Of a DNA stretch of 64,000 nucleotides, positions 1 through 64,000 are shown one piece after another. The notes beneath the pieces are model-generated. The model did not search any database. It saw only the letters and a program-made list of their open reading frames with translations, and was not told the origin of the DNA. The DNA comes from Bacteroides zoogleoformans (GTDB taxonomy: Bacteria > Bacteroidota > Bacteroidia > Bacteroidales > Bacteroidaceae), in the NCBI RefSeq assembly GCF_002998435.1, contig NZ_CP027231.1, positions 1,901,001 to 1,965,000 on the forward strand. Direction: 5' to 3'. The translations under genes and the position numbers were made by a program. The stretch's first letter is position 1; every line of letters starts with the position of its first letter.

Positions 1-845
1 TACTCGACTCCGGATTCCTCTCCGTCTTGCTGGTAGACGTGGGACTGGACACTCCGGAAATAGCCATCGGAAACAACCTGCTCATCTATCCGTGGATAAA
101 GAAGCTGGTGCGTATCAATAAATCGTTCATCGTACAGCGCGGACTGTCGATGCGCCAAATGCTGGAGTCTTCCATCCGCATGTCGACCTATATGCACTTC
201 GTCATTCACACGAAAAAACAATCCATCTGGATTGCCCAGCGCGAAGGACGTGCCAAGGATTCTGACGACCGCACGCAGGAAAGCGTATTGAAGATGCTTG
301 CCATGGGGGGCGAAGGCTCCGTCATTGACCGATTGATGGAGATGAACATTGCACCGACCGCCCTCTCCTACGAGTATGACCCGTGCGACTATCTAAAGGC
401 GTGGGAGTTTCAACTGAAACGTGACAATCCGGAATATAAGAAGTCTACCACCGATGACCTACTGAACATGAAGACCGGTCTTTTCGGTTATAAAGGACAC
501 GTACACTTCCGGCCCGGCACTTGCATCAATGATGAATTGAGCCGGATGGACAACACTCTGCCCAAGACGGAACTCTTCGCCCGCATATCGGCGTTGATAG
601 ACAAGCGTATCCATTCCAACTACAAGATGTATCCGAACAACTACGTTGCGCACGATCTTCTTGAAGGTAACGATAACTTCGCATCGCACTATACGCCGGA
701 AGACCGTGAACGCTTCCTCTCCTATTTGGAAAAACAACTGGGCCGCATTGAGATTGTAGACAAAGACGAGAGTTTCCTGCGTGAGAAAATGTTGTTAATG
801 TATGCCAATCCTTTGAAAAACTATCTGGCCGCAACAAAAGAATAA
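1..845 (+). CDS. Glycerolipid acyltransferase (PlsB/PlsC-like), 5' end outside window
   Basis: The reading frame is open to the left edge (frame starts at base 3), so the N-terminus, including any HxxxxD acyltransferase motif, is not visible. What is seen is the rest of the catalytic domain and a C-terminal extension. The stretch IAQREGRAKD resembles the substrate-binding EGxRS/G block of the PlsB/PlsC superfamily, and ALSYEYDPCDYLKA resembles the following 'P-V-S-x-x-Y-E' block. Family members transfer acyl chains to glycerol-3-phosphate or lysophosphatidate at the inner membrane. The next gene starts 4 bases after the stop, so the two are probably co-transcribed. Which acyl acceptor is used cannot be told from this fragment. 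Confidence 0.65.
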   Translation, partial: LDSGFLSVLLVDVGLDTPEIAIGNNLLIYPWIKKLVRINKSFIVQRGLSMRQMLESSIRMSTYMHFVIHTKKQSIWIAQREGRAKDSDDRTQESVLKMLAMGGEGSVIDRLMEMNIAPTALSYEYDPCDYLKAWEFQLKRDNPEYKKSTTDDLLNMKTGLFGYKGHVHFRPGTCINDELSRMDNTLPKTELFARISALIDKRIHSNYKMYPNNYVAHDLLEGNDNFASHYTPEDRERFLSYLEKQLGRIEIVDKDESFLREKMLLMYANPLKNYLAATKE

Positions 846-849
846 TGAT

Positions 850-1533
850 ATGAACAGATATTCTTATGCATGGTTTCTGTCCGTACTGACCTGCTTGTCG
901 GTGTCTTGCAGCGGTGAAGAGGAGCACTATTATCCGTCAGTAAAATCAGAGTTTCTGACCGGATTCTCAGGAGCTGATGGCACTTTACAGTCTGTGCAGA
1001 CAGATGCCGGAACCACCTATCAGATATTGGAAAACGCTACAAAGACCACCATTCCTGCCGATTCGCTGATTCGGATGGTAGGCAGCTATACCGAAGCAAC
1101 AGGCACAGACGGCACCACGGGAGTGAAGCTGTACGGCTGGATTGTTGCCGTATCTCCATTTCCGGTATCGCCCGACCGATTCAAGGAAGGTGTGAAGACA
1201 GATCCTGCCGATGTGCAAAGCATTTGGCCGGGTCTCGGCTACATCAATATCATATTGACCGTCAAGATGCAGAAGGCACTCCACCTTTTCCACTTTATTG
1301 AAGATGACGTACACGTAGATAAGGAAAGCGGTCGATGTGATGTTTTCTTGAGACTCTATCACGATGCAAAGAACGATGTGCAAGCTTTCACAAAACGCAT
1401 CTATCTCTCCGTGCCTCTGCATCGCTACGTCGCAGCAGAAGGAATGAAGCAAGTAACCATACATTTTTCTCTGAACACGACCTCCGGAGAGCTAAAGACC
1501 TACAGCCTTAATTATACCCCACCTAACATGTAA
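850..1533 (+). CDS. NigD-like lipoprotein
   Basis: A 227-residue protein with a signal peptide and a lipobox ending at Cys20 (LSVSC), followed by SGEEE. The second half has the look of the NigD C-terminal beta-sandwich family of Bacteroidota: a GYINIILTVK strand, a LHLFHFI strand, a VFLRLYHD...D strand and a final ...TYSLNYTP strand. NigD-like proteins are envelope lipoproteins of unproven molecular role; the name comes from a bacteriocin-associated gene, but most homologues are not next to bacteriocins, and no bacteriocin gene is seen here. It lies 4 bases after the acyltransferase and 7 bases before the rhodanese gene, which suggests one transcript. Confidence 0.72.
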   Translation: MNRYSYAWFLSVLTCLSVSCSGEEEHYYPSVKSEFLTGFSGADGTLQSVQTDAGTTYQILENATKTTIPADSLIRMVGSYTEATGTDGTTGVKLYGWIVAVSPFPVSPDRFKEGVKTDPADVQSIWPGLGYINIILTVKMQKALHLFHFIEDDVHVDKESGRCDVFLRLYHDAKNDVQAFTKRIYLSVPLHRYVAAEGMKQVTIHFSLNTTSGELKTYSLNYTPPNM

Positions 1534-1540
1534 TATACCA

Positions 1541-1927
1541 ATGAAATTTCTATTTACAAGCCTTTGTCTGTTCTTTTCCGCTCTCTTCTCTTGCCAGCAA
1601 AAGGGAAGCGGCTTCAAAAGTCTTTCCGTTGACGAGTTCACCACATTGATAGCTAACCCGGAGGTGCAACGATTGGACGTACGCACGGTCGTTGAATATT
1701 CCGAAGCGCATATCCCCGGTAGTATCAACATCAACGTGCTGGACAAGAATTTCGAGACAGTGACAGATTCTGTTTTGCAGAAAGACAAACCGGTCGCCTT
1801 ATATTGCCGCAGTGGAAAACGCAGCAAGAAAGCCGCCTCCATATTAAGTGAGAAAGGATATACCGTCTACGATTTGAATGACGGTTTCATAGGCTGGCAA
1901 ACAGCAGGAAAGGAAACAGAGAAATAG
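1541..1927 (+). CDS. Rhodanese-domain lipoprotein
   Basis: A 128-residue lipoprotein: a hydrophobic signal ending in SALFSC (Cys18), then one rhodanese domain. Visible family landmarks are RLDVRTVVEYSEAHIPGSINI (the CH2A-type block, given here only as a landmark) and the active-site loop YCRSGKRS with the catalytic Cys. Such periplasmic or outer-membrane single-domain rhodaneses carry sulfur as a persulfide; the partner is usually unknown. The gene closes a three-gene plus-strand group with the acyltransferase and the NigD-like protein. The nearest possible terminator is a hairpin with 7-bp arms at 2008-2014 and 2029-2035 without a strong T-run. Confidence 0.85.
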   Translation: MKFLFTSLCLFFSALFSCQQKGSGFKSLSVDEFTTLIANPEVQRLDVRTVVEYSEAHIPGSININVLDKNFETVTDSVLQKDKPVALYCRSGKRSKKAASILSEKGYTVYDLNDGFIGWQTAGKETEK

Positions 1928-2162
1928 AAGCGCAAAGACAACAGGCCTCTTCTTTGATTTGTCCCGATTCAATCCGGACATGAGCAGTGTGCTTTAACAA
2001 AGATATTTTCAGGCGGGTGTGTCATTATGCCTGAATTGAAAAGTTTACCCCTGCTGCAATTATCTGCGACAGAGGCACTTTTCATAAAAGAGAGTTTTGC
2101 CCCCTCTAAAGAATAAAGGCATAATCCTCCCCCTTTTTCAGCCCATCTTCCTCCCCGTGCAT

Positions 2163-3638
2163 TTATTTATTCAGCTTCCACTCGCTGCCTTCCTTGCCGT
2201 CTTTAATTTCGAAGCCGAGGGCGGTGAGTTGGTTGCGGATTTTGTCGCTGGTGGCCCAATCCTTGTTGGCTTTGGCTTTGGCACGCTCGTCGAGCAGCAT
2301 GTCCACCACCTGGCCGAAGGCGGCCTCGCGGGCTTCGTTGGAGGCGTTCTCTTCTTTCAGGCCGAGGATGTCGAAGCAGAAGAGGTGGAAGGTTTCTTTC
2401 AGCTCCTGCAGGTCATCGGCGGTGAGGGTGTCGTTTCCGGCCAGCACGTTGTTCACCGTCTTGGCGGCGTCGAAGAGGTGGGCGATGACTATCGGAGAGT
2501 TGAGGTCGTCGTTCATGGCCTCGAGGCACTTGGCGCGCAGCGGTTTCACGTCTACCGTAGATGCGGTGGACGGCACTATCTTCTCCAATCCGCGGAGGGC
2601 GTCCATCAGTCGTGCCAGTCCCTTCTCGGCAGCCTGCAAGGCCTCGTTGCTGAAGTCCACCGTGCTGCGGTAATGGGCCTGGAGGATGAAGAAGCGGATG
2701 GTCATCGGGGTGTAGGCCTGCGTCAGCAACTGGTTGGAACCGTTGAAGAACTCTTCGAGGGTGATGAAGTTGCCGAGGCTCTTACCCATCTTCTGCCCGT
2801 TGATGGTAATCATGTTGTTGTGCATCCAGTAGCGCACCATGTCGTCGCCCTGACTGGCCACGGCTTGGGCTATCTCGCACTCGTGATGGGGGAAGACCAA
2901 GTCCATGCCGCCGCCGTGAATGTCGAAGTGCGCTCCGAGGTATTTCTTGCCCATGGCGGTACACTCGCAGTGCCAGCCGGGGAATCCGTCGCTCCACGGC
3001 GAGGGCCAGCGCATGATGTGCTCGGGTTGCGCTTTCTTCCAGAGAGCAAAGTCGGCAGGGTTGCGCTTCTCGTCCTGCCCGTCCAGCTCACGGGTGGTGT
3101 TGAGCACATCGTCGAGGTTTCGGCCGGAGAGTTTGCCGTAGTGATGGTCTTTGTTGTACTTGACCACGTCGAAGTAGACAGAACCTTCGCTCAGATAGGC
3201 ATATCCGTTGTCGATTATCTTCTTAACCAATTCCTCCTGCTCAATGATATGTCCGCTGGCATGCGGCTCGATGCTTGGGGGCAGAACGTTGAGCGCGTTC
3301 ATCGCACGGTGGTATCGGTTGATGTAGTATTGCGCCACTTCCATCGGCTCGAGTTGTTCCAAGCGGGCTTTCTTGGCTATCTTGTCTTCGCCCTCGTCGG
3401 CATCGTGCTCCAGATGGCCCACGTCGGTGATGTTGCGCACGTAGCGCACCTTGTAGCCCAAATGTTTGAGGTAGCGGAAAAGGAGGTCGAAAGTGATGGA
3501 GGGGCGTGCATGTCCCAAGTGCGGGTCGCCATAGACGGTGGGGCCGCAAACGTACATGCCCACGTGGGGGGCGTGCAGGGGCACGAACAGTTCTTTTCTT
3601 CTATTCAGGGTGTTGTAGACGGTCAGTTGATGTTCCAT
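2163..3638 (-). CDS. cysS: Cysteinyl-tRNA synthetase
   Basis: A 491-residue class I aminoacyl-tRNA synthetase that charges tRNA-Cys in the cytoplasm. The N-terminus shows [19 protein letters not shown]: the zinc-binding Cys and the HxGH (HLGH) signature. Downstream are GWHCECTAM and HHECE, the other zinc-ligand region, and [10 protein letters not shown], the KMSKS signature. A helical anticodon-stem domain fills the C-terminal third. Length is typical. The start has no competitor nearby. A Bacteroides-type -7 element on this strand (TATTTTTG) lies at 3673-3680, 35 bases upstream of the ATG. Confidence 0.97.
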
Positions 3639-3921
3639 AACGCTTTCTTGTTTTGTAAATCGTATTCGGTTGCAAAAATAGAGATATATAATTGAATACG
3701 TAGACTTTTCGGAATGATTTATTGAGATTCTTGCATGTTTGTCTGCCGATTCTGCATAACCAAATTCCGATTTATGTCTCTTTATCGCTACGGCGCTTTT
3801 GATATTTAACGCGAATCCGGATAATCCGCAAACGCTTTTTCTGATTATTGGAAAAACAGCGATGGGATGGAGGAAAAATATTTACTTATTAGAGGGTGTT
3901 TTCCCTCGCTCCGGCTCGCTA

Positions 3922-4009
3922 TATAGATGTCCCCGACTGGAAGTATAGATGCAGCACGCTCGGAATATACATGCAGTTTGGTGGAGATATATCTCCACCA
4001 AAACCGCCT
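3922..4009. repeat. Degenerate 22-bp-period direct repeat array
   Basis: TATAGATG begins at 3922 and again at 3944, TATACATG at 3966 and TATATCTC at 3988: four units spaced exactly 22 bases. Units two and three also share GCAG right after the common start. The last unit contains the right half of the 26-base palindrome. A second 22-base-period array with a different core occurs in the leader of the gene at 24911. Confidence 0.6.
3977..4002. repeat. Perfect 26-base palindrome
   Basis: The arms TTTGGTGGAGATA and TATCTCCACCAAA are exact reverse complements with no spacer, centred between 3989 and 3990. It lies about 340 bases upstream of cysS and downstream of the gene ending at 4186, far from either start codon. 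It may be a dyad protein site, a cruciform-prone element or the relic of a repeat element; there is no T-run after it as expected of a simple terminator. Confidence 0.75.
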
Positions 4010-4185
4010 TGCAGGTATCTCTCGCAGGGGATTCCTCTCAAAAGCTCTACGGTATTATTAATTGACACATTGGCATGGAGCAGCTATGCTCGTCGCCCAA
4101 AGTAAGAAGGAATCCTCCTGAAAGACTTTTCGATAGCCTTTTCGGTTTGTGTGCATGGAAAGCGCAAATAATAGAAACAACGTCT

Positions 4186-4707
4186 CTATGCGTCGATTTC
4201 CACGTTGGAACCCACCATGGCATTGACTTGTGTACCGGCAGGAATTTCGGCGTTGCCACCCTTTATCAGGAATCCGAAGAGGCAGCAGAAGGTCAGGATG
4301 ATAGATAATGCCATCTGATTGTTGCCTTCGTCGTTCAGATTGCCGGCAGTCAGATAGATAGTGGTGCCGTCGACGGCTTTCACGCTTCTTACGGCGATTT
4401 CCAATTCACCTTGCATACCCAGCAGATTGTTCTTCTTGGCTCTTACCACCTGTCCCTGTGCGATGGAACCTGCCTCGATCACGGTCTTTCCATCCACTTT
4501 GATGTCGTTCGGCACTCTGAAGTCTACGATCTGGCCGCTGCGTGCACCGGCACTGGTGATTGTGCTCATGAGTTCCATGGGAACGATGGTTCCCGCTTTC
4601 AGCACTACCGTACCGTTAGGCAGGGTGAATGACATTGTCAGCATGGCGATGGCTATCAACAGAGTTACCGGCTTGAAGAATACCGATTTCATGAATTTGA
4701 TAAACAT
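4186..4707 (-). CDS. Hypothetical membrane/exported protein
   Basis: About 173 residues from the ATG at 4707 (MFIKFMKS...); another candidate ATG is at 4692. The longer open frame to 4755 would overlap the upstream gene and is less likely. There is a hydrophobic N-terminal segment (FKPVTLLIAIAMLTMSFTL), then a small beta-rich region with repeated Val/Ile/Gly turns (KAGTIVPMEL, IEAGSIAQGQVV) and near the C-terminus a second hydrophobic segment (MALSIILTFCCLFGFLI) followed by IPAGTQVNAMV. I do not recognise a named family. It begins 16 bases after the YidD-domain gene and probably shares its transcript. Confidence 0.6.
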   Translation of the reverse strand: MFIKFMKSVFFKPVTLLIAIAMLTMSFTLPNGTVVLKAGTIVPMELMSTITSAGARSGQIVDFRVPNDIKVDGKTVIEAGSIAQGQVVRAKKNNLLGMQGELEIAVRSVKAVDGTTIYLTAGNLNDEGNNQMALSIILTFCCLFGFLIKGGNAEIPAGTQVNAMVGSNVEIDA

Positions 4708-4723
4708 AATGAGATTAAGTCTT

Positions 4724-5863
4724 TTAGTTAATAAAAATATTGTTAGAGTTCTCAAGTTGCTTGATTAACGTATTGTGCTTTTTCCGATTGTGCCTTGAAG
4801 CGCTGCGCCCCGCACCGTTGATGTTGCCTATATAGAACGACAAGGACATGAAACCGCATAAGCCGGCTACACCGTAGTTCTGCTGTTTGATGCTGGTGTA
4901 AGTGGCATATCCCAATAAAGAATTGATGACGAAAGCCGTCAGTGCGCTTCCTTTGTGCCCGGTGTAGAGATACCCTCCGCCGGGAATGATGGAGAGAATC
5001 CGTGCCAGCGCGGGGCTCTTCTTTTTTTGCCGTTCCATGCGGCTCAGTACCTCGAGGTTCTTGGCGGATAGTGTTTCCGGTTGTGTGGCCGAAGCTTTTG
5101 CGAAGTACTGTCGTGCCTCTGCAAACCTTTGGGCATCGGCCTCTATGATACCCCTTAGCGCATATGCCTTTTCGGTGGTCTCCGTATGCCCTTTTCTCTC
5201 TATGATGCGGTCGAGGATGTCGGCGGCAGAAGGGCGATTGTCGATGATGTAGTAGAGCATGGCGGCCTGCATCCCCACGTAGTCCGACTGCCGGATGTGT
5301 TCAGGAAATTCAGTCTCGTATTCGAATATTCCTTTTTCCATGCCTTGCGTGGCTCGGCGGCACAGCAACTTTTGCGCATAAAGCGTATCGCTTGCCTGCG
5401 GATTGAAGAAGAGTACTCTTTCTATTTCGAGCAAGGCAGTCTGGTATTCTTTTCTGTTGATGAGGTGATTGATGAATAGCCGTGTGTCTTCTCTTCCTGT
5501 TGAGCGTTTCAGTATGTCGGTGCCCGGAAGGGGGTAGTCTGTTCGGTGGGGGGTATGGTAGTATGGGTAGTCTATGAGGCTTCTGTAGCCATGCGGAGAG
5601 GCGATGTCGTAGAACTTCGCGTCGTGGCTGCACCTCATCATTCGGTCGGCAACCAACGTGATGGCCTCCGCAAACGGGCGCTCCTTGAAAACCATGCGGC
5701 CGAATGCCGAACAAGAAGGATACATGGCGCAATGGCTGTTCTTCTGTTCGCTGATATATTGTTGATAGAACCGGATGTAAGCGTCTGCTGCTTTGGAGGA
5801 GTCTTGCGCCCAAAGCGGACAGATGGCAACGAGCAATAGTATGTAAAGCAATGTATGTTTCAT
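4724..5863 (-). CDS. Exported YidD-like domain / TPR / C-terminal membrane-segment fusion
   Basis: A 379-residue protein with a cleavable signal peptide (LLVAICPLWAQ, cleavage near residue 20). Residues about 28-80 match the YidD (membrane protein insertion efficiency factor) pattern: RFYQQYISEQ, then a Cys-containing YPSCSAFG block and CSHD. Residues about 120-285 look like tetratricopeptide-type helices, and residues about 290-345 include two hydrophobic stretches after GGGYLYTGHKGSA, a motif often seen in Bacteroidota proteins with a short C-terminal membrane region. Ordinary YidD is a cytoplasmic-face protein of 70-110 residues acting with YidC, so the signal peptide and added domains are unusual and the function may differ. 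Gene downstream: small membrane protein. Confidence 0.68.
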   Translation of the reverse strand: MKHTLLYILLLVAICPLWAQDSSKAADAYIRFYQQYISEQKNSHCAMYPSCSAFGRMVFKERPFAEAITLVADRMMRCSHDAKFYDIASPHGYRSLIDYPYYHTPHRTDYPLPGTDILKRSTGREDTRLFINHLINRKEYQTALLEIERVLFFNPQASDTLYAQKLLCRRATQGMEKGIFEYETEFPEHIRQSDYVGMQAAMLYYIIDNRPSAADILDRIIERKGHTETTEKAYALRGIIEADAQRFAEARQYFAKASATQPETLSAKNLEVLSRMERQKKKSPALARILSIIPGGGYLYTGHKGSALTAFVINSLLGYATYTSIKQQNYGVAGLCGFMSLSFYIGNINGAGRSASRHNRKKHNTLIKQLENSNNIFIN

Positions 5864-5914
5864 TTTAGAATAACAGATTCTGGATACTCGGTCGGCAGCG
5901 CAATCGTGCTGTTT

Positions 5915-7429
5915 CTACCTGTTCAGTCGCAGCATCTCCTCCATGTACTCCCTTGTGTTGCTCAGTCGCGGCACTTTATGCTGCCCGCCCAGCTTCCCCT
6001 TGCTGTCCAGCCAGTCGTGGAACAGGTGCTTGCGGGCAACGACAACCTCAGGCAGTTGCAGGGCCAGGTCATTCTGTCGCTTGGCTTCGTAGTCGGAGTT
6101 GACTTCTTTCAGCGTGGCGTCCAGCGTCTTCACGAACTCTTCCATGCTGTTCGGCATTTGGGCGAACTCTATTAGCCATTGGTGGCGGCATTTGGCGTTT
6201 TTGTCCATGAAGACGGGGGCGGCGGAATAGTCAGAAATCAGTGCGCCCGTGGCACCACATGCCTTGACAAGCCCTCTTTCCGCATTATCCACTATCAGCT
6301 CCTCTCCGAAAGCGTTGATGAAATGCTTGGTACGTCCGGTGATGACAAACTTGTAGGGGTTCTTTGACGTGAACTTCACCGTATCGCCAATCATGTAGCG
6401 CCACAAGCCGGCGGAAGTGGAGATCACCATCGCGTAGTTCTTGTTCAGTTTCACCTCTTCCAGACAATAGGTACGCGGGTTGTCCATCCCCACGTCTTCC
6501 AACGGTATGAACTCGTAGAAGACGCCGTAATCTATCATCAACAGCATGGAGGGGTCGTTCGGGTCGTTCTGCGTGCCGAAGTAGCCTTCCGAGGCGTTGT
6601 AGGTCTCTATGTAGTGCATCTTGCTGCTGCGTATCACCTCTTTGTATTGTTCGCGGTAGGGCGTAAAGGCCACTCCTCCGTGGAAGAACACTTCAAGGTT
6701 GGGCCATACCTCATCGAGGCTCTGCTTGCCCGTCTTTTCGAGTACGTGCTTGATGAGCACCAACATCCACGACGGCACGCCCGAGAGGTTGCTCACGTTG
6801 GTGCGGATGGTTTCGTTGGCAATTGCCTCCATCTTTGGCTCGAAGTGTTCCATCAGGGCAGTATGCTTGCTTGGCACCCGCACGAGGTTCACCAGCGGAT
6901 TAATGTTCTCTATCAGTATGGCCGAAAGGTCGCCCACAAGGCTGTGGTTGGTATTCAGGTTGGGGGCGTGGCTGCCTCCCAGTATGAGTCCCTTGCCGGA
7001 GAAGAAGCGGCTTTCGGGGTTCTGCCCCAAATAGATGGCTACGGCGTCCCTGCCTCCTTTGTAGTGCGTGTCTTGCAAAGATTCCCGGCTGACGGGCAGG
7101 AACTTGCTCTTGTCGTTCGTTGTGCCCGACGATTTGGCAAACCAGCGTATCTCCGAAGGCCATAGCAGATTCTGTTCGCCTGCGCGCAGGCGGGTCACGT
7201 AGGGCTTTATCTCTTCGTAAGTCTGCATGGGGACGCGGTTCTTGAAATCTTCATAAGTGCAGATAGAGGCATAGTTGTACTTCTTTCCCCATTCTGTATC
7301 TGTGCCCATTCCCACGAGGCGTTGCAACACATCTTGTTGCAATTTACCAGCATGGTAAGCATATTGCTCAATTTCTTTCAGGCGAGGAGAAAAATAGATT
7401 CTATTCAGGACTTTTGTGACATTCATCAT
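5915..7429 (-). CDS. GH3-family acyl-adenylating enzyme
   Basis: About 504 residues of the GH3 (auxin-responsive promoter) family, relatives of the ANL adenylate-forming enzymes that join carboxylic acids to amino acids in plants. The ATP-binding loop is seen as FAKSSGTTNDKSKFLP, followed by conserved blocks such as YNASEGYFG and TSAGLWRYMIGDTVKF, and ITGRTKHFINAFGEEL near the hinge. Bacterial substrates are not established. An in-frame ATG at 7459 is possible, but a minus-strand -7-like element (TACTTTTG) covers 7457-7464, so the start MMNVTK at 7429 (or 7426) fits better. It lies 51 bases upstream of the YidD-like gene, same strand. Confidence 0.85.
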   Translation of the reverse strand: MMNVTKVLNRIYFSPRLKEIEQYAYHAGKLQQDVLQRLVGMGTDTEWGKKYNYASICTYEDFKNRVPMQTYEEIKPYVTRLRAGEQNLLWPSEIRWFAKSSGTTNDKSKFLPVSRESLQDTHYKGGRDAVAIYLGQNPESRFFSGKGLILGGSHAPNLNTNHSLVGDLSAILIENINPLVNLVRVPSKHTALMEHFEPKMEAIANETIRTNVSNLSGVPSWMLVLIKHVLEKTGKQSLDEVWPNLEVFFHGGVAFTPYREQYKEVIRSSKMHYIETYNASEGYFGTQNDPNDPSMLLMIDYGVFYEFIPLEDVGMDNPRTYCLEEVKLNKNYAMVISTSAGLWRYMIGDTVKFTSKNPYKFVITGRTKHFINAFGEELIVDNAERGLVKACGATGALISDYSAAPVFMDKNAKCRHQWLIEFAQMPNSMEEFVKTLDATLKEVNSDYEAKRQNDLALQLPEVVVARKHLFHDWLDSKGKLGGQHKVPRLSNTREYMEEMLRLNR

Positions 7430-7540
7430 TCTCGGTGAAATCTTGTTTTTAAAGTGCAAAAGTAATCTTAATTTATCTTCTTCTCTATCTTTTTTCTCTT
7501 TTTTTTATATCTTTACGGGGATATAAAACTGACACATCTT

Positions 7541-8551
7541 ATGAGAATCGGAATTTTAACCGCAGGAGGCGATTGCCCCGGCATCAATGCCACCATTCGT
7601 GGTGTATGTAAGACGGCCATTAACCATTATGGCATGGAAGTAATGGGCATTCACAGTGGATTTCAGGGGCTACTGACGAAAGACGCAGAACTGTTTACGG
7701 AAAGTTCTTTGTCGGGTTTGCTCAATTTGGGTGGTACAATGCTGGGCACGTCGCGCGAGAAGCCCTTCAAGAAAAACGGAGTGATGTCCGATGTGGATAA
7801 ACCCGCTCTGATAGAGAAGAATGCCAAGGAAATGGGACTAGACTGCATCGTTTGCATCGGTGGAAACGGCACGCAGAAGACGGCTGCCAAGTTTGCCGCC
7901 AGAGGAATGAATATTGTTTCCGTACCCAAAACCATCGACAATGACATTTGGGGAACCGATTTCTCTTTCGGTTTCGATTCGGCAGTCAGTATTGCCACGG
8001 ATGCCATAGACCGTCTGCACTCCACCGCCAGTTCGCACAAACGCGTGATGGTGATCGAGGTCATGGGACACAGGGCGGGATGGATAGCTCTTTATTCGGG
8101 CATGGCAGGAGGAGGAGATGTGATTCTGATTCCTGAGATACCCTACGACATCCGTAAGATAGGCGAAACCATCTTGAACAGACTGAAGAAAGGGAAGCCT
8201 TATTCCATCGTGGTAGTAGCCGAAGGCATCCGTACCGACGGCAAGAAACGTGCGGCAGAGTATATTGCGCAAGAGATAGAATATGAAACGGGCATCGAAA
8301 CCCGTGAGACTGTGCTGGGCTACATTCAGCGCGGCGGCTCGCCCACACCGTTCGACCGCAACCTCTCCACCCGTATGGGCGGGCATGCTACGGAATTGAT
8401 AGCCAACGGACTGTTCGGCCGCATGATTACGTTAAAAGGTAATGACATAGACTCCATATCACTCGAAGAGATTGCAGGCAAGCTGAAGTTAGTGACCGAA
8501 GAATGCGATTTAGTCGTTCAAGGGCGCAGAATGGGGATTTGCTTCGGATGA
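7541..8551 (+). CDS. pfkA: 6-phosphofructokinase
   Basis: A 336-residue PfkA-family kinase of glycolysis (fructose 6-phosphate to fructose 1,6-bisphosphate). Landmarks: TAGGDCPGINATIRG (phosphate loop), IGGNGTQKTA at residues 106-115, PKTIDNDIWGTD (129-140, catalytic Asp in TIDND) and EVMGHRAGWIA. Two positions differ from the E. coli enzyme: Asn109 replaces the Mg-binding Asp of GGDGS and Lys130 replaces Gly in PGTIDND. Gly at the position after Asn argues for ATP rather than pyrophosphate use, while Lys130 is found in pyrophosphate-type and mixed clades, so donor specificity is uncertain. Its 3' end overlaps rnc on the other strand by 42 bases. Confidence 0.92.
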   Translation: MRIGILTAGGDCPGINATIRGVCKTAINHYGMEVMGIHSGFQGLLTKDAELFTESSLSGLLNLGGTMLGTSREKPFKKNGVMSDVDKPALIEKNAKEMGLDCIVCIGGNGTQKTAAKFAARGMNIVSVPKTIDNDIWGTDFSFGFDSAVSIATDAIDRLHSTASSHKRVMVIEVMGHRAGWIALYSGMAGGGDVILIPEIPYDIRKIGETILNRLKKGKPYSIVVVAEGIRTDGKKRAAEYIAQEIEYETGIETRETVLGYIQRGGSPTPFDRNLSTRMGGHATELIANGLFGRMITLKGNDIDSISLEEIAGKLKLVTEECDLVVQGRRMGICFG

Positions 8552-9388
8552 TTCTTCTTCCGTCGGCTCTGCTATGAGTCCATTTTCCATCTCTTCCATG
8601 GCCTCTTCCACCAAGCAACTTTGCTCTTTGACAGCCAGAATTTCCTCCATGAAAGCGTTGTTATCTTTGATTTTCTTCAGAGCCATTTGCGCGGCGTTCT
8701 GCTGCGACTCTTTCTTGGAGTAGCCCGTTCCGGTTCCGGCCGATAGGCTTTCGATGCGTACTTCGGTGCGAAACATCGGGTTGTAGTCTTTGTCGAGCAG
8801 TTGCTCGATGAGTTCGAAAGACACCTCCATCTTGTTCTTTTGGCTCCATTCGATGAGTTTTGACTTGAAGTTCATCTCTTTGCGCGACATTTTGTCGAGG
8901 TCAATGTGGTTCTTGAATATCTTTTTCTCCATAAACTGTCTGCAACGCTCGTAGCCCTGATCTAAATAGATGGCGCCGATGAGAGCCTCGAAGGCGTTGC
9001 CATACATGTAGCTGTTGTGCGAAGAAGAGCGAGTGGAATACTTCACCAATTTGTCCAGACCGATTTCCACGGCAAGCTTGTTCAGTGTTTCGCGTTGCAC
9101 TATTTTGGAACGTGTGTTGGTGAGGAAGCCTTCGCGTCGACCTTCGAAATGTCTGTAGACGATATCGCCCACAATGGCGTCAAGGATGGCGTCACCCAGA
9201 AATTCCAGCCGTTCGTTGTTGATGGGGTTCCCCTTTTCCGAGCGCAGAGAGGTGGATTTGTGCAGCAAGGCTTGTCGATAGATTTTGATGTTGCGGGGAA
9301 AGAAGCCGAGGATTCTGTAGAAACAAAAATAAGACTCTCTGTCTTTGCGGAACAAGAGCCTTATTTTACCTATTTGGTTACGTAACAC
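8510..9388 (-). CDS. rnc: Ribonuclease III
   Basis: A 292-residue double-strand-specific endoribonuclease. The signature NERLEFLGDAILD (residues about 57-69) holds the catalytic Glu/Asp; a second acidic cluster is in NAFEALIGAIYLD. A double-stranded-RNA-binding domain follows (FKSKLIEWSQKN ... GYSKKESQQNAAQMALKKI). Beyond it is an acidic, low-complexity tail of roughly 50 residues rich in Glu, longer than in E. coli. It begins 9 bases after fabF and belongs to the acpP-fabF-rnc order commonly seen in Bacteroides. The tail is encoded opposite the last codons of pfkA. Confidence 0.96.
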   Translation of the reverse strand: MLRNQIGKIRLLFRKDRESYFCFYRILGFFPRNIKIYRQALLHKSTSLRSEKGNPINNERLEFLGDAILDAIVGDIVYRHFEGRREGFLTNTRSKIVQRETLNKLAVEIGLDKLVKYSTRSSSHNSYMYGNAFEALIGAIYLDQGYERCRQFMEKKIFKNHIDLDKMSRKEMNFKSKLIEWSQKNKMEVSFELIEQLLDKDYNPMFRTEVRIESLSAGTGTGYSKKESQQNAAQMALKKIKDNNAFMEEILAVKEQSCLVEEAMEEMENGLIAEPTEEESSEANPHSAPLND

Positions 9389-9397
9389 GACCGTATA

Positions 9398-10663
9398 TTA
9401 TTCTGCGTATTTCTTGAAAATGACACACGCATTATGACCACCGAATCCGAAAGTATTGGAAAGGGCCACGTTCACCTCGCGCTTCTGCGCTTTGTTGAAC
9501 GTAAAGTTCAAGTCATAGTCGATGTTTTCGTCGTTATCCCCCTCTTCGTGGTTGATGGTGGGAGGAACAATGCCGTTCTTGATGGCGAGGATGCTTGCAA
9601 TGGCCTCTACCGCACCGGCGGCTCCCAGCAAGTGGCCCGTCATGGATTTTGTCGAACTGATATTCAACTCATAAGCATGCCGGCCGAATACCTCTTTGAT
9701 GGCTTTGGCTTCCGATACATCACCTACGGGAGTGGATGTGCCGTGAACATTGATATAGTCTACTTCTTCGGGGTTCATCTCCGCATCTTCCAACGCATTC
9801 TCCATCACTAATCTGGCCCCCAAGCCTTCGGGATGGGAAGCTGTCAAGTGATGAGCGTCTGCTGACATGCCTACGCCGGCCACTTCCGCATAGATTCTTG
9901 CTCCACGGGCTTTGGCGTGCTCCAGTTCTTCAAGAATGAGGCAACCGCCGCCTTCTCCCATGACGAATCCGTCGCGGCTTGCACTGAAAGGGCGCGACGC
10001 GGTTTCGGGAGATTCGTTGCGGGTGGACAATGCGTGCATGGCGTTGAAACCGCCTACGCCGCAAGCGAAGATGGCTGCTTCCGAGCCGCCGGATACGATG
10101 GCGTTGGCCTTACCCAGACGGATGAGGTTGAAAGCATCGGCTATGGCGTTGGTGGAAGTGGCGCATGCAGAGCAGGTAGCGTAGTTGGGGCCATGAAAAC
10201 CGTACATGATGGAAATCTGTCCGGCAGCGATATCCGAAATCATCTTGGGGATGAAGAACGGATTGAATTTCGGGCCGTTTTCCTTGCCGGTCAGGGCATA
10301 ATTACCCGCTTCTTCTTCGAATGTACGGATACCACCGATACCGGCGCCGAAGATGACTCCGATTCTGTTTAAATCTTCTTTTTCGACATCAAGACCAGAG
10401 TCGTCCACCGCTTCTTTGGCCACGGCAATGGCATATTGTGTGTACAAGTCCATCTTGCGGGCTTCTTTGCGGTCTATGTATTTTGTTGCGTCGAAGCCTT
10501 TCACTTCACATGCAAACCGGGTCTTGAAAAGCGATGCGTCGAAATAAGTAATAGGTCCCGCTCCACTAAGCCCATTCACCAGATTCTCCCAAAATTCGGG
10601 GACAGTGTTGCCAATGGGAGTAACGGCACCGAGACCTGTTACTACAACTCTTTTTAATTCCAT
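9398..10663 (-). CDS. fabF: Beta-ketoacyl-ACP synthase II
   Basis: A 421-residue condensing enzyme of fatty-acid elongation, using malonyl-ACP and acyl-ACP. The nucleophile Cys lies in ATCSACATS, the two catalytic His residues in HGTSTPVGD and TKSMTGHLLGAAG, and the C-terminal SNTFGFGGHN loop is present. Length and motifs are typical. It follows acpP by 21 bases, the classic acpP-fabF pair, and precedes rnc. Confidence 0.97.
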   Translation of the reverse strand: MELKRVVVTGLGAVTPIGNTVPEFWENLVNGLSGAGPITYFDASLFKTRFACEVKGFDATKYIDRKEARKMDLYTQYAIAVAKEAVDDSGLDVEKEDLNRIGVIFGAGIGGIRTFEEEAGNYALTGKENGPKFNPFFIPKMISDIAAGQISIMYGFHGPNYATCSACATSTNAIADAFNLIRLGKANAIVSGGSEAAIFACGVGGFNAMHALSTRNESPETASRPFSASRDGFVMGEGGGCLILEELEHAKARGARIYAEVAGVGMSADAHHLTASHPEGLGARLVMENALEDAEMNPEEVDYINVHGTSTPVGDVSEAKAIKEVFGRHAYELNISSTKSMTGHLLGAAGAVEAIASILAIKNGIVPPTINHEEGDNDENIDYDLNFTFNKAQKREVNVALSNTFGFGGHNACVIFKKYAE

Positions 10664-10684
10664 TTTATGAACTGATGGATAAAG

Positions 10685-10921
10685 TTACTTTGCGTGTTCT
10701 TCGATGTAAGATACAGCATCGCCCACAGTGCCAATCTTTTCGGCTTGGTCATCGGGAATGGAGATGCCGAACTCTTTTTCGAATTCCATGATCAGTTCCA
10801 CGGTGTCAAGAGAATCAGCTCCTAAATCGTTAGTGAAGCTAGCTTCGTTAGTAACTTCTGATTCTTCTACGCCCAATTTGTCGACGATAATCGCTTTCAC
10901 TCTTGATGCAATTTCAGACAT
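10685..10921 (-). CDS. acpP: Acyl carrier protein
   Basis: A 78-residue acidic four-helix protein carrying acyl chains on a phosphopantetheine arm. The attachment Ser is in [18 protein letters not shown]. Length and charge are standard. It is the first gene of acpP-fabF-rnc, with a good Bacteroides promoter at 10973-11004 on the same strand. Confidence 0.97.
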
Positions 10922-10972
10922 AACTTTAAGTTTTTAATTAATAATTGGTTTTATTTCTTTAATTTTGCGGTG

Positions 10973-11004
10973 CAAAGGAATAAATATTTATTGTTCCTCG
11001 CAAA
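10973..11004 (-). promoter_or_regulatory. acpP promoter
   Basis: On the minus strand TTTG (complement of 11001-11004) stands 20 bases before TTCCTTTG (complement of 10973-10980). This fits the Bacteroides sigma-ABfr pattern TTTG-N19-21-TAnnTTTG with one mismatch. The start codon follows about 50 bases downstream. Confidence 0.6.
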
Positions 11005-11070
11005 TATTTGATGAATTAAATGCAAAGTTTTGCACATTTTTCACGTTTTTGTGCAGCAAAAGGAGGGCTT

Positions 11071-11658
11071 ATGGGGAAAAATATCGCTGTTTTGGCATCG
11101 GGAAACGGCACAAATGCCGAGAATATCATCCGTTATTTCCGTGAAAAGAGTTCGGCTCGTGTGGCTTTGGTCTTGACAAACCGGCAGAATGCCTTTGTTC
11201 TGGAACGTGCAAAGTGGCTTGAAGTGCCTTGCGCCTACTTCTCGAAGAGCGATTGGGAGAGTGGAGAAGCGGTTTTAGCGATGCTTCGCCGATATGATAT
11301 AGACTTTGTGGTGCTGGCGGGCTTCTTGGCGCGCGTGCCCGACAATGTTTTGCATGCTTATCCTGATCGAATGATCAATATACATCCGTCACTGCTGCCC
11401 AAGTTCGGAGGAAAGGGTATGTATGGCGACCGAGTGCACGAGGCTGTGATTGCCGCCGGCGAGCAGGAGAGCGGTATCACGATTCATTATACGAACGAGC
11501 GCTACGACGAGGGTGCCGTGATTTGTCAACTGAAGTGTCCCGTGCTGCCCGATGACACACCTGACAGTCTGGCACAGCGCATCCACCAATTAGAGTACGA
11601 GCATTATCCTAAGGCGATAGAGCAACTGTTGCAGGGACATGCTCCTATTTATTTGTAG
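11071..11658 (+). CDS. purN: Phosphoribosylglycinamide formyltransferase
   Basis: A 195-residue GAR transformylase of de novo purine synthesis, using 10-formyl-tetrahydrofolate. Motifs: ASGNGTNAENII (phosphoribosyl binding), INIHPSLLPKFGGKGMYG with catalytic Asn and His, and the ITIHYTNERYDEGAVI block with the catalytic Asp. The open frame runs upstream to 11020, but the ATG at 11071 is chosen because AAAGGAGGG, a near-perfect Shine-Dalgarno sequence uncommon in Bacteroides, ends 4 bases before it and MGKNIAVLASG is the natural family N-terminus. It diverges from acpP. Confidence 0.95.
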   Translation: MGKNIAVLASGNGTNAENIIRYFREKSSARVALVLTNRQNAFVLERAKWLEVPCAYFSKSDWESGEAVLAMLRRYDIDFVVLAGFLARVPDNVLHAYPDRMINIHPSLLPKFGGKGMYGDRVHEAVIAAGEQESGITIHYTNERYDEGAVICQLKCPVLPDDTPDSLAQRIHQLEYEHYPKAIEQLLQGHAPIYL

Positions 11659-12060
11659 AACCGGTTGAGAGGGATGGATTCGTCCAGCTTACGAGGGCCT
11701 ATTTTATAATTGTCCAACGGATTCATTGTGCTGTCGCAAATCTCTATGTATTCCAAGGGAAGTTTTTCCAAAATGGTGTTGTTTTCCACGATGAAAGCGT
11801 AATTCAGATGACTGCCTACGACGTGCCATTCTCGTGAACTTGTATCGGTCAAAAATGCCCATGCCATCCTACAGTATTGATGAAAAAGCGATTGTAGAGG
11901 TCACGAAGCGACATCGACGGATTAGCTGTGATGCAGTCTTGCAAAGTAGAAGTGAACCCTCTCCGCCGATGCCTACTTTTGTATAATTCCCGGTTGCGGT
12001 TTTTGTATTATGGATGACAAATGCGCCATGTGCCTGCCAGAAACCCGGCTATAACAAGGT
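11649..12060 (-). pseudogene. Frame-broken remnant of a legumain-like C13 protease gene
   Basis: No single frame is open, but reading the minus strand in successive frames gives protease-like pieces. A PCYS piece (near 12059-12049) continues after a frame change as GFWQAHGAFVIHNTKTATG...GIGGEG (to about 11953), and after a second change as SFTSTLQDCITANPSM then SLRDLYNRFFINTVG (to a stop near 11849). The intact neighbour has CYSGG followed later by GFTKGFQKAVSDNAYI then SLRDLYYTLARTTTG, in the same order and at similar spacing. The last 72 codons (11649-11867, ending NRFYK) are open but of unknown origin and overlap the purN 3' end by 10 bases. The order and similarity suggest a decayed C13 gene at the end of the MACPF operon. 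Confidence 0.55.
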
Positions 12061-12113
12061 GAGCAGCTTGGCTTATCCCGAACTCAGGTTTTATGATACT
12101 GAGACCTTCCTTC

Positions 12114-12503
12114 TTACTCATACTTGTATGTTTTGATAACCTTATTCGTTACGGTTTCCCCTTCAGTGTTTGATTCTCCCCGATGAATCTCCACATTCCC
12201 TTTCAAAGTGGGATAGGCGGTTCGCTGTCTCTGATATACGGCATCGCAGGCTTTGACTATCTCACTGTCCTTTGTTGTGGTGAGATACAATCCTCCCATC
12301 ATTTTACCGATGGCTTCCGTATATTCCGGAATGGCGACTAATACGCCCATCATGCTGCCAGAAGAGTCTACGAGACTACCTTCCGCAACATAAGTGATGA
12401 TGAGCGTCTCGTCGTCATCACTGGAACAGGAAGTAAAACTGAATGTCACTGTCATCATGCAAACAAGAGCCAAAAGGCTTTTCATTAAATTTTTGATTTT
12501 CAT
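12114..12503 (-). CDS. Small lipoprotein, unknown function
   Basis: A 129-residue lipoprotein with signal peptide and lipobox SFTSC (Cys26), followed at once by SSDDDE, the acidic pattern that marks surface export of Bacteroides lipoproteins. The mature part has no recognised domain; it contains TYVAEGSLVDSSGSMMG, a run of small and hydrophobic residues, and ends in VIKTYKYE. It lies 43 bases downstream of the receptor/C13 protease gene and is the last intact gene of the island. A partner or inhibitor role for the protease is only a guess from position. Confidence 0.65.
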   Translation of the reverse strand: MKIKNLMKSLLALVCMMTVTFSFTSCSSDDDETLIITYVAEGSLVDSSGSMMGVLVAIPEYTEAIGKMMGGLYLTTTKDSEIVKACDAVYQRQRTAYPTLKGNVEIHRGESNTEGETVTNKVIKTYKYE

Positions 12504-12546
12504 ATTCTTTGATTTTAAATGTATTATTATTTTCTATCCTCAACTC

Positions 12547-14709
12547 TTACTCCTTGCCTGAGGTCATGAATTCCCTCATCGAATTATCATACAGGCTGCC
12601 AAAGTTTCTGGCATTATAGACCTTGACATGGGAGCCGGTGGTGGTACGTGCCAGCGTATAATACAGGTCACGCAGGCTGATGTACGCATTGTCGCTGACA
12701 GCTTTCTGAAAGCCCTTGGTAAAACCGTTGGAACGAAAAACGCCAATCGTCTTGCTCCACACATCGGCGTGGCTTGTCTCATAAGGGCTGGCGGCAGTAA
12801 TGAACAACGTGCCGGGTAGCCCCGTACAATATTCACCGAGTCCGCCGCTATAACAGGACTCAATGGCGAAGAGCAGCTTACGGTGGGGTGTATCGGCAAG
12901 CATTTCCTTCATCTGCCGATAAGAGACGGACTTCTGACCGCCAAAATCCATAGAACCCACCATGCCGTGTCCACTCCAAAAAACGAACACATTGTCATCA
13001 CTATCGGCTTCTATCACATGCGGTAAACGCTCGCTGCGCTTGCCCTGCAGAATATCGCCGATATCCTCCGGTGACAAATCTCTCAATTTATAGTCTATGG
13101 CTGAAGCATTATAAAGGTTATCGCCAGTCTCACTGACACGTATAATTCCTTGTTCCGTATTCTTGTCGTTATACGCCAAATCGTCTTCGCAAACAAGCAC
13201 GATGTGATCGTCCGGGTAGCCATGCTGTTTAAGAATTTGATAAATAGCAGACACATCGGCTTGAAACCGGTAATTTCCCCAGCCCTTGGATGCCGCTATC
13301 AGAAGAGCCCATTGGTCATCAAGTTGCGGATAAGTGAAATGACTGCCGTCTGAAGCATTGAGGTTTTGTACATGCGAAGCTTTCCAGTCCCATATACTCT
13401 TTGACGAAGAGGTGCGCTTGCTTCCATCGGTACTCACATATTCTGTCGTAACGAATTTTCGGTTATAAAGGTACCATCGTCTGAAAGTGCTCTCCACGAC
13501 ACAGGAATGCGTCTGCTCGTCAAACGTCCAGGTGCTGGAAGCTCCGTCAATGTCAGGCGTCACTCCTATGGCCAGTTGCCGGAAATTATCCCGCATGTCG
13601 GATGGAAGCCAACTTCCACCCTTGCCGTCACGACCGTCAACGACTTTGAGAACTGCATCGTTCAGTGACTGTTTGGTGTAGTGCGACAAAACGGCTGCGT
13701 AGGCAACCAGGCAGAGCGCATCATAAAATTGTGCTTCACCATTAATCAAGTCCTCACCGAAATGCTGCCTGTAAGCCAGACTAAAGCCTGATTCCGGCAT
13801 GGCGTAAAGGTCAACTCCCTGATAGGCGGTATGTTTCATCTCATTGGCAATGCGGTCGGAAACAAAGGTATCACTACAATATACGTTTGGGATGTAAAGA
13901 GGTTTTCCGTTTTCAAGTGCTTTCAGTTCGGTCTTCATTTTCCCTATTTCATCATCAAAGACCAAGGCCATTTCCACATCAGACGGGTTAAACACCAAAG
14001 CCTTAACACCTTGTCGCCAATCCGTACCACAAAGCTGCCGCACATAACGCCTCACATCATCTGCCGTGTTATAAAGATAAATGCCGTCCACCTTCAACCC
14101 ATACTCTTCGGCAATGAACCCGAACCACTCCTCATAGTCATTGCTCTCATCGGCCGTAAGCAATGAAACTGACTCTTCTGTTACATTGCTGGCAATACCT
14201 GCAATCAGCACTTCCAGCTGGGCGATGTTACTCTCCGCCATGTTCCACACGAAAGCAGTATTGGCAAACTTGCGCTGATATTCCGTTTGTGTAGCCGAGG
14301 GGGTAATCATAGGCTTTTGATAGGCTTTCTTCACATTCAGTTTCTGTGCCATCAAAGTGGCATGCGTGGATGTGGTCGGTCCTACAACGGCAACAATGGT
14401 AGTATCTTCCGCAATCTGCTTCATGCGGTTCTCTATGTCCTCTACATCCTGATTATAGAATTCCAGCTGCAACTCCACCCGATTGGGCATCCCCTGTTGT
14501 GCATTGGCTATATTTTCCAAAGTCCACCGGGCGGTTCGTTTCCATCGCTCCTGCTCATCTTCTCCCATCAGGACTGCCACTTTCAACTTCTTCGTATCAT
14601 GCTGCTGCACGACCGCATCATCATCCGAACAAGCGGTCATGCACCATGCAACAACTAAGCAGAGTGGAAACAGCCATGCATTTAACATTGTGAGTTTATT
14701 TTTGCTCAT
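12547..14709 (-). CDS. Lipoprotein fusing a type-1 periplasmic-binding (receptor) domain to a legumain-like C13 peptidase
   Basis: 720 residues. The signal ends at Cys27 (AWCMTAC), followed by SDDD. Residues about 42-390 look like a type-1 periplasmic-binding or ANF-receptor fold: KLKVAVLMGEDEQERW, VVGPTTSTHATLMAQKL and KPMITPSATQTEYQ are typical blocks. Residues about 463-712 are a caspase-clan (CD) peptidase of the C13/legumain type: WALLIAASKGWGNYRFQADVSAIYQIL, then His581 in WSGHGMVG and Cys619 in AIESCYSGG form the expected His/Cys dyad. Legumain-type enzymes cut after Asn or Asp; specificity here is untested. The combination suggests a ligand-gated surface protease (inference). Its start overlaps the BMP-like gene by 14 bases, implying translational coupling. 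Confidence 0.8.
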   Translation of the reverse strand: MSKNKLTMLNAWLFPLCLVVAWCMTACSDDDAVVQQHDTKKLKVAVLMGEDEQERWKRTARWTLENIANAQQGMPNRVELQLEFYNQDVEDIENRMKQIAEDTTIVAVVGPTTSTHATLMAQKLNVKKAYQKPMITPSATQTEYQRKFANTAFVWNMAESNIAQLEVLIAGIASNVTEESVSLLTADESNDYEEWFGFIAEEYGLKVDGIYLYNTADDVRRYVRQLCGTDWRQGVKALVFNPSDVEMALVFDDEIGKMKTELKALENGKPLYIPNVYCSDTFVSDRIANEMKHTAYQGVDLYAMPESGFSLAYRQHFGEDLINGEAQFYDALCLVAYAAVLSHYTKQSLNDAVLKVVDGRDGKGGSWLPSDMRDNFRQLAIGVTPDIDGASSTWTFDEQTHSCVVESTFRRWYLYNRKFVTTEYVSTDGSKRTSSSKSIWDWKASHVQNLNASDGSHFTYPQLDDQWALLIAASKGWGNYRFQADVSAIYQILKQHGYPDDHIVLVCEDDLAYNDKNTEQGIIRVSETGDNLYNASAIDYKLRDLSPEDIGDILQGKRSERLPHVIEADSDDNVFVFWSGHGMVGSMDFGGQKSVSYRQMKEMLADTPHRKLLFAIESCYSGGLGEYCTGLPGTLFITAASPYETSHADVWSKTIGVFRSNGFTKGFQKAVSDNAYISLRDLYYTLARTTTGSHVKVYNARNFGSLYDNSMREFMTSGKE

Positions 14710-15754
14710 ACTCCGCCTCCTTTCTTTCCGCCTCCTTATAATAGGTGTTATACAATTTCAAAAAAGCGTCATTATCCTCATACCTGCCATCCCATATGTT
14801 CACATTATCCACAAAATTGGGCGTTATCACAATGTCTGTCGCACCTTCGGAAAGTCCGATTCGTCTTGCAGAAGGCCACTCTTTGCCTATAATCCAATCG
14901 TCCAGATATGATTTGATTATATCTCCGATACGAATGACCATGGAGAAAGGGATACGTGTACTTTGCCCGGCCTGATCCACATCCATTCCGATAGACAGAG
15001 CCTGGGTCAAATCATCACCATTAAGGAATTTAGTAATCCCCGTACCGGAACCTCCAAGCAACGGAAATATCATTTCGTCATAATCCCAATTTTGTTCGGC
15101 TCGCCTGTAAATGGTATGGTAGGCGGAGTCCGGCATGGCAAAACCTTCTTCTCCGTCAGCCAGATATTGCAAGGTGAGTTGTCTATTACCACTACTGTGG
15201 GCACTATGGCCGGCACGAAATCCGGCTATCGCATCTTCTAAGGTAGAAAAACCAGGTGCAGCGGCAAGAATGAAAGCATCAAACTCTTTCGACATGGCTC
15301 CTGCCAAATAGGCCGCGCCATAGCGGTTTACCATTACCGTACTCACGCCTTCGATTCGTTCGTTCGACTCTAAAAGCAACACGCGGCTACCCCGCCCGAT
15401 TAAGGTGGGCGGGATACGTTTCAGCAACTCTTCGTATGCCGAATTTCCGGCAACAAGCACCACGGAGTCGGCGGAGGCATTGTGGGAAAGCCACTGCCGG
15501 TACATTGTCTCAGCTTCTGCCATATCTCCGGGCTGTAACAGCTTCACGGGCACGCCACTTTCTTCCATAAAAGCAAAGATACCCTTGGCGGCAACGTCAT
15601 TATAGCCGTTGTCGCCAAGGCCGTTGGGGGAAACCAGCAAAGTGACAGCTGACTGCTGAGATTCTACAATTTCCGGCTCGAATTCATTGTTGTTGCAGGA
15701 TACAAACAATGTCGCCGATAGAGCTATTGTAATAATTTTAATCGCTTGCCTCAT
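14696..15754 (-). CDS. BMP/PnrA-like ligand-binding lipoprotein
   Basis: 352 residues with lipobox ATLFVSC (Cys20). The mature N-terminus VTLLVSPNGLGDNGYNDVAAKGIFAF matches the start of BMP/PnrA/Med-family binding proteins, which often bind nucleosides (given as a landmark, about residues 37-62); VMVNRYGAAYLAGAMSKE fits the usual 'E-x-x-A-G-x-L-A-G' block. No ABC permease or ATPase gene is near, so an uptake role is doubtful and a sensing role more likely. It overlaps the downstream receptor/C13 gene by 14 bases, and lies 22 bases after the preceding lipoprotein gene. Ligand unknown. Confidence 0.7.
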   Translation of the reverse strand: MRQAIKIITIALSATLFVSCNNNEFEPEIVESQQSAVTLLVSPNGLGDNGYNDVAAKGIFAFMEESGVPVKLLQPGDMAEAETMYRQWLSHNASADSVVLVAGNSAYEELLKRIPPTLIGRGSRVLLLESNERIEGVSTVMVNRYGAAYLAGAMSKEFDAFILAAAPGFSTLEDAIAGFRAGHSAHSSGNRQLTLQYLADGEEGFAMPDSAYHTIYRRAEQNWDYDEMIFPLLGGSGTGITKFLNGDDLTQALSIGMDVDQAGQSTRIPFSMVIRIGDIIKSYLDDWIIGKEWPSARRIGLSEGATDIVITPNFVDNVNIWDGRYEDNDAFLKLYNTYYKEAERKEAEYEQK

Positions 15755-15776
15755 ACATACTTCTCATTTACATGAC

Positions 15777-16883
15777 TTAGCTTAAGCCTCGGAATATACA
15801 TTCCCATTCTTCGGGATTAACCTTAAAACTTTGGTCAAAATAGAAGCAATGTGAGCCTTCGGTAGGTACTGGCGTATTCTTATGAGTATAGAACTGCCTC
15901 CAATGACTACATGTCCTATCGGGGTAAAAAGTAGTTCTATATACTGTTACATCATAGCATCTATACGCCCTCCATAAATGATAATCCCAATCGTGGCCTC
16001 TATCAAACGTTATACTACTATCACCGCTTAGATTAAACAATTCGTGGAATAATGTATACCTGTAAGGGTAATACGTGAACTGTTTTCCGAATAAAACAAA
16101 CTCTCTTGTAATAGTGCCTATTTCTTTTAACGCTGTAGCATATTTCGATGGATAGCATTGCATAATGTTTGCCAAACAGTTAAATGCCTGTTCGTCTGCT
16201 GTATTCATCCAAAGGGTAAATTCTCCTTGCCAATGGGTATACTTCCTAAACTTATCTTCCTCACACCCTCCGCCTAAGGTAAGCATAATTCCACGTGAGC
16301 CTTGCGCCTTGTTGACACAAAGATATAGGAGGCCTGTCTTTTTATTCTTCCAGAAGCTCATAAATAGGAAAGGAGAGCCTATATCATTCTCGGGCCAACG
16401 CTCATTCGGTATGAAAACAATACTTGTCAGCGAGTTGCTCAACTCTGGGCAATCCACCTCAATACGCGCCATTTCCTCCTCGTTTTCTGAAATCGAAAAG
16501 GATAATTTCATATCGTTTAGATGCACCTTATTTCCTTCAAAAGTATCGCTCTCGCTTTCGTTGAAAACGGAAACAATACCGTTCCAAGCAGCATGAGCTT
16601 CTGAAATGTTGTTGATACCGACGTAATGAACCGTAGGCTTCGCTTCGTCCAACACCGCGCCGTAACGTGAAGTATAGGCAACTGTTCCGTCCGCAAGGGT
16701 GTCGACAGTACAAAGACTTTTCAACAACGTCTGTCGTTGCAACTTCTGATAAATCTGTGTCACTTCTTTCGTATCGTCGTCGGACGGGATGTCGTCATTA
16801 CTATCACGACAAGCTGTCATCGTGAAGCCAACAAACAGCAAAAGCAGCATCTTAATAAACTGAAGTCTTGAGAACGTTTTCAT
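15777..16883 (-). CDS. Lipoprotein of the MACPF island, unrecognised
   Basis: 368 residues; lipobox TMTAC (Cys25) followed by RDSNDD. No family recognised. The middle has alternating hydrophobic/polar strands (KLSFSISENEEEMARIEV, SIVFIPNERWPENDIG, FLFMSFWKNKKTGLLYLCV) suggesting a beta-rich extracellular domain, and the C-terminal 120 residues are rich in Tyr, Trp, His and Cys (FTYYPYRYTLFHE, RGHDWDYHLWRAYRCYDV). It lies 2 bases from the 784-residue MACPF gene, so the two are almost surely co-translated. A chaperone, immunity or accessory role to the MACPF proteins is a positional guess. Confidence 0.7.
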   Translation of the reverse strand: MKTFSRLQFIKMLLLLFVGFTMTACRDSNDDIPSDDDTKEVTQIYQKLQRQTLLKSLCTVDTLADGTVAYTSRYGAVLDEAKPTVHYVGINNISEAHAAWNGIVSVFNESESDTFEGNKVHLNDMKLSFSISENEEEMARIEVDCPELSNSLTSIVFIPNERWPENDIGSPFLFMSFWKNKKTGLLYLCVNKAQGSRGIMLTLGGGCEEDKFRKYTHWQGEFTLWMNTADEQAFNCLANIMQCYPSKYATALKEIGTITREFVLFGKQFTYYPYRYTLFHELFNLSGDSSITFDRGHDWDYHLWRAYRCYDVTVYRTTFYPDRTCSHWRQFYTHKNTPVPTEGSHCFYFDQSFKVNPEEWECIFRGLS

Positions 16884-16885
16884 AA

Positions 16886-19240
16886 CTATTGATATTTATA
16901 ATGTGATGAACGATAGGGGCGTACCGGATACCAATTATCACGTTTGCGTTCTGTATTACACAGTTGCAAGGTGTAATTGGGAGATATAACCAATACACTT
17001 CCCGATAAACTATTCTCTTTCGATGCTATAAAACATTGTTGATTATTGTATCTTAATTTGTATCCTCCATCCGAGAATTTCTTGCCATTATTCAAATCAT
17101 CATAACGACCATAGTACCCGACAAATTGTGCATCAAAGCCTGATTGTTGTGATGGCAAGAGGGCTTTGCAATGCCCGCCGATAAACTTTTGCAACTTTCT
17201 CAAATCTGACAGTCGTGGTACGTACCAATGGATACGATTGCCATCACTATCCGTCTTGTCGTCGAACAGGCCAGGGAAAGAACTGTGGAAACCATAGCTG
17301 TTACCATAGAAAATGTTAGCATAAAGCATACCATTGATAATATCATTGTAAATCGTAAAATCACCCTCAGGATTATTGATGTTTATAGGCTCGCCAAACT
17401 GCATATCATCCTTGATATTGCAACGCGTCCAATAGCCGGAACCGATTTTGACTACGGGGTATCGATTACCGCCATGAAAATCCATAAAATGATCTTTCGT
17501 AGTAATTCTTCCTGCCCGTAACGGAACGCCTTGATTTTCAGCGAAGAGATTGCCGTGCAAATGGTATAATGTATTCAGTTTATCCGATGATCCATAACCT
17601 TCAATCGGATTGACGTAGACATCGGCATCTGAAAAGAAAAGATAAGCAGGGCGGTATTCTCCATCACCCGGAAACAGTCCCATCGTGATGCGTGTAACGC
17701 CATTGACGATGGGGTAAACCACCGTGATACGTTTGTCGGAACGGACAGTGGGCACATACTCGTTGCAAATCTCAGCAATGGGGACGTTATTAAAGCTCAG
17801 CACACGCACAAGCGATGTTGTGTTTTTTGAGTCGAACTCCATTATGTCCTTGGTGAGCGGCAAGAGGTAATTATCGATACCCAGTTCCGCATCACTGAAT
17901 ACATTCCTCTGTTCATTGGCCATAGAAGTAACTATGGACAGAATTTCGTTGCTTACGGCCTTGTTGGGGAACAGTTCCCAAATCGGGATAAAGGTGAAAT
18001 CCACGGCATCAAGAACATCATCCGTACGAGCTGTAATACTTCCTGACCAATCATTTAATAACGAACTTGACAGCGTATTCGTCCCGGTATCAGAAAGTTG
18101 CGCTACATTGCTCTCCAGTGCTTTTCTGGAACTTTCCGACCCGCCGTAGATATTGATGGCACCTTTTCCCGAAAAAGAGCTATTAACACTTTTCATCACA
18201 TCAGAAGACGATTTGCCTCCGGTTAAGGTCTTGAATACCGTTTCCGTTGTTTCCTCAAGTGTCGTTACAAGGTTACGCGAATAGGTCACGGCAAGGTCGA
18301 TGGCACCTCCCAAGGATGTCTGTACGATGACGTGGGTGCCATATTGTTCGAGCATTTTTCTGATGAGACCCTCCCTGACACTTCCCGAGGCTTTACTTAT
18401 TTCTTTGTAAAGATCATAGAATCCTTTGGAGAAAGGGAGCTTTCCCGACTTTATGATGTCGGGATTGTGGCAGATGTATTTCAATGCCCCTACGTCCATA
18501 GATTTTGAACCCACCACTCGCACCATACGCGCATAGCCGTAATATTGTTCGTTGATAGCCTCCCGGGATATGTGCTTGTAACGCTCAACAGTCTTCTTGA
18601 ACCCAAGCACGTTGGTGGTCTTTGAGGTCTTTTTCGTGAGCTTGCTCTGCATTTCCGACAGTGAATAAGCCGAATAAAACTCATAATACATTTCGCCTCG
18701 CACGCCTTCCTGTATGGAAATGAAGGTACTGTCACTATTAAATTCGCGAAGCCTGGCCTCACTTATCACGCTTCCACGGATACTTGTAGAACATTTATAG
18801 TCGTCGAAACAGGAAAAGCCTCGACCCACCCTATAAAGGGAAGACGCATCGTCATTATCCCCGAGCTTTCCTTTTTGAACCAGTTCCACGACCGAGATCG
18901 ATCCGTCGGTGCGGTTGGTCAGCGTCAGTTTCGCCAATCTCTCCTCCACATCGGTATTTGCCTCGGGCAGCACATCGAACAGGCCATCGGAAGGTAAGGT
19001 GTCCGACTTGATGGTCAGCCACTCCGCATCCGTAGATATCCCGATAACATTTCCCGGGGCGAGTCCTTCTGTTTCTAAACCTATCGTGTGGTAACGCCGC
19101 TCCGCTTCCAGCGTCTCGCCGGTCGTCACAACTGCCTTCCACGCCGTTTGGTTGATATCGGGTAATATCTCATCATCTTTGCTGCATGATGCCAGAAAGC
19201 AGAGTGCTAATAATATGAATAATATTATTCGGTCACTCAT
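16886..19240 (-). CDS. MACPF (perforin-like) lipoprotein with BACON-like and Fib_succ-type domains
   Basis: 784 residues. Lipobox LASC (Cys19) is followed by SKDDE. Residues about 30-125 resemble a BACON-type beta-sandwich (DAEWLTIKSDTL ... SVVELVQKG). Residues about 135-450 form a MACPF domain: the signature YGTHVIVQTSLGG spans residues 300-312, and a conserved block FIPIWELF closes the domain as in the two neighbours. Residues about 600-780 (GSGYWTRCNI ... YVPRLSDLRKLQKFIGG) resemble the Fibrobacter succinogenes major paralogous domain. MACPF proteins form pores; several Bacteroidales members (BSAPs) kill related bacteria. It overlaps the upstream MACPF gene by 8 bases. Confidence 0.85.
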   Translation of the reverse strand: MSDRIILFILLALCFLASCSKDDEILPDINQTAWKAVVTTGETLEAERRYHTIGLETEGLAPGNVIGISTDAEWLTIKSDTLPSDGLFDVLPEANTDVEERLAKLTLTNRTDGSISVVELVQKGKLGDNDDASSLYRVGRGFSCFDDYKCSTSIRGSVISEARLREFNSDSTFISIQEGVRGEMYYEFYSAYSLSEMQSKLTKKTSKTTNVLGFKKTVERYKHISREAINEQYYGYARMVRVVGSKSMDVGALKYICHNPDIIKSGKLPFSKGFYDLYKEISKASGSVREGLIRKMLEQYGTHVIVQTSLGGAIDLAVTYSRNLVTTLEETTETVFKTLTGGKSSSDVMKSVNSSFSGKGAINIYGGSESSRKALESNVAQLSDTGTNTLSSSLLNDWSGSITARTDDVLDAVDFTFIPIWELFPNKAVSNEILSIVTSMANEQRNVFSDAELGIDNYLLPLTKDIMEFDSKNTTSLVRVLSFNNVPIAEICNEYVPTVRSDKRITVVYPIVNGVTRITMGLFPGDGEYRPAYLFFSDADVYVNPIEGYGSSDKLNTLYHLHGNLFAENQGVPLRAGRITTKDHFMDFHGGNRYPVVKIGSGYWTRCNIKDDMQFGEPININNPEGDFTIYNDIINGMLYANIFYGNSYGFHSSFPGLFDDKTDSDGNRIHWYVPRLSDLRKLQKFIGGHCKALLPSQQSGFDAQFVGYYGRYDDLNNGKKFSDGGYKLRYNNQQCFIASKENSLSGSVLVISPNYTLQLCNTERKRDNWYPVRPYRSSHYKYQ

Positions 19241-20990
19241 AATATTTCAACTCGTTTGGGTTATATATATACACATAGTCATCATTCCTCTTCATTGTTT
19301 TCAATGTGTTGTCATACGACCAACCCGGAATGCTTGTTATTGGAACTTTGTCCCGGGTAGCAGGGAGGAAGAAGTTCCTCTTTTCCTTTTTGACAAAATA
19401 GGTTGTCGCGCCGGTGTTGTATGAACCATCGACATTGAAAGGTTTGTCGGTTTCCAAATAGGGAACGGGATGTGCCGGACTATAGGTTATGTTGTTGTAG
19501 GCGGTAAATGAAGGTACGCCTGCCGTTACATAAATCGTTTCATTGTTATTTGCCTCGCCTTTGTCAGTCACAATGCAGTCGTCACCCTTCCAAGCCACAT
19601 TATAAACACGGCCATTATGCCGGCACAACCCGTTATACAACTGGATGCGACCTTCGTAGATGGGATACACCACGCGTACATGCTGCAACGGGTCGATGGT
19701 TTCCACACGTTCCGTACAAATGGTGGCCACATGCCGACCGGCATACACCAGATTGACGACATCGGGCGAAGCGCACGACTTCTCGCTGGTTTTGCCGATC
19801 ACATATTTAATGTTCTCAGGGTTATAGGGGAATGAAACGTTGATAAAGTTGCGGTTGCCAAGGAGGTCGATGAGGTCTTGCATGGAATCATTGATGATGC
19901 TGCGGATTCGCTTTTTTGCCGTAGGATCGTTCACGAATTTATGGATAGGTGTGAAGTCCATGCGGATGACAGAAGTGGCGTCTTTTTCAAAATCATCCGG
20001 GTTGAACACGACACTTGACTGCCATTGGGTGAGGGCGGAAGGAGTCACCTTGTTTACACGATAATTGTTCATATTGGTCAGTTCGTCAAGATATCTCACA
20101 TTACCACCCAAAACTTTGATATAGCATTTGGAATCCTCCAAATACTTATATCCTTCGGTCGAACTGCCACCTTCCCACGAAGCTTTGAACATACCGTTCA
20201 ACACGTCTGCCGAAAGAGCCGCTTCCGTATTCTCAACAGTCTTGTAACGCTTGGCATCTAATTGCACCAACACTCTCAGTGAACCCCCTACCTCTGCGTA
20301 TGTCACCACATGGGTTCCATAGGTATGGATAAAGGAGTCCACACAAGCCAAAAAGTTCTTTTCCGAAGCCTCGGCTACCTGTCTTACCGCATCGCGGAAC
20401 GAAGCGGTAAGCACAGTGGGGTGCGTCTTGGCCAATTCTATGATGGCATCCGGGTATATTCTGTAACTACCACTTAATATTTTACTTTGGGCATCCACGA
20501 TGTAACAATCCGTTGTCCCGTCTTCGAAAATGCTGCATTCATATCTGGCATTACCTCCGGCAACAAGAGTGATGCTACCTTCCGCATCTGCCTTCAAGTT
20601 GGAATTCTGGACGTATTGGGTAAAGGAATGATGTACATTCCCCTCCATTGTAACCTTCTGCTCTGTATTGGCAGTGTATAGATAGAACTGTGAAATATCT
20701 GCAAGGCGATCCAGCTCAGCGCGGTTGACCACCTGACATCGTATATCGTCTAAAGAATAAGACCCTCCTGTAGTTGCATTGTAGCTATACCCCACGGCAT
20801 GATCCCGAAGAAAGTAGCGCTGACTCTGCGCCCGTGTCCATACTTCCGGTGAATGCCAGACGGCATTTCCGGAAGTATCATCACGCATATCGGCTATTTT
20901 TTCAAAATCGTCACTGCACGCTGTCATGTTACTCAACATGACAGCGGCTGTAAGATAATAGATATAATAGATAAAGAATGGTCTTTTCAT
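19233..20990 (-). CDS. MACPF (perforin-like) lipoprotein
   Basis: 585 residues; lipobox SNMTAC (Cys25) followed by SDDFE. The MACPF domain spans roughly residues 60-380, with the signature TYGTHVVTYAEVGGSL at 223-238 and a closing block DFTPIHKF aligned with PIWELF of the next gene. The C-terminal 180 residues carry VVYPIYEGRIQLYNG, which matches VVYPIVNGVTRITMG in the 784-residue neighbour, so the two share a second domain after MACPF. The proteins are paralogues rather than recent duplicates. It sits 11 bases after the first MACPF gene. Confidence 0.83.
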   Translation of the reverse strand: MKRPFFIYYIYYLTAAVMLSNMTACSDDFEKIADMRDDTSGNAVWHSPEVWTRAQSQRYFLRDHAVGYSYNATTGGSYSLDDIRCQVVNRAELDRLADISQFYLYTANTEQKVTMEGNVHHSFTQYVQNSNLKADAEGSITLVAGGNARYECSIFEDGTTDCYIVDAQSKILSGSYRIYPDAIIELAKTHPTVLTASFRDAVRQVAEASEKNFLACVDSFIHTYGTHVVTYAEVGGSLRVLVQLDAKRYKTVENTEAALSADVLNGMFKASWEGGSSTEGYKYLEDSKCYIKVLGGNVRYLDELTNMNNYRVNKVTPSALTQWQSSVVFNPDDFEKDATSVIRMDFTPIHKFVNDPTAKKRIRSIINDSMQDLIDLLGNRNFINVSFPYNPENIKYVIGKTSEKSCASPDVVNLVYAGRHVATICTERVETIDPLQHVRVVYPIYEGRIQLYNGLCRHNGRVYNVAWKGDDCIVTDKGEANNNETIYVTAGVPSFTAYNNITYSPAHPVPYLETDKPFNVDGSYNTGATTYFVKKEKRNFFLPATRDKVPITSIPGWSYDNTLKTMKRNDDYVYIYNPNELKYYE

Positions 20991-21001
20991 AAAAAACCTG
21001 T

Positions 21002-22480
21002 TTATTTATCAGAGACATCGGCATCCACAACGCTGTTGTCGATAATATCCATTTTGTCCTTATAATTCTTCTTAATCCATGCCTTTACAGCACTACGCAC
21101 TTTGCCCTGGAAGAAATACCATATCGGATAAATCTTCAAGCGTGTATATGAAAGGGTAGCCGGATTATTTGCATCCAAACTGGCTATCCAAGCATCCATC
21201 TTGTCATGTAAGTCGTTATACACTTTATCGTTGTCACCTTTCTTTCGTTTGATAGAAAGGGCACTGCTCACATTGTCTTGGGCAACCTTTGCACCTCCGG
21301 CGATGTTGTACTTAAAGGCACTGCTCTCAAATATTTTGATACCTTCTTTCTTATAGCCTACCTCAACTTTTCCTTCTATTTGCAGTAAACCGATATTGAC
21401 AGCAGCATTGACATGAGCGGTATCCACGTGCATAATCTCGGCAATGGAATCACGGTTGTATTTCATCCACAAGGATACACTACCTCCCAAATCGCAGCCG
21501 GAAATGACCACTGGGCCATATTCGTCCACAAGGTCTTCCATCGCATTATTGAAGTCGTCGTTGTTGTTTTTTGTCTGAGCTTCCTCTACCGTTTTCTTGG
21601 CATCAATAAATCCGGGTGTCAGCAGGGAGCGTTTCAATAGCTGTTCACTGTCGGCAGGGTCTTTCGATGCCGATGCGTCGTTGTAGAGGGCTATCAATGA
21701 AGGTACGTCGGCAGAAGTGGAGGCAATGTTGTACGTAGCTCCATATCGATATTCTGTCTTGTAGTGGTTCTTGCTTTCATCGCCATGATAGGCGCCACCG
21801 ATGTTCAGTTTGAAATCACCATAGTTGATGTCGAACGACAGCGCGACACCCAGCGAATCCTTTTTGGTATCTACACTGTCTATCACAGCTCCCTGCGCAC
21901 CGGCCTTAGCTTGTTTGTTGTAGGTGAAATAAGCACTATACTCTGCGTTGTTCAACTGTTGCAGTTTGTTGAGAGCCTTCAGATTGATGACGTTATTCTT
22001 GGTTGTAAGCCTGCCAAGGTTAAGTCCCATGCCCACACCCTTTGTTGCGGCGATCTTTATATAGTCCGCAGCTTCACCATCATTGGAAACGGTTTGCCCA
22101 TTGTAAGTAGGAACTTGTGTCACCGCAACCTTTTTCACGATGTTGCCCGCAGTGATGGTCAGGGTGGTGCTTCGTCCTGCCGACGATCCGAAATTGGCAT
22201 CAATGTTTACGGGCACATTTTGGTCTCCTTGACCGGACTTTACCGGAACATACACCCAATGTGAAGCATCTTTGGGGACATCAATAGTCCAATTGTCGTT
22301 GGAAGAGATGTTGAGCGTGGTTATCTTGCCATCAATCTCCGCTTCGATTCCTTCTGCAAGGACATCTTCTCCTATCTCAAGCCGGGTTGTAAACTCATCG
22401 TCAGCGCATGAGATGATGCCGCATGACATAAACATGATCATTCCAATTATTGCCAAATCTTTGTTGAACATTGCCTTCAT
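21002..22480 (-). CDS. Divergent MACPF-like lipoprotein with BACON-like domain
   Basis: 492 residues; lipobox GIISC (Cys25) followed by ADDEF. Residues about 30-125 look like a BACON-type domain (TTLNISSNDNWTIDV ... VKKVAVTQVP). The remaining part aligns by landmarks with MACPF: YGPVVISGCDLGGSVSLW at 321-338 stands where neighbours have YGTHV...GG, and KIYPIWYFF (449-457) matches the domain-closing PIW block. The signature His is missing (Thr-His replaced by Pro-Val) and the segments between are rich in Lys, Ala and Asp. There is no C-terminal domain after MACPF. It is the first gene of the operon, 160 bases or so downstream of the predicted transcription start. Confidence 0.72.
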   Translation of the reverse strand: MKAMFNKDLAIIGMIMFMSCGIISCADDEFTTRLEIGEDVLAEGIEAEIDGKITTLNISSNDNWTIDVPKDASHWVYVPVKSGQGDQNVPVNIDANFGSSAGRSTTLTITAGNIVKKVAVTQVPTYNGQTVSNDGEAADYIKIAATKGVGMGLNLGRLTTKNNVINLKALNKLQQLNNAEYSAYFTYNKQAKAGAQGAVIDSVDTKKDSLGVALSFDINYGDFKLNIGGAYHGDESKNHYKTEYRYGATYNIASTSADVPSLIALYNDASASKDPADSEQLLKRSLLTPGFIDAKKTVEEAQTKNNNDDFNNAMEDLVDEYGPVVISGCDLGGSVSLWMKYNRDSIAEIMHVDTAHVNAAVNIGLLQIEGKVEVGYKKEGIKIFESSAFKYNIAGGAKVAQDNVSSALSIKRKKGDNDKVYNDLHDKMDAWIASLDANNPATLSYTRLKIYPIWYFFQGKVRSAVKAWIKKNYKDKMDIIDNSVVDADVSDK

Positions 22481-22646
22481 TTTTTAGTACTTTAGTTATA
22501 AAATTTATGTGAGTTCGGAATAAGATAAATCTTTTAAAAGTTGGTAATCCCGTTAGTTTTTCAGGAACTTCCCTAAATTTTCCATTGTTTTTTTACTCTG
22601 TTTTAAAGTCCGGTTTATATCCCTCCAAAAAAATCGTTTCAGAAGC

Positions 22647-22678
22647 CAAAATTAGGTAAATGTTGCGATGAAATCAAA
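22647..22678 (-). promoter_or_regulatory. MACPF operon promoter
   Basis: On the minus strand TTTG (complement of 22675-22678) is followed after exactly 20 bases by TAATTTTG (complement of 22647-22654), a full match to the Bacteroides pattern. It reads toward the first MACPF gene. The paired 22-base repeats lie 20 bases upstream of its -33 box. Confidence 0.65.
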
Positions 22679-22697
22679 GAAAAGAGGAGATGTCATA

Positions 22698-22741
22698 GTG
22701 ACAAATTCCCGAAAAGGAGGTGACAAAATCCCTAAAAAGGC
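22698..22741. promoter_or_regulatory. Tandem 22-base direct repeat, candidate operator
   Basis: Two adjacent 22-base units start at 22698 and 22720. Both begin GTGACAAA, share TCCC at positions 10-13 and AAAA at 15-18; 17 of 22 positions agree. Spacing of two helical turns and location immediately upstream of the -33 box are what AraC-family activators normally use. The neighbouring AraC-type regulator is the obvious candidate binder, but this is inference. Confidence 0.6.
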
Positions 22742-22879
22742 ATAAAAGAAGAAGGGGGAGAGGTGGAATATTGAGAAAGTGCGGCTGTATGTGGCAGCAC
22801 GGCTGTTTGACTATACCTTGGTCGAGCCGTGGTAATGTCTTGGCCGGGAAATAATCAAACTGTCATTGATGAAGTGAGC

Positions 22880-24538
22880 TTATCCGTTCTTCTTTTGTCC
22901 CAATCGCCTGTATTCAGTCGGAGTAAGGTTGTATTTCTTTTTAAACTGACGATAGAAAGTACGAAGGGTGCTGAAACCGGATTGGGTAGCGATGTACTCC
23001 AATACATAGTCGGTCTGATCCAACAGCTTGCAGGCATGTTGCAACCGCAGGTTGGTTACAATGTCGTTCAGCGAAGTATGATAGTTCTCCATCAGTTGTT
23101 TATCAATGGCATACCGTTTCATCTGCAATTGGATCTCAAGGCAGTCGGTGTTGAAGTCCTGAGATAAGAAGTTGTCGTTCTCGGAAAGTAAAGTTTCTAT
23201 TTGTTCTTGTAAGTTCTCTTCCGTTTTAGGGTTGTCGGCCCGTTTGGCCGGAGTTTGTTGTACCGCCAACCGTACATATTTATATAGGTATTGGTTGTCG
23301 CGAAGCCGACGGTAGTGGAAATAAATCATGGTGACGATGATAATGATAAGAACTATAGCCACACCTGTGGCCATCATCTTATAGACACGTTGCTTGTAAT
23401 ACGAAACGCGCAGGGAGTTGTTCTCGCTTAGCACATCGTAGAACTCCATGTTTTCGCGGTGTATGAAGTCGTTGATGCGTTTCACCTCACACGTCATAGC
23501 TTCGGCTTTTACCTTTTCACCTCGGCGGATGTAGATTTGCAGCAGACTGTTGCAGACAGAGAGCAGCTCAACGGATGGAGTAGTGAGATTATTGCGATAA
23601 AAATCCTCACTCAAGGACAGGATATTTCTCGGGATGTTGTTTGCCTCGACATAGATACTTAAAAGTGACCCGAGCGCATTTGTCATGGGAGGGTATTTAT
23701 GGAACAACGAGTCTGCTTCGGCGGCAGCTTTCAATGCTTCGTCTTTTCGTCCGCACTTGACAAGAGCATGTCCGAGAGTGAGATTAAAGTACATGCGGTG
23801 AATATCATAGCCTGCATGGTCGGTAGCCCCGTCACCGCCTCTCTGTTGTTCTCTGTTGAGCTCTTGAATGGCTTCGGGAATATAGGCGGCAGCCTTATCG
23901 GGTTTGCCTCCGTCAATGTAGATGTCGGCAAGTAATAAGTCGAAAGAGTGTCGCATGATGGCACAGTTGCCGCGGACATTCTCATTAGGATCATCGGCAA
24001 ATAAGTTCAGTAGAGCCCGCGCCTCATGCCATGAGTGCAGGGCCTTATCTGTTTGTCCGCTCTTCGATAACGCTCTTGTCTTATAGTACTCACATAGAAG
24101 AGTATAGTAGGCTTTGATTGCACGTTCGCGAGGTTGTCCGTCGATTATCTTCTTCGTTTCTTGCTTTATTTGGCCTACCAATCTCGCCAACTGTTCATAT
24201 TGTCCGAGCTTTTCTGCAAGCTGACATTGAATGTCCAGCCCATCCAAGATGTTTCCTTGATCCTTGCTGCCGAGTTGCTGCATGGCAAGGGCGTGACGCA
24301 GGGCATCGGCATAAAGATTGTTACTCAGGCAGACAAACCCTGCCACTCGCTCATATCGCATGCGGCTTGTATGTTTCCAGCCCTCCCGCTCCAGCCGTTT
24401 TCGTGCAGGTTCCAACAAACGGTAGGCACGTTGCGGCTCTCGGACGTATAGTTTGTCTATATAGTCGATGTCGAGGGTGTCTGCGGCATGGCAATATACC
24501 GTAAACAAGCCTAATAAGCAAATGATGAATGATTTCAT
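22880..24538 (-). CDS. Membrane-anchored TPR sensor / AraC-type transcription regulator
   Basis: 552 residues. A signal or N-terminal anchor (MKSFIICLLGLFTVYCHA), then an extracytoplasmic region of about 360 residues with TPR-like helical pairs (for example AIKAYYTLLCEYYKTRALSKSGQTDKAL). One transmembrane helix at about 388-408 (MATGVAIVLIIIIVTMIYF) is followed by a linker and an AraC-type double helix-turn-helix at about 450-548, ending in the family signature FSTLRTFYRQFKKKYNLTPTEYR (landmark). Such Bacteroidota proteins couple an envelope signal directly to DNA binding. It is upstream of, and on the same strand as, the MACPF operon and likely controls it. A Bacteroides promoter precedes it at 24557-24588. 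Confidence 0.85.
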   Translation of the reverse strand: MKSFIICLLGLFTVYCHAADTLDIDYIDKLYVREPQRAYRLLEPARKRLEREGWKHTSRMRYERVAGFVCLSNNLYADALRHALAMQQLGSKDQGNILDGLDIQCQLAEKLGQYEQLARLVGQIKQETKKIIDGQPRERAIKAYYTLLCEYYKTRALSKSGQTDKALHSWHEARALLNLFADDPNENVRGNCAIMRHSFDLLLADIYIDGGKPDKAAAYIPEAIQELNREQQRGGDGATDHAGYDIHRMYFNLTLGHALVKCGRKDEALKAAAEADSLFHKYPPMTNALGSLLSIYVEANNIPRNILSLSEDFYRNNLTTPSVELLSVCNSLLQIYIRRGEKVKAEAMTCEVKRINDFIHRENMEFYDVLSENNSLRVSYYKQRVYKMMATGVAIVLIIIIVTMIYFHYRRLRDNQYLYKYVRLAVQQTPAKRADNPKTEENLQEQIETLLSENDNFLSQDFNTDCLEIQLQMKRYAIDKQLMENYHTSLNDIVTNLRLQHACKLLDQTDYVLEYIATQSGFSTLRTFYRQFKKKYNLTPTEYRRLGQKKNG

Positions 24539-24556
24539 AGTTATCTAAAATGGCTG

Positions 24557-24588
24557 CAAAAATAATGAGTTCGATATAATTCTACAAA
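24557..24588 (-). promoter_or_regulatory. Promoter of the TPR-AraC regulator gene
   Basis: Minus strand TTTG (complement of 24585-24588), 20 bases, TATTTTTG (complement of 24557-24564): a full match to the Bacteroides consensus. The ATG follows within about 20 bases of the -7 box, so the leader is very short. Confidence 0.65.
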
Positions 24589-24753
24589 CTCTTTTTGTGT
24601 TATCAGCAATTTCTTTGAACAGAAATACACTGCAAAATCAGTCCCTGTTTTTTTAACCTATCCTAATAATACACCTCTTCTTTACCGATTTAGGATGAAA
24701 TCATTATCTTTGCAGCCATGTCTGCCGAGACAATTGTACTTGCCGTGACAGAT

Positions 24754-24863
24754 ACAAGTGTTTGAGCCGATAGACACAAGTGTTTCAGACGTCATACACA
24801 AGTGTTCAAGACGACAGGCACAAGCTTCTGATAAGTCAAACACTTGCGTCTGACAAACGGAAT
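24754..24863. repeat. 22-bp-period imperfect tandem repeat array in a gene leader
   Basis: Five consecutive units start at 24754, 24776, 24798, 24820 and 24842, each exactly 22 bases apart. The first four begin ACAAG, three of these ACAAGTGTT; the fifth begins ACTTG. Inner positions are conserved more weakly (GAC or GAT near the unit end). The array lies after a -7-like TATCTTTG at 24705-24712 and before the ATG at 24911, so it is probably transcribed as 5' leader. A 22-base array with a different core is seen at 3922. Confidence 0.75.
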
Positions 24864-24910
24864 GCAAACAGCTGATTATTAAGAAATAAGAAATAACGAA
24901 TTTCATCCGA

Positions 24911-27900
24911 ATGAAACAGTACAGAACCGTGAACAACCTGATGGGTTGGTTTACATTCCTCATCGCGGCAACGGTGTATTGCCTGACCATTGAACCGACT
25001 GCCAGTTTTTGGGACTGCCCGGAGTTTATCACCACCGGCTATAAGCTGGAAGTGGGACATCCCCCGGGCGCACCGTTCTTCATGCTGGTGGCCAACCTGT
25101 TCTCGCAATTTGCTGCGGACGCCTCTACCGTGGCACGCATGGTGAACTATATGAGTGCCCTGATGAGCGGCGCATGTATTTTGTTTCTCTTCTGGAGCAT
25201 CACGCACTTGGTGCGCAAATTGGTGGTGACGGACGAGGATAACATTACGCGCGCGCAGATGGTCACCATCATGGGTAGCGGACTGGTAGGCGCACTGGCT
25301 TATACGTTCAGCGACACCTTCTGGTTCAGTGCCGTGGAGGGCGAAGTGTATGCCTTCTCGTCGCTGTTCACCGCTGTCGTGTTCTGGCTGATACTGAAGT
25401 GGGAAGATGTGGCGGACGAGCCTCACAGCGACCGTTGGCTGATTTTGATTGCTTACCTCACGGGGCTTTCCATCGGCGTGCATCTGCTCAACTTGCTCTG
25501 TCTGCCTGCCATTGTGCTGGTTTATTACTATAAGAAAACACCCCATGCCGACGCCAAGGGGTCGTTGCTGGCACTCGCAGCCTCGATGGTGCTGGTGGCT
25601 GCCGTGCTCTACGGCATCGTGCCGGGCATCGTGAAGGTGGGCGGATGGTTCGAGCTGCTCTTTGTCAACACGCTGGGCATGCCTTTCAACAGCGGTGTCA
25701 TCGTGTACATCGTCCTGCTGGCGGCCGTCCTTATCTGGGGAATATATGAGAGCTACGCCGAGGCGAACAAGACGCGTATGGCGCTTTCGTTCGTCCTCAC
25801 CATCGGCATGCTGGGCATCCCGTTCTACGGACACGGAGGCAGTGCGGTGGCTATCGGCGTGCTGGTCATCGCCGCCCTTTGGCTTTACCTCAACCCGAAG
25901 ACGCAGGCACGCATCAACGAGAAATTCCGTGTTTCGGCACGCACGCTCAACACGTCGCTGCTGTGCACCATGCTCATTGTCATCGGCTATTCCTCGTATG
26001 CGCTGATTGTGATTCGTTCCACAGCCAATACGCCGATGGACCAGAACTCTCCGGAAGATATCTTCACGCTGGGCGAGTATTTGGGGCGCGAGCAGTACGG
26101 CACGCGTCCGCTGTTCTACGGCCCCGCCTTCTCGTCGCAGGTGGCGCTCGACGTGAACCCTAAAGACGGCTATTGCGAGCCACGCATCCAGACGCAAGGC
26201 ACGAAGTTCATCCGCAAGGAGAAGGCCGCACCCGACGAGAAGGACTCGTACATCGAGATTCCCGGACGCATCGAGTACGAATATGCGCAAAACATGTTCT
26301 TCCCCCGTATGTACAGCAGCACACACGCGCAGCAGTATCGCGCATGGCAAGACATCAAGGGATACGACGTGCCCTACGACAAGTGCGGCAACATGGTGAT
26401 GGTGAACATGCCCACGCAGTGGGAAAACATCAAGTTCTTCTTCTCCTACCAGCTCAACTGGATGTATTGGCGATACTTCATGTGGAACTTTGCGGGCCGG
26501 CAGAACGACTTGCAGGGTAGCGGAGAGATTGAGCACGGCAACTGGATTACGGGCATCCCCTTCATCGACAACCTGCTGGTGGGCGACCAGAGTCTGCTGC
26601 CACAGGAGTTGCAGCAGAACAAAGGGCGTAACGTCTTCTTCTGTCTGCCTTTGCTGCTGGGCATCATCGGGCTGCTGTGGCAAGCCTATCGGGGAGAGAA
26701 AGGCATCCAGCAGTTCTGGGTGGTGTTCTTCCTCTTCTTCATGACCGGCATCGCCATTGTGCTCTACCTGAACCAGACACCAAGCCAGCCGCGCGAACGC
26801 GACTACGCCTATGCCGCCTCGTTCTACGCCTTTGCCATCTGGATAGGTATGGGTGTGGCGGGACTTGTGCGCTTGCTGCGCCACTACACCAAGATGAAGG
26901 AGCTTCCGGCCGGCATCCTTGCTTCCGCAGTCTGCCTCCTCGTGCCCATACAGATGGCAAGCCAGACGTGGGACGACCACGACCGCAGCGACCGCTACAT
27001 GGCGCGCGACTTCGGACAGAACTACCTGATGTCTCTTCAAGAGTCGGGCAACCCCGTCATCTATACCAACGGCGACAACGACACCTTCCCCCTGTGGTAC
27101 AATCAGGAGGTGGAAGGCTTCCGCACCGATGCCCGCACGTGCAACCTCTCTTACTTGCAGACCGACTGGTACATCGACCAGATGAAACGACCGGCCTATA
27201 ACAGTCCGTCGCTGCCCATCACTTGGGACCGTATGGAGTATGTGGAGGGTACCAACGAGTATATCCCCATCCATCCGGAATACAAGAAAAGCATCAACCA
27301 ACTCTATGCCGAGGCCGAGAAGCAGGCATTGGGAGGTAACCCGGAAGCCTTGATAAACGTGAAGAAAGAGTTCGGAGAGAATCCTTACGAGCTTAAGAAT
27401 ATCCTGAAGCACTGGATACGCTCGCCCAAAGACAACGAGCTGAAGGTGATTCCGACAGACAGCATCGTCGTCAAGGTGGATAAGGAGGCGGTGCGCCGCA
27501 GCGGGATGATGATTCCGGGCGACAGCATCCCTGACTACATGCACATCTCCTTGAAAGGCAAACGCGCCCTCTACAAGAGCGAGCTGATGATGCTCGAGAT
27601 GCTGAGCGAATCCAACTGGGAACGCCCCATCTACATTGCGGTCAGCGTTGGTCAAGAGAATCAGCTGAACATGGGCAACCACTTCATCCAAGAGGGACTT
27701 ACCTACCGTTTCACACCGTTCGATACGGACAAAACGGGGGTGAAGATAGATTCGGAAAAGATGTACGACAACCTGATGAATAAGTTCAAGTTCGGCGGCA
27801 TCGACAAGCCGGGCATCTACATCGACGAGAACGCCATGCGCATGTGCTACTCGCACCGACGCATCTTCTCCCAGCTCATCCAGCAGTTGATGCGCGAGGG

Positions 27901-28261
27901 GAAAAAAGACAAGGCAAAGGCTGCACTGGACTATGTCGAGAAAATGATTCCTGCCTGCAACGTGCCATACGACTGGCAGAACGGCGCCATGCAGATGGCC
28001 GAAGCCTATTACCAACTGGGCGAAACCGCCAAGGCGGACGAAATAGCGAAAGCCCTTGCCGACAAGTCGGTGGAATACATGACGTGGTACATGAGTCTGG
28101 ACGACAACCGCTTTGCCATCTCCGTCCGTGAGTTTGAATACCATTGGGCCGTGCTCGATGCCGAGGTCAAGACCATGAAGCAGTATAACTCCAGATTGGC
28201 CGACGTCTATGCCCCCAAAGTCGAAAGGTTGTATAATATGTATGTAGAAAGAATGAAATGA
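24911..28261 (+). CDS. DUF2723 (GT117) polytopic membrane glycosyltransferase
   Basis: 1116 residues. The N-terminal half has about ten hydrophobic membrane segments, starting MGWFTFLIAATVYCLTIEP and followed by TASFWDCPEFITTGYKLEVGHPPGAP, the conserved acidic loop of the DUF2723 family that resembles the catalytic loop of protein O-mannosyltransferases. The C-terminal half is soluble and ends in TPR-like helices (KAKAALDYVEKM ... EAYYQLGETAKADEI). Bacteroidota members are assigned to GT117 and linked to the general protein O-glycosylation of secreted proteins, using a lipid-linked sugar donor; the precise donor here is not known. A 22-base repeat array fills its leader. Confidence 0.85.
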   Translation: MKQYRTVNNLMGWFTFLIAATVYCLTIEPTASFWDCPEFITTGYKLEVGHPPGAPFFMLVANLFSQFAADASTVARMVNYMSALMSGACILFLFWSITHLVRKLVVTDEDNITRAQMVTIMGSGLVGALAYTFSDTFWFSAVEGEVYAFSSLFTAVVFWLILKWEDVADEPHSDRWLILIAYLTGLSIGVHLLNLLCLPAIVLVYYYKKTPHADAKGSLLALAASMVLVAAVLYGIVPGIVKVGGWFELLFVNTLGMPFNSGVIVYIVLLAAVLIWGIYESYAEANKTRMALSFVLTIGMLGIPFYGHGGSAVAIGVLVIAALWLYLNPKTQARINEKFRVSARTLNTSLLCTMLIVIGYSSYALIVIRSTANTPMDQNSPEDIFTLGEYLGREQYGTRPLFYGPAFSSQVALDVNPKDGYCEPRIQTQGTKFIRKEKAAPDEKDSYIEIPGRIEYEYAQNMFFPRMYSSTHAQQYRAWQDIKGYDVPYDKCGNMVMVNMPTQWENIKFFFSYQLNWMYWRYFMWNFAGRQNDLQGSGEIEHGNWITGIPFIDNLLVGDQSLLPQELQQNKGRNVFFCLPLLLGIIGLLWQAYRGEKGIQQFWVVFFLFFMTGIAIVLYLNQTPSQPRERDYAYAASFYAFAIWIGMGVAGLVRLLRHYTKMKELPAGILASAVCLLVPIQMASQTWDDHDRSDRYMARDFGQNYLMSLQESGNPVIYTNGDNDTFPLWYNQEVEGFRTDARTCNLSYLQTDWYIDQMKRPAYNSPSLPITWDRMEYVEGTNEYIPIHPEYKKSINQLYAEAEKQALGGNPEALINVKKEFGENPYELKNILKHWIRSPKDNELKVIPTDSIVVKVDKEAVRRSGMMIPGDSIPDYMHISLKGKRALYKSELMMLEMLSESNWERPIYIAVSVGQENQLNMGNHFIQEGLTYRFTPFDTDKTGVKIDSEKMYDNLMNKFKFGGIDKPGIYIDENAMRMCYSHRRIFSQLIQQLMREGKKDKAKAALDYVEKMIPACNVPYDWQNGAMQMAEAYYQLGETAKADEIAKALADKSVEYMTWYMSLDDNRFAISVREFEYHWAVLDAEVKTMKQYNSRLADVYAPKVERLYNMYVERMK

Positions 28262-28345
28262 GCGGTTAGCGGTGAGTGATTGGTAACTACTACTAACCGC
28301 TAACCGCTAATCACTACTAACTAACCGCTAATCACTAACCGCTAC
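28262..28345. repeat. Short intergenic repeats with hairpin potential
   Basis: Between the glycosyltransferase and deacetylase genes the sequence consists of variants of AACCGCTAATCACT in both orientations. AACCGCTAATCACTA occurs at 28302 and again 21 bases later at 28323; the inverted form AGCGGTTAGCGG at 28261-28272 pairs with CCGCTAACCGCT near 28298-28309. The RNA could fold strongly. No T-run is present, so this is a repeat rather than a plain terminator. Confidence 0.6.
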
Positions 28346-28350
28346 CCCAC

Positions 28351-29007
28351 GTGTTTATAGAGCAACCTCCCGAATTTATTCGCAAGCTATATTCCGGTGC
28401 CGTCTGGAGAATGAATCCTAATGAAAGAGCCGTCTATCTGACTTTCGATGACGGCCCTATACCCGAAGTAACTCCTTGGGTGCTCGATTTGCTGGATAAG
28501 GATGATATCAAAGCCACCTTCTTCATGGTGGGCGACAACATACGGAAGCATCCCGAAGAGTTCCGCATGGTGGTGGAACGCGGACACCGCATCGGCAATC
28601 ACACGTTCAACCATATCCGCGGATTTGAGTACACGGCGGAGAAGTATCTGGGCAACACCGAGCAGGCACGCATCTTTATGGAGATGGGCGGAGACATCAA
28701 CTGCAATGTGGAGAAAGTGCTCTTCCCGTTGCTGTTTCGCCCCCCTCACGGACATATGTTCGCCGCGCAATACCTGAAGCTGAAACGCTCTTACAAGATT
28801 GTGATGTGGGACTTGGTGACCCGCGATTACAGTAAGAAGCTGCGCGGTCCTCAAGTGCTGGCCAACGTAATGAGGTATGCCCGAAACGGCTCCATCATCA
28901 CTTTCCACGATTCATTGAAGTCGTGGTGCAACGGAAACCTGCAATATGCCCTTCCGCGGGCCATCGACTTCTTGAAAGAAGAAGGCTACGCGTTCAAGGT
29001 GCTGTAA
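28351..29007 (+). CDS. Polysaccharide deacetylase (NodB-type)
   Basis: 218 residues, starting with GTG directly after the repeat block (an internal ATG at 28411 is the alternative). A NodB homology domain of carbohydrate esterase family 4: TFDDGPIPEV (catalytic base and metal Asp), RIGNHTFNH (the metal-binding His pair), LFRPPHGHM and ITFHDSLK. No signal peptide or membrane segment is seen, so it may act inside the cell or start further upstream. CE4 enzymes remove N- or O-acetyl groups from chitin, peptidoglycan or other glycans; substrate unknown. Convergent with the DUF4861 gene. Confidence 0.88.
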   Translation: MFIEQPPEFIRKLYSGAVWRMNPNERAVYLTFDDGPIPEVTPWVLDLLDKDDIKATFFMVGDNIRKHPEEFRMVVERGHRIGNHTFNHIRGFEYTAEKYLGNTEQARIFMEMGGDINCNVEKVLFPLLFRPPHGHMFAAQYLKLKRSYKIVMWDLVTRDYSKKLRGPQVLANVMRYARNGSIITFHDSLKSWCNGNLQYALPRAIDFLKEEGYAFKVL

Positions 29008-29020
29008 TGCGGATGTATTT

Positions 29021-30253
29021 TCACTTCATCTCAACCGTCAACGGATTGCGCACCTTCTGCGCAAAGTCCGCCATGTAGCGGTTCCATGCATCGGCAGTCT
29101 TGATGTCTGCCCTGCTCCATGCAAAGCCCCAATAATACACATAGTCTGTACCCGGCTCATAGTGGCTGACGGCCAGTACATGCCCGTCGGCGCCATTGCG
29201 TCGCTTCTTCTCCTCGGCGGAGAAGAGCACGGTCTTGGCTTTTTTTACAAGAGCGGGGAAAGCGGCTCCCATGAATATCTTGCCGTTATCGGGGCCCGTA
29301 GTGGGGTCTACGTAAGTGATGTAACCGTTTGGTGCATCTGCCACCACGGCACCGTCTGGTTCGTGCAGCACAATGCCTGTAACCACCGGCAGAGCCTTTT
29401 TCAGGTTGGTGTAAGAGATGACGGTCTTGTTCAAGTGCGAACCGGCATCCAATGTAATCAGACGTGTCTCTATCACCGTGGTGTCGCCTTCGATGTTCAG
29501 CGGAGTGAACTCCATCTTCACCGTGAAGCGCAACGGCCCGTTGTCCAGCACCTCATGCGTCTTGTAGCACCACGGATAAACGATGGTGTCGCTCACCATC
29601 AACGCCGCCACACCGGCTCCCAGCGTGGGGCCTACCGCATAGCAGTCCATACCGAAGCCGTGGTCGATGTGATAAGAGATGGAACGCCTCAACTCATCGG
29701 CGGCCTTGGGGTCGGTTTTCCCCAGTTCGGCGATGTTGGCACGTACCTCTTTATTCACCTCTTTCTCGTATAGACTCTCCAAAATAGGTTCTGTGGTGTT
29801 GCGTTTCGTAAACAGGTCGTAACCGAAGCCGCGCTCGCCCCTTGCCTGCAAAGCCGGACCGTATGCGCGGAAAGCCACCAAGTCGTTTTCCCAAGCCATA
29901 TCGTCCATGCGCTCCGGGTATTGCCGTCCGGAAGCCTTAACCTGCACATCGGTGGGCGTACCCGTGCGGATGGTATAGACAGCCGAGGCATTGGCAGCCA
30001 CTGCAACGGGGAAGATAAGTGTCCCGTCGTAAGTCACCTGATAAGGCACTTGTTCGCCTTCGGCATTCAGCACCACAATCTGTGTCGTGTCCGCCAGATT
30101 GAGCCGGGAAGATACCTCGGCCATAGACACCTCCGCCATCTCGCCGGAACGTTCCATGGCCAGCGGATTGGTCACCGTGACGGTGACGGTCTTGCTTTCG
30201 CTGCAAGCAAAACAAAAGAAGACCGCCACACATGCTAAAAGAAGTTTCTTCAT
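29021..30253 (-). CDS. DUF4861 family lipoprotein
   Basis: 410 residues, lipobox FFCFAC (Cys17) then SESKT. The mature part fits DUF4861: a beta-sandwich start (VTVTVTNPLAMERSGEMAEV), ERMDDMAWENDLVAFRAYGPAL, and a C-terminal block with HVLAVSHYEPGTDYVYYWGFAWS. DUF4861 proteins usually occur with uronate or rhamnogalacturonan catabolic genes, and here kduD lies 32 bases upstream on the same strand with kduI before it. A role in glycan degradation or binding in the periplasm is likely; catalytic residues are not established, so I give no reaction. Confidence 0.75.
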   Translation of the reverse strand: MKKLLLACVAVFFCFACSESKTVTVTVTNPLAMERSGEMAEVSMAEVSSRLNLADTTQIVVLNAEGEQVPYQVTYDGTLIFPVAVAANASAVYTIRTGTPTDVQVKASGRQYPERMDDMAWENDLVAFRAYGPALQARGERGFGYDLFTKRNTTEPILESLYEKEVNKEVRANIAELGKTDPKAADELRRSISYHIDHGFGMDCYAVGPTLGAGVAALMVSDTIVYPWCYKTHEVLDNGPLRFTVKMEFTPLNIEGDTTVIETRLITLDAGSHLNKTVISYTNLKKALPVVTGIVLHEPDGAVVADAPNGYITYVDPTTGPDNGKIFMGAAFPALVKKAKTVLFSAEEKKRRNGADGHVLAVSHYEPGTDYVYYWGFAWSRADIKTADAWNRYMADFAQKVRNPLTVEMK

Positions 30254-30285
30254 TGGATGGAAGGTTTATATGAGTTTTTCCGTCT

Positions 30286-31089
30286 TTATTTCGGCTGTTT
30301 GCCTATGTAAGCCAGAATACCGCCGTCCACGTAGAGGATATGTCCGTTCACGGCGTTCGACGCTTCTGATGCAAGGAACACGGCGGGGCCTGTAAGCTCT
30401 TCCGGATTCAGCCAGCGACCTGCCGGTGTCTTGGCGCAGATGAACGAGTCGAAGGGATGGCGGCTGCCGTCGGGTTGCTTTTCGCGCAGCGGAGCCGTCT
30501 GCGGAGTGGCGATGTAACCCGGCCCGATGCCGTTGCACTGGATGTTGTATTCGCCATACTCTGAGCAGATGTTGCGGGTGAGCATCTTCAAGCCGCCTTT
30601 GGCTGCGGCGTATGCGGATACGGTCTCCCGTCCCAGTTCGGACATCATGGAGCAGATGTTGATGATTTTGCCGTGCCCTTTCTTCATCATGGCGGGCAGT
30701 ACGGCTTTGGATACGATGAACGGAGCGTTCAGGTCGATGTCGATGACACGGCGGAAGTCGGCGGCCTCCATCTCGTGCATGGGCACCCGGCGGATGATGC
30801 CGGCATTATTCACGAGGATGTCTACCGAGCCTACCTCTTTCTCGATGCGGGCTATCATGGCCTGAACAGCCGGCTCGTCGGTCACGTCGCATACGTAGCC
30901 ATGCACCTTGATACCCTTCTCGGCATAAGCGGCCAAGCCCTTGTCTACCAGCTCTTGGTTGATGTCGTTGAAACAGATGGTTGCGCCTTGTTCCGCAAAA
31001 GCCGAAGCGATGGCAAAACCGATACCGTAAGAAGCACCTGTGACGAGGGCTACTTTACCTTCTAAAGAAAAATTCAAATACGGATTCAT
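30286..31089 (-). CDS. kduD: 2-dehydro-3-deoxy-D-gluconate / gluconate 5-dehydrogenase (SDR)
   Basis: 267-residue short-chain dehydrogenase. Cofactor loop TGASYGIG near residue 18, NNAG in the central strand and the active-site Tyr/Lys in SAYAAAKGG. With kduI next door the natural role is the second Kdu step, reducing 2,5-diketo-3-deoxygluconate with NAD(P)H in breakdown of unsaturated uronates from pectin or glycosaminoglycans. Close homologues are often named gluconate 5-dehydrogenase, so the substrate is not certain. 51 bases separate it from kduI. Confidence 0.85.
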   Translation of the reverse strand: MNPYLNFSLEGKVALVTGASYGIGFAIASAFAEQGATICFNDINQELVDKGLAAYAEKGIKVHGYVCDVTDEPAVQAMIARIEKEVGSVDILVNNAGIIRRVPMHEMEAADFRRVIDIDLNAPFIVSKAVLPAMMKKGHGKIINICSMMSELGRETVSAYAAAKGGLKMLTRNICSEYGEYNIQCNGIGPGYIATPQTAPLREKQPDGSRHPFDSFICAKTPAGRWLNPEELTGPAVFLASEASNAVNGHILYVDGGILAYIGKQPK

Positions 31090-31140
31090 AATGTCAATGA
31101 TTAAGTTTAAGATAATATGTTCAAAATAGTTGCTTATCGT

Positions 31141-31986
31141 TTATCTCAGGTCTGCAATCAGCGAGAAGTCCTGATCGGCATAGTCCAGATTCTCTCCTCC
31201 CATGCCCCAGATGAAGGTGTAGTTGTGCGTGGCGGCGGCGGAATGGATGGACCATTCGGGCGAAAGCACCGCCTGCTCGCCTTTCATCCAGAGGTGGCGC
31301 GTTTCGTCCACTTCGCCCATAAAATGGCAGATGGCATGCTCTTCGGGCATCTCGAAATAGAAATAGGCCTCCATGCGCCGGCTGTGTACGTGCGGCGGCA
31401 TGGTGTTCCACACGCTGCCCGGCTCCAGTTCGGTCATGCCCATCTGCAACTGGCAGGTGGGCAGTACCTGATTGACCAGCATCTTGTTGACGCGGCGGTG
31501 GTTGGAGCCTTCCAAAGCTCCCATCTCGGCAATGACGGCCTCTTTCTTCGTCACTTTCCTGTCCGGATAGTTGCGATGTGCCGGCAGGGAATTGAAATAG
31601 AACTTGGCCGGACGGACGGTATCCTTGCTCTCGAAGCTCACTTCACGGTCGCCCGAACCCAAATAGAGCGCCTCTTTATAGTCCAGATTGAATACGGCCT
31701 CGCCCGCCTTCACTGTTCCCGGCCCGCCTACGTTAAAGATTCCCATCTCGCGGCGCGTCAGGAAGTAAGGTGCTTTCAGCGGGTCGATGGCTTCCAAGTC
31801 CAAGGTTTCGCCCGCAGGCATAGCGCCGCCCACCACCATGCGGTCATACATGGAATATACCATGTTCACCTCATTCGGTAAGAATATCTTCTCTATAAGG
31901 AAATCGCGGCGGAGTCTTTTTGTATCGTAGTCCCTGGCGTCGTCGGGATGTGCGGCATAGCGGATTTCATAGTTTGTTTTCATCAT
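31141..31986 (-). CDS. kduI: 5-dehydro-4-deoxy-D-glucuronate isomerase
   Basis: 281-residue cupin isomerase converting 5-keto-4-deoxyuronate to 2,5-diketo-3-deoxygluconate. Zinc ligands are in MPPHVHSRRMEAYFYFE (two His and a Glu) and SPEWSIHSAAATHNY (the third His). Full length and collinear with the family. The start may be either of two adjacent ATGs at 31986/31983. First gene of kduI-kduD-DUF4861; a minus-strand -7-like TACATTTG lies at 32049-32056. Confidence 0.94.
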   Translation of the reverse strand: MMKTNYEIRYAAHPDDARDYDTKRLRRDFLIEKIFLPNEVNMVYSMYDRMVVGGAMPAGETLDLEAIDPLKAPYFLTRREMGIFNVGGPGTVKAGEAVFNLDYKEALYLGSGDREVSFESKDTVRPAKFYFNSLPAHRNYPDRKVTKKEAVIAEMGALEGSNHRRVNKMLVNQVLPTCQLQMGMTELEPGSVWNTMPPHVHSRRMEAYFYFEMPEEHAICHFMGEVDETRHLWMKGEQAVLSPEWSIHSAAATHNYTFIWGMGGENLDYADQDFSLIADLR

Positions 31987-32324
31987 TCTGCAACATTCTA
32001 TACGTTATGGATTCGGTCATGAAAAGTGCATTGTTTGCGTGCACGGTGCAAATGTAACAAAAGAAAACGGAGAAGTACCATAAAATTGTATCAATTATGT
32101 AGCATTATCGTTCAAACAGTTGTTTCAGAGAAAAAGCGTACTCCCCAAAATATAAAACAGGTATTTACAGAAATACGGTTCATGCCGGTCCTTACTTGTT
32201 TTCGGCTTGCCCGACTGATTTTATTTTCCGGATATGCTTGTGGAAATGCCAATAGTCTCTATCTTTGCGGCCTGAAAAAAAAGCACGCATACATCGTGCT
32301 TAAGAACAACAAAACATTATAAAA
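31987..32324. other. 338-bp divergent promoter region between kduI and the TonB receptor
   Basis: No gene seen. It holds a minus-strand -7 element for kduI (complement of 32049-32056) with a weak -33, and a full plus-strand promoter for the TonB receptor at 32238-32267. An open frame at 32026-32322 is AT-rich, runs through the promoter and is rejected. Confidence 0.6.
32238..32267 (+). promoter_or_regulatory. TonB receptor promoter
   Basis: TTG at 32238-32240, 19 bases, then TATCTTTG at 32260-32267, matching the Bacteroides consensus. The ATG is about 57 bases downstream. Confidence 0.6.
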
Positions 32325-34919
32325 ATGAGATTATTTAAATTAATTGTATTCTTTACTTGTTTGGCTACCCTTTCTTTACGTGCGGAAGATGCCGATAAGA
32401 AAGTGAGAACAGATGCCAATATCGTAGGGCATATCATCGATTCTGTCACGGGCGAACATGTTCCCGGAGTAAGTATTTTCATCAAAGGAACCACCATCGG
32501 AACCGTCTCCGATCATACGGGTCACTATCGGTTGCTGGATCTTCCGGTGGGAACCAAAACCATTGTGATGAAAGCCGTGGGCTATAAGACACAAGAACGG
32601 GAAGTGGTTCTGCAGAGAACCGTTACAAAGGAAATCAACTTCATCCTCGAAGAAGACGTAGCTGTTCTGGATGCCGTGGTCGTTTCGGCCAATCGTACGG
32701 AGACAACCCGACGGCTGGCACCCACATTGGTGAACGTTATTGACGGCAAGCTGTTCAGTTCGGCCAATGCCAACAACCTCTCGCAAGGACTTTCCTTTCA
32801 GCCGGGTGTGCGTGTGGAGAATAATTGCCAGAACTGCGGCTTCAATCAAGTGCGCATCAACGGCATGGATGGGCGTTACACTCAGATTCTGATCGACTCT
32901 CGCCCCATTTTCAGTGCTTTGGCCGGCGTATACGGTCTGGAGCAGATTCCGGTCAACATGATAGACCGTGTAGAGGTGGTGCGTGGCGGAGGTTCCGCCC
33001 TCTTCGGTTCTTCGGCCATTGCCGGTGTGCTGAACATCATTACCAAAGAACCCACGCAGAATTCTTTCAGTCTGAACGAATCATTGGGATTCACCGGAAT
33101 GAAGCGAATGGACAACAATCTTGCATTCAACGGTTCCATCGTAAGCGACGACCAACGGACAGGTGCCATGTTCTTCGGACAGATGCGCACGCGCAATCCT
33201 TGGGATAAAGACGGCGACGGCTTTTCCGAAATCGGTAAGATTGATTCTCGTTCGGCCGGTATTCATACGTTCCTGCGCACATCAGACTACAGCCGGCTGA
33301 CGGCCGAGATACACGGCATCCAAGAGTTCCGCCGCGGTGGCGACCATTTGGATTGGCCGGAGCATGTGGCATCTGTGGCCGAACAGACCGACCACTCCAT
33401 CTATAGTGGAAATCTGAAGTATGACCTCCGTTCGTCCGACTCCAAACATCATTTACAGGCCTATGTGTCGGGACAGATCGTAAACCGTAAGAGCTACTAT
33501 GGCGGCATCGGCGCTTTGGACGGACTGGACAATACGGGCAATCAATACGGCAAGTTGGGATATCCCATCCCGAAAGAGTATTATGGCGATAATGACGGCG
33601 TGACGAAGGGCCGTACTTACATGGGCGGCGTGCAATATTCATATGACTTCGACAAACTACTCTTCATGCCGGCACAAGTGCTGTTCGGTGCCGAATACAC
33701 AAGGGATATGCTGAATGATAAAATGCCCATTCGCAGTTGGACACCGGCTACGCAGGAGGATGGTACACCGATAAAAGACAAAAAAGGAAATCTGATTCCT
33801 CTCTATCCCGAAACGGACCAGCGCATCAACAACTGGAGCCAGTTTGCGCAGGTAGAATGGAAGAATGCGAAATGGAGCCTCTTGTTGGGTGCTCGCTTGG
33901 ACGAACACTCCGAGGTGAACAACCCCATTGTGAGCCCTCGTGCCACCCTGCGCTTCAATCCTACTAAAGACATCAACCTGCGTGCCACTTATGCCAAAGG
34001 TTTCCGTGCCCCTCAAGTATTCGATGAAGACTTGCACGTGGCCGTAATCGGAGGTGAAGCCAAGAAAATCACCAATATCAACGGGCTGAAGCCGGAGGTG
34101 AGCCACTCGTTCAGCATCAGTGCGGATACGTATCACAGCTTCGGGGAATTTCATGTAAATTTCCTTGCCGAAGGATTTTACACTCGCTTGAAAGACGTTT
34201 TCGGTGAGGAGGCACAAGCCGACCAACACGATGGCATCAAACGTTACAACCGCATCAACGGCGACGGAGCCAAGATATTCGGTGTGAACCTTGAAACCAG
34301 AATGGCCTATCGTCGCATGCAGTTGCAGGCCGGATTCACATTGGCTTCAAGCAAATACGACTCTCCTCAGGAATGGGGCGAACGCACGGTACTGACATCT
34401 GGAGACCGACCTGAAGTAAACGGCTCGAACTTCCAAAAAGACGATAAAGGAGAATTTGTGAACGAAGGCCGGACCGACAGAGCCATGACCCGCACACCCA
34501 ATGCTTACGGTTACTTCACCTTAGGGTGGAACCCCGTCAATCCGTTGAACATTGCGTTGACAGGAACCTATACCGGAAAGATGAAAGTGCCTCATGTCAT
34601 CGAGTGGGGAGCCGGCTCTGCCTTGTCGGACATTGCCGCCCTCGACGCCAAGCAACGCACTGCCGTAGCTGATGCCTCGGGAGTTGTTCCTCATTGGGAC
34701 GAACTGGAGAGCACACCTTCGTTCTTCGATTTGGGCGCAAAGATTTCTTACGACTTCCAACTGTTTACGGCCACCAAGCTGCAACTGTATGCCGGACTGA
34801 CGAATATCTTCAACTCTTTCCAGAAAGATTTCGATCGTGGTGCCGGACGCGACAGCGGATATATCTACGGCCCTACCCAACCACGCTCCATTTATGTAGG
34901 GTGCAAATATAGCTTCTGA
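32325..34919 (+). CDS. TonB-dependent outer-membrane receptor
   Basis: 864 residues: signal peptide (to about LRAEDA), a carboxypeptidase-regulatory-like domain at about 33-110, plug domain at about 115-240 (MIDRVEVVRGGGSALFGSSAIAGVLNIITK landmark) and a 22-strand-type barrel ending in the aromatic residue of GCKYSF. It is a lone receptor without SusD, and more like HmuR/BtuB-type receptors for metal complexes than a glycan importer. The plug has a close Cys pair, NCQNCGF (Cys168/Cys171), which could form a disulfide or bind metal. YAKGFRAPQVFDED in the barrel resembles the YRAP region of haem receptors. Ligand not assignable from sequence. Confidence 0.88.
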   Translation: MRLFKLIVFFTCLATLSLRAEDADKKVRTDANIVGHIIDSVTGEHVPGVSIFIKGTTIGTVSDHTGHYRLLDLPVGTKTIVMKAVGYKTQEREVVLQRTVTKEINFILEEDVAVLDAVVVSANRTETTRRLAPTLVNVIDGKLFSSANANNLSQGLSFQPGVRVENNCQNCGFNQVRINGMDGRYTQILIDSRPIFSALAGVYGLEQIPVNMIDRVEVVRGGGSALFGSSAIAGVLNIITKEPTQNSFSLNESLGFTGMKRMDNNLAFNGSIVSDDQRTGAMFFGQMRTRNPWDKDGDGFSEIGKIDSRSAGIHTFLRTSDYSRLTAEIHGIQEFRRGGDHLDWPEHVASVAEQTDHSIYSGNLKYDLRSSDSKHHLQAYVSGQIVNRKSYYGGIGALDGLDNTGNQYGKLGYPIPKEYYGDNDGVTKGRTYMGGVQYSYDFDKLLFMPAQVLFGAEYTRDMLNDKMPIRSWTPATQEDGTPIKDKKGNLIPLYPETDQRINNWSQFAQVEWKNAKWSLLLGARLDEHSEVNNPIVSPRATLRFNPTKDINLRATYAKGFRAPQVFDEDLHVAVIGGEAKKITNINGLKPEVSHSFSISADTYHSFGEFHVNFLAEGFYTRLKDVFGEEAQADQHDGIKRYNRINGDGAKIFGVNLETRMAYRRMQLQAGFTLASSKYDSPQEWGERTVLTSGDRPEVNGSNFQKDDKGEFVNEGRTDRAMTRTPNAYGYFTLGWNPVNPLNIALTGTYTGKMKVPHVIEWGAGSALSDIAALDAKQRTAVADASGVVPHWDELESTPSFFDLGAKISYDFQLFTATKLQLYAGLTNIFNSFQKDFDRGAGRDSGYIYGPTQPRSIYVGCKYSF

Positions 34920-34954
34920 TTTGCAGTTACTTCGCTCACCTTTCCAAAACAACA

Positions 34955-35020
34955 CGGTCGCTTTTCGAACGAGATAATACCCCTAAAGTTTGGCGTATTA
35001 TCTCGTTTGAAAAGCGACCG
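34955..35020. terminator. Strong bidirectional terminator hairpin
   Basis: Two 26-base arms (34955-34980 and 34995-35020) pair with a single G-to-A mismatch (G-U in one strand's RNA) around a 14-base loop. It is followed by ATATTTTTC on the plus strand and preceded by AAAACAACA (a T-rich tail on the minus strand). It separates the convergent TonB receptor and typA genes and can serve both. Confidence 0.85.
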
Positions 35021-35048
35021 CATATTTTTCAGGTAATCCGAGTGGAGG

Positions 35049-36848
35049 TCAGCTCTTGTTGGCCCGTTTGCGTTCCGTTTCATCCAGAATCACCTTGCGC
35101 ATGCGCATGGACTTCGGAGTAACTTCTACATACTCGTCTTCTTTGATGTATTCCAACGCTTCTTCCAAAGAGAACTGGACAGGCGGAATCAGACGCGCCT
35201 TTTCATCAGAACCGCTGGCACGCATATTGGTCAGCTTCTTGGACTTCGTTACGTTCACCACCAAGTCGTTGTCGTGTGAATGTTCACCCACCACCTGACC
35301 GGCATAGACTTCTTCCTGCGGGAAAATGAAGAACTTGCCGCGATCCTGCAACTTGTCGATGGCATAGGCAAAGGCCGTGCCCGCCTCCATGGCAATCATG
35401 GAACCGTTGGTGCGGCGTTCAATATCTCCTTTATAGGGTTGATACTCTTTGAAGCGGTGCGCCATGATGGCCTCGCCGGCCGAAGCCGTCAGTACGTTCG
35501 TACGCAGGCCGATGATGCCGCGCGACGGCATGTTGAATTCAAGGTTGATACGTTCGCCGGTACTGTCCATCTTCACCATCTCGCCCTTGCGGCGGGTCAC
35601 CATGTCAATCATCTTGCTGGAATATTCCTCGGGCACATTAATGGTCAACTCTTCGATAGGCTCGCATTTCACGCCGTCTATCTCTTTGAAGATAACCTGC
35701 GGCTGACCCACCTGCAACTCGTATCCCTCACGGCGCATGGTTTCAATCAGCACAGACAGATGGAGCACGCCACGACCCGAAACAATCCACTTGCCATCTT
35801 CCTCACTCTTGTTTACGCGGAGCGCAAGGTTCTTGTCCAACTCTTTCATCAAGCGGTCGTGGATATGGCGCGAAGTAACGAATTTGCCTTCTTTGCCGAA
35901 GAACGGAGAATCGTTGATGGTGAAAAGCATGCTCATGGTAGGCTCGTCGATGGCAATAGGCGGCAAAGCTTCCGGATTTTCGTAATCGCATACGGTATCT
36001 CCGATTTCGAAACCTTCTATACCCACCAATGCGCAGATGTCGCCGGAAGATACTTCCTGCACCTTCACCCGTCCCATGCCCTCGAAGGTGTGCAACTCCT
36101 TGATTTTAGACTTCAGCACCTTCCCGTCACGCTTCACCAAAGAGACATTCATGCCCTCCTTCAAGGTGCCGCGGTGCACGCGCCCCACGGCGATACGCCC
36201 GGTATAGGAAGAATAGTCCAAAGAGGTTACCAACATTTGCGGCGTACCTTCCAACTGCTCGGGAGCGGGGATATTCTCTAAAATGCAGTCCAGCAATGGA
36301 TAGATGTTGTCGGTGGGTTGCTGCCAGTCCGTACTCATCCAGTTGTTCTTGGCCGAGCCATAGACAACGGGGAAATCCAACTGCTCTTCGGTAGCGTCCA
36401 AGCTGAACATCAAGTCGAACACCATTTCATAGACCTCTTCGGGACGGCAGTTCGGCTTGTCCACCTTGTTCACCACCACGATGGGTTTCAATCCGATTTG
36501 CAAAGCCTTCTGAAGAACGAATCGCGTTTGCGGCATAGGGCCTTCAAAGGCATCTACAAGCAAGATGCATCCGTCCGCCATATTCAGCACGCGCTCCACC
36601 TCGCCTCCGAAGTCGCTGTGCCCCGGAGTGTCAATGATGTTAATCTTGGTGTCTTTATAATTGATAGAGACGTTTTTGGAAAGAATCGTTATTCCTCTCT
36701 CACGCTCCAGGTCGTTGTTATCCAGCATTAATTCACCTGTGCTCTGATTGCTCCGGAAAAGGTTTCCGGCCAAAAGCATCTTGTCAACGAGCGTTGTTTT
36801 CCCATGGTCCACATGGGCAATAATTGCAATGTTCCTAATGTTTTGCAT
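35049..36848 (-). CDS. typA: Ribosome-associated GTPase TypA/BipA
   Basis: 599 residues from the ATG at 36848 ([19 protein letters not shown]); an upstream in-frame start at 37001 would add 51 residues unlike the family and run through the promoter, so it is rejected. GTPase motifs: [32 protein letters not shown] and NKVDKPNC, then EF-G-like domains and the TypA-specific C-terminal domain. TypA binds the 70S ribosome and helps assembly and stress adaptation. A minus-strand promoter-like TACCTTTG at 36942-36949 with TCTG 20 bases before it precedes the gene. Confidence 0.97.
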
Positions 36849-37000
36849 ATAATACCTATTTATTAAGGCAAAGACCGGCCAAGCCCGAAAGCAGAACAAT
36901 CTTATTCGCCATGCGTCTCGGTGCGGCCTGTTTTTGCGGCGCAAAGGTACGAATTTTGCACCAGATATACAGAAACATGGAAGAAAAAAGCTGAATATCA

Positions 37001-37030
37001 TTGCAATATAAAAGATTATACCTATCTTTG
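37001..37030 (+). promoter_or_regulatory. rpsO promoter
   Basis: TTG at 37001-37003, 19 bases, then TATCTTTG at 37023-37030. This matches the Bacteroides consensus and points into rpsO, with a leader of about 40 bases. Confidence 0.65.
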
Positions 37031-37077
37031 CAGCCCCGAAAGGGAATTATTATAATAACTTTATTAATTAAACAACT

Positions 37078-37347
37078 ATGTATTTAGACGCTGCTAAAAA
37101 GCAAGAAATCTTCGGCAAATACGGAAAGTCTAACTCTGATACTGGATCAGCTGAGTCTCAGATAGCTTTGTTTTCCTACCGTATTGCCCATCTGACCGAG
37201 CACCTGAAGCTCAACAGAAAGGATTATAGTACTGAAAGAGCCTTGACTATGTTGGTAGGCAAACGCCGTGCGTTGCTCAACTACCTGAAAGACCGCGACA
37301 TCAACCGTTATCGCGCCATCGTCAAAGAGCTCGGCTTGCGTAAGTAA
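37078..37347 (+). CDS. rpsO: 30S ribosomal protein S15
   Basis: 89 residues, the standard length. SDTGSAESQIALFSYRI and LTEHLKLNRKDYSTERALTMLVGKRRALLNYL (landmark) are typical of S15, which binds the 16S rRNA central domain early in 30S assembly. It stands alone with its own promoter and an intrinsic terminator directly after it. Confidence 0.98.
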   Translation: MYLDAAKKQEIFGKYGKSNSDTGSAESQIALFSYRIAHLTEHLKLNRKDYSTERALTMLVGKRRALLNYLKDRDINRYRAIVKELGLRK

Positions 37348-37372
37348 TTCTACTTACGGCAAAAGCATTAAG

Positions 37373-37409
37373 AAAGGGAGATTCTTGAAAAAAGGATCTC
37401 CCTTTTTCT
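37373..37409 (+). terminator. rpsO terminator
   Basis: Arms AAAGGGAGAT (37373-37382) and ATCTCCCTTT (37396-37405) pair perfectly over a 13-base loop and run into TTTTTCTT. It ends the rpsO transcript before the exchanger gene. Confidence 0.85.
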
Positions 37410-37467
37410 TATTTTGAGAATCTGTTATCAGAATTTATATCTAATTTTGCATCCAAAAGCAATCGTT

Positions 37468-38424
37468 ATGAGCATACTTCTTCTCATCGGAGGTCTCCTC
37501 CTTATCCTTTTGGGAGCCAATGGATTGACGGACGGATCCGCTTCCGTGGCCAAACGCTTCCGCATTCCTAACATTGTCATCGGACTCACCGTCGTGGCTT
37601 TTGGCACTTCCACTCCCGAACTGGCGGTCAGCGTGTCGTCTGCCTTGAAAGGCAGTGCCGACCTTGCCATAGGCAACGTGGTGGGCAGCAACCAATTTAA
37701 CACGCTGATGATTGTGGGCTGTACAGCGCTCTTTGCCCCCATCGCGGTGACCCGAAACACCTTGGTAAAAGAGATTCCACTCTGCATCCTTTCTTCCGTG
37801 GTACTCTTGGTCTGTGCCAACGACATCTTGCTCGACGGTGAAAGCAGCAACGTCATCAGCGTTACCGACGGACTTGTATTGCTCTGCTTCTTCGCTATTT
37901 TCTTGAGCTATACTTTTGCCATTGCCCGCAGCGGGAACGAGGGCGGAGAGGAAGAAGAGATAAAACAACTCCCCGTGTGGAAGTCCGTACTCTATATTCT
38001 CGGTGGACTGGCAGGACTCATCCTTGGCGGTAACTTCTTTGTGGAGGGAGCCGGCAGCATAGCCCGCAGCATGGGTGTCAGCGAGTCGGTCATCGGATTG
38101 ACGCTTGTGGCAGGCGGCACTTCGCTGCCCGAACTTGCCACGAGCATCGTGGCCGCCCTGAAAAAGAATCCTGAGATAGCCATCGGAAACGTCATCGGAA
38201 GCAATCTCTTTAATATTTTTTTTGTGTTGGGTTGCTCGGCTTCCATCACTCCATTGCATTTAGGAGGTATCAACAACATGGACTTGCTGGTGCTCACCGC
38301 ATCGGGCATACTGCTGTGGCTTGTAGGCGTGTTTTTTGGCAAGCGCACCATCACGCGCACAGAGGGTAGCCTGATGGTTCTGTGCTATATAGCCTATACG
38401 GCCGTACTCGTCTATAACGCCTGA
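37468..38424 (+). CDS. CaCA-family Na+/Ca2+ exchanger (YrbG-like)
   Basis: 318 residues from the ATG at 37468 (MSILLLIGGLL); an in-frame ATG at 37414 is inside the region right after the terminator and less likely. Around ten hydrophobic membrane helices with the two inverted alpha-repeats of the family: VVAFGTSTPELAVSVSSAL...GNVVGSN and LVAGGTSLPELATSIVAAL...GNVIGSN, whose Glu residues bind the cation. A cytoplasmic loop (NEGGEEEEIKQLP) separates the halves. The protein exchanges Na+ or H+ for Ca2+ at the inner membrane. Confidence 0.93.
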   Translation: MSILLLIGGLLLILLGANGLTDGSASVAKRFRIPNIVIGLTVVAFGTSTPELAVSVSSALKGSADLAIGNVVGSNQFNTLMIVGCTALFAPIAVTRNTLVKEIPLCILSSVVLLVCANDILLDGESSNVISVTDGLVLLCFFAIFLSYTFAIARSGNEGGEEEEIKQLPVWKSVLYILGGLAGLILGGNFFVEGAGSIARSMGVSESVIGLTLVAGGTSLPELATSIVAALKKNPEIAIGNVIGSNLFNIFFVLGCSASITPLHLGGINNMDLLVLTASGILLWLVGVFFGKRTITRTEGSLMVLCYIAYTAVLVYNA

Positions 38425-38435
38425 AAGACCATCCT

Positions 38436-38512
38436 GCTCCGTACATCCTCCGCATAACCTCCGCATAACCTCCGCATAACCTCCGTATAACCTCCGTATA
38501 ACCTCCGCATCT
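38436..38512. repeat. 11-bp tandem repeat array
   Basis: Six units of 11 bases starting at 38447, 38458, 38469, 38480, 38491 and 38502; three read CCTCCGCATAA exactly, two CCTCCGTATAA and the last CCTCCGCATCT. A degenerate unit (TGCTCCGTACA) precedes them. The array ends in CTATAGATACGGAG, which can pair with the CTCCG of the last units. It lies between the exchanger and GNAT-like genes; copy number is likely variable between strains. Confidence 0.9.
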
Positions 38513-38689
38513 ATAGATACGGAGATGATAAGGAGCAGACACGGAGCAGACACGGCTTTGAAGCGCCCGCCTGCGAAGCTATAGGATGAGGCAACAGAGT
38601 TTGTACATGCCTGCCTCTTTTTTTCGAACCATATATATCTCTTTTTAAGGAGAATCAAGTATCTTTGCGCCGCATAACAATATACAGAT
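38513..38689. other. Leader region of the GNAT-like gene
   Basis: No gene. After the 11-base array come ACACGGAG repeats (GGAGCAGACACGGAGCAGACACGG) which is a further short direct repeat, then AT-rich sequence with the -7-like TATCTTTG at 38660-38667. No reliable -33 box. Confidence 0.5.
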
Positions 38690-39826
38690 ATGGCTATTAC
38701 AATTAGAAAAGTTTCTACAAGAAGAGAGTTGGAGAAGTTCATCCGATTCAATTACCGATTATACAAAACAAATCCCTACTCCGTGCCCGATCTCTTCGAC
38801 GATATGCTGAACACTTTCAACAAGAAGAAAAATGCCGCTTTCGAGTTCTGCGAAGCCGATTACTTCCTCGCCTTGCGCGACGGCGAAATTGTGGGGCGCG
38901 TGGCAGCCATCATCAACCACAAGGCCAACCGGACGTGGAACAAGAAAGATGTGCGCTTCGGATGGATAGACTTCATCGACGACTCCGAAGTGTCCGAGGC
39001 CCTCATGAACACCGTGGAGCAATGGGGCAAGGAACGGGGCATGACACACATACAAGGTCCGCTGGGCTTCACCGACTTCGACGCCGAGGGCATGCTCATC
39101 GAAGGCTTCGACCAGCTCAGCACCATGTCCACCACCTACAACTATCCCTACTACCCTACGCACATAGAGCGCTTGGGCTTTGAAAAAGATGCCGACTGGG
39201 TGGAATATAAAATCTACATCCCCGAGGACATCCCCGACAAGCATAAACGCATCTCCGAGCTTATTCAGCGCAAATACAACCTGAACGTGGTGAAATGTAC
39301 CTCGGCCCGGACACTCGCCAAGAGATACGGGCAAGCCATTTTCGAACTGATGAACGAGGCCTATAGGCCGCTCTATGGCTACTCTGCCCTCTCGCAAAGG
39401 CAGATAGACCAGTACATCAGGATGTACCTGCCCATCATCGACCTGCGCATGGTGACGCTTATCACCGATGCCGACGACCGTCTGATAGCCGTTGGTCTAT
39501 CCATGCCCTCGCTGTCCAGGGCTCTGCAGAAGAGCAGCGGACGCCTGCTGCCCCTCGGCTGGTATTATCTGGGCAAAACCATCTTCCTGAAACGATATCC
39601 CAAGATTCTGGACTTGCTGCTTGTGGCCGTGAAGCCCGAATACCAGAACAAGGGCGTCAACGCGCTGCTCTTCTCCGACCTCATACCCATCTATCGAAAG
39701 CTCGGCTTCGAGTATGCCGAAAGCAACCCCGAACTGGAGATGAACGGTAAGGTACAGGCACAGTGGGAATACTTCAAGACAGAACAACACAAACGCAGAC
39801 GCTGTTTCGTGAAAGAGATCCGGTGA
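38690..39826 (+). CDS. GNAT-like protein of unknown substrate
   Basis: 378 residues, soluble. The N-terminal part (residues about 1-110: RRELEKFIRFNYRLYKTNPYSVPD ... YFLALRDGEIVGRVAAIINH) and the C-terminal part (LLLVAVKPEYQNKGVNALLFSDLIPIYRKLGFEYAESNPELEMN, landmark) are typical of GNAT-fold acetyltransferases; the Q-N-K-G-V motif is where acetyl-CoA pyrophosphate binding occurs. Substrate unknown. A -7-like TATCTTTG at 38660-38667 precedes it, without a clear -33 box. Widely conserved in Bacteroides. Confidence 0.7.
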   Translation: MAITIRKVSTRRELEKFIRFNYRLYKTNPYSVPDLFDDMLNTFNKKKNAAFEFCEADYFLALRDGEIVGRVAAIINHKANRTWNKKDVRFGWIDFIDDSEVSEALMNTVEQWGKERGMTHIQGPLGFTDFDAEGMLIEGFDQLSTMSTTYNYPYYPTHIERLGFEKDADWVEYKIYIPEDIPDKHKRISELIQRKYNLNVVKCTSARTLAKRYGQAIFELMNEAYRPLYGYSALSQRQIDQYIRMYLPIIDLRMVTLITDADDRLIAVGLSMPSLSRALQKSSGRLLPLGWYYLGKTIFLKRYPKILDLLLVAVKPEYQNKGVNALLFSDLIPIYRKLGFEYAESNPELEMNGKVQAQWEYFKTEQHKRRRCFVKEIR

Positions 39827-39880
39827 GAACCAAGAGCTTGTAGAAACAAGTTCTAAAAACTCCAAAAAATATCCGTTTCT

Positions 39881-39911
39881 TTGCGAACCTCCGATTTTCT
39901 GATTACTTTTG
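39881..39911 (+). promoter_or_regulatory. parE-coaD-S41 operon promoter
   Basis: TTG at 39881-39883, 20 bases, TACTTTTG at 39904-39911: a good Bacteroides match. It lies inside the longer open frame upstream of parE, which is one reason to place the parE start at 39998. Confidence 0.6.
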
Positions 39912-39997
39912 CGCAAAGCGAGGGGATGCCGGCTCTGCTTCATGAGCCTCATCCTCTCTTATTTGAGCTATCAACCGGAAGTATCGAAAATATAATC

Positions 39998-41932
39998 ATG
40001 GAAGAAAACAGCAAGACCACGTCACTGACCGAGAATAAGAATAACCTACCGGAAAACTCCGCGATTTCTACCGTAGAATATACCGACGACAACATCCGCC
40101 ACCTTGACGACATGGAGCACATCCGTGTACGTTCCGGCATGTACATAGGCCGGCTGGGCGACGGCTCGCAAAGCGACGACGGCATCTACGTACTGCTGAA
40201 GGAAGTGATGGACAACAGCATCGACGAGTTCAAGATGGGAGCGGGAAAGAAGATTGAAGTCAGCATCGAAGACAGTCTGCGCGTCAGCGTGCGCGACTAC
40301 GGTCGCGGCATCCCGCAAGGCAAACTGATAGAAGCCGTCAGCAAACTGAATACCGGCGGCAAGTACGACTCGAAAGCCTTCAAGAAAAGTGTCGGACTGA
40401 ACGGCGTGGGCATCAAGGCCGTCAATGCGCTGAGCGCACGCTTCGAGGTGCGCAGTTATCGAGACGGCATAGTACGTTCCGCCACCTTCGAGCGGGGAGC
40501 GCTGCAAACCGACACCACCCAAGATACCACCGAGGAGAACGGAACTTACATCTTCTTCGAGCCGGACGGTGAGCTTTTCCTCAACTACTCTTTCCAAAAC
40601 CAGTTCGTGGAAGGGCTGCTGCGCAACTATACGTACCTCAATACCGGGCTTACCTTTATATATAACGGACAGCGCATCGTCTCCCGCCACGGATTGGAGG
40701 ACTTGCTGAAGGACAACATGACCAGCGAAGGCCTTTACGACATCATCCACCTGAAGGGAGAGGACATCGAAATCGCTTTTACACACACCAATCAGTACGG
40801 CGAAGAGTATTACTCCTTCGTCAACGGACAGCACACCACGCAAGGCGGAACGCATCAATCTGCCTTGAAAGAGCACATCGCACGCACCATCAAGGAGTTC
40901 TTCAACAAGAATCAGGACTATGCCGACATCCGCAACGGATTGGTGGCCGCCATTGCCATCGACGTGGAAGAACCGATGTTCGAAAGCCAGACCAAGACGA
41001 AGCTGGGCAGCAACAACATGTGGCCCGCCGTACCTCAAGAGCAGAAAGCCGCAGGCCCCACGGTGAACAAATATGTGGGCGACTTTATCAAGACCGAGGT
41101 GGATAACTACCTGCACAAGCATCCGCTTGTCAGCGAAGTGATGCTGCAAAAGATACAAGACTCCGAGAAAGAGCGCAAAGCCATTGCCGGAGTAACCAAG
41201 CTGGCACGCGAACGCGCCAAGAAAGCCAACCTGCACAACCGCAAGCTGCGCGACTGCCGCTACCACCTGAGCGACGGCAAAGGAAAAGCGCAAGAAGAAG
41301 AGTCGTGCATCTTCATCACCGAGGGAGACTCTGCCAGCGGCTCCATCACCAAAAGCCGCGACGTAAACACACAGGCCGTATTCAGCTTGCGGGGAAAACC
41401 GCTCAACTCTTACGGACTGACCAAGAAAGTGGTGTACGAAAACGAAGAATTCAACCTGCTGCAGGCTGCCTTGAACATAGAAGACGGCATAGAAGGACTG
41501 CGCTACAACAAAGTAATCGTGGCCACCGATGCCGATGTGGACGGCATGCACATACGCCTGCTCATCATCACCTTCTTCCTGCAGTTCTTTCCGGACTTGA
41601 TAAAGAAGGGGCACGTTTACATCCTGCAGACTCCCCTGTTCCGCGTGCGCAACAAGAAAAAGACCGATTACTGCTACACGGAAGAAGAACGTGTGAAAGC
41701 CATCGACGAGCTGGGTCCCAACCCCGAAATCACACGCTTCAAAGGATTGGGAGAAATCTCGCCCGACGAGTTCAAGTTCTTCATCGGCAAGGACATGCGA
41801 CTGGAGCAGGTATCCCTGCGCAAGACAGACCTCGTGAAGGATTTGTTGGAATTCTACATGGGAAAGAACACTATGGAGCGGCAAACCTTTATCATCAACA
41901 ATCTGGTTATAGAAGAAGATTTAGCATCATGA
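39998..41932 (+). CDS. parE: DNA topoisomerase IV subunit B
   Basis: 644 residues from the ATG at 39998 (MEENSKTTS); the frame runs upstream to 39881 but through the predicted promoter. GHKL ATPase motifs: [31 protein letters not shown]; transducer motif [14 protein letters not shown] motifs TEGDSASGS and [10 protein letters not shown]. With ParC it decatenates chromosomes; GyrB is longer, and this length and the short C-terminus fit ParE. Its stop overlaps the coaD start (ATGA). Confidence 0.92.
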
Positions 41933-42399
41933 GAAGAGCCATTTTCCCGGGAACGTTCGACCCCTTTACCATCGGACATGCTTCGGTGGTGAACCGTGCA
42001 CTGACATTCATAGACGAGATAGTGATCGGCATCGGCATCAACGAGAACAAGAACACGTATTTTCCCCTCGAACAGCGCGAGCAGATGATACGCGACTATT
42101 ACCGAGACCAACCGCGCGTCAGGGTGCAATGCTATGACAACCTCACCATAGACTTTGCCAATCAGGTAGATGCCAACCTGATTATCCGCGGCATTCGTAC
42201 CGTGAAAGATTTCGAGTACGAGGAGACCATTGCCGACATCAACCGCAAGCTGACGGGGATTGAAACCATCCTGCTCTTTACCGAACCGGAACTGACGTGC
42301 GTCAGCTCCACCACCGTACGCGAGTTGTTGCAGTTCGGCAAAGACATCAGCATGTTTCTGCCGAAAGGAATGGAAATACCGGTGGCTGAGCGGAAATAG
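41929..42399 (+). CDS. coaD: Phosphopantetheine adenylyltransferase
   Basis: 156 residues; penultimate enzyme of coenzyme A synthesis, joining ATP and 4'-phosphopantetheine. [11 protein letters not shown] holds the T/HxGH nucleotidyltransferase motif; [14 protein letters not shown] and the C-terminal [12 protein letters not shown] are conserved. ATG at 41929 overlaps the parE stop by 4 bases, indicating translational coupling. A longer open frame in this phase back to 41305 lies wholly inside parE and is not real. Confidence 0.96.
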
Positions 42400-42409
42400 A
42401 AGAAACGAT

Positions 42410-44023
42410 ATGAAGAAAATACTGTTTATCACAGCATGCCTGTGCCTTGCGACGGTGCAGGCGCAGAATCCGAACAACGAAGCCTTGCGCAAATTGCAAA
42501 TGGCCGAGTTTGCCATTACCAACCTTTATGTAGATAAAGTGGACGAAAACAAGCTGGTAGAAGAGGCCATCATCAGGATGCTGGCGCAGCTCGACCCGCA
42601 CTCTACCTACAGCAACGCCGAAGAAGTGAAGAAGATGAATGAGCCGTTGCAAGGAAATTTCGAGGGCATCGGCGTGCAGTTTCAGATGATAGAAGACACG
42701 CTGCTCGTCATACAACCCGTGAGCAACGGCCCTTCGGAAAAGGTGGGCATTCTTGCCGGCGACCGTATTGTGGCTGTCAACGACAGTGCCATCGCAGGGG
42801 TAAAGATGAGCACGGAAGACATCATGGCCCGTTTGCGCGGCCCGAAGGATTCGGAAGTGAAGCTGACTGTGGTGCGCCGTGGCGTGGACGATTCCTTGTT
42901 TTTCACAGTGAAGCGCGACAAAATACCCATTCTCAGTCTGGACGCCTCGTACATGATACAGCCGCAGACCGGCTACATACGCGTCAACCGTTTCGGAGCG
43001 ACCACTGCCAAGGAGTTTGTAAAAGCATTGAAAGCCTTGCAGAAGAAAGGTATGAAAGATTTGATTCTCGACCTGCAAGGAAACGGGGGAGGCTATTTGA
43101 ATGCCGCCATCGACCTTGCCAATGAATTCCTGCAACAAAAAGAGTTGATAGTCTATACCGAAGGAAGAGCTGCGCGCCGCAGCGATTTCTTTGCCAAAGG
43201 AACGGGCAACTTCGAGCAGGGACGCCTTGTCGTGTTGGTTGACGAGTATTCTGCTTCGGCCAGCGAAATCGTGACCGGTGCCGTGCAAGACTGGGACAGA
43301 GGAGTGGTGGTAGGCCGCCGCACCTTCGGTAAAGGGCTGGTACAACGTCCTCTCGACCTGCCCGACGGTTCGATGATACGCCTCACCGTGGCTCGCTATT
43401 ACACCCCGTCGGGACGTTGTATTCAGAAACCGTACGACAGCACCTCCAATCTTGACAGCCGGACGGGCGGAGAAGGCGGTCAGGAAAAATACAATCAGGA
43501 GTTGATAGACCGCTTCAATCATGGGGAAATGATTCATGCAGACAGCATCCACTTTGCCGACTCGCTGAAAGTCCGGACAAAGCGCATGGAGCGCATCGTC
43601 TATGGGGGCGGAGGCATCATGCCCGATTTCTTTGTGCCGATAGACACCACCCAATATACGGACTATCACCGTAATCTCGTGGCTAAAGGTGTGGTCATCA
43701 AAGGAGTTGCAAAATATATTGAGAAGCGCAGGAAAGAGCTGCAGAACCTCTATAGGAAATTTGAGGCATTCAATGAAAAGTTCGAGATAGACAACGAGTT
43801 CCTTGCGGAGCTGCGCACGCTGGCCGACAACGAGAAAATCGCTTTCAGCGAAGAGCAGTACAGCCGCTCGTTACCGCTAATCAAGACGCAACTCAAAGCT
43901 CTGATTGCCCGCGACCTATGGGATATGAACGAGTACTTTCAAGTGATGAATGCCACCAACAGCAGCGTGCAGCAGGCACTGAAGATATTGAATGAAGGGA
44001 AGTACGAGGAAACGATAAGATGA
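42410..44023 (+). CDS. S41 (C-terminal processing) peptidase
   Basis: 537 residues. A signal peptide (ACLCLATVQA), a PDZ domain at about 90-180 (GIGVQFQMIEDTLLVIQPVS ... ILAGDRIVAVND) and the S41 catalytic core. The nucleophile Ser is in EYSASASEIVTGA and the Lys general base in GRRTFGKGLVQ, the Ser/Lys dyad of CtpA-type enzymes. A roughly 150-residue helical C-terminal region follows. These periplasmic proteases trim envelope proteins. Ten bases after coaD, so third in parE-coaD-S41. Confidence 0.92.
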   Translation: MKKILFITACLCLATVQAQNPNNEALRKLQMAEFAITNLYVDKVDENKLVEEAIIRMLAQLDPHSTYSNAEEVKKMNEPLQGNFEGIGVQFQMIEDTLLVIQPVSNGPSEKVGILAGDRIVAVNDSAIAGVKMSTEDIMARLRGPKDSEVKLTVVRRGVDDSLFFTVKRDKIPILSLDASYMIQPQTGYIRVNRFGATTAKEFVKALKALQKKGMKDLILDLQGNGGGYLNAAIDLANEFLQQKELIVYTEGRAARRSDFFAKGTGNFEQGRLVVLVDEYSASASEIVTGAVQDWDRGVVVGRRTFGKGLVQRPLDLPDGSMIRLTVARYYTPSGRCIQKPYDSTSNLDSRTGGEGGQEKYNQELIDRFNHGEMIHADSIHFADSLKVRTKRMERIVYGGGGIMPDFFVPIDTTQYTDYHRNLVAKGVVIKGVAKYIEKRRKELQNLYRKFEAFNEKFEIDNEFLAELRTLADNEKIAFSEEQYSRSLPLIKTQLKALIARDLWDMNEYFQVMNATNSSVQQALKILNEGKYEETIR

Positions 44024-44083
44024 ATAAACGGAATTTCTTTTCATCAATTAACTTATTGGTTTGGCGCAAAGATAGAATAAACT

Positions 44084-44110
44084 GATAGAGTTTTCACAAA
44101 AAACTCTATC
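44084..44110. repeat. 11-bp inverted repeat before an AraC-type gene
   Basis: GATAGAGTTTT (44084-44094) and AAAACTCTATC (44100-44110) are exact reverse complements around a 5-base spacer. The right arm runs into TATCTTTG (44107-44114), a Bacteroides -7 box. It may act as an operator overlapping the promoter of the regulator gene, as a terminator for the upstream S41 gene, or both. Confidence 0.6.
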
Positions 44111-44147
44111 TTTGTCAAACAGTTTATTATAATTCGCTATTTATTTC

Positions 44148-45011
44148 ATGGGATTGGAAACTTACTGCAACCGACAGATTAATTGTAATGAATGTCCTCA
44201 AAAGTCAGAGGGAGTATTGGTTTATCACCATTATTCCAAGGGACAGCATTTTCCTGCCGAGAAGTTGGCCCAGAACTGCATGATCTTTATGTTGCAAGGC
44301 GAATTGCTTATAAACAGCCAAGAATACCCCGGCACCACCCTGCAAAATGGACAAATCATTTTGCAGGCCATCGGCTCCAAAGTCGAGTTACTGGCTCTGA
44401 CGGAAGTGGAATACATTACATATTGGTTTACCGAACTTCCGATACTGTGTGAGGAACGTTACAGAGAGATATTGGAACGTTCGGAAGCTCCATTGACCTA
44501 TACCCCACTGACCGCAATTGCCGCACTGCGTAACCAGTTGACTTTCTTGGTTGCCTACCTCAAAGAACAGCCCTATGCCTGCGGTAAATATCTTGAAATA
44601 AAATGTCAGGAATTGGTGTACATCCTTACGTGCTACTATCCGCTGCCCCAAATCTGTTCTTTCTTTTACCCCATCAGCACGTATACGGAAAGCTTCCAGT
44701 ACTTTGTGATGCAGAATTACGACAAGGTGAAAAATGTAGAAGAGTTTGCACATCTTGGCGGATATACCACCACCACTTTCCGACGCTTGTTTAAAAACAT
44801 GTATGGAGTGCCTGTGTACGAATGGATTCTGGACAAGAAACGCGAAGGCATTTTGAACGATCTGCAATATACCAAACAGCGCATATCGGTCATCAGCTCC
44901 CGATATGGCTTTGACTCTCTGTCCCATTTTGCACATTTTTGTAAAGATTCCTTTGGTGATACCCCCCGTAATCTCAGAAAACGTTTGTCAGGAACAGATA
45001 AATCGCGGTAG
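44148..45011 (+). CDS. AraC-family transcriptional regulator
   Basis: 287 residues, cytoplasmic. The N-terminal half is a cupin-like sensing domain (YHHYSKGQHFPAEKLAQN, LQGELLINSQEYPGTTLQNGQ) and carries a Cys-rich start (CNRQINCNECPQK) that could bind a metal (inference). The C-terminal 100 residues hold the two helix-turn-helix units, including VEEFAHLGGYTTTTFRRLFKNMYGVP and ISSRYGFDSLSHFAHFCKDSFGDTPRN (landmarks). Target unknown; it lies just upstream of frdCAB. Its -7 box overlaps an 11-bp inverted repeat, which may mean autoregulation. Confidence 0.88.
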   Translation: MGLETYCNRQINCNECPQKSEGVLVYHHYSKGQHFPAEKLAQNCMIFMLQGELLINSQEYPGTTLQNGQIILQAIGSKVELLALTEVEYITYWFTELPILCEERYREILERSEAPLTYTPLTAIAALRNQLTFLVAYLKEQPYACGKYLEIKCQELVYILTCYYPLPQICSFFYPISTYTESFQYFVMQNYDKVKNVEEFAHLGGYTTTTFRRLFKNMYGVPVYEWILDKKREGILNDLQYTKQRISVISSRYGFDSLSHFAHFCKDSFGDTPRNLRKRLSGTDKSR

Positions 45012-45077
45012 TTTACTTTGCTCGTTCCACGGGCTTCGCATACCCCTTCCTTATTATGGAATAATTTCTTTAATTCC

Positions 45078-45108
45078 TTGCTTAATCAAGGTTTTTCATC
45101 TATTTTTG
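45078..45108 (+). promoter_or_regulatory. frdCAB promoter
   Basis: TTG at 45078-45080, 20 bases, TATTTTTG at 45101-45108, a good match to the Bacteroides pattern, about 70 bases upstream of the first frd gene. Confidence 0.62.
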
Positions 45109-45178
45109 CGAGAGAATAGCGACAGAATCTTCAACGAATATTTTTTCTAACTATTAAATAACTTAAATTCAATCATTT

Positions 45179-45877
45179 ATGTGGTTAAGTAATTCATCTG
45201 TAGGAAGGAAAGTGGTGATGAGCGTTACCGGCATCGCCCTTGTCCTGTTTCTAACGTTTCACATGGCGATGAACCTTGTAGCATTGGTTTCGGCTAATGG
45301 ATACAACATGGTTTGTGAGTTCTTGGGAGCAAACTGGTACGCGCTGGTAGCCACAGCGGGTCTGGCTGCCCTATTCGTCATTCACATCATCTACGCTTTC
45401 TGGCTGACAATACAAAACCGCAGGGCACGCGGTAGCGAACGGTACGAGGTGGTGGAAAAACCTAAAAACGTGGAATGGGCTTCACAAAACATGCTCGTGC
45501 TGGGTATTATCGTTTTTGTCGGTCTGGGGCTGCACTTAATGAATTTCTGGTCGAAGATGCAACTTCCCGAGTTGATGCACCAAATGGGCATGCACACCGA
45601 CACACTGACAATGGCGTATGCTGCCAATGGCGTTCATCACATTCAGAACACATTCAGCAATCCGGTATTCGTAGTGCTTTATCTCATCTGGTTGGCGGCA
45701 TTGTGGTTCCACCTGACACACGGATTCTGGAGCTCCATGCAGTCGTTGGGCTGGAACAACAAAGTATGGATTGAGCGTTGGAAATGTGTTTCCAACATCT
45801 ATTCTACCATCATCGTTGCAGGCTTCGCTCTGGTAGTTGTCGTATTCTTTGTAAAATCATTGTGCGGCACTTGCTAA
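45179..45877 (+). CDS. frdC: Fumarate reductase / succinate dehydrogenase cytochrome b subunit
   Basis: 232 residues with five hydrophobic helices, the single-anchor type (no FrdD). Begins SNSSVGRKVVMSVTGIALVLFLTFHMAMNL; conserved His residues in helices (TFHMAMN, FVIHIIYAF, NGVHHIQNTF, LWFHLTHGFWS) are candidates for two haem b ligations. It passes electrons from menaquinol to FrdB/FrdA. First gene of frdCAB, 36 bases before frdA. Confidence 0.93.
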   Translation: MWLSNSSVGRKVVMSVTGIALVLFLTFHMAMNLVALVSANGYNMVCEFLGANWYALVATAGLAALFVIHIIYAFWLTIQNRRARGSERYEVVEKPKNVEWASQNMLVLGIIVFVGLGLHLMNFWSKMQLPELMHQMGMHTDTLTMAYAANGVHHIQNTFSNPVFVVLYLIWLAALWFHLTHGFWSSMQSLGWNNKVWIERWKCVSNIYSTIIVAGFALVVVVFFVKSLCGTC

Positions 45878-45913
45878 AATTAAATTGTAAATGACTAAAA
45901 TGAAAAATGCATT

Positions 45914-47860
45914 ATGACTAAGATCGATTCTAAAATACCCGAAGGACCGGTAGCTGAGAAATGGACTAACTATAAAGCTCACCAAAAACTTGTAAACCCC
46001 GCCAACAAACGTCGTCTGGACATCATCGTAGTAGGAACCGGACTTGCAGGCGCATCCGCAGCCGCTTCGCTCGGTGAAATGGGTTTCAGAGTATTCAACT
46101 TCTGCATTCAGGACTCTCCGCGCCGTGCGCACTCCATCGCCGCACAAGGTGGTATCAACGCAGCAAAGAATTATCAAAATGACGGCGACTCCATTTACCG
46201 TCTGTTCTACGATACAGTGAAGGGCGGCGACTATCGTGCCCGCGAAGCCAACGTTTACCGCTTGGCCGAAGTTTCGAACAGCATTATCGACCAGTGCGTG
46301 GCACAAGGTGTGCCTTTCGCCCGCGAATATGGCGGCTTGCTGGATAACCGCTCTTTCGGTGGCGCGCAGGTTTCGCGTACATTCTACGCCAAAGGTCAAA
46401 CCGGACAGCAACTGCTGCTGGGTGCATACTCGGCATTGAGCCGTCAGGTCAATGCCGGCACGGTGAAGCTATACACTCGCTACGAAATGGAAGATGTTGT
46501 TCTTGTGGACGGACGTGCACGCGGCATCATCGCCAAGAATTTAGTGACCGGCAAGCTGGAACGCTTTGCAGCCCATGCAGTGGTCATTGCTACCGGAGGA
46601 TATGGCAACGCTTACTTCCTATCTACCAACGCCATGACTTGTAACTGTACGGCAGCCGTGTCTTGCTACCGCAAGGGAGCTTGGTTCGCCAATCCGGCTT
46701 ATGTGCAGATTCACCCCACTTGCATCCCCGTTCATGGCGACAAGCAGTCTAAACTGACGCTGATGTCGGAGTCTTTGCGTAACGACGGCCGCATCTGGGT
46801 GCCGAAAAAGATAGAAGACGCCAAGAAACTGCAAGAAGGCACATTGCAAGGAAAAGACATCCCCGAAGAAGATCGTGACTACTACTTGGAACGTCGTTAT
46901 CCGGCATTCGGTAACCTCGTGCCGCGCGACGTGGCCAGCCGTGCAGCCAAAGAACGCTGTGACAAAGGCTTCGGCGTGAACAACACCGGTCTGGCTGTAT
47001 TCCTCGACTTCAGCGATGCCATCAACCGTTTGGGCAAGGATGTGGTGGCTCAACGCTACGGAAACCTCTTCGATATGTACGAGGAAATCACCGACGTCAG
47101 CCCGTACGACAATCCTATGATGATTTATCCGGCCATCCACTATACCATGGGCGGTATCTGGGTGGACTACGAACTGATGACTTCCATCAAGGGTCTGTTC
47201 GCCATCGGCGAATGCAACTTCTCCGACCACGGTGCCAACCGACTCGGTGCTTCTGCGTTGATGCAGGGATTGGCCGACGGTTACTTCGTATTGCCTTACA
47301 CCATTCAGAACTATCTGGCAGACCAGATTACCGTTCCGCGCTTCTCTACCGACCTGCCTGAATTCGTGGCCGCAGAGAAAGCCATTCAGGACAAAATCGA
47401 CTGGATGATGAACATCAAGGGCAAGAAGTCGGTAGACTCTATCCACAAGGAATTAGGACACGTAATGTGGGAATACGTAGGTATGGGACGTACGGCCGAA
47501 GGTTTGAAAGAAGGTTTAGCCAAGATGAAAGAAATTCGCAAGGAATTCGAGACCAATCTCTTCATTCCGGGCAGCAAGGAAGGCATGAACGTAGAGCTTG
47601 ACAAAGCCATCCGTCTGTACGACTTCATCATCATGGGCGAGTTGGTGGCTTATGACGCCTTGAACCGTGATGAAAGTTGCGGTGGACACTTCCGCGAAGA
47701 GTATCAGACGGAGGAAGGCGAAGCCAAGCGCGACGACGAAAACTTCTTCTATGTGGCTTGTTGGGAGTATCAGGGTTCGGACGAAAAAGCTCCGGTATTG
47801 CTGAAAGAACCGCTGGTTTACGAAGCCATCAAAGTGCAGACTCGTAACTATAAGAGCTAA
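45914..47860 (+). CDS. frdA: Fumarate reductase flavoprotein subunit
   Basis: 648 residues. N-terminal FAD-binding loop [18 protein letters not shown], the covalent flavin region [23 protein letters not shown] (landmark), active-site block [17 protein letters not shown] and [17 protein letters not shown]. It reduces fumarate to succinate, the final step of the Bacteroides anaerobic respiratory branch and the source of its succinate and propionate. Membrane-associated with FrdB and FrdC; next gene 30 bases on. Confidence 0.97.
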
Positions 47861-47890
47861 CAGATGTTCAACCTTTAAAGACTAAAAGAA

Positions 47891-48646
47891 ATGGATAAAA
47901 ATATATCATTCAAACTGAGAGTTTGGCGCCAGGCCGGTCCGAAGGCAAAGGGCGCTTTTAAAGAATATGAAATGAAAGACATTCCGGGCGACACCTCTTT
48001 TTTGGAAATGCTGGATATCTTGAACGAGATGCTGATTGCCAAAGGCGAAGAGCCGGTGGTGTTCGACCACGACTGCCGCGAGGGTATCTGCGGTATGTGT
48101 TCGCTCTACATCAACGGACATCCGCACGGCCCGGCAACAGGTGCCACTACCTGCCAGATTTACATGCGCCGTTTCAAGGACGGCGATACCATCACCGTAG
48201 AACCGTGGCGTTCGGCCGGCTTTCCGGTCATCAAGGACTTGATGGTGGATCGTACTGCCTACGACAAGATTATGCAAGCCGGCGGATACGTGAGCGTGCG
48301 TACGGGTGCTCCTCAAGACGCCAACGCCATCCTGATTCCGAAGCCCATTGCCGATGAGGCAATGGATGCAGCTTCGTGCATTGGTTGCGGTGCCTGTGTG
48401 GCTGCCTGCAAGAACGGTTCGGCCATGTTGTTCGTGTCTGCCAAGGTGAGCCAGCTCAATCTGCTGCCTCAAGGTAAGCCGGAAGCGTTGCGTCGTGCCA
48501 AAGCCATGCTGAGCAAGATGGATGAATTAGGATTCGGTAACTGTACGAATACCCGCGCTTGCGAGGCAGAATGTCCGAAAAACATCTCCATCAGCAACAT
48601 CGCCCGTTTGAACCGAGACTTTATCATTGCGAAGCTGAAAGACTGA
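47891..48646 (+). CDS. frdB: Fumarate reductase iron-sulfur subunit
   Basis: 251 residues. A 2Fe-2S ferredoxin-like domain ([21 protein letters not shown]) and a C-terminal domain with Cys groups [13 protein letters not shown] and [14 protein letters not shown] for the 4Fe-4S and 3Fe-4S clusters. It wires electrons from FrdC to FrdA. Last gene of the operon, followed by an intrinsic terminator. Confidence 0.97.
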
Positions 48647-48678
48647 TTTGCCTTTTATATTTGATTAATAACACTGGA

Positions 48679-48718
48679 GACTCCTCTTCCGGCTTTCCCG
48701 GCAGAGGAGTCTTTTTTA
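48679..48718 (+). terminator. frdCAB terminator
   Basis: Arms GACTCCTCT (48679-48687) and AGAGGAGTC (48703-48711) pair perfectly over a 15-base loop and are followed by TTTTTTAG. It sits between the convergent frdB and PAP2 genes. Confidence 0.88.
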
Positions 48719-48735
48719 GTCCTGAAAGCCGGCTC

Positions 48736-50370
48736 TTAGAACGTGACACAAAAGGCGCCTCCCAAGACGAACTTCGACATATTCTTGGGGATACGCATCG
48801 TGTATGGGGTGATATAGTCGTCGGCATTGGCCGGGCGGCCGTCGAAAGTAAGATTTCGGGCAGCAGCTTTCATAAAGTATGTGGGTGCATAGTTGATTTC
48901 GTAGCGTTTGCGGGTGAAATCGTAATCGAGAAAGAACTTGAATGCCATGAGGGACTTGTAGGCATAGGTAAGGGACACTCCCGTGCCCACTTCCATCGAC
49001 TTGCCTCCCTTCACGCTGAGATAATTCCATTCGGTTTCATATTTTTCTCCTCCCTGATGGCTGTCTCCTTTTATTTCATACATAAGGAGGGGCCTTCCGT
49101 TTACCTCTTCGTACGACATGTCGATGTCTCGCTTTTGTCCGGCTACACGGGCGTTTATATCTATGCCCTGCGTGTAGTTTCTGCCTACGAGCAGTTTTGT
49201 GCCGAGCGCCAACCTCGGTGTGAGCGGCAGACTGAAATAGGCTCCGGCGGATAAGGAGAATTCGGAGAGGCGGTCGGATTCTACGTTCAGCTCATATTTG
49301 TCGATGAAACCCTCCAGCCTCGGATCCAGTTGTGACAAATCACCGATCGGACTTCGGGCGAAATCATTCCAATTCTTCACCAACCTCGAGTTGACCCTCA
49401 TTCGTCCTCCAATGCCGAAGTAAGGGCTGAAGAAATAAGCCCCTTCTGCACCTACCACGGTGGCCTGACTGAATTTGAGCTTTCTGACGGAATGCTCTTC
49501 GTAATAGTCGGCAAGGTCGGGATTGACCGCAATGAGATCGAGCGACTGTGCCCCCAATCCTACGCCCAGATGTACATTGAAGAACGACGGATACCGATAC
49601 AGATTGTTCGGGCGTTCAATGTCACCACACTGCACTCCTTTATCTTTGAAGAAGAGGTCGCCGATGGCATACCCCAGCTCCGTGGAGAGGATTCCGATGC
49701 CTGCTCCGGCAAAGGTGTCGCTGATCCAATGGCGGTTATTGAGCACACGCATGCATCCTGTGGCAGTGGCCAGCGCATATCCGGCAATACTTATCCAAGG
49801 GTTGCGCGTCATGCCGTATTCCTTGTGCAGAATGGTTGCGGCGACAAAAGCCGTGGCAGTATGCCCCGATGGGAAAGAGTTGTGTGTGGAACCATCGGGG
49901 CGCAGCTCCTTTATGCTGTATTTCATTCCGTTGACCAATGCGGCCATGACGGCATAAGAGGCTCCCGCGCTTACGCCGTAACGGTCCCAACGGCTGCGTC
50001 CCTCGTAACCGGCCAGTTTAAGACCCGTGGCAATGGCAAGCGGGGCGTATTGCGAATAGTTGTCGGCCGTATGGTGGAAGTTATATAGAAATTTGTTGCG
50101 CACTTCGCGAAAATTTGCTTTGTCATTGCGGAGAAGGAGCCCTGCAATAATCCATGGCAGACTCACACACGACATATCAGACCGGAAAGTATGTTTCGCG
50201 GAAGGAGAAGCGTTGAGACGTTGTACGGCCATGCTGTCCGGAAACGACAACTTCACGGAATCGACCGGTTGAGCCTGCAACGAGGCTGTGCAGAGAGTGA
50301 CAGACAAGACGACCGACACACTCCGCAATGCCATTGCGAGACGATTATCCGACTTGTTCTTCGTTGTCAT
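48736..50370 (-). CDS. PAP2 phosphatase fused to an outer-membrane-barrel-like domain
   Basis: 544 residues from the ATG at 50370 (MTTKNKSDN), which gives a normal signal peptide (LSVTLCTASLQA); the frame extends to 50604 but without a plausible signal. Residues about 45-250 hold the three PAP2 motifs: KYSIKELRP, NSFPSGHTATAF and NNRHWISDTFAG. The remaining 290 residues are beta-rich with alternating aromatic pattern (HLGVGLGAQSLDLIAV, GGRMRVNSRLV, SLSAGAYFSLPL) and end FVLGGAFCVTF, the usual terminal aromatic of barrel proteins. A lipid phosphatase acting in the outer membrane or periplasm is likely; substrate (lipid A, undecaprenyl pyrophosphate or other) unknown. Confidence 0.8.
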   Translation of the reverse strand: MTTKNKSDNRLAMALRSVSVVLSVTLCTASLQAQPVDSVKLSFPDSMAVQRLNASPSAKHTFRSDMSCVSLPWIIAGLLLRNDKANFREVRNKFLYNFHHTADNYSQYAPLAIATGLKLAGYEGRSRWDRYGVSAGASYAVMAALVNGMKYSIKELRPDGSTHNSFPSGHTATAFVAATILHKEYGMTRNPWISIAGYALATATGCMRVLNNRHWISDTFAGAGIGILSTELGYAIGDLFFKDKGVQCGDIERPNNLYRYPSFFNVHLGVGLGAQSLDLIAVNPDLADYYEEHSVRKLKFSQATVVGAEGAYFFSPYFGIGGRMRVNSRLVKNWNDFARSPIGDLSQLDPRLEGFIDKYELNVESDRLSEFSLSAGAYFSLPLTPRLALGTKLLVGRNYTQGIDINARVAGQKRDIDMSYEEVNGRPLLMYEIKGDSHQGGEKYETEWNYLSVKGGKSMEVGTGVSLTYAYKSLMAFKFFLDYDFTRKRYEINYAPTYFMKAAARNLTFDGRPANADDYITPYTMRIPKNMSKFVLGGAFCVTF

Positions 50371-50716
50371 ATCCGCAGATACGGTTCCTTGCGGCATATA
50401 CCCGTCAAAGGATTCTTCTCCTTTACTTGTATCTCGGAGCTCTTGAGGAAATCTGCGGAGACAATGATGTATTCTTTTACCGATTTTATGCATATGGGTG
50501 CAAATATAGGAAAAAAACGCCGCATCTACGGCATCTCTGTCCACAGGCCCCATGTTTCGCGGAAAGAGAACGGAGTACATTTCATAAGATAAGTCAAGAC
50601 ACACAAACGTTTATTAAGAGTTTGCTTATAAAAGATAAAAAGATAGCCATCTATGTTTCACCAAATCATAAAAATATTCTATTTTCGCAGAATTTCTAAA
50701 CCATTTATCCTGAAAC

Positions 50717-51532
50717 ATGAAGAAATCTTTATACATATTGTGTGTAATCAGTCTGTCGTCGGCCATCTTTTATGCTTCCCGGCAGTCTGTCCGGTTTGAC
50801 AAGGTGCCTTTGGCAAGCGGGCATCGCGGTGCCGATGCCATTGCTCCCGAAAACACGATGGCTTCGGCGGACTCATGCATCAAGTATGCCGTGGGCAATA
50901 TAGAGTGTGATGTCCGCATCAGCAAAGACAGCGTGTTCTACCTTCTGCACGATTCTACGTTGGACCGCACCACCAATGGGACAGGGCTTATCAAAGAGCG
51001 TCTGTCTGCCTACATCGACACGCTGGATGCAGGCTCATGGTTCGGACCGGAATTTGCCGGACAGCGTGTGCCGCGCTTTGCCGACTTGCTGCGCAAGGCC
51101 AAACAAAGTGGAATGAAGCTCGTAGTGGACTTCAGAGATGGCGACATGCATAAACTTCTGAAACTGATAAAGGAGGAGGGCATGCTGGAAAATTGCAACT
51201 TCTCTTTTTATGAAGAAAGCGACGCAAAGCGATTCAGAACCATTGCACCCGAGGTGAAAACACTGCAAGCTTACGTCAGGAGCATCGACCTGCTGGAGCA
51301 TGTGATTGACGAACTGAAGCCCGATATCATTGTAGTGCATATCGACTCGTTGACACCGGAATTTGTGCGGCGATGCCGTGCACACAACCTGCAAGTGGCA
51401 GCATTGGTGTTAGGTTTGGATGATAAGACGGATGCCAACCGGAAAGCGGTGGAGCTCGGTGTGGACATCGTGGCTACCGACCGGCCGGAAGCCTTCGTCA
51501 TGAAATACGGAAGGGGAGGGGCAAGAAAGTAG
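50717..51532 (+). CDS. Glycerophosphodiester phosphodiesterase
   Basis: 271 residues with an N-terminal signal or anchor (YILCVISLSSAIFYASR). TIM-barrel GDPD motifs: GHRGADAIAPENTMAS (catalytic His), NIECDVRISKD (metal ligands) and LLHDSTLDRTTNGTG (second His). Such enzymes cleave glycerophosphodiesters to glycerol-3-phosphate and alcohol; an envelope location is likely. It is divergent from the PAP2 gene and 5 bases from the convergent dprA stop. Confidence 0.92.
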   Translation: MKKSLYILCVISLSSAIFYASRQSVRFDKVPLASGHRGADAIAPENTMASADSCIKYAVGNIECDVRISKDSVFYLLHDSTLDRTTNGTGLIKERLSAYIDTLDAGSWFGPEFAGQRVPRFADLLRKAKQSGMKLVVDFRDGDMHKLLKLIKEEGMLENCNFSFYEESDAKRFRTIAPEVKTLQAYVRSIDLLEHVIDELKPDIIVVHIDSLTPEFVRRCRAHNLQVAALVLGLDDKTDANRKAVELGVDIVATDRPEAFVMKYGRGGARK

Positions 51533-51537
51533 GCCCG

Positions 51538-52665
51538 TCAACTTCTTGCCAACAGATGATAGACATCGCCCGGCATCGCTTTCGCCACTCCTTTCATTTC
51601 CAGCTCGAACAGCAGGGCGCTCATGCGGTTCACCGGAATGTTGCTCTCCACTACCAATGCGTTGATGTGCAGGTCTCCTTTCCGGGCAAGGATGTGCACC
51701 ACCCGCTCTTCCTCTTCCGACAGTTCCGGGAAGAGGTTGCGCTGGATGCCTTCCGCACGAACCGCTTCGTGTGTTGTGGTGCTCCAGCTCATGGCTTGCA
51801 CAAACTCCTCCGCAGTCTGAATAAGGGCAGCCTTACTGTCGCGTATCAGCCTGTTGCAACCGGTGGAAGCAGTGTCTGTGATGCGCCCGGGAACGGCAAA
51901 ACAATCTCTGTGATAACCTTCGGCCAAGTCTGCTGTAATGAGCGAACCACCTTTGGCAGCCGATTCTACCACGATGGTGGCGTCGCACATGCCTGCCACG
52001 ATGCGGTTACGGCTGACAAAGTTGTATCGGTCGGGATTGGTTCCGGTGAGGAATTCGGTCAGCAAACCGCCGTCGGTCAGCATGTCCACCGCCGTTTTAC
52101 GATGTACATAGGGATAGAGACGATCCAGACCGTGGGCAAGGACGGCAACCGTAGACAGTCCGTTTGCCAAAGCCGCGCGATGGGCGTGAATGTCGATGCC
52201 ATAAGCTAATCCGCTTACCACAAGCACATCGGGACAGAGGGTGGCGAGGTCGTGCAGGAAGTCGGCACAGAATTGCTTGCCGTAGTCCGTAGCCCGGCGG
52301 GTTCCTACCATATTGATGACGTGCAGCCGGTTGAAATCGACGTTCCCTTTGAAGAACAGCACAACAGGGGCGTCGTCGCATTCACGCAGACGACCGGGGT
52401 AAGCTTCATCCTTCAGGGTCAGACATGTCAGGCGGTTCTTTTCCACAAACTCCAATTCCTGTCCGGCACGCGCGAAAGCGGCGGGACAATCAAGCGCAGC
52501 AACCACGCCGGCACTTGCTTCGGATATGATTTCAGGCAGTTCCTTCCGCCGGCGGAATACTTCGGCGGCACTGCCCATGGAGTCTATCAAGCGTTTCGCC
52601 CCTACATGCCCGATGCCGGGGCAGAGTGTAAGGGCTATGCTGCAAAGCTGTTCTTCGCTGTTCAT
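51538..52665 (-). CDS. dprA: DNA-processing protein DprA
   Basis: 375 residues from the ATG at 52665 (MNSEEQL); the open frame to 52773 has no family match. Rossmann-like DprA core: VGTRRATDYGKQF, VSGLAYGIDIHAH, AVLAHGLDRLYP, SRNRIVAGM and ESAAKGGSLITA. The C-terminus has a winged-helix-like unit (VVESNIPVNRMSALLFELEMKGV). DprA loads RecA on incoming single-stranded DNA. With comM at 58454 it is one of two natural-transformation-related genes here, though both are widespread in Bacteroides not known to be competent. Confidence 0.94.
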   Translation of the reverse strand: MNSEEQLCSIALTLCPGIGHVGAKRLIDSMGSAAEVFRRRKELPEIISEASAGVVAALDCPAAFARAGQELEFVEKNRLTCLTLKDEAYPGRLRECDDAPVVLFFKGNVDFNRLHVINMVGTRRATDYGKQFCADFLHDLATLCPDVLVVSGLAYGIDIHAHRAALANGLSTVAVLAHGLDRLYPYVHRKTAVDMLTDGGLLTEFLTGTNPDRYNFVSRNRIVAGMCDATIVVESAAKGGSLITADLAEGYHRDCFAVPGRITDTASTGCNRLIRDSKAALIQTAEEFVQAMSWSTTTHEAVRAEGIQRNLFPELSEEEERVVHILARKGDLHINALVVESNIPVNRMSALLFELEMKGVAKAMPGDVYHLLARS

Positions 52666-52799
52666 CGATGGGGTTGTTTCTGCAACAGTCAAGCCTTGGC
52701 TGACAAAGACTATTTTTAGTTGTAACAAACACTTATATCTGTCACGATAAGAACCTGTGTCTGTGTCAACCAAGGTTTAAAGGCTTTTATAAACGAGTT

Positions 52800-53210
52800 T
52801 TATTCTCCTTGCAAGTAGGGGGCAAAGAGTGCATCGAAACGGCTGCTGTCGGTCAGGCGGCCATTCACCACACAGACGGTTTCTACCACGCCTTTCAGAG
52901 ATACCTTGCCGTCGATTGCCCGGAAGATGTCCTGATAGAAGACGTACTTGATGCCCTCTTTCCGCATGTAGAGCTTGCAGACGAACTCGTCACCGCTCTT
53001 CAGCGGGGTCTTGAAGGCCATGCTGATGCGCGCCACCACGGGGTCGATGCCCTCTGCGTGCAGTTTGGCGAAGTCGGCGCCTGCCGAAATCAGAAATTCA
53101 TGACGCGTATGTTCCAGATAGTGCTGGTAGTTGGCATTGTTTACAATGCCTTGAAGGTCGCACTCATAGTCGCGCACCTTCATTTTCAGTTCATATATAT
53201 ACTTTTCCAT
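52800..53210 (-). CDS. Hotdog-fold acyl-CoA thioesterase
   Basis: 136 residues; begins YELKMKVRDYECDLQGIVNNANYQHYLEHTRHEFL (landmark), where the Asp in the first helix region is the 4-hydroxybenzoyl-CoA thioesterase/YbgC-type catalytic residue. Probably hydrolyses short or medium acyl-CoA or acyl-ACP in the cytoplasm. Between dprA and the U32 gene, same strand; commonly found in this order in Bacteroides. Confidence 0.88.
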   Translation of the reverse strand: MEKYIYELKMKVRDYECDLQGIVNNANYQHYLEHTRHEFLISAGADFAKLHAEGIDPVVARISMAFKTPLKSGDEFVCKLYMRKEGIKYVFYQDIFRAIDGKVSLKGVVETVCVVNGRLTDSSRFDALFAPYLQGE

Positions 53211-53302
53211 AACTTCTTTATCGAGGTTCTACTGAACCTTCTTTATCATTGACTCCTCGGCGAGATTACGACGATTTCACTGATTTACAGGTTTTTCATC
53301 GG

Positions 53303-54595
53303 TCATCCCCGCTGCTTCTCCACATCCAGTCCTTTGAACTTCTTCAGTTCTTCCACGCTGACCAGTTTGTAGAGTTTGTCGCTGGGGCGTATTTTGGGCG
53401 ATTTCATCGAGAAATGCTCTCCTTTCCTCACCGTGGGCACCGGCTTCAGATCTACACGGGCTTCGTCCAGTGTGAGGAATTCCGCTCCCGTGGTGGGGCC
53501 TGTTATCAGCAGTTTGTCGCCTACGCTGACTTCGGCGGCTTCCACCAGAAACTCGGCCACCCCGATATTGCCGAAGTAACGTATGCCTTTGCCCACATAA
53601 ATCTTGCGCTCCGTGGCGGCCGAACCGTAGTTCTTGGTCCACTCGCCCAAGCGCTGTCCCAAGTAATACCCGTCCCAGAATCCACGGTTGAAGACGGTCT
53701 TCAGCCGCTCGTCCCACCCGGCAATCTTCTCGTCGGTGAAGGTGCCTTCCACGTAGGCTCGAATGGCCTCTTTATAGCATTCCACCACCGTGCGCACGTA
53801 CTCGGGCCCGCGGGCGCGGCCTTCAATCTTGAACACGCGCACGCCGGCGTCCAGCATCTTGTTCATGAAGTGGATGGTCTTCAGGTCTTTGGGCGACATG
53901 ATGTACTGGTTGTCTACCTCCAGTTCCACATCGGTTTCCTTGTCGCGCACGGTGTAGCTACGGCGGCACACCTGCATGCAGGCACCCCGGTTGGCGGAGT
54001 GATTCATTTCGTGCAGCGAGAGGTAGCACTTGCCGCTCACGGCCATGCAGAGCGCGCCGTGGCAGAACATTTCGATGCGTATCTGTTCGCCGCCCGGTCC
54101 GCAGATGTTCTCTTCCCGGATGTGCCGGTAGATTTCCGCTACCTGCTCCAGATTGAGTTCGCGTGCCAGCACCACCACATCGGCAAAGCGGGCATAGAAA
54201 CGGAGCGCCTCCACGTTGGAGATGTTGAGCTGCGTGCTGAGGTGTACTTCCTGCCCGATGCTGCGGGCATAGTCCATCACCGCCACATCGGCCGCAATCA
54301 CGGCAGAGATACCTGCGGCCTTGGCGGCATCCACAATGGTGCGCATCAGGGGGAGGTCATTGTCGTAGATGATGGTGTTTACCGTCAGATAGCTCTTCAT
54401 GCCGTGTTCGTCGCATGTGCGGGCTATCTCCCGCAGGTCGTCTATCGTAAAGGTATTCGCCGAGCGGGCGCGCATGTTCAGGTTCTCGATGCCGAAGTAT
54501 ATGGAGTCGGCACCTGCCTGTACGGCTGCGGCAAGGGATTCGCGCGAACCGACGGGAGCCATTATCTCGAAATCGGAAAGGCGGGATGTATTCAT
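53303..54595 (-). CDS. U32-family peptidase-like protein
   Basis: 430 residues. The U32 signature is clear: IEMFCHGALCMAVSGKC (residues about 170-186), followed by further Cys residues (NRGACMQVCRRSY) that in the family RlhA/TrhP are linked to tRNA or rRNA hydroxylation rather than proteolysis. Starts DFEIMAPVGSRESLAAAVQAGADSIYFG, the N-terminal TIM-barrel-like part. Exact substrate here unknown. Follows DUF2059 by 20 bases. Confidence 0.88.
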   Translation of the reverse strand: MNTSRLSDFEIMAPVGSRESLAAAVQAGADSIYFGIENLNMRARSANTFTIDDLREIARTCDEHGMKSYLTVNTIIYDNDLPLMRTIVDAAKAAGISAVIAADVAVMDYARSIGQEVHLSTQLNISNVEALRFYARFADVVVLARELNLEQVAEIYRHIREENICGPGGEQIRIEMFCHGALCMAVSGKCYLSLHEMNHSANRGACMQVCRRSYTVRDKETDVELEVDNQYIMSPKDLKTIHFMNKMLDAGVRVFKIEGRARGPEYVRTVVECYKEAIRAYVEGTFTDEKIAGWDERLKTVFNRGFWDGYYLGQRLGEWTKNYGSAATERKIYVGKGIRYFGNIGVAEFLVEAAEVSVGDKLLITGPTTGAEFLTLDEARVDLKPVPTVRKGEHFSMKSPKIRPSDKLYKLVSVEELKKFKGLDVEKQRG

Positions 54596-54615
54596 AACAA
54601 TGAAAAGGGAAGTGA

Positions 54616-55080
54616 TTATTTACTTACCATGTTGGCAATTTCATTCTGCATCTGCTGACCGATTTCCGTACCAATCTGTTGTCCTATCGGCATGACTTCT
54701 TTAGCCATGACAGGCGTACTGGCAGACAACTTCTGCCCGGCAGGAGTGTCGTAGAAAGCCAAAATGTCTTCCAAATCTTTCAGCGTAAGGAGTTTTTGGT
54801 AAATAGGGGTGATGCCCTCCACCATCTTGTCGATGAACAGCTGTGTCCAGCGCTTGGTGAAGTCTTCCCAGAAAGAGTCGGGTTGCGATGCAGCCTGCTG
54901 CTTCATCATGTTTACAAGTTGCGGAATCATCAGCCTCACGGACTCCAAGCCTCCTGATTTATCCAGCATTTTATAAAGGGTTTCCTTGTACTTACTGTTT
55001 GTTTCTTGTGCATAAGCGCCGGTCGGTTGAAGCGACAGCATGGCGATGCACACCGTTGCCATGAAGAAAAACTTTTTCAT
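54616..55080 (-). CDS. DUF2059 exported protein
   Basis: 154 residues with signal peptide (MLSLQPTGAYAQ). Residues 80-145 match DUF2059: ITPIYQKLLTLKDLEDILAFYDTPAGQKLSASTPVM (landmark). The family is periplasmic, helical and of unknown function. First gene of a minus-strand group with U32, thioesterase and dprA; a -7-like TACCTTTG is at 55134-55141 on this strand. Confidence 0.85.
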   Translation of the reverse strand: MKKFFFMATVCIAMLSLQPTGAYAQETNSKYKETLYKMLDKSGGLESVRLMIPQLVNMMKQQAASQPDSFWEDFTKRWTQLFIDKMVEGITPIYQKLLTLKDLEDILAFYDTPAGQKLSASTPVMAKEVMPIGQQIGTEIGQQMQNEIANMVSK

Positions 55081-55192
55081 TTGGGTTATCGTTAGTTATC
55101 GTTAATGGATGAATACTCTTTTATTTAACAAGGCAAAGGTAGCTCTTTTTATCTTACGAATGATTAACTTTGCCCGAAAAACCTGATTACGC

Positions 55193-56173
55193 ATGAAGAT
55201 AGCCGATATGGATTTGGGTGTCCGCCCCATATTTCTCGCCCCTATGGAAGACGTCACCGACCCAGCTTTTCGCCTGATGTGCAAGCAGTTCGGTGCAGAT
55301 ATGGTATATACCGAATTTGTGTCTGCCGATGCACTGATACGTTCGGTGAGCAAAACCCAACAGAAGCTGAAAATCAGCGACCGGGAGCGTCCCGTAGCCA
55401 TACAAATATACGGAAAGGACACGGATACGATGGCAGAAGCCGCCCGTATTGTAGAGCAAGCCCGCCCCGACATTCTCGACATCAACTTCGGCTGTCCCGT
55501 GAAGCGCGTGGCAGGCAAAGGTGCCGGCGCCGGAATGTTGCAAAACGTTCCGCTTATGCTCGAAATCACCCGTGCGGTGGTAGATGCCGTGAAGATACCT
55601 GTCACTGTGAAAACACGCCTCGGATGGGATGCCGACCATAAAATCATTGTCACCCTGGCCGAACAACTGCAAGATTGCGGCATCGCCGCCCTTACCATAC
55701 ACGGACGTACCCGTGCGCAGATGTACACCGGCGAGGCCGACTGGACACTTATCGGCGAGGTAAAGAGAAACCCGCGCATGCGCATCCCCATCATCGGCAA
55801 CGGCGACGTCACCACCCCCCGGCGGGCTAAAGAATGTTTCGACCTTTACGGGGTGGATGCCGTCATGATAGGTCGTGCCAGCTTCGGCCGCCCGTGGTTC
55901 TTCAAAGAAGTGAGGCACTATCTGGAAACCGGCGAAGAGTTGCCCCCGCTCAGCTCCGAGTGGCAGCTGAACGTGTTGTGCCAAGAAGTGGAAGACAGTG
56001 TCCGGTTGCTGGACGAGCGCCGGGGCATTCTACATGTGCGCCGCCACCTGGCGGCCAGTCCCTTGTTCAAAGGCATTCCCAACTTCCGCGATATGCGGAT
56101 AGCCATGTTGCGGGCCGAAACGAAAGAAGAGTTGTATCGCATCTTCGATGCCATCGGTCCGATGCTGCCTTGA
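55193..56173 (+). CDS. tRNA-dihydrouridine synthase
   Basis: 326-residue FMN-dependent enzyme reducing uridines of tRNA. MEDVTDPAFRLM near the start, catalytic Cys in DINFGCPVKRVAGKGAGAG, VKTRLGWD, and the FMN phosphate loop IGNGDVTTPRRA with MIGRASFGRPW. Best fit is the DusB group, but the position specificity cannot be set from sequence. A plus-strand -7-like TAACTTTG at 55165-55172 precedes it. Confidence 0.93.
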   Translation: MKIADMDLGVRPIFLAPMEDVTDPAFRLMCKQFGADMVYTEFVSADALIRSVSKTQQKLKISDRERPVAIQIYGKDTDTMAEAARIVEQARPDILDINFGCPVKRVAGKGAGAGMLQNVPLMLEITRAVVDAVKIPVTVKTRLGWDADHKIIVTLAEQLQDCGIAALTIHGRTRAQMYTGEADWTLIGEVKRNPRMRIPIIGNGDVTTPRRAKECFDLYGVDAVMIGRASFGRPWFFKEVRHYLETGEELPPLSSEWQLNVLCQEVEDSVRLLDERRGILHVRRHLAASPLFKGIPNFRDMRIAMLRAETKEELYRIFDAIGPMLP

Positions 56174-56274
56174 AACTGTTTGGCAGGGCAAAGATTTTCT
56201 CCGTTTTTTGCAGCTGAGATGAATGTTTTTAAGAGCTTTACACTATCTTTGCCATATCAAAAGACATAAAACGT

Positions 56275-57846
56275 ATGGTAAGAAAGTACGATTTCCTCGT
56301 TATCGGTTCCGGGATTGCCGGTATGAGTTTTGCGCTGAAAGTGGCACATAAGGGAACGGTAGCTCTCGTCTGCAAAGCCGGTCTGGAAGAGGCAAATACC
56401 TATTATGCGCAAGGAGGCATCGCCTCTGTCACTAATCTGGGCATAGACAATTTCGAGAAGCACATCGAAGACACCCTGATTGCAGGCGACTGGATAAGCG
56501 ACCGCGAGGCCGTGGAAAAAGTAGTGCGCAATGCCCCCGAACAAATCGGCGAACTCATCAAATGGGGCGTGAACTTCGACAAGAAAGAGAACGGAGAGTT
56601 CGACCTGCACAAAGAGGGCGGCCACTCCGAATTCCGCATCCTCCACCATAAGGATAATACGGGCGCAGAGATACAGACCAGCCTGATTGAAGCAGTGAAA
56701 CGGCATCCCGACATCACCGTCTTCACCGACCACTATGCCGTGGAAATCATCACCCAGCACCATCAGGGAATCATCGTCACCCGCCATACCCCCGGCATCA
56801 AGTGCTACGGCGCATATGTGCTGAACGAGCGGAGCGGCGAAGTAGACACTTTCCTGTCGAAAGTCACCGTCATGGCCACGGGCGGTTGCGAAGCCGTCTA
56901 CCGCAACACTACCAACCCGTTGGTAGCCACGGGCGACGGCATTGCCATGGTCTACCGTGCCAAAGGCATCGTAAAAGATATGGAGTTTATCCAGTTCCAC
57001 CCCACCGCCCTTTACCATCCGGGCGACCGTCCCGCCTTCCTCATCACCGAGGCCATGCGTGGCTATGGCGGCGTGCTCCGCACCATGGACGGGAAAGAAT
57101 TCATGCAGAAGTACGACCCGCGCCTCTCGCTGGCTCCACGCGACATCGTGGCACGAGCCATCGACAACGAAATGAAGCAACGGGGCGACGAGCATGTCTA
57201 TTTGGACGTGACGCACAAAAACCCCGAAGAAACCAAACGGCACTTCCCCAATATCTACAAGAAATGCCTCAGCATCGGCGTCGATATCACCAAAGACTAC
57301 ATTCCGGTGGCTCCTGCCGCCCACTATCTTTGCGGAGGAATCAAGGTAGACCTCGACGGACAGTCGAGCATCCGCCGCCTCTATGCCATCGGCGAATGTT
57401 CCTGCACCGGCCTGCACGGCGGAAACCGTCTGGCCAGCAACTCGCTGATAGAGGCCGTGGTTTATGCCGATGCGGCTGCCAGACATGCGCTGAGCGTGCT
57501 GGAGCGTTACGACTTCAACGAAGACATCCCCGAATGGAACGACGAAGGAACCATCTCCACCGAAGAGCGTGTGCTCATCACGCAGAGCATGAAAGAGGTG
57601 AACCAGATTATGGAAGCTTACGTGGGTATCGTGCGCAGCAACCTCCGTCTGACACGCGCTTGGAACCGCCTGGACATCCTTTACGAGGAGACTGAAGCCC
57701 TCTTCAAGCGCACCAAAGCCACCCGTGAACTGTGCGAACTGCGTAACATGATCAACGTGGGCTACCTGATAACGAAACAAGCCATGGAGCGCAAGGAAAG
57801 TCGCGGACTGCACTACACGATTGATTATCCGCATGCAAGGGAATAA
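56275..57846 (+). CDS. nadB: L-aspartate oxidase
   Basis: 523 residues; flavoenzyme forming iminoaspartate for NAD synthesis, able to use fumarate as acceptor in anaerobes. FAD loop IGSGIAGMSFALKV, YYAQGGIASVTN, EFIQFHPTALYHPG, GGNRLASNSLIEAVVYA. A helical C-terminal domain with the usual Arg-rich motif. Alone here; nadA and nadC are not in view. A -7-like TATCTTTG lies at 56244-56251. Confidence 0.95.
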   Translation: MVRKYDFLVIGSGIAGMSFALKVAHKGTVALVCKAGLEEANTYYAQGGIASVTNLGIDNFEKHIEDTLIAGDWISDREAVEKVVRNAPEQIGELIKWGVNFDKKENGEFDLHKEGGHSEFRILHHKDNTGAEIQTSLIEAVKRHPDITVFTDHYAVEIITQHHQGIIVTRHTPGIKCYGAYVLNERSGEVDTFLSKVTVMATGGCEAVYRNTTNPLVATGDGIAMVYRAKGIVKDMEFIQFHPTALYHPGDRPAFLITEAMRGYGGVLRTMDGKEFMQKYDPRLSLAPRDIVARAIDNEMKQRGDEHVYLDVTHKNPEETKRHFPNIYKKCLSIGVDITKDYIPVAPAAHYLCGGIKVDLDGQSSIRRLYAIGECSCTGLHGGNRLASNSLIEAVVYADAAARHALSVLERYDFNEDIPEWNDEGTISTEERVLITQSMKEVNQIMEAYVGIVRSNLRLTRAWNRLDILYEETEALFKRTKATRELCELRNMINVGYLITKQAMERKESRGLHYTIDYPHARE

Positions 57847-57968
57847 GTAAGTCGTGTTCCTGAATTTCTCAGAAGCACATGGCACAGATGACGAAGATTT
57901 TCTTTTTTTTGATGAATCTGATTAAAATTCAAAGGCCATTGGGGTTAATACCCCTTTTCAAAAAGGAT

Positions 57969-58385
57969 ATGGAAAGATTTATAAAAGCTCAAGAGCAATG
58001 GAATACTTATAATATTGCATTGGACGAAATACGCGCCGGACAGAAGAGAACTCATTGGATTTGGTTCATATTCCCACAGTTGAAAGGGTTGGGACATAGT
58101 TATAATTCAGAGTACTATGGCATTGAAGATATGGAAGAAGCCCGGAAATATTTGTCACATCCGGTTCTTGGAAAAAGATTAAGGGAAATCACGACAGAGT
58201 TGTTAAAGCATCATGATAAAACTGCCGGTATTGTAATGGGTAGCAACATTGACGCATTGAAATTACAATCATCAATGACCTTGTTTGATGCAATATCTCC
58301 GAATGATATATTTGCAGAATGTCTGCAAATATTCTTTGGAGAACGCAAGGATCAGTCTACGTTGGAGAAGCTCACTCATATTTGA
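57969..58385 (+). CDS. DUF1810 family protein
   Basis: 138 residues from the ATG at 57969 (MERFIKAQEQW), which matches the family's usual length; the in-frame ATG at 57879 adds 30 residues not seen in DUF1810. Conserved blocks: GQKRTHWIWFIFPQLKGLGHS, YYGIEDMEEARKYLSHPVLG and DALKLQSSMTLFDAI. Function unknown. The gene is clearly more AT-rich than nadB and comM next to it, suggesting separate acquisition (by-eye judgement). Confidence 0.85.
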   Translation: MERFIKAQEQWNTYNIALDEIRAGQKRTHWIWFIFPQLKGLGHSYNSEYYGIEDMEEARKYLSHPVLGKRLREITTELLKHHDKTAGIVMGSNIDALKLQSSMTLFDAISPNDIFAECLQIFFGERKDQSTLEKLTHI

Positions 58386-58453
58386 AGACTAAAAACTCAT
58401 CTTGGCATAGTATAAGAAAACCTTGTTGGTGAAATATATCTCTAACTATCATC

Positions 58454-59992
58454 TCATCCTGCCCAGTCTTCCCTATCCAGATTTCTGTATCCGATGGCTT
58501 CTGCCAGATGCGCCGGCTGGATGGTCTCACAGCCTTCAAGGTCGGCAATGGTACGGGCAACCTTCAATATACGGTCGTAAGCACGTGCCGAAAGATTGAG
58601 ACGGTTCATGGCATTTTTCAGCAAAGCCAGTCCCCGTTCGTCAGGACGGGCATAGAGAGAGAGGAGCTTACTGCTCATCTGCGCATTGCAGTAGATACCG
58701 GGAAGTTCGGCATATCTTTTTTCCTGTATTGACCGGGCACGTACCACGCGTTCGCGGATGGCGGCACTCGCCTCACCCGGACGGGCATCGGAAATCTTGT
58801 CGAAAGGTACGGGAATGACTTCCACCTGAAGGTCTATGCGATCGAGCAAGGGACCGGAAATTCGGTTGAGGTATTTCTGCACTTGTCCCGGGCTGCATAC
58901 ACAGGCTTTCGTGGGATGGTTGTAATAACCGCAAGGACAAGGATTCATGGCCGCCACGAGCATCAGCCCGGCAGGATATTCCACGTTGCACTTCACGCGC
59001 GAAATAGTGATTTTACGGTCTTCCAACGGCTGCCGAAGCACTTCGAGCACATTGCGGTTAAACTCCGGAAGTTCATCCAGAAAGAGTACGCCATTGTGCG
59101 CCAGACTGATTTCGCCGGGCTGCGGAAAGCTGCCGCCACCGGTCATGGCTACCGTGGAAATGGTGTGATGCGGACTCTGAAAAGGACGTTTGGAGATTAG
59201 CCCGCCATTCTGTCCCAGCTTGCCGGCCACGGAATGTATCTTGGTCGTTTCAAGGCTCTCGCCCAGCGACAAAGGAGGCAGTATGGATGGAAGCCGCTTG
59301 GCAAGCATGGACTTTCCACTGCCCGGAGCACCGATGAGCAGGATGTTATGTCCGCCCGCCGCGGCCACTTCCAAGGCACGCTTCACGTTCTCCTGCCCTT
59401 TCACATCAGCAAAATCCGCCTCAAAACTGCTTTGCCGGCTATAGAACTCCTCGCGTGTGTTCACAATGGTGGGCGTCAGTTCTCGCTTGGCATTAAAGAA
59501 CTCGATGACCTCCTTTATATTGTCCGCTCCATACACAACTAAGTTGTTGACTACCGCTGCCTCACGGGCATTCTGCCGAGGCACGATCATTCCTTTGAAT
59601 CCCAGCTCTCTTGCTTTGATGGCAATGGGTAGCGCCCCTTTGATGGGTTGCAGGCTTCCGTCTAAACCAAGCTCTCCCATGAGTAGATAGTCTGCCAGTT
59701 TGTCCGGTTGCACTATTTCGTTGGCAGCAAGCATGCCTATGGCCAGAGGGAGGTCGTAAGCGGATCCCTCCTTGCGTATGTCGGCCGGCGCCATGTTGAT
59801 GGTGAGCGTACATGTAGGCATCCGGTAACCATTCTCCTGCAGGGCGGAGCGTATGCGCTGCTGACTTTCTTTGACGGCAACATCCGGCAGACCTACCAGA
59901 TAGAACATACAACCTCTGGAGCTACTGACTTCGATGGTGATAAGGGTGGCATCGATACCTTGAACAGCCGCTCCGAAAACTTTAATGAGCAT
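58454..59992 (-). CDS. comM: YifB/ComM-type Mg-chelatase-like AAA+ ATPase
   Basis: 512 residues. N-terminal Lon-like fold ([30 protein letters not shown], landmark), Walker [16 protein letters not shown], Walker [12 protein letters not shown], and a zinc-like Cys cluster [17 protein letters not shown]. ComM is a branch-migration helicase helping integrate transformed DNA. Typical length. The lipoprotein gene with thioredoxin fold follows 9 bases away. Confidence 0.94.
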
Positions 59993-60001
59993 GCGTGTAA
60001 T

Positions 60002-61030
60002 CTATTTTTCTTTTTGTTTCAATTCTTCCAGCTTCTTCACTATCTCTTCCGTTGTCAGGTTCCTGCCTTCTATCCTACCGGAAGGGGAAATCAGCAGGTT
60101 GGCAGGCAGTGCATGTATGGAAAGCTGTTTGACAATCGGTGTGTTCCAACCCAAGAAGTCACAACATTGCTCCCATGTCAACGTATCGTTACCGATAGCA
60201 TCCTCCCATGCTTTCTTGTCCACATCCAAAGAGATGCCCCAAAGGGCAAATGCCTTGTTCTTTTTTTCTTTCTTGTAGATTCGACGCAAGGCAGCATTGT
60301 TTTCCACGCTTTTCAAGTCCCACGACGCCCAGAAGTGTATCAGCAGATGTTTATCCTTAAACCCGGTACGACTGACTGACACACCTTTGGCATTGGGCAA
60401 AGAAACGTATGGAAGCACTTTCCCCACAGATACCCTTTCTTCTTCCTGTATAAGAGTCATCAATTCGCTCACGTAAGGGCGGTCTTTCAACTCTCCGCTC
60501 ATACGATCTGTCAGTTTTTTTATAAGAGCAAAGTCCGGATGCGGTTTCTGCACGAAGTATTTTTCCAGCAGGTAGATACTTGCGGGAGATGTCGGATGGC
60601 TTTCGATGAAAGCTTCGGCCTTTTCCTCCAAAGCTTTTTCCGAGGAAGCGCTTATGCCTTTCAGGTCTTTCAAGAAGGCGGTCAACTCTTCGTTGGGAGC
60701 ATTTCCCGTTATCTCCAGGCAGGAAAGTTCGGCGGCAGAACCGCTTATCTTGATTTCATCTCCTTTGTTCAGATAGAGCGGATATTCGGTGCCGTCGCCG
60801 AATTGCAGCCATACGGTCACCAACGTATCCATTGCAAGTGTTGCGGAGAATTTGTCGTTCGTGACAATCAATGTATCCGTGCGGTCATACAGATTGTCCG
60901 TACCATAAATGTAGAGAGTGTCATTCCCCAATCCTTTGATTTCGCCGCTGAGGCGGACGGAGTCCGTTGTCCTGCTGCCACAAGCGGACAGTATGGAAAA
61001 CAGAAAGCATGCGAGATAGATTTTCTTCAT
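60002..61030 (-). CDS. Thioredoxin-fold (TlpA-like) lipoprotein lacking the CxxC pair
   Basis: 342 residues; lipobox ILSACG (Cys17). Residues about 25-115 resemble the DUF4369 N-terminal domain (VRLSGEIKGLGNDTLYIYG ... YLNKGDEIKISG), and 200-340 an AhpC/TSA-TlpA fold. The active-site segment reads HFWASWDLKSVENN, where TlpA-type proteins have W-C-x-x-C; both Cys are gone. Two other Cys (EQCCDF) occur later and may not be equivalent. A non-redox role or a peroxide-independent function is inferred. Upstream gene is the TPR lipoprotein. Confidence 0.8.
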   Translation of the reverse strand: MKKIYLACFLFSILSACGSRTTDSVRLSGEIKGLGNDTLYIYGTDNLYDRTDTLIVTNDKFSATLAMDTLVTVWLQFGDGTEYPLYLNKGDEIKISGSAAELSCLEITGNAPNEELTAFLKDLKGISASSEKALEEKAEAFIESHPTSPASIYLLEKYFVQKPHPDFALIKKLTDRMSGELKDRPYVSELMTLIQEEERVSVGKVLPYVSLPNAKGVSVSRTGFKDKHLLIHFWASWDLKSVENNAALRRIYKKEKKNKAFALWGISLDVDKKAWEDAIGNDTLTWEQCCDFLGWNTPIVKQLSIHALPANLLISPSGRIEGRNLTTEEIVKKLEELKQKEK

Positions 61031-61135
61031 TCCTGTTACTTTTTTCTGATACCTGCTGCGAAAGTACGTTATTTTGATAAAATGCCCGGCATATCTCTAT
61101 ACCGGGCATCTCCTTTTTTCAAGCTTCACCTTATA

Positions 61136-62830
61136 TTATTTGATGATATCCATAAAAGTGGAGTTCGTAAAGAACTTGGTGAATTCCAGGTCGGAAGCCG
61201 CCTTCTTGGCCAATGCAGGCTCTTTTGCAACAGCATTCTTCAGGCTGTTGGTCACCATGGAAGCATTGTTGGTTCTTGCACCGAGCACGGCCATCAGATA
61301 ATCCGTATAAGCATCCGGTTTCTCGATGGCAGCCAGCGTATTCTTTGCCTTGTTGTAGTCTTTAGCCAAAATTTGAGCCAAAGCTGCACTGTTGGTTTTC
61401 GTATCGGCAAATGCGTTTACGGCTCTGTCGTATTGACCTTGGGCAACATACAAATTGCCTAACGCTTCGTTCAGCGCTTTGGCACCGGAGGCTTTGCCTA
61501 AGAAACTTTCAGCAGCGCTCTTATCACCCTTGTTCAATGCAATCAATCCAAGGTTGGTATTCACTTCGGGAGCATCCTTGATAGCGGCAGCTTTCTTGAA
61601 ATAGCTTTCAGCCTTGTCAAGGTTACCGGCTTGATATGCCAACTTACCAAGATTGTTGTAAGCACGGAAATCGTTGGGATAGATTTGAGTAGCCTTAGTG
61701 AAGATAGCTTCTTGCTTGCCTGCATCCTTAGTCAGAGTAGTGGCATACAGCAGTTCTTCGATGTTCAGTTGCTTGGCATCGCTGTCGGCAAGCTTTGCTA
61801 TTTCTTCGTCAGACTTACCGATGATTTCATAGTTCAAAGTCAGACGAGAACGACGCAATTGCGGAAGCACTTCGTCAGCCAAGGTTTTGTATACCGAAGA
61901 GATGTTTTTGATTTCCTGTTCTCTTTGCTCCGGATCGGCATACATAGAAAGAACACGCAGAATCAATTCTTTGTCCTGGATATTCGATTTGGAAACCAGT
62001 TCTTGGAAACCTTCCCAGTCCTGAGCCGTATATTTGGTATCTACCGCTGCATCAATCTTGGCTTTCTTCAGATCCTGATTGATAACTTTGGCTGTATTGT
62101 CCTGACGGTTCGCGGCCAATGTGGTGTTCAGGCTTACACCACCATCGGGAGAAGCGTATGCAGAAATTTCAATGTTACTGATTTTCTTGTTGGCGGCATC
62201 ATTTACGCTCTTCACCTCATTGCCGAATGCTTTGGCAGTCTTCAGTTCGCCGGCGCGTACGTTGGCTTGTTGAATCAAGAACATGATGTTGGCATCGTGT
62301 TTCTCTTTGATGATACGTTGGAAAGCATCGTCTCCGTTGGCCGGGTTGGCGCTGCCCAATGTCTTGCCAATCAATTCGGAAGTAGAGATGACACCGTCGG
62401 CCACTTTCACGGCAGGGATGTTCACCTTCTTGTTTCCGATGGTGGCTTTGAATTCCAGATAGAGTTCTGATTTAGCCATTTCCGGAACATAGTCGAAAGA
62501 AGCTTTCATAGTGTAGTTGCCACCCATCTTGTAAGAAATGGCCTGGTCATTACCTTCTACTTTCTCACCTTGGAACATAGCCGAGCGGCCTTTGGCTTCA
62601 CCACCGTCCCATCTCAATACGGGAGTTACTTCTACTACAGCTTTTTTATTGAAATATCTTTCAGGAAATTTTCCATTGATAGTAACGGGAACTTTACCAC
62701 CTACGGCTTCCAAAACCTGAGGAGTCACTGTGAAGTAGTCCGAAGACAATTCACCCATCTTACTGCTGCACGATGTCAGCAATGCAACAACCATTGCCAT
62801 TAAAAAAGGCAGATACAATTTTTTAGTCAT
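61136..62830 (-). CDS. Lipoprotein with OmpA-like and TPR domains
   Basis: 564 residues; lipobox LLTSC (Cys21) then SSKMGE. The N-terminal third is a beta-rich domain (VGGKVPVTINGKFPERYF). Residues about 215-300 contain an OmpA-like stretch ISAYASPDGGVSLNTTLAANRQ. The C-terminal half has TPR repeats (NDFRAYNNLGKLAYQAGNLDKAESYFKKA, landmark). A cell-envelope scaffold role is likely; similar proteins are abundant in Bacteroides outer membranes. A minus-strand TATCTTTG at 62911-62918 lies about 80 bases upstream. Confidence 0.8.
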   Translation of the reverse strand: MTKKLYLPFLMAMVVALLTSCSSKMGELSSDYFTVTPQVLEAVGGKVPVTINGKFPERYFNKKAVVEVTPVLRWDGGEAKGRSAMFQGEKVEGNDQAISYKMGGNYTMKASFDYVPEMAKSELYLEFKATIGNKKVNIPAVKVADGVISTSELIGKTLGSANPANGDDAFQRIIKEKHDANIMFLIQQANVRAGELKTAKAFGNEVKSVNDAANKKISNIEISAYASPDGGVSLNTTLAANRQDNTAKVINQDLKKAKIDAAVDTKYTAQDWEGFQELVSKSNIQDKELILRVLSMYADPEQREQEIKNISSVYKTLADEVLPQLRRSRLTLNYEIIGKSDEEIAKLADSDAKQLNIEELLYATTLTKDAGKQEAIFTKATQIYPNDFRAYNNLGKLAYQAGNLDKAESYFKKAAAIKDAPEVNTNLGLIALNKGDKSAAESFLGKASGAKALNEALGNLYVAQGQYDRAVNAFADTKTNSAALAQILAKDYNKAKNTLAAIEKPDAYTDYLMAVLGARTNNASMVTNSLKNAVAKEPALAKKAASDLEFTKFFTNSTFMDIIK

Positions 62831-62966
62831 TTCAGATATTAATTATTTTGTTTGTAAAATAAATTTTTCCATTCCGCAATTATGCCTCATCAAGCATGAA
62901 CACAGCAATGCAAAGATACTAAATCTTCTTAGAGTTTGTTAACCTCAAGACCCTTTTTACCATAAT

Positions 62967-63917
62967 TTAATGAATCCTTTGCTTCTCGCGATATTTTATG
63001 TTGCGAGGATGATGCTCGATGATTTCACTGCGCAACCTGTTGCGATCGACGTGTGTATAAAGTTCTGTCGTTGCGATGGATTCATGCCCGAGCATACATT
63101 GTATGGCGCGAAGATTGGCTCCTCCTTCCAGCAAGTGGGTGGCAAAGGAGTGACGGAAGGTGTGCGGACTGATGTTTTTGGTGATACCGGCCTTGTCGGC
63201 CAGTTCTTTGATCAGGTGGAATATCATGATGCGCGAAATTTTGTTTCCCCAACGTGCCAGAAACAGATAGTCTTCGAACTCCTTCTTGATTTTACCCTGA
63301 TTACGATCCATGAGCCACTTCTCAATTTCTTTGATGGCACGCGGAGAGATGGGGACAAGGCGTTGTTTGCCACCCTTTCCCTCTACTTTGATAAAGCCCT
63401 CCTCAAAATAGAGGTCGGAAATTTTCAGGTTGCAGAGTTCCGACACGCGCAACCCACAGCTATACAACGTTTCGAGGATGGCTCTGTTGCGCTGTCCTTC
63501 GTTTTTACTCAAGTCCACGGTACTGATGATAAGGTCTATCTCCTCCAATGTCAGCACTTCGGGCAGTTTGAGTCCTATTTTAGGACCTTCGAGCAGTTCG
63601 CCGGGATCACTTTCCAGATAATCGGCCATGACGAGAAAATGGAAAAACGATTTTACTCCCGACAAGATGCGCGCCTGCGAACGGGGATGAATGCCGATGT
63701 CGTGCAAACCGGCGGCAAACCGATGCAGATCGTCCAAGGTCGTGTCGAGAAAACTTTTGTTTTCTTCTTCAAGGAAATGAAGCAACTTCTCCAAATCCCT
63801 CAGATAAGCATCTTGCGTATTGAGCGAAAGGGCTTTTTCCAATTTCAGGTATTGACGGTACTTCCTGATTATCAGCGCCTGCTTTTCCTTATTTTTTGTT
63901 TTTTCTTCTGATTCCAT
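62967..63917 (-). CDS. xerD: Site-specific tyrosine recombinase XerD
   Basis: 316 residues. N-terminal SAM-like core-binding domain, then catalytic domain with Arg in YSCGLRVSEL, Lys in VEGKGGKQRLVP, HTFRH (His-x-x-Arg), LGHESIATT and the nucleophile Tyr in ELYTHV. It resolves chromosome dimers at dif with XerC. About 25 residues of Lys-rich N-terminus (EEKTKNKEKQ) precede the usual start. Not linked to a mobile element here, so a housekeeping Xer is more likely than an integrase. Confidence 0.9.
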   Translation of the reverse strand: MESEEKTKNKEKQALIIRKYRQYLKLEKALSLNTQDAYLRDLEKLLHFLEEENKSFLDTTLDDLHRFAAGLHDIGIHPRSQARILSGVKSFFHFLVMADYLESDPGELLEGPKIGLKLPEVLTLEEIDLIISTVDLSKNEGQRNRAILETLYSCGLRVSELCNLKISDLYFEEGFIKVEGKGGKQRLVPISPRAIKEIEKWLMDRNQGKIKKEFEDYLFLARWGNKISRIMIFHLIKELADKAGITKNISPHTFRHSFATHLLEGGANLRAIQCMLGHESIATTELYTHVDRNRLRSEIIEHHPRNIKYREKQRIH

Positions 63918-64000
63918 TTCTTTTTCCTACCTTTGCACCGCAAAGACGATGCTCGTGAGCAGGGCGAAAACATGACAAATTCTGCCGTCGCCTTGCCGTT

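What the first reader, a model, noticed from the sequence alone, without database searches (positions are those of the whole stretch)
11649..24588. MACPF-C13 island: surface-lipoprotein operon of perforin-like proteins, binding proteins and a clan CD protease under its own membrane regulator
Seen: seven minus-strand lipoprotein genes with gaps of 2-43 bases or overlaps of 8 and 14, preceded by a TPR-transmembrane-AraC regulator. Three carry MACPF landmarks (YGTHV...GG in two, a degenerate form in the third; a shared PIW block at the domain end), one is a BMP/PnrA-like protein, one a receptor/C13 protease fusion. Known: MACPF proteins form pores and Bacteroidales BSAPs kill relatives; clan CD proteases (caspases, legumain) activate pore formers such as gasdermins in other systems. 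Inference: a ligand-sensing, protease-controlled pore-forming or adhesion system on the cell surface. I know of no described system with this gene set.
Basis: partly seen in the sequence, partly recalled or inferred. Interest (0 to 1): 0.93.

Follow-up and report, generated by a model that had tools for sequence, protein, structure and literature searches.

The report
Receptor-linked legumain beside perforin-like lipoproteins
A Bacteroides-type bacterium carries a conserved gene set in which a cutting enzyme that is probably on the cell surface, fused to a small-molecule-binding domain, sits beside three pore-forming-type proteins, one of which keeps an asparagine where such an enzyme would be expected to cut, suggesting a built-in activation switch for a bacterial weapon.

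Summary
Window 12114-22480 (-) is a seven-gene lipoprotein operon: three MACPF proteins (the genome's only three), an unknown protein, a BMP/PnrA-like protein, a LivJ-type receptor fused to an intact legumain-like C13 protease (the genome's only C13), and a small lipoprotein. A Bacteroides-type promoter-like site precedes it; the upstream AraC regulator has another. The set recurs across Bacteroidales: 15 loci carry one member of each of three MACPF clades, all with BMP-C13. In 399 genomes of the family, MACPF and C13 co-occur (24 both, p 3e-11), within 10 kb in 20 of 24. But BMP-C13 is the core: 44 of 68 C13 genomes have no MACPF hit. New here: large MACPF subunits keep an asparagine nine residues after their BACON-like domain (23 of 25; the window protein at seven), as does an unrelated C13-linked cargo family (9 of 10), against 2 of 29 ordinary BACON domains. 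Legumains cut after asparagine. Best reading: a ligand-sensing surface legumain clips BACON-tagged cargo, here releasing or activating a multi-subunit perforin-like weapon. Cutting, pore formation and killing are untested. I saw no description of it in the papers searched.

The parts
24557..24588 (-). Bacteroides-type promoter-like site (TTTG-N20-TAnnTTTG) before the regulator gene
   Evidence: 4 such sites in 64 kb, 0.99 expected; two of the four lie just before the regulator and the operon. The consensus itself is recalled.
22880..24538 (-). TPR - transmembrane - AraC (HTH_18) regulator, 552 aa; separate promoter-like site; no close counterpart at the other loci
   Evidence: (HTH_18 56.2 bits, cut-off 33.6; TPR matches weak)
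22647..22678 (-). Bacteroides-type promoter-like site before the lipoprotein operon (167 nt before the first start codon)
21002..22480 (-). MAC492: lipoprotein, BACON (25.7 bits, cut-off 25) + degenerate MACPF (clade A)
19233..20990 (-). MAC585: lipoprotein, MACPF without BACON (clade B)
16886..19240 (-). MAC784: lipoprotein, BACON-like (14.7 bits, below the cut-off of 25) + MACPF + C-terminal domain with only a trace of FISUMP similarity (E 0.11) (clade C)
18854..18856 (-). Asn129 codon of MAC784 in the BACON-MACPF linker: candidate legumain cleavage point
   Evidence: cleavage not tested
17957..18451 (-). MACPF domain match of MAC784
15777..16883 (-). P368: lipoprotein of unknown fold; least conserved part; its cluster also occurs in loci without MACPF
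14696..15754 (-). BMP/PnrA-like lipoprotein; conserved partner of the C13 gene
12547..14709 (-). Receptor-C13 fusion lipoprotein, 720 aa
13435..14589 (-). LivJ/LivK-type binding-protein domain (residues 41-425)
12601..13314 (-). Legumain-like C13 protease domain (residues 466-703), His581 and Cys619
12114..12503 (-). S129: small lipoprotein, last gene of the operon; weak relatives near C13 in L042 and L043
11855..11956 (-). Fossil C-terminal piece of a second C13 gene, nearest to C13 genes of MACPF-free loci
   Evidence: tblastn E 4e-13, 72% identity over 32 residues

Best explanation
The core is a surface processing pair: a BMP-like lipoprotein and a lipoprotein protease whose legumain (C13) domain is fused to a LivJ-type ligand-binding domain. 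It travels with different surface-lipoprotein cargo. Here the cargo is a three-subunit perforin-like (MACPF) set. The protease cuts after a conserved asparagine in the linker between the lipid-anchored BACON-like domain and the MACPF domain of the large subunit, so that the large subunit is released or freed to assemble with the two other MACPF subunits into a pore on a neighbouring cell. The binding domains gate or localise the protease. Shown: the genes, domains, catalytic pair, conserved linkage, three co-inherited MACPF clades, and the conserved asparagine in C13-linked cargo. Inferred: surface exposure, cleavage at that asparagine, gating by ligand, pore formation, and the antibacterial target.
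Against: 44 of 68 C13 genomes have no MACPF hit, so the protease does not exist for MACPF alone. 15 of 39 MACPF genomes lack this C13. Clade A keeps the asparagine at Q+9 in only 4 of 14, clade D in 0 of 4, and clade B has no BACON. The window protein and its sister L041 have it at Q+7, not Q+9. The BACON assignment is weak in many large subunits: in MAC784 it is below Pfam's cut-off, and in L043 and L046 not listed at E 0.1. The legumain S1 Asp231 is Asn in 70 of 84, so P1 preference may differ. C11 proteases are present in 23 of these 24 genomes, the window's included, so a known activator type is on hand. The asparagine could be structural. The order-wide association is weaker (4 both, 20 MACPF only, 3 C13 only, 366 neither; p 3e-4). 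No immunity protein is identified.
Confidence: 0.5

Rival explanations
1. The C13 protease is a general surface shedder: it cuts BACON-tagged lipoproteins off the cell and has no special part in pore activation; the MACPF set is an ordinary BSAP-like toxin that happens to use it.
For: 48 of 78 C13 loci have no MACPF-cluster protein near by and many have other lipoproteins in the same run; the Asn tag also occurs in c5; [quoted passage not shown] fragilis (title seen in the reference list of PMC11169675).
Against: Where both are present, linkage is tight, and the MACPF trio diverges in step with C13 (rank correlation of pairwise identities of C13 with A, B, C 0.81, 0.65, 0.78; no correction for the species tree); the site is kept in the large subunit and mostly not in the others.
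Confidence: 0.25
2. The island is a nutrient or signal capture unit: binding proteins and MACPF-fold adhesins hold a ligand or a target surface, and no pore is made.
For: Two binding-protein folds; some MACPF proteins are not lytic (recalled); MAC492 is degenerate in the MACPF signature.
Against: No transporter gene in the operon; MACPF subunits diverge more than the protease (median pairwise identity 0.23 to 0.30 against 0.38), though BMP (0.28) diverges as much.
Confidence: 0.12
3. The conserved asparagine is a structural cap of this BACON subtype, and the linkage with C13 is hitch-hiking of neighbouring accessory genes.
For: The BACON tails may share ancestry; clade A has Thr or Ala at the same place in some loci; the only BACON-MACPF found without C13 is one protein.
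Against: Linker otherwise poorly conserved (next best linker position 14 of 25 against 23 of 25); absent from 27 of 29 generic BACONs, from 10 of 14 in clade A and from 4 of 4 in clade D; kept in an unrelated cargo family.
Confidence: 0.13

Closest known systems
Bacteroidota two-component CDCL toxins activated by C11 proteases (PMC11169675)
   Same: Lipoproteins of the MACPF/CDC superfamily, several subunits side by side, clan CD cysteine protease as activator in print; here a clan CD protease is next door.
   Different: C13 instead of C11; protease encoded in the same operon and fused to a ligand-binding domain; three proteins matched by PF01823, none by PF01289 at E up to 1; candidate site after Asn, not Arg/Lys.
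BSAPs, with the BACON-bearing subclass (PMC12853789)
   Same: Lipoproteins with a PF01823 domain; BACON N-terminal domain as in 16% of that paper's representatives; C-terminal domain presumed to choose the target.
   Different: Far below the one NCBIfam BSAP model that matched (26.5 against 500 bits); organised as a trio with BMP-C13; that paper calls the part played by BACON unknown, and the parts of it that I read name C11, not C13, proteases.
Legumain / asparaginyl endopeptidase (peptidase family C13)
   Different: No legumain-type C-terminal prodomain; instead an N-terminal LivJ-type domain and a lipid anchor; S1 Asp231 replaced by Asn in most.
Fragipain-activated toxin Fab1 (PMC8406203, abstract and section titles) and BcpT (PMC9308784, search listing only)
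   Same: Antibacterial toxin made active by a cysteine protease of Bacteroidales (fragipain, a C11 protease according to PMC11169675).
   Different: Fragipain also serves other substrates and is conserved in strains without BFT; no gene linkage like the one here was seen in what I read. The toxins' own folds were not examined.
Bacterial gasdermin-protease defence
   Same: Protease next to a pore former.
   Different: No PADLOC hit for six proteins; all parts here carry lipoprotein signals by pattern, so they would act outside the cell.

Membership tests
BSAP (Bacteroidales secreted antimicrobial protein) | MACPF domain PF01823 | tested here: met
   3 of 3 over cut-off
BSAP (Bacteroidales secreted antimicrobial protein) | lipoprotein with acidic surface-export signal | tested here: inconclusive
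   Lipobox in all three window MACPFs, and in 59 of 69 MACPF-cluster proteins; 2 or more acidic residues after the Cys in 49 of 69. Location not measured, no genome background.
BSAP (Bacteroidales secreted antimicrobial protein) | an NCBIfam BSAP model over its cut-off | tested here: not met
   only BSAP5a matched, MAC585, 26.5 bits, cut-off 500
BSAP (Bacteroidales secreted antimicrobial protein) | kills related strains | not testable with these tools
   needs co-culture
CDCL two-component toxins | PF01289 (thiol-activated cytolysin) match | tested here: not met
   not listed for any of the three at E up to 1
CDCL two-component toxins | adjacent genes for two or three subunits | tested here: met
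   one member of each of clades A, B, C in 15 loci
CDCL two-component toxins | proteolytic activation by a clan CD protease | tested here: inconclusive
   linked C13 and conserved Asn; no cleavage test
Peptidase C13 (legumain) | Pfam model over cut-off | tested here: met
   152.2 against 22.8 bits
Peptidase C13 (legumain) | catalytic His and Cys | tested here: met
   82 of 84; His581 and Cys619 in the window protein
Peptidase C13 (legumain) | fold | tested here: met
Peptidase C13 (legumain) | cuts after Asn (S1 pocket) | tested here: inconclusive
   Arg44 84 of 84; Glu187 Glu in 73 and Asp in 10; Asp231 is Asn in 70 and Asp in 12
LivJ/LivK-type binding protein | fold | tested here: met
LivJ/LivK-type binding protein | amino-acid binding | not tested
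   no ligand-site comparison made
Bacterial gasdermin or other anti-phage system | PADLOC model match | tested here: not met
   0 families at E 0.01 for six proteins

The most novel reading that the evidence does not exclude
A BACON-like domain followed by an acidic stretch and Asn-Ala/Gly/Ser is a processing tag, read by a ligand-gated surface legumain (BMP plus LivJ-C13). One module matures different surface weapons, and in the MACPF version it sets off a three-subunit, complement-like pore. This would be a protease cascade on the bacterial surface built from a receptor, a legumain and perforins.
Probability: 0.35. Interest if true: 0.92.

Novelty: new variant of a known kind. Interest (0 to 1): 0.8.

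Why it matters
Proteolytic activation of Bacteroidota pore formers is known for C11 proteases. A linked, receptor-fused legumain with a predicted single cut site would make the switch testable with two purified proteins, would suggest a role for the BACON domain, whose part in BSAP killing PMC12853789 calls unknown, and would show bacteria using the same kinds of parts as animal immunity (legumain and perforin) on their own surface. It would also suggest a function for a large, conserved protein family (219 homologues, 120 of them listed); in that list the few names given are 'hypothetical protein'.
Full report
WHAT IS THERE. Window 12114-22480 on the minus strand holds seven ORFs with gaps of 2-43 nt or overlaps of 8 and 14 nt: MAC492, MAC585, MAC784, P368, BMP, the receptor-C13 fusion and S129. 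All seven have a lipobox by pattern. Pfam gives MACPF over cut-off in three, Peptidase_C13 at 152 bits and Bmp at 27 bits. In the whole 3.36 Mb genome these are the only three MACPF hits and the only C13 hit. BACON is over cut-off in MAC492 (25.7 bits) and below it in MAC784 (14.7 bits, cut-off 25). P368 is 98% identical to a protein recorded for Bacteroides zoogleoformans, so the genome is probably that species or close to it.

EXPRESSION. The Bacteroides-type promoter pattern TTTG-N17-21-TAnnTTTG (consensus recalled) occurs four times in the 64 kb window (0.99 expected; 2 of 100 shuffles reach four). One copy lies just before the regulator (24557-24588) and one before MAC492 (22647-22678). 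So operon and regulator are probably separate transcripts. The TPR-AraC regulator has no close counterpart at the other loci; AraC-like genes of other kinds stand near some, but many loci are cut by contig ends.

THE NEIGHBOURHOOD. 18 named loci came from one scan, including the complete Prevotella communis genome, ruminant Prevotella and Bacteroidaceae, and two Alistipes. With the window this makes 86; after dropping seven duplicates, 79 loci were examined; 78 gave a C13 ORF (L115 gave none by my ORF calling), 80 C13 anchors in all. A BMP-family gene is the next gene upstream of 69 of the 80 by ORF calling; tblastn finds it for six more (one a cut piece); it is missing in L036, L106, L126, L130 (cut by the contig end) and L147. 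30 loci have a MACPF-cluster ORF near by, but in L051 and L138 it is only 112 and 80 residues long; 48 have none. The P368 cluster occurs in 27 loci, 14 with and 13 without a MACPF-cluster protein. Without MACPF the cargo differs: about 750-residue lipoproteins (c5, 10 loci; no Pfam match in the one scanned), DUF4421 proteins (c6; one scanned), BspA-type LRR proteins, one of them with a C10 protease domain, and others; some runs hold only BMP and C13. Clusters are single-linkage BLAST clusters.

ASSOCIATION. In 399 genomes of the family: both MACPF and C13 in 24, MACPF only in 15, C13 only in 44, neither in 316; Fisher p 2.9e-11 (C13 at E 1e-20, MACPF at E 1e-3). In 20 of the 24 the two lie within 10 kb on one contig. 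In G640, G672 and G710 they lie on different contigs, with short or cut C13 contigs, and in G729 they are truly apart (read from the coordinates). In 393 genomes of the order the table is 4, 20, 3, 366 (p 3e-4; C13 counted at E 1e-40). These counts treat related genomes as independent.

THREE MACPF CLADES. A quick tree of 68 MACPF-cluster proteins gives clades A (15 rows, MAC492), B (17, MAC585) and C (18, MAC784), each with 100% SH-aLRT; 15 loci have one of each, and all 15 have BMP. MAC492 of the window sits on a long branch and its place is unsure. A second, separate trio stands with C13 in L037, L099 and L100; L101 has two of its members in the tree and its genome three linked MACPF hits. 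A third type with a FISUMP-like C-terminus occurs in L034 (two proteins), L042, L043, L046 and L053, and L113 groups with it; the FISUMP model is over cut-off in two of the six scanned. Among trio loci, median pairwise identity is 0.38 for C13, 0.28 for BMP, 0.23, 0.30 and 0.30 for A, B and C, and 0.21 for P368.

THE ASPARAGINE. Legumains cut after Asn (established knowledge). In the linker after the BACON-like domain of the large MACPF, counted from its last Gln (Q), position Q+9 is Asn in 13 of 15 of clade C, 4 of 4 of the second trio's large subunit (E) and 6 of 6 of the FISUMP type: 23 of 25. Left out before the count: in clade C L055 and L045 (N-terminus cut off) and L097 (near-identical to L098); in the FISUMP type the N-terminally cut second protein of L034. 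The next best linker position has 14 of 25. The residue after the Asn is Ala, Gly or Ser in 22 of 23. The two exceptions are the window protein and its sister L041, which have Asn at Q+7 (Asn129 in MAC784). MAC784 and its 25 other listed homologues all have an Asn in this linker. Against: clade A has it in 4 of 14 (L097 left out), clade D in 0 of 4, clade F has Asn at Q+6 in 3 of 3, and clade B has no BACON. In L043 and L046 Pfam lists no BACON at E 0.1; there the anchor rests on the alignment alone.

CONTROLS. In eight Bacteroidaceae genomes without this C13, BACON had 112 matches, 30 of them with loci; these 30 were read; one had no Gln at the domain end; of 29, Q+9 is Asn in 2 and Q+7 in 1. 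MACPFs away from C13 rarely have BACON: no ORF in the 18 fetched family loci gave a BACON hit by my profile; 13 of those ORFs are MACPF-like by my profile, ten of them from genomes without C13. In order loci 1 of 23 did; these 23 come from genomes without a strong C13 fusion, some with weak C13 matches, and one genome (G165) is in both sets. The exception (L207) has no Asn at Q+9. The c5 cargo, without a Pfam match in the one scanned, has a BACON-like stretch by profile comparison (77-95%) and Asn at Q+9 in 9 of 10, the tenth at Q+11; in L102 the Gln itself is Leu; several of the ten are close relatives. So the Asn goes with C13 linkage and not simply with the BACON-MACPF join, though shared ancestry of the tail cannot be excluded.

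MECHANISM. Shown: genes, folds of the fusion, catalytic residues, linkage, co-inherited clades, conserved Asn. Inferred: the protease cuts the large MACPF at this Asn and frees it from its lipid-anchored N-terminal domain; the other MACPFs join it; the binding domains gate the enzyme; the target is a competing cell. The nearest precedent is the CDCL pair, where cutting of both components is needed for pore formation and a surface C11 protease of the target was needed for killing (PMC11169675, abstract and passages). BSAP paper PMC12853789: abstract, passages and one section read; it puts BACON N-termini on 16% of its representatives and calls their part in killing unknown. PMC8406203: abstract and section titles only.

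NOT IN PRINT, as far as searched: no paper held MACPF with Bacteroid- and 'peptidase C13'; three held legumain, MACPF and bacteria, none on this by title. The listings (20 of 20 papers; 15 of 204; 3 of 3; 10 of 32; 1 of 1) showed no paper on this system by title and abstract start. Papers not held in that library were not searched.

VERDICT. A real, conserved system. The finding's core is right; the emphasis should move from MACPF-C13 to BMP plus receptor-legumain with swappable, often BACON-tagged cargo.

Noticed in passing
window 11855-11956 (-): Decayed C-terminal piece of a second C13 gene, nearest to C13 genes of MACPF-free loci (L131-L139); suggests a lost second BMP-C13 module.
   Followed up: partly
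L113 and L124: Two BMP-C13 modules in tandem in one locus.
   Followed up: no
L036:8343-10556: C13 fusion without catalytic His and Cys, with no BMP gene found in the locus, next to a TonB receptor gene.
   Followed up: no
L102, L107, L108, L109, L112, L114, L116, L119, L120, L129: c5: about 750-residue lipoproteins near C13 (no Pfam match in the one scanned), with a BACON-like N-part and the same Asn.
   Followed up: partly
L117:203-2851 and L121:11879-13798: BspA-type LRR proteins near BMP-C13, one with a C10 protease domain.
   Followed up: no
L131-L137 and L139: c6 (DUF4421 in the one scanned) directly before BMP-C13 in one genus.
   Followed up: no
L207 (G008): Protein with several BACON repeats followed by MACPF in a genome without a C13 match.
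   Followed up: partly
G000:C1:3236023-3236889: The genome also has a C11 (fragipain-type) protease far from the island.
   Followed up: no
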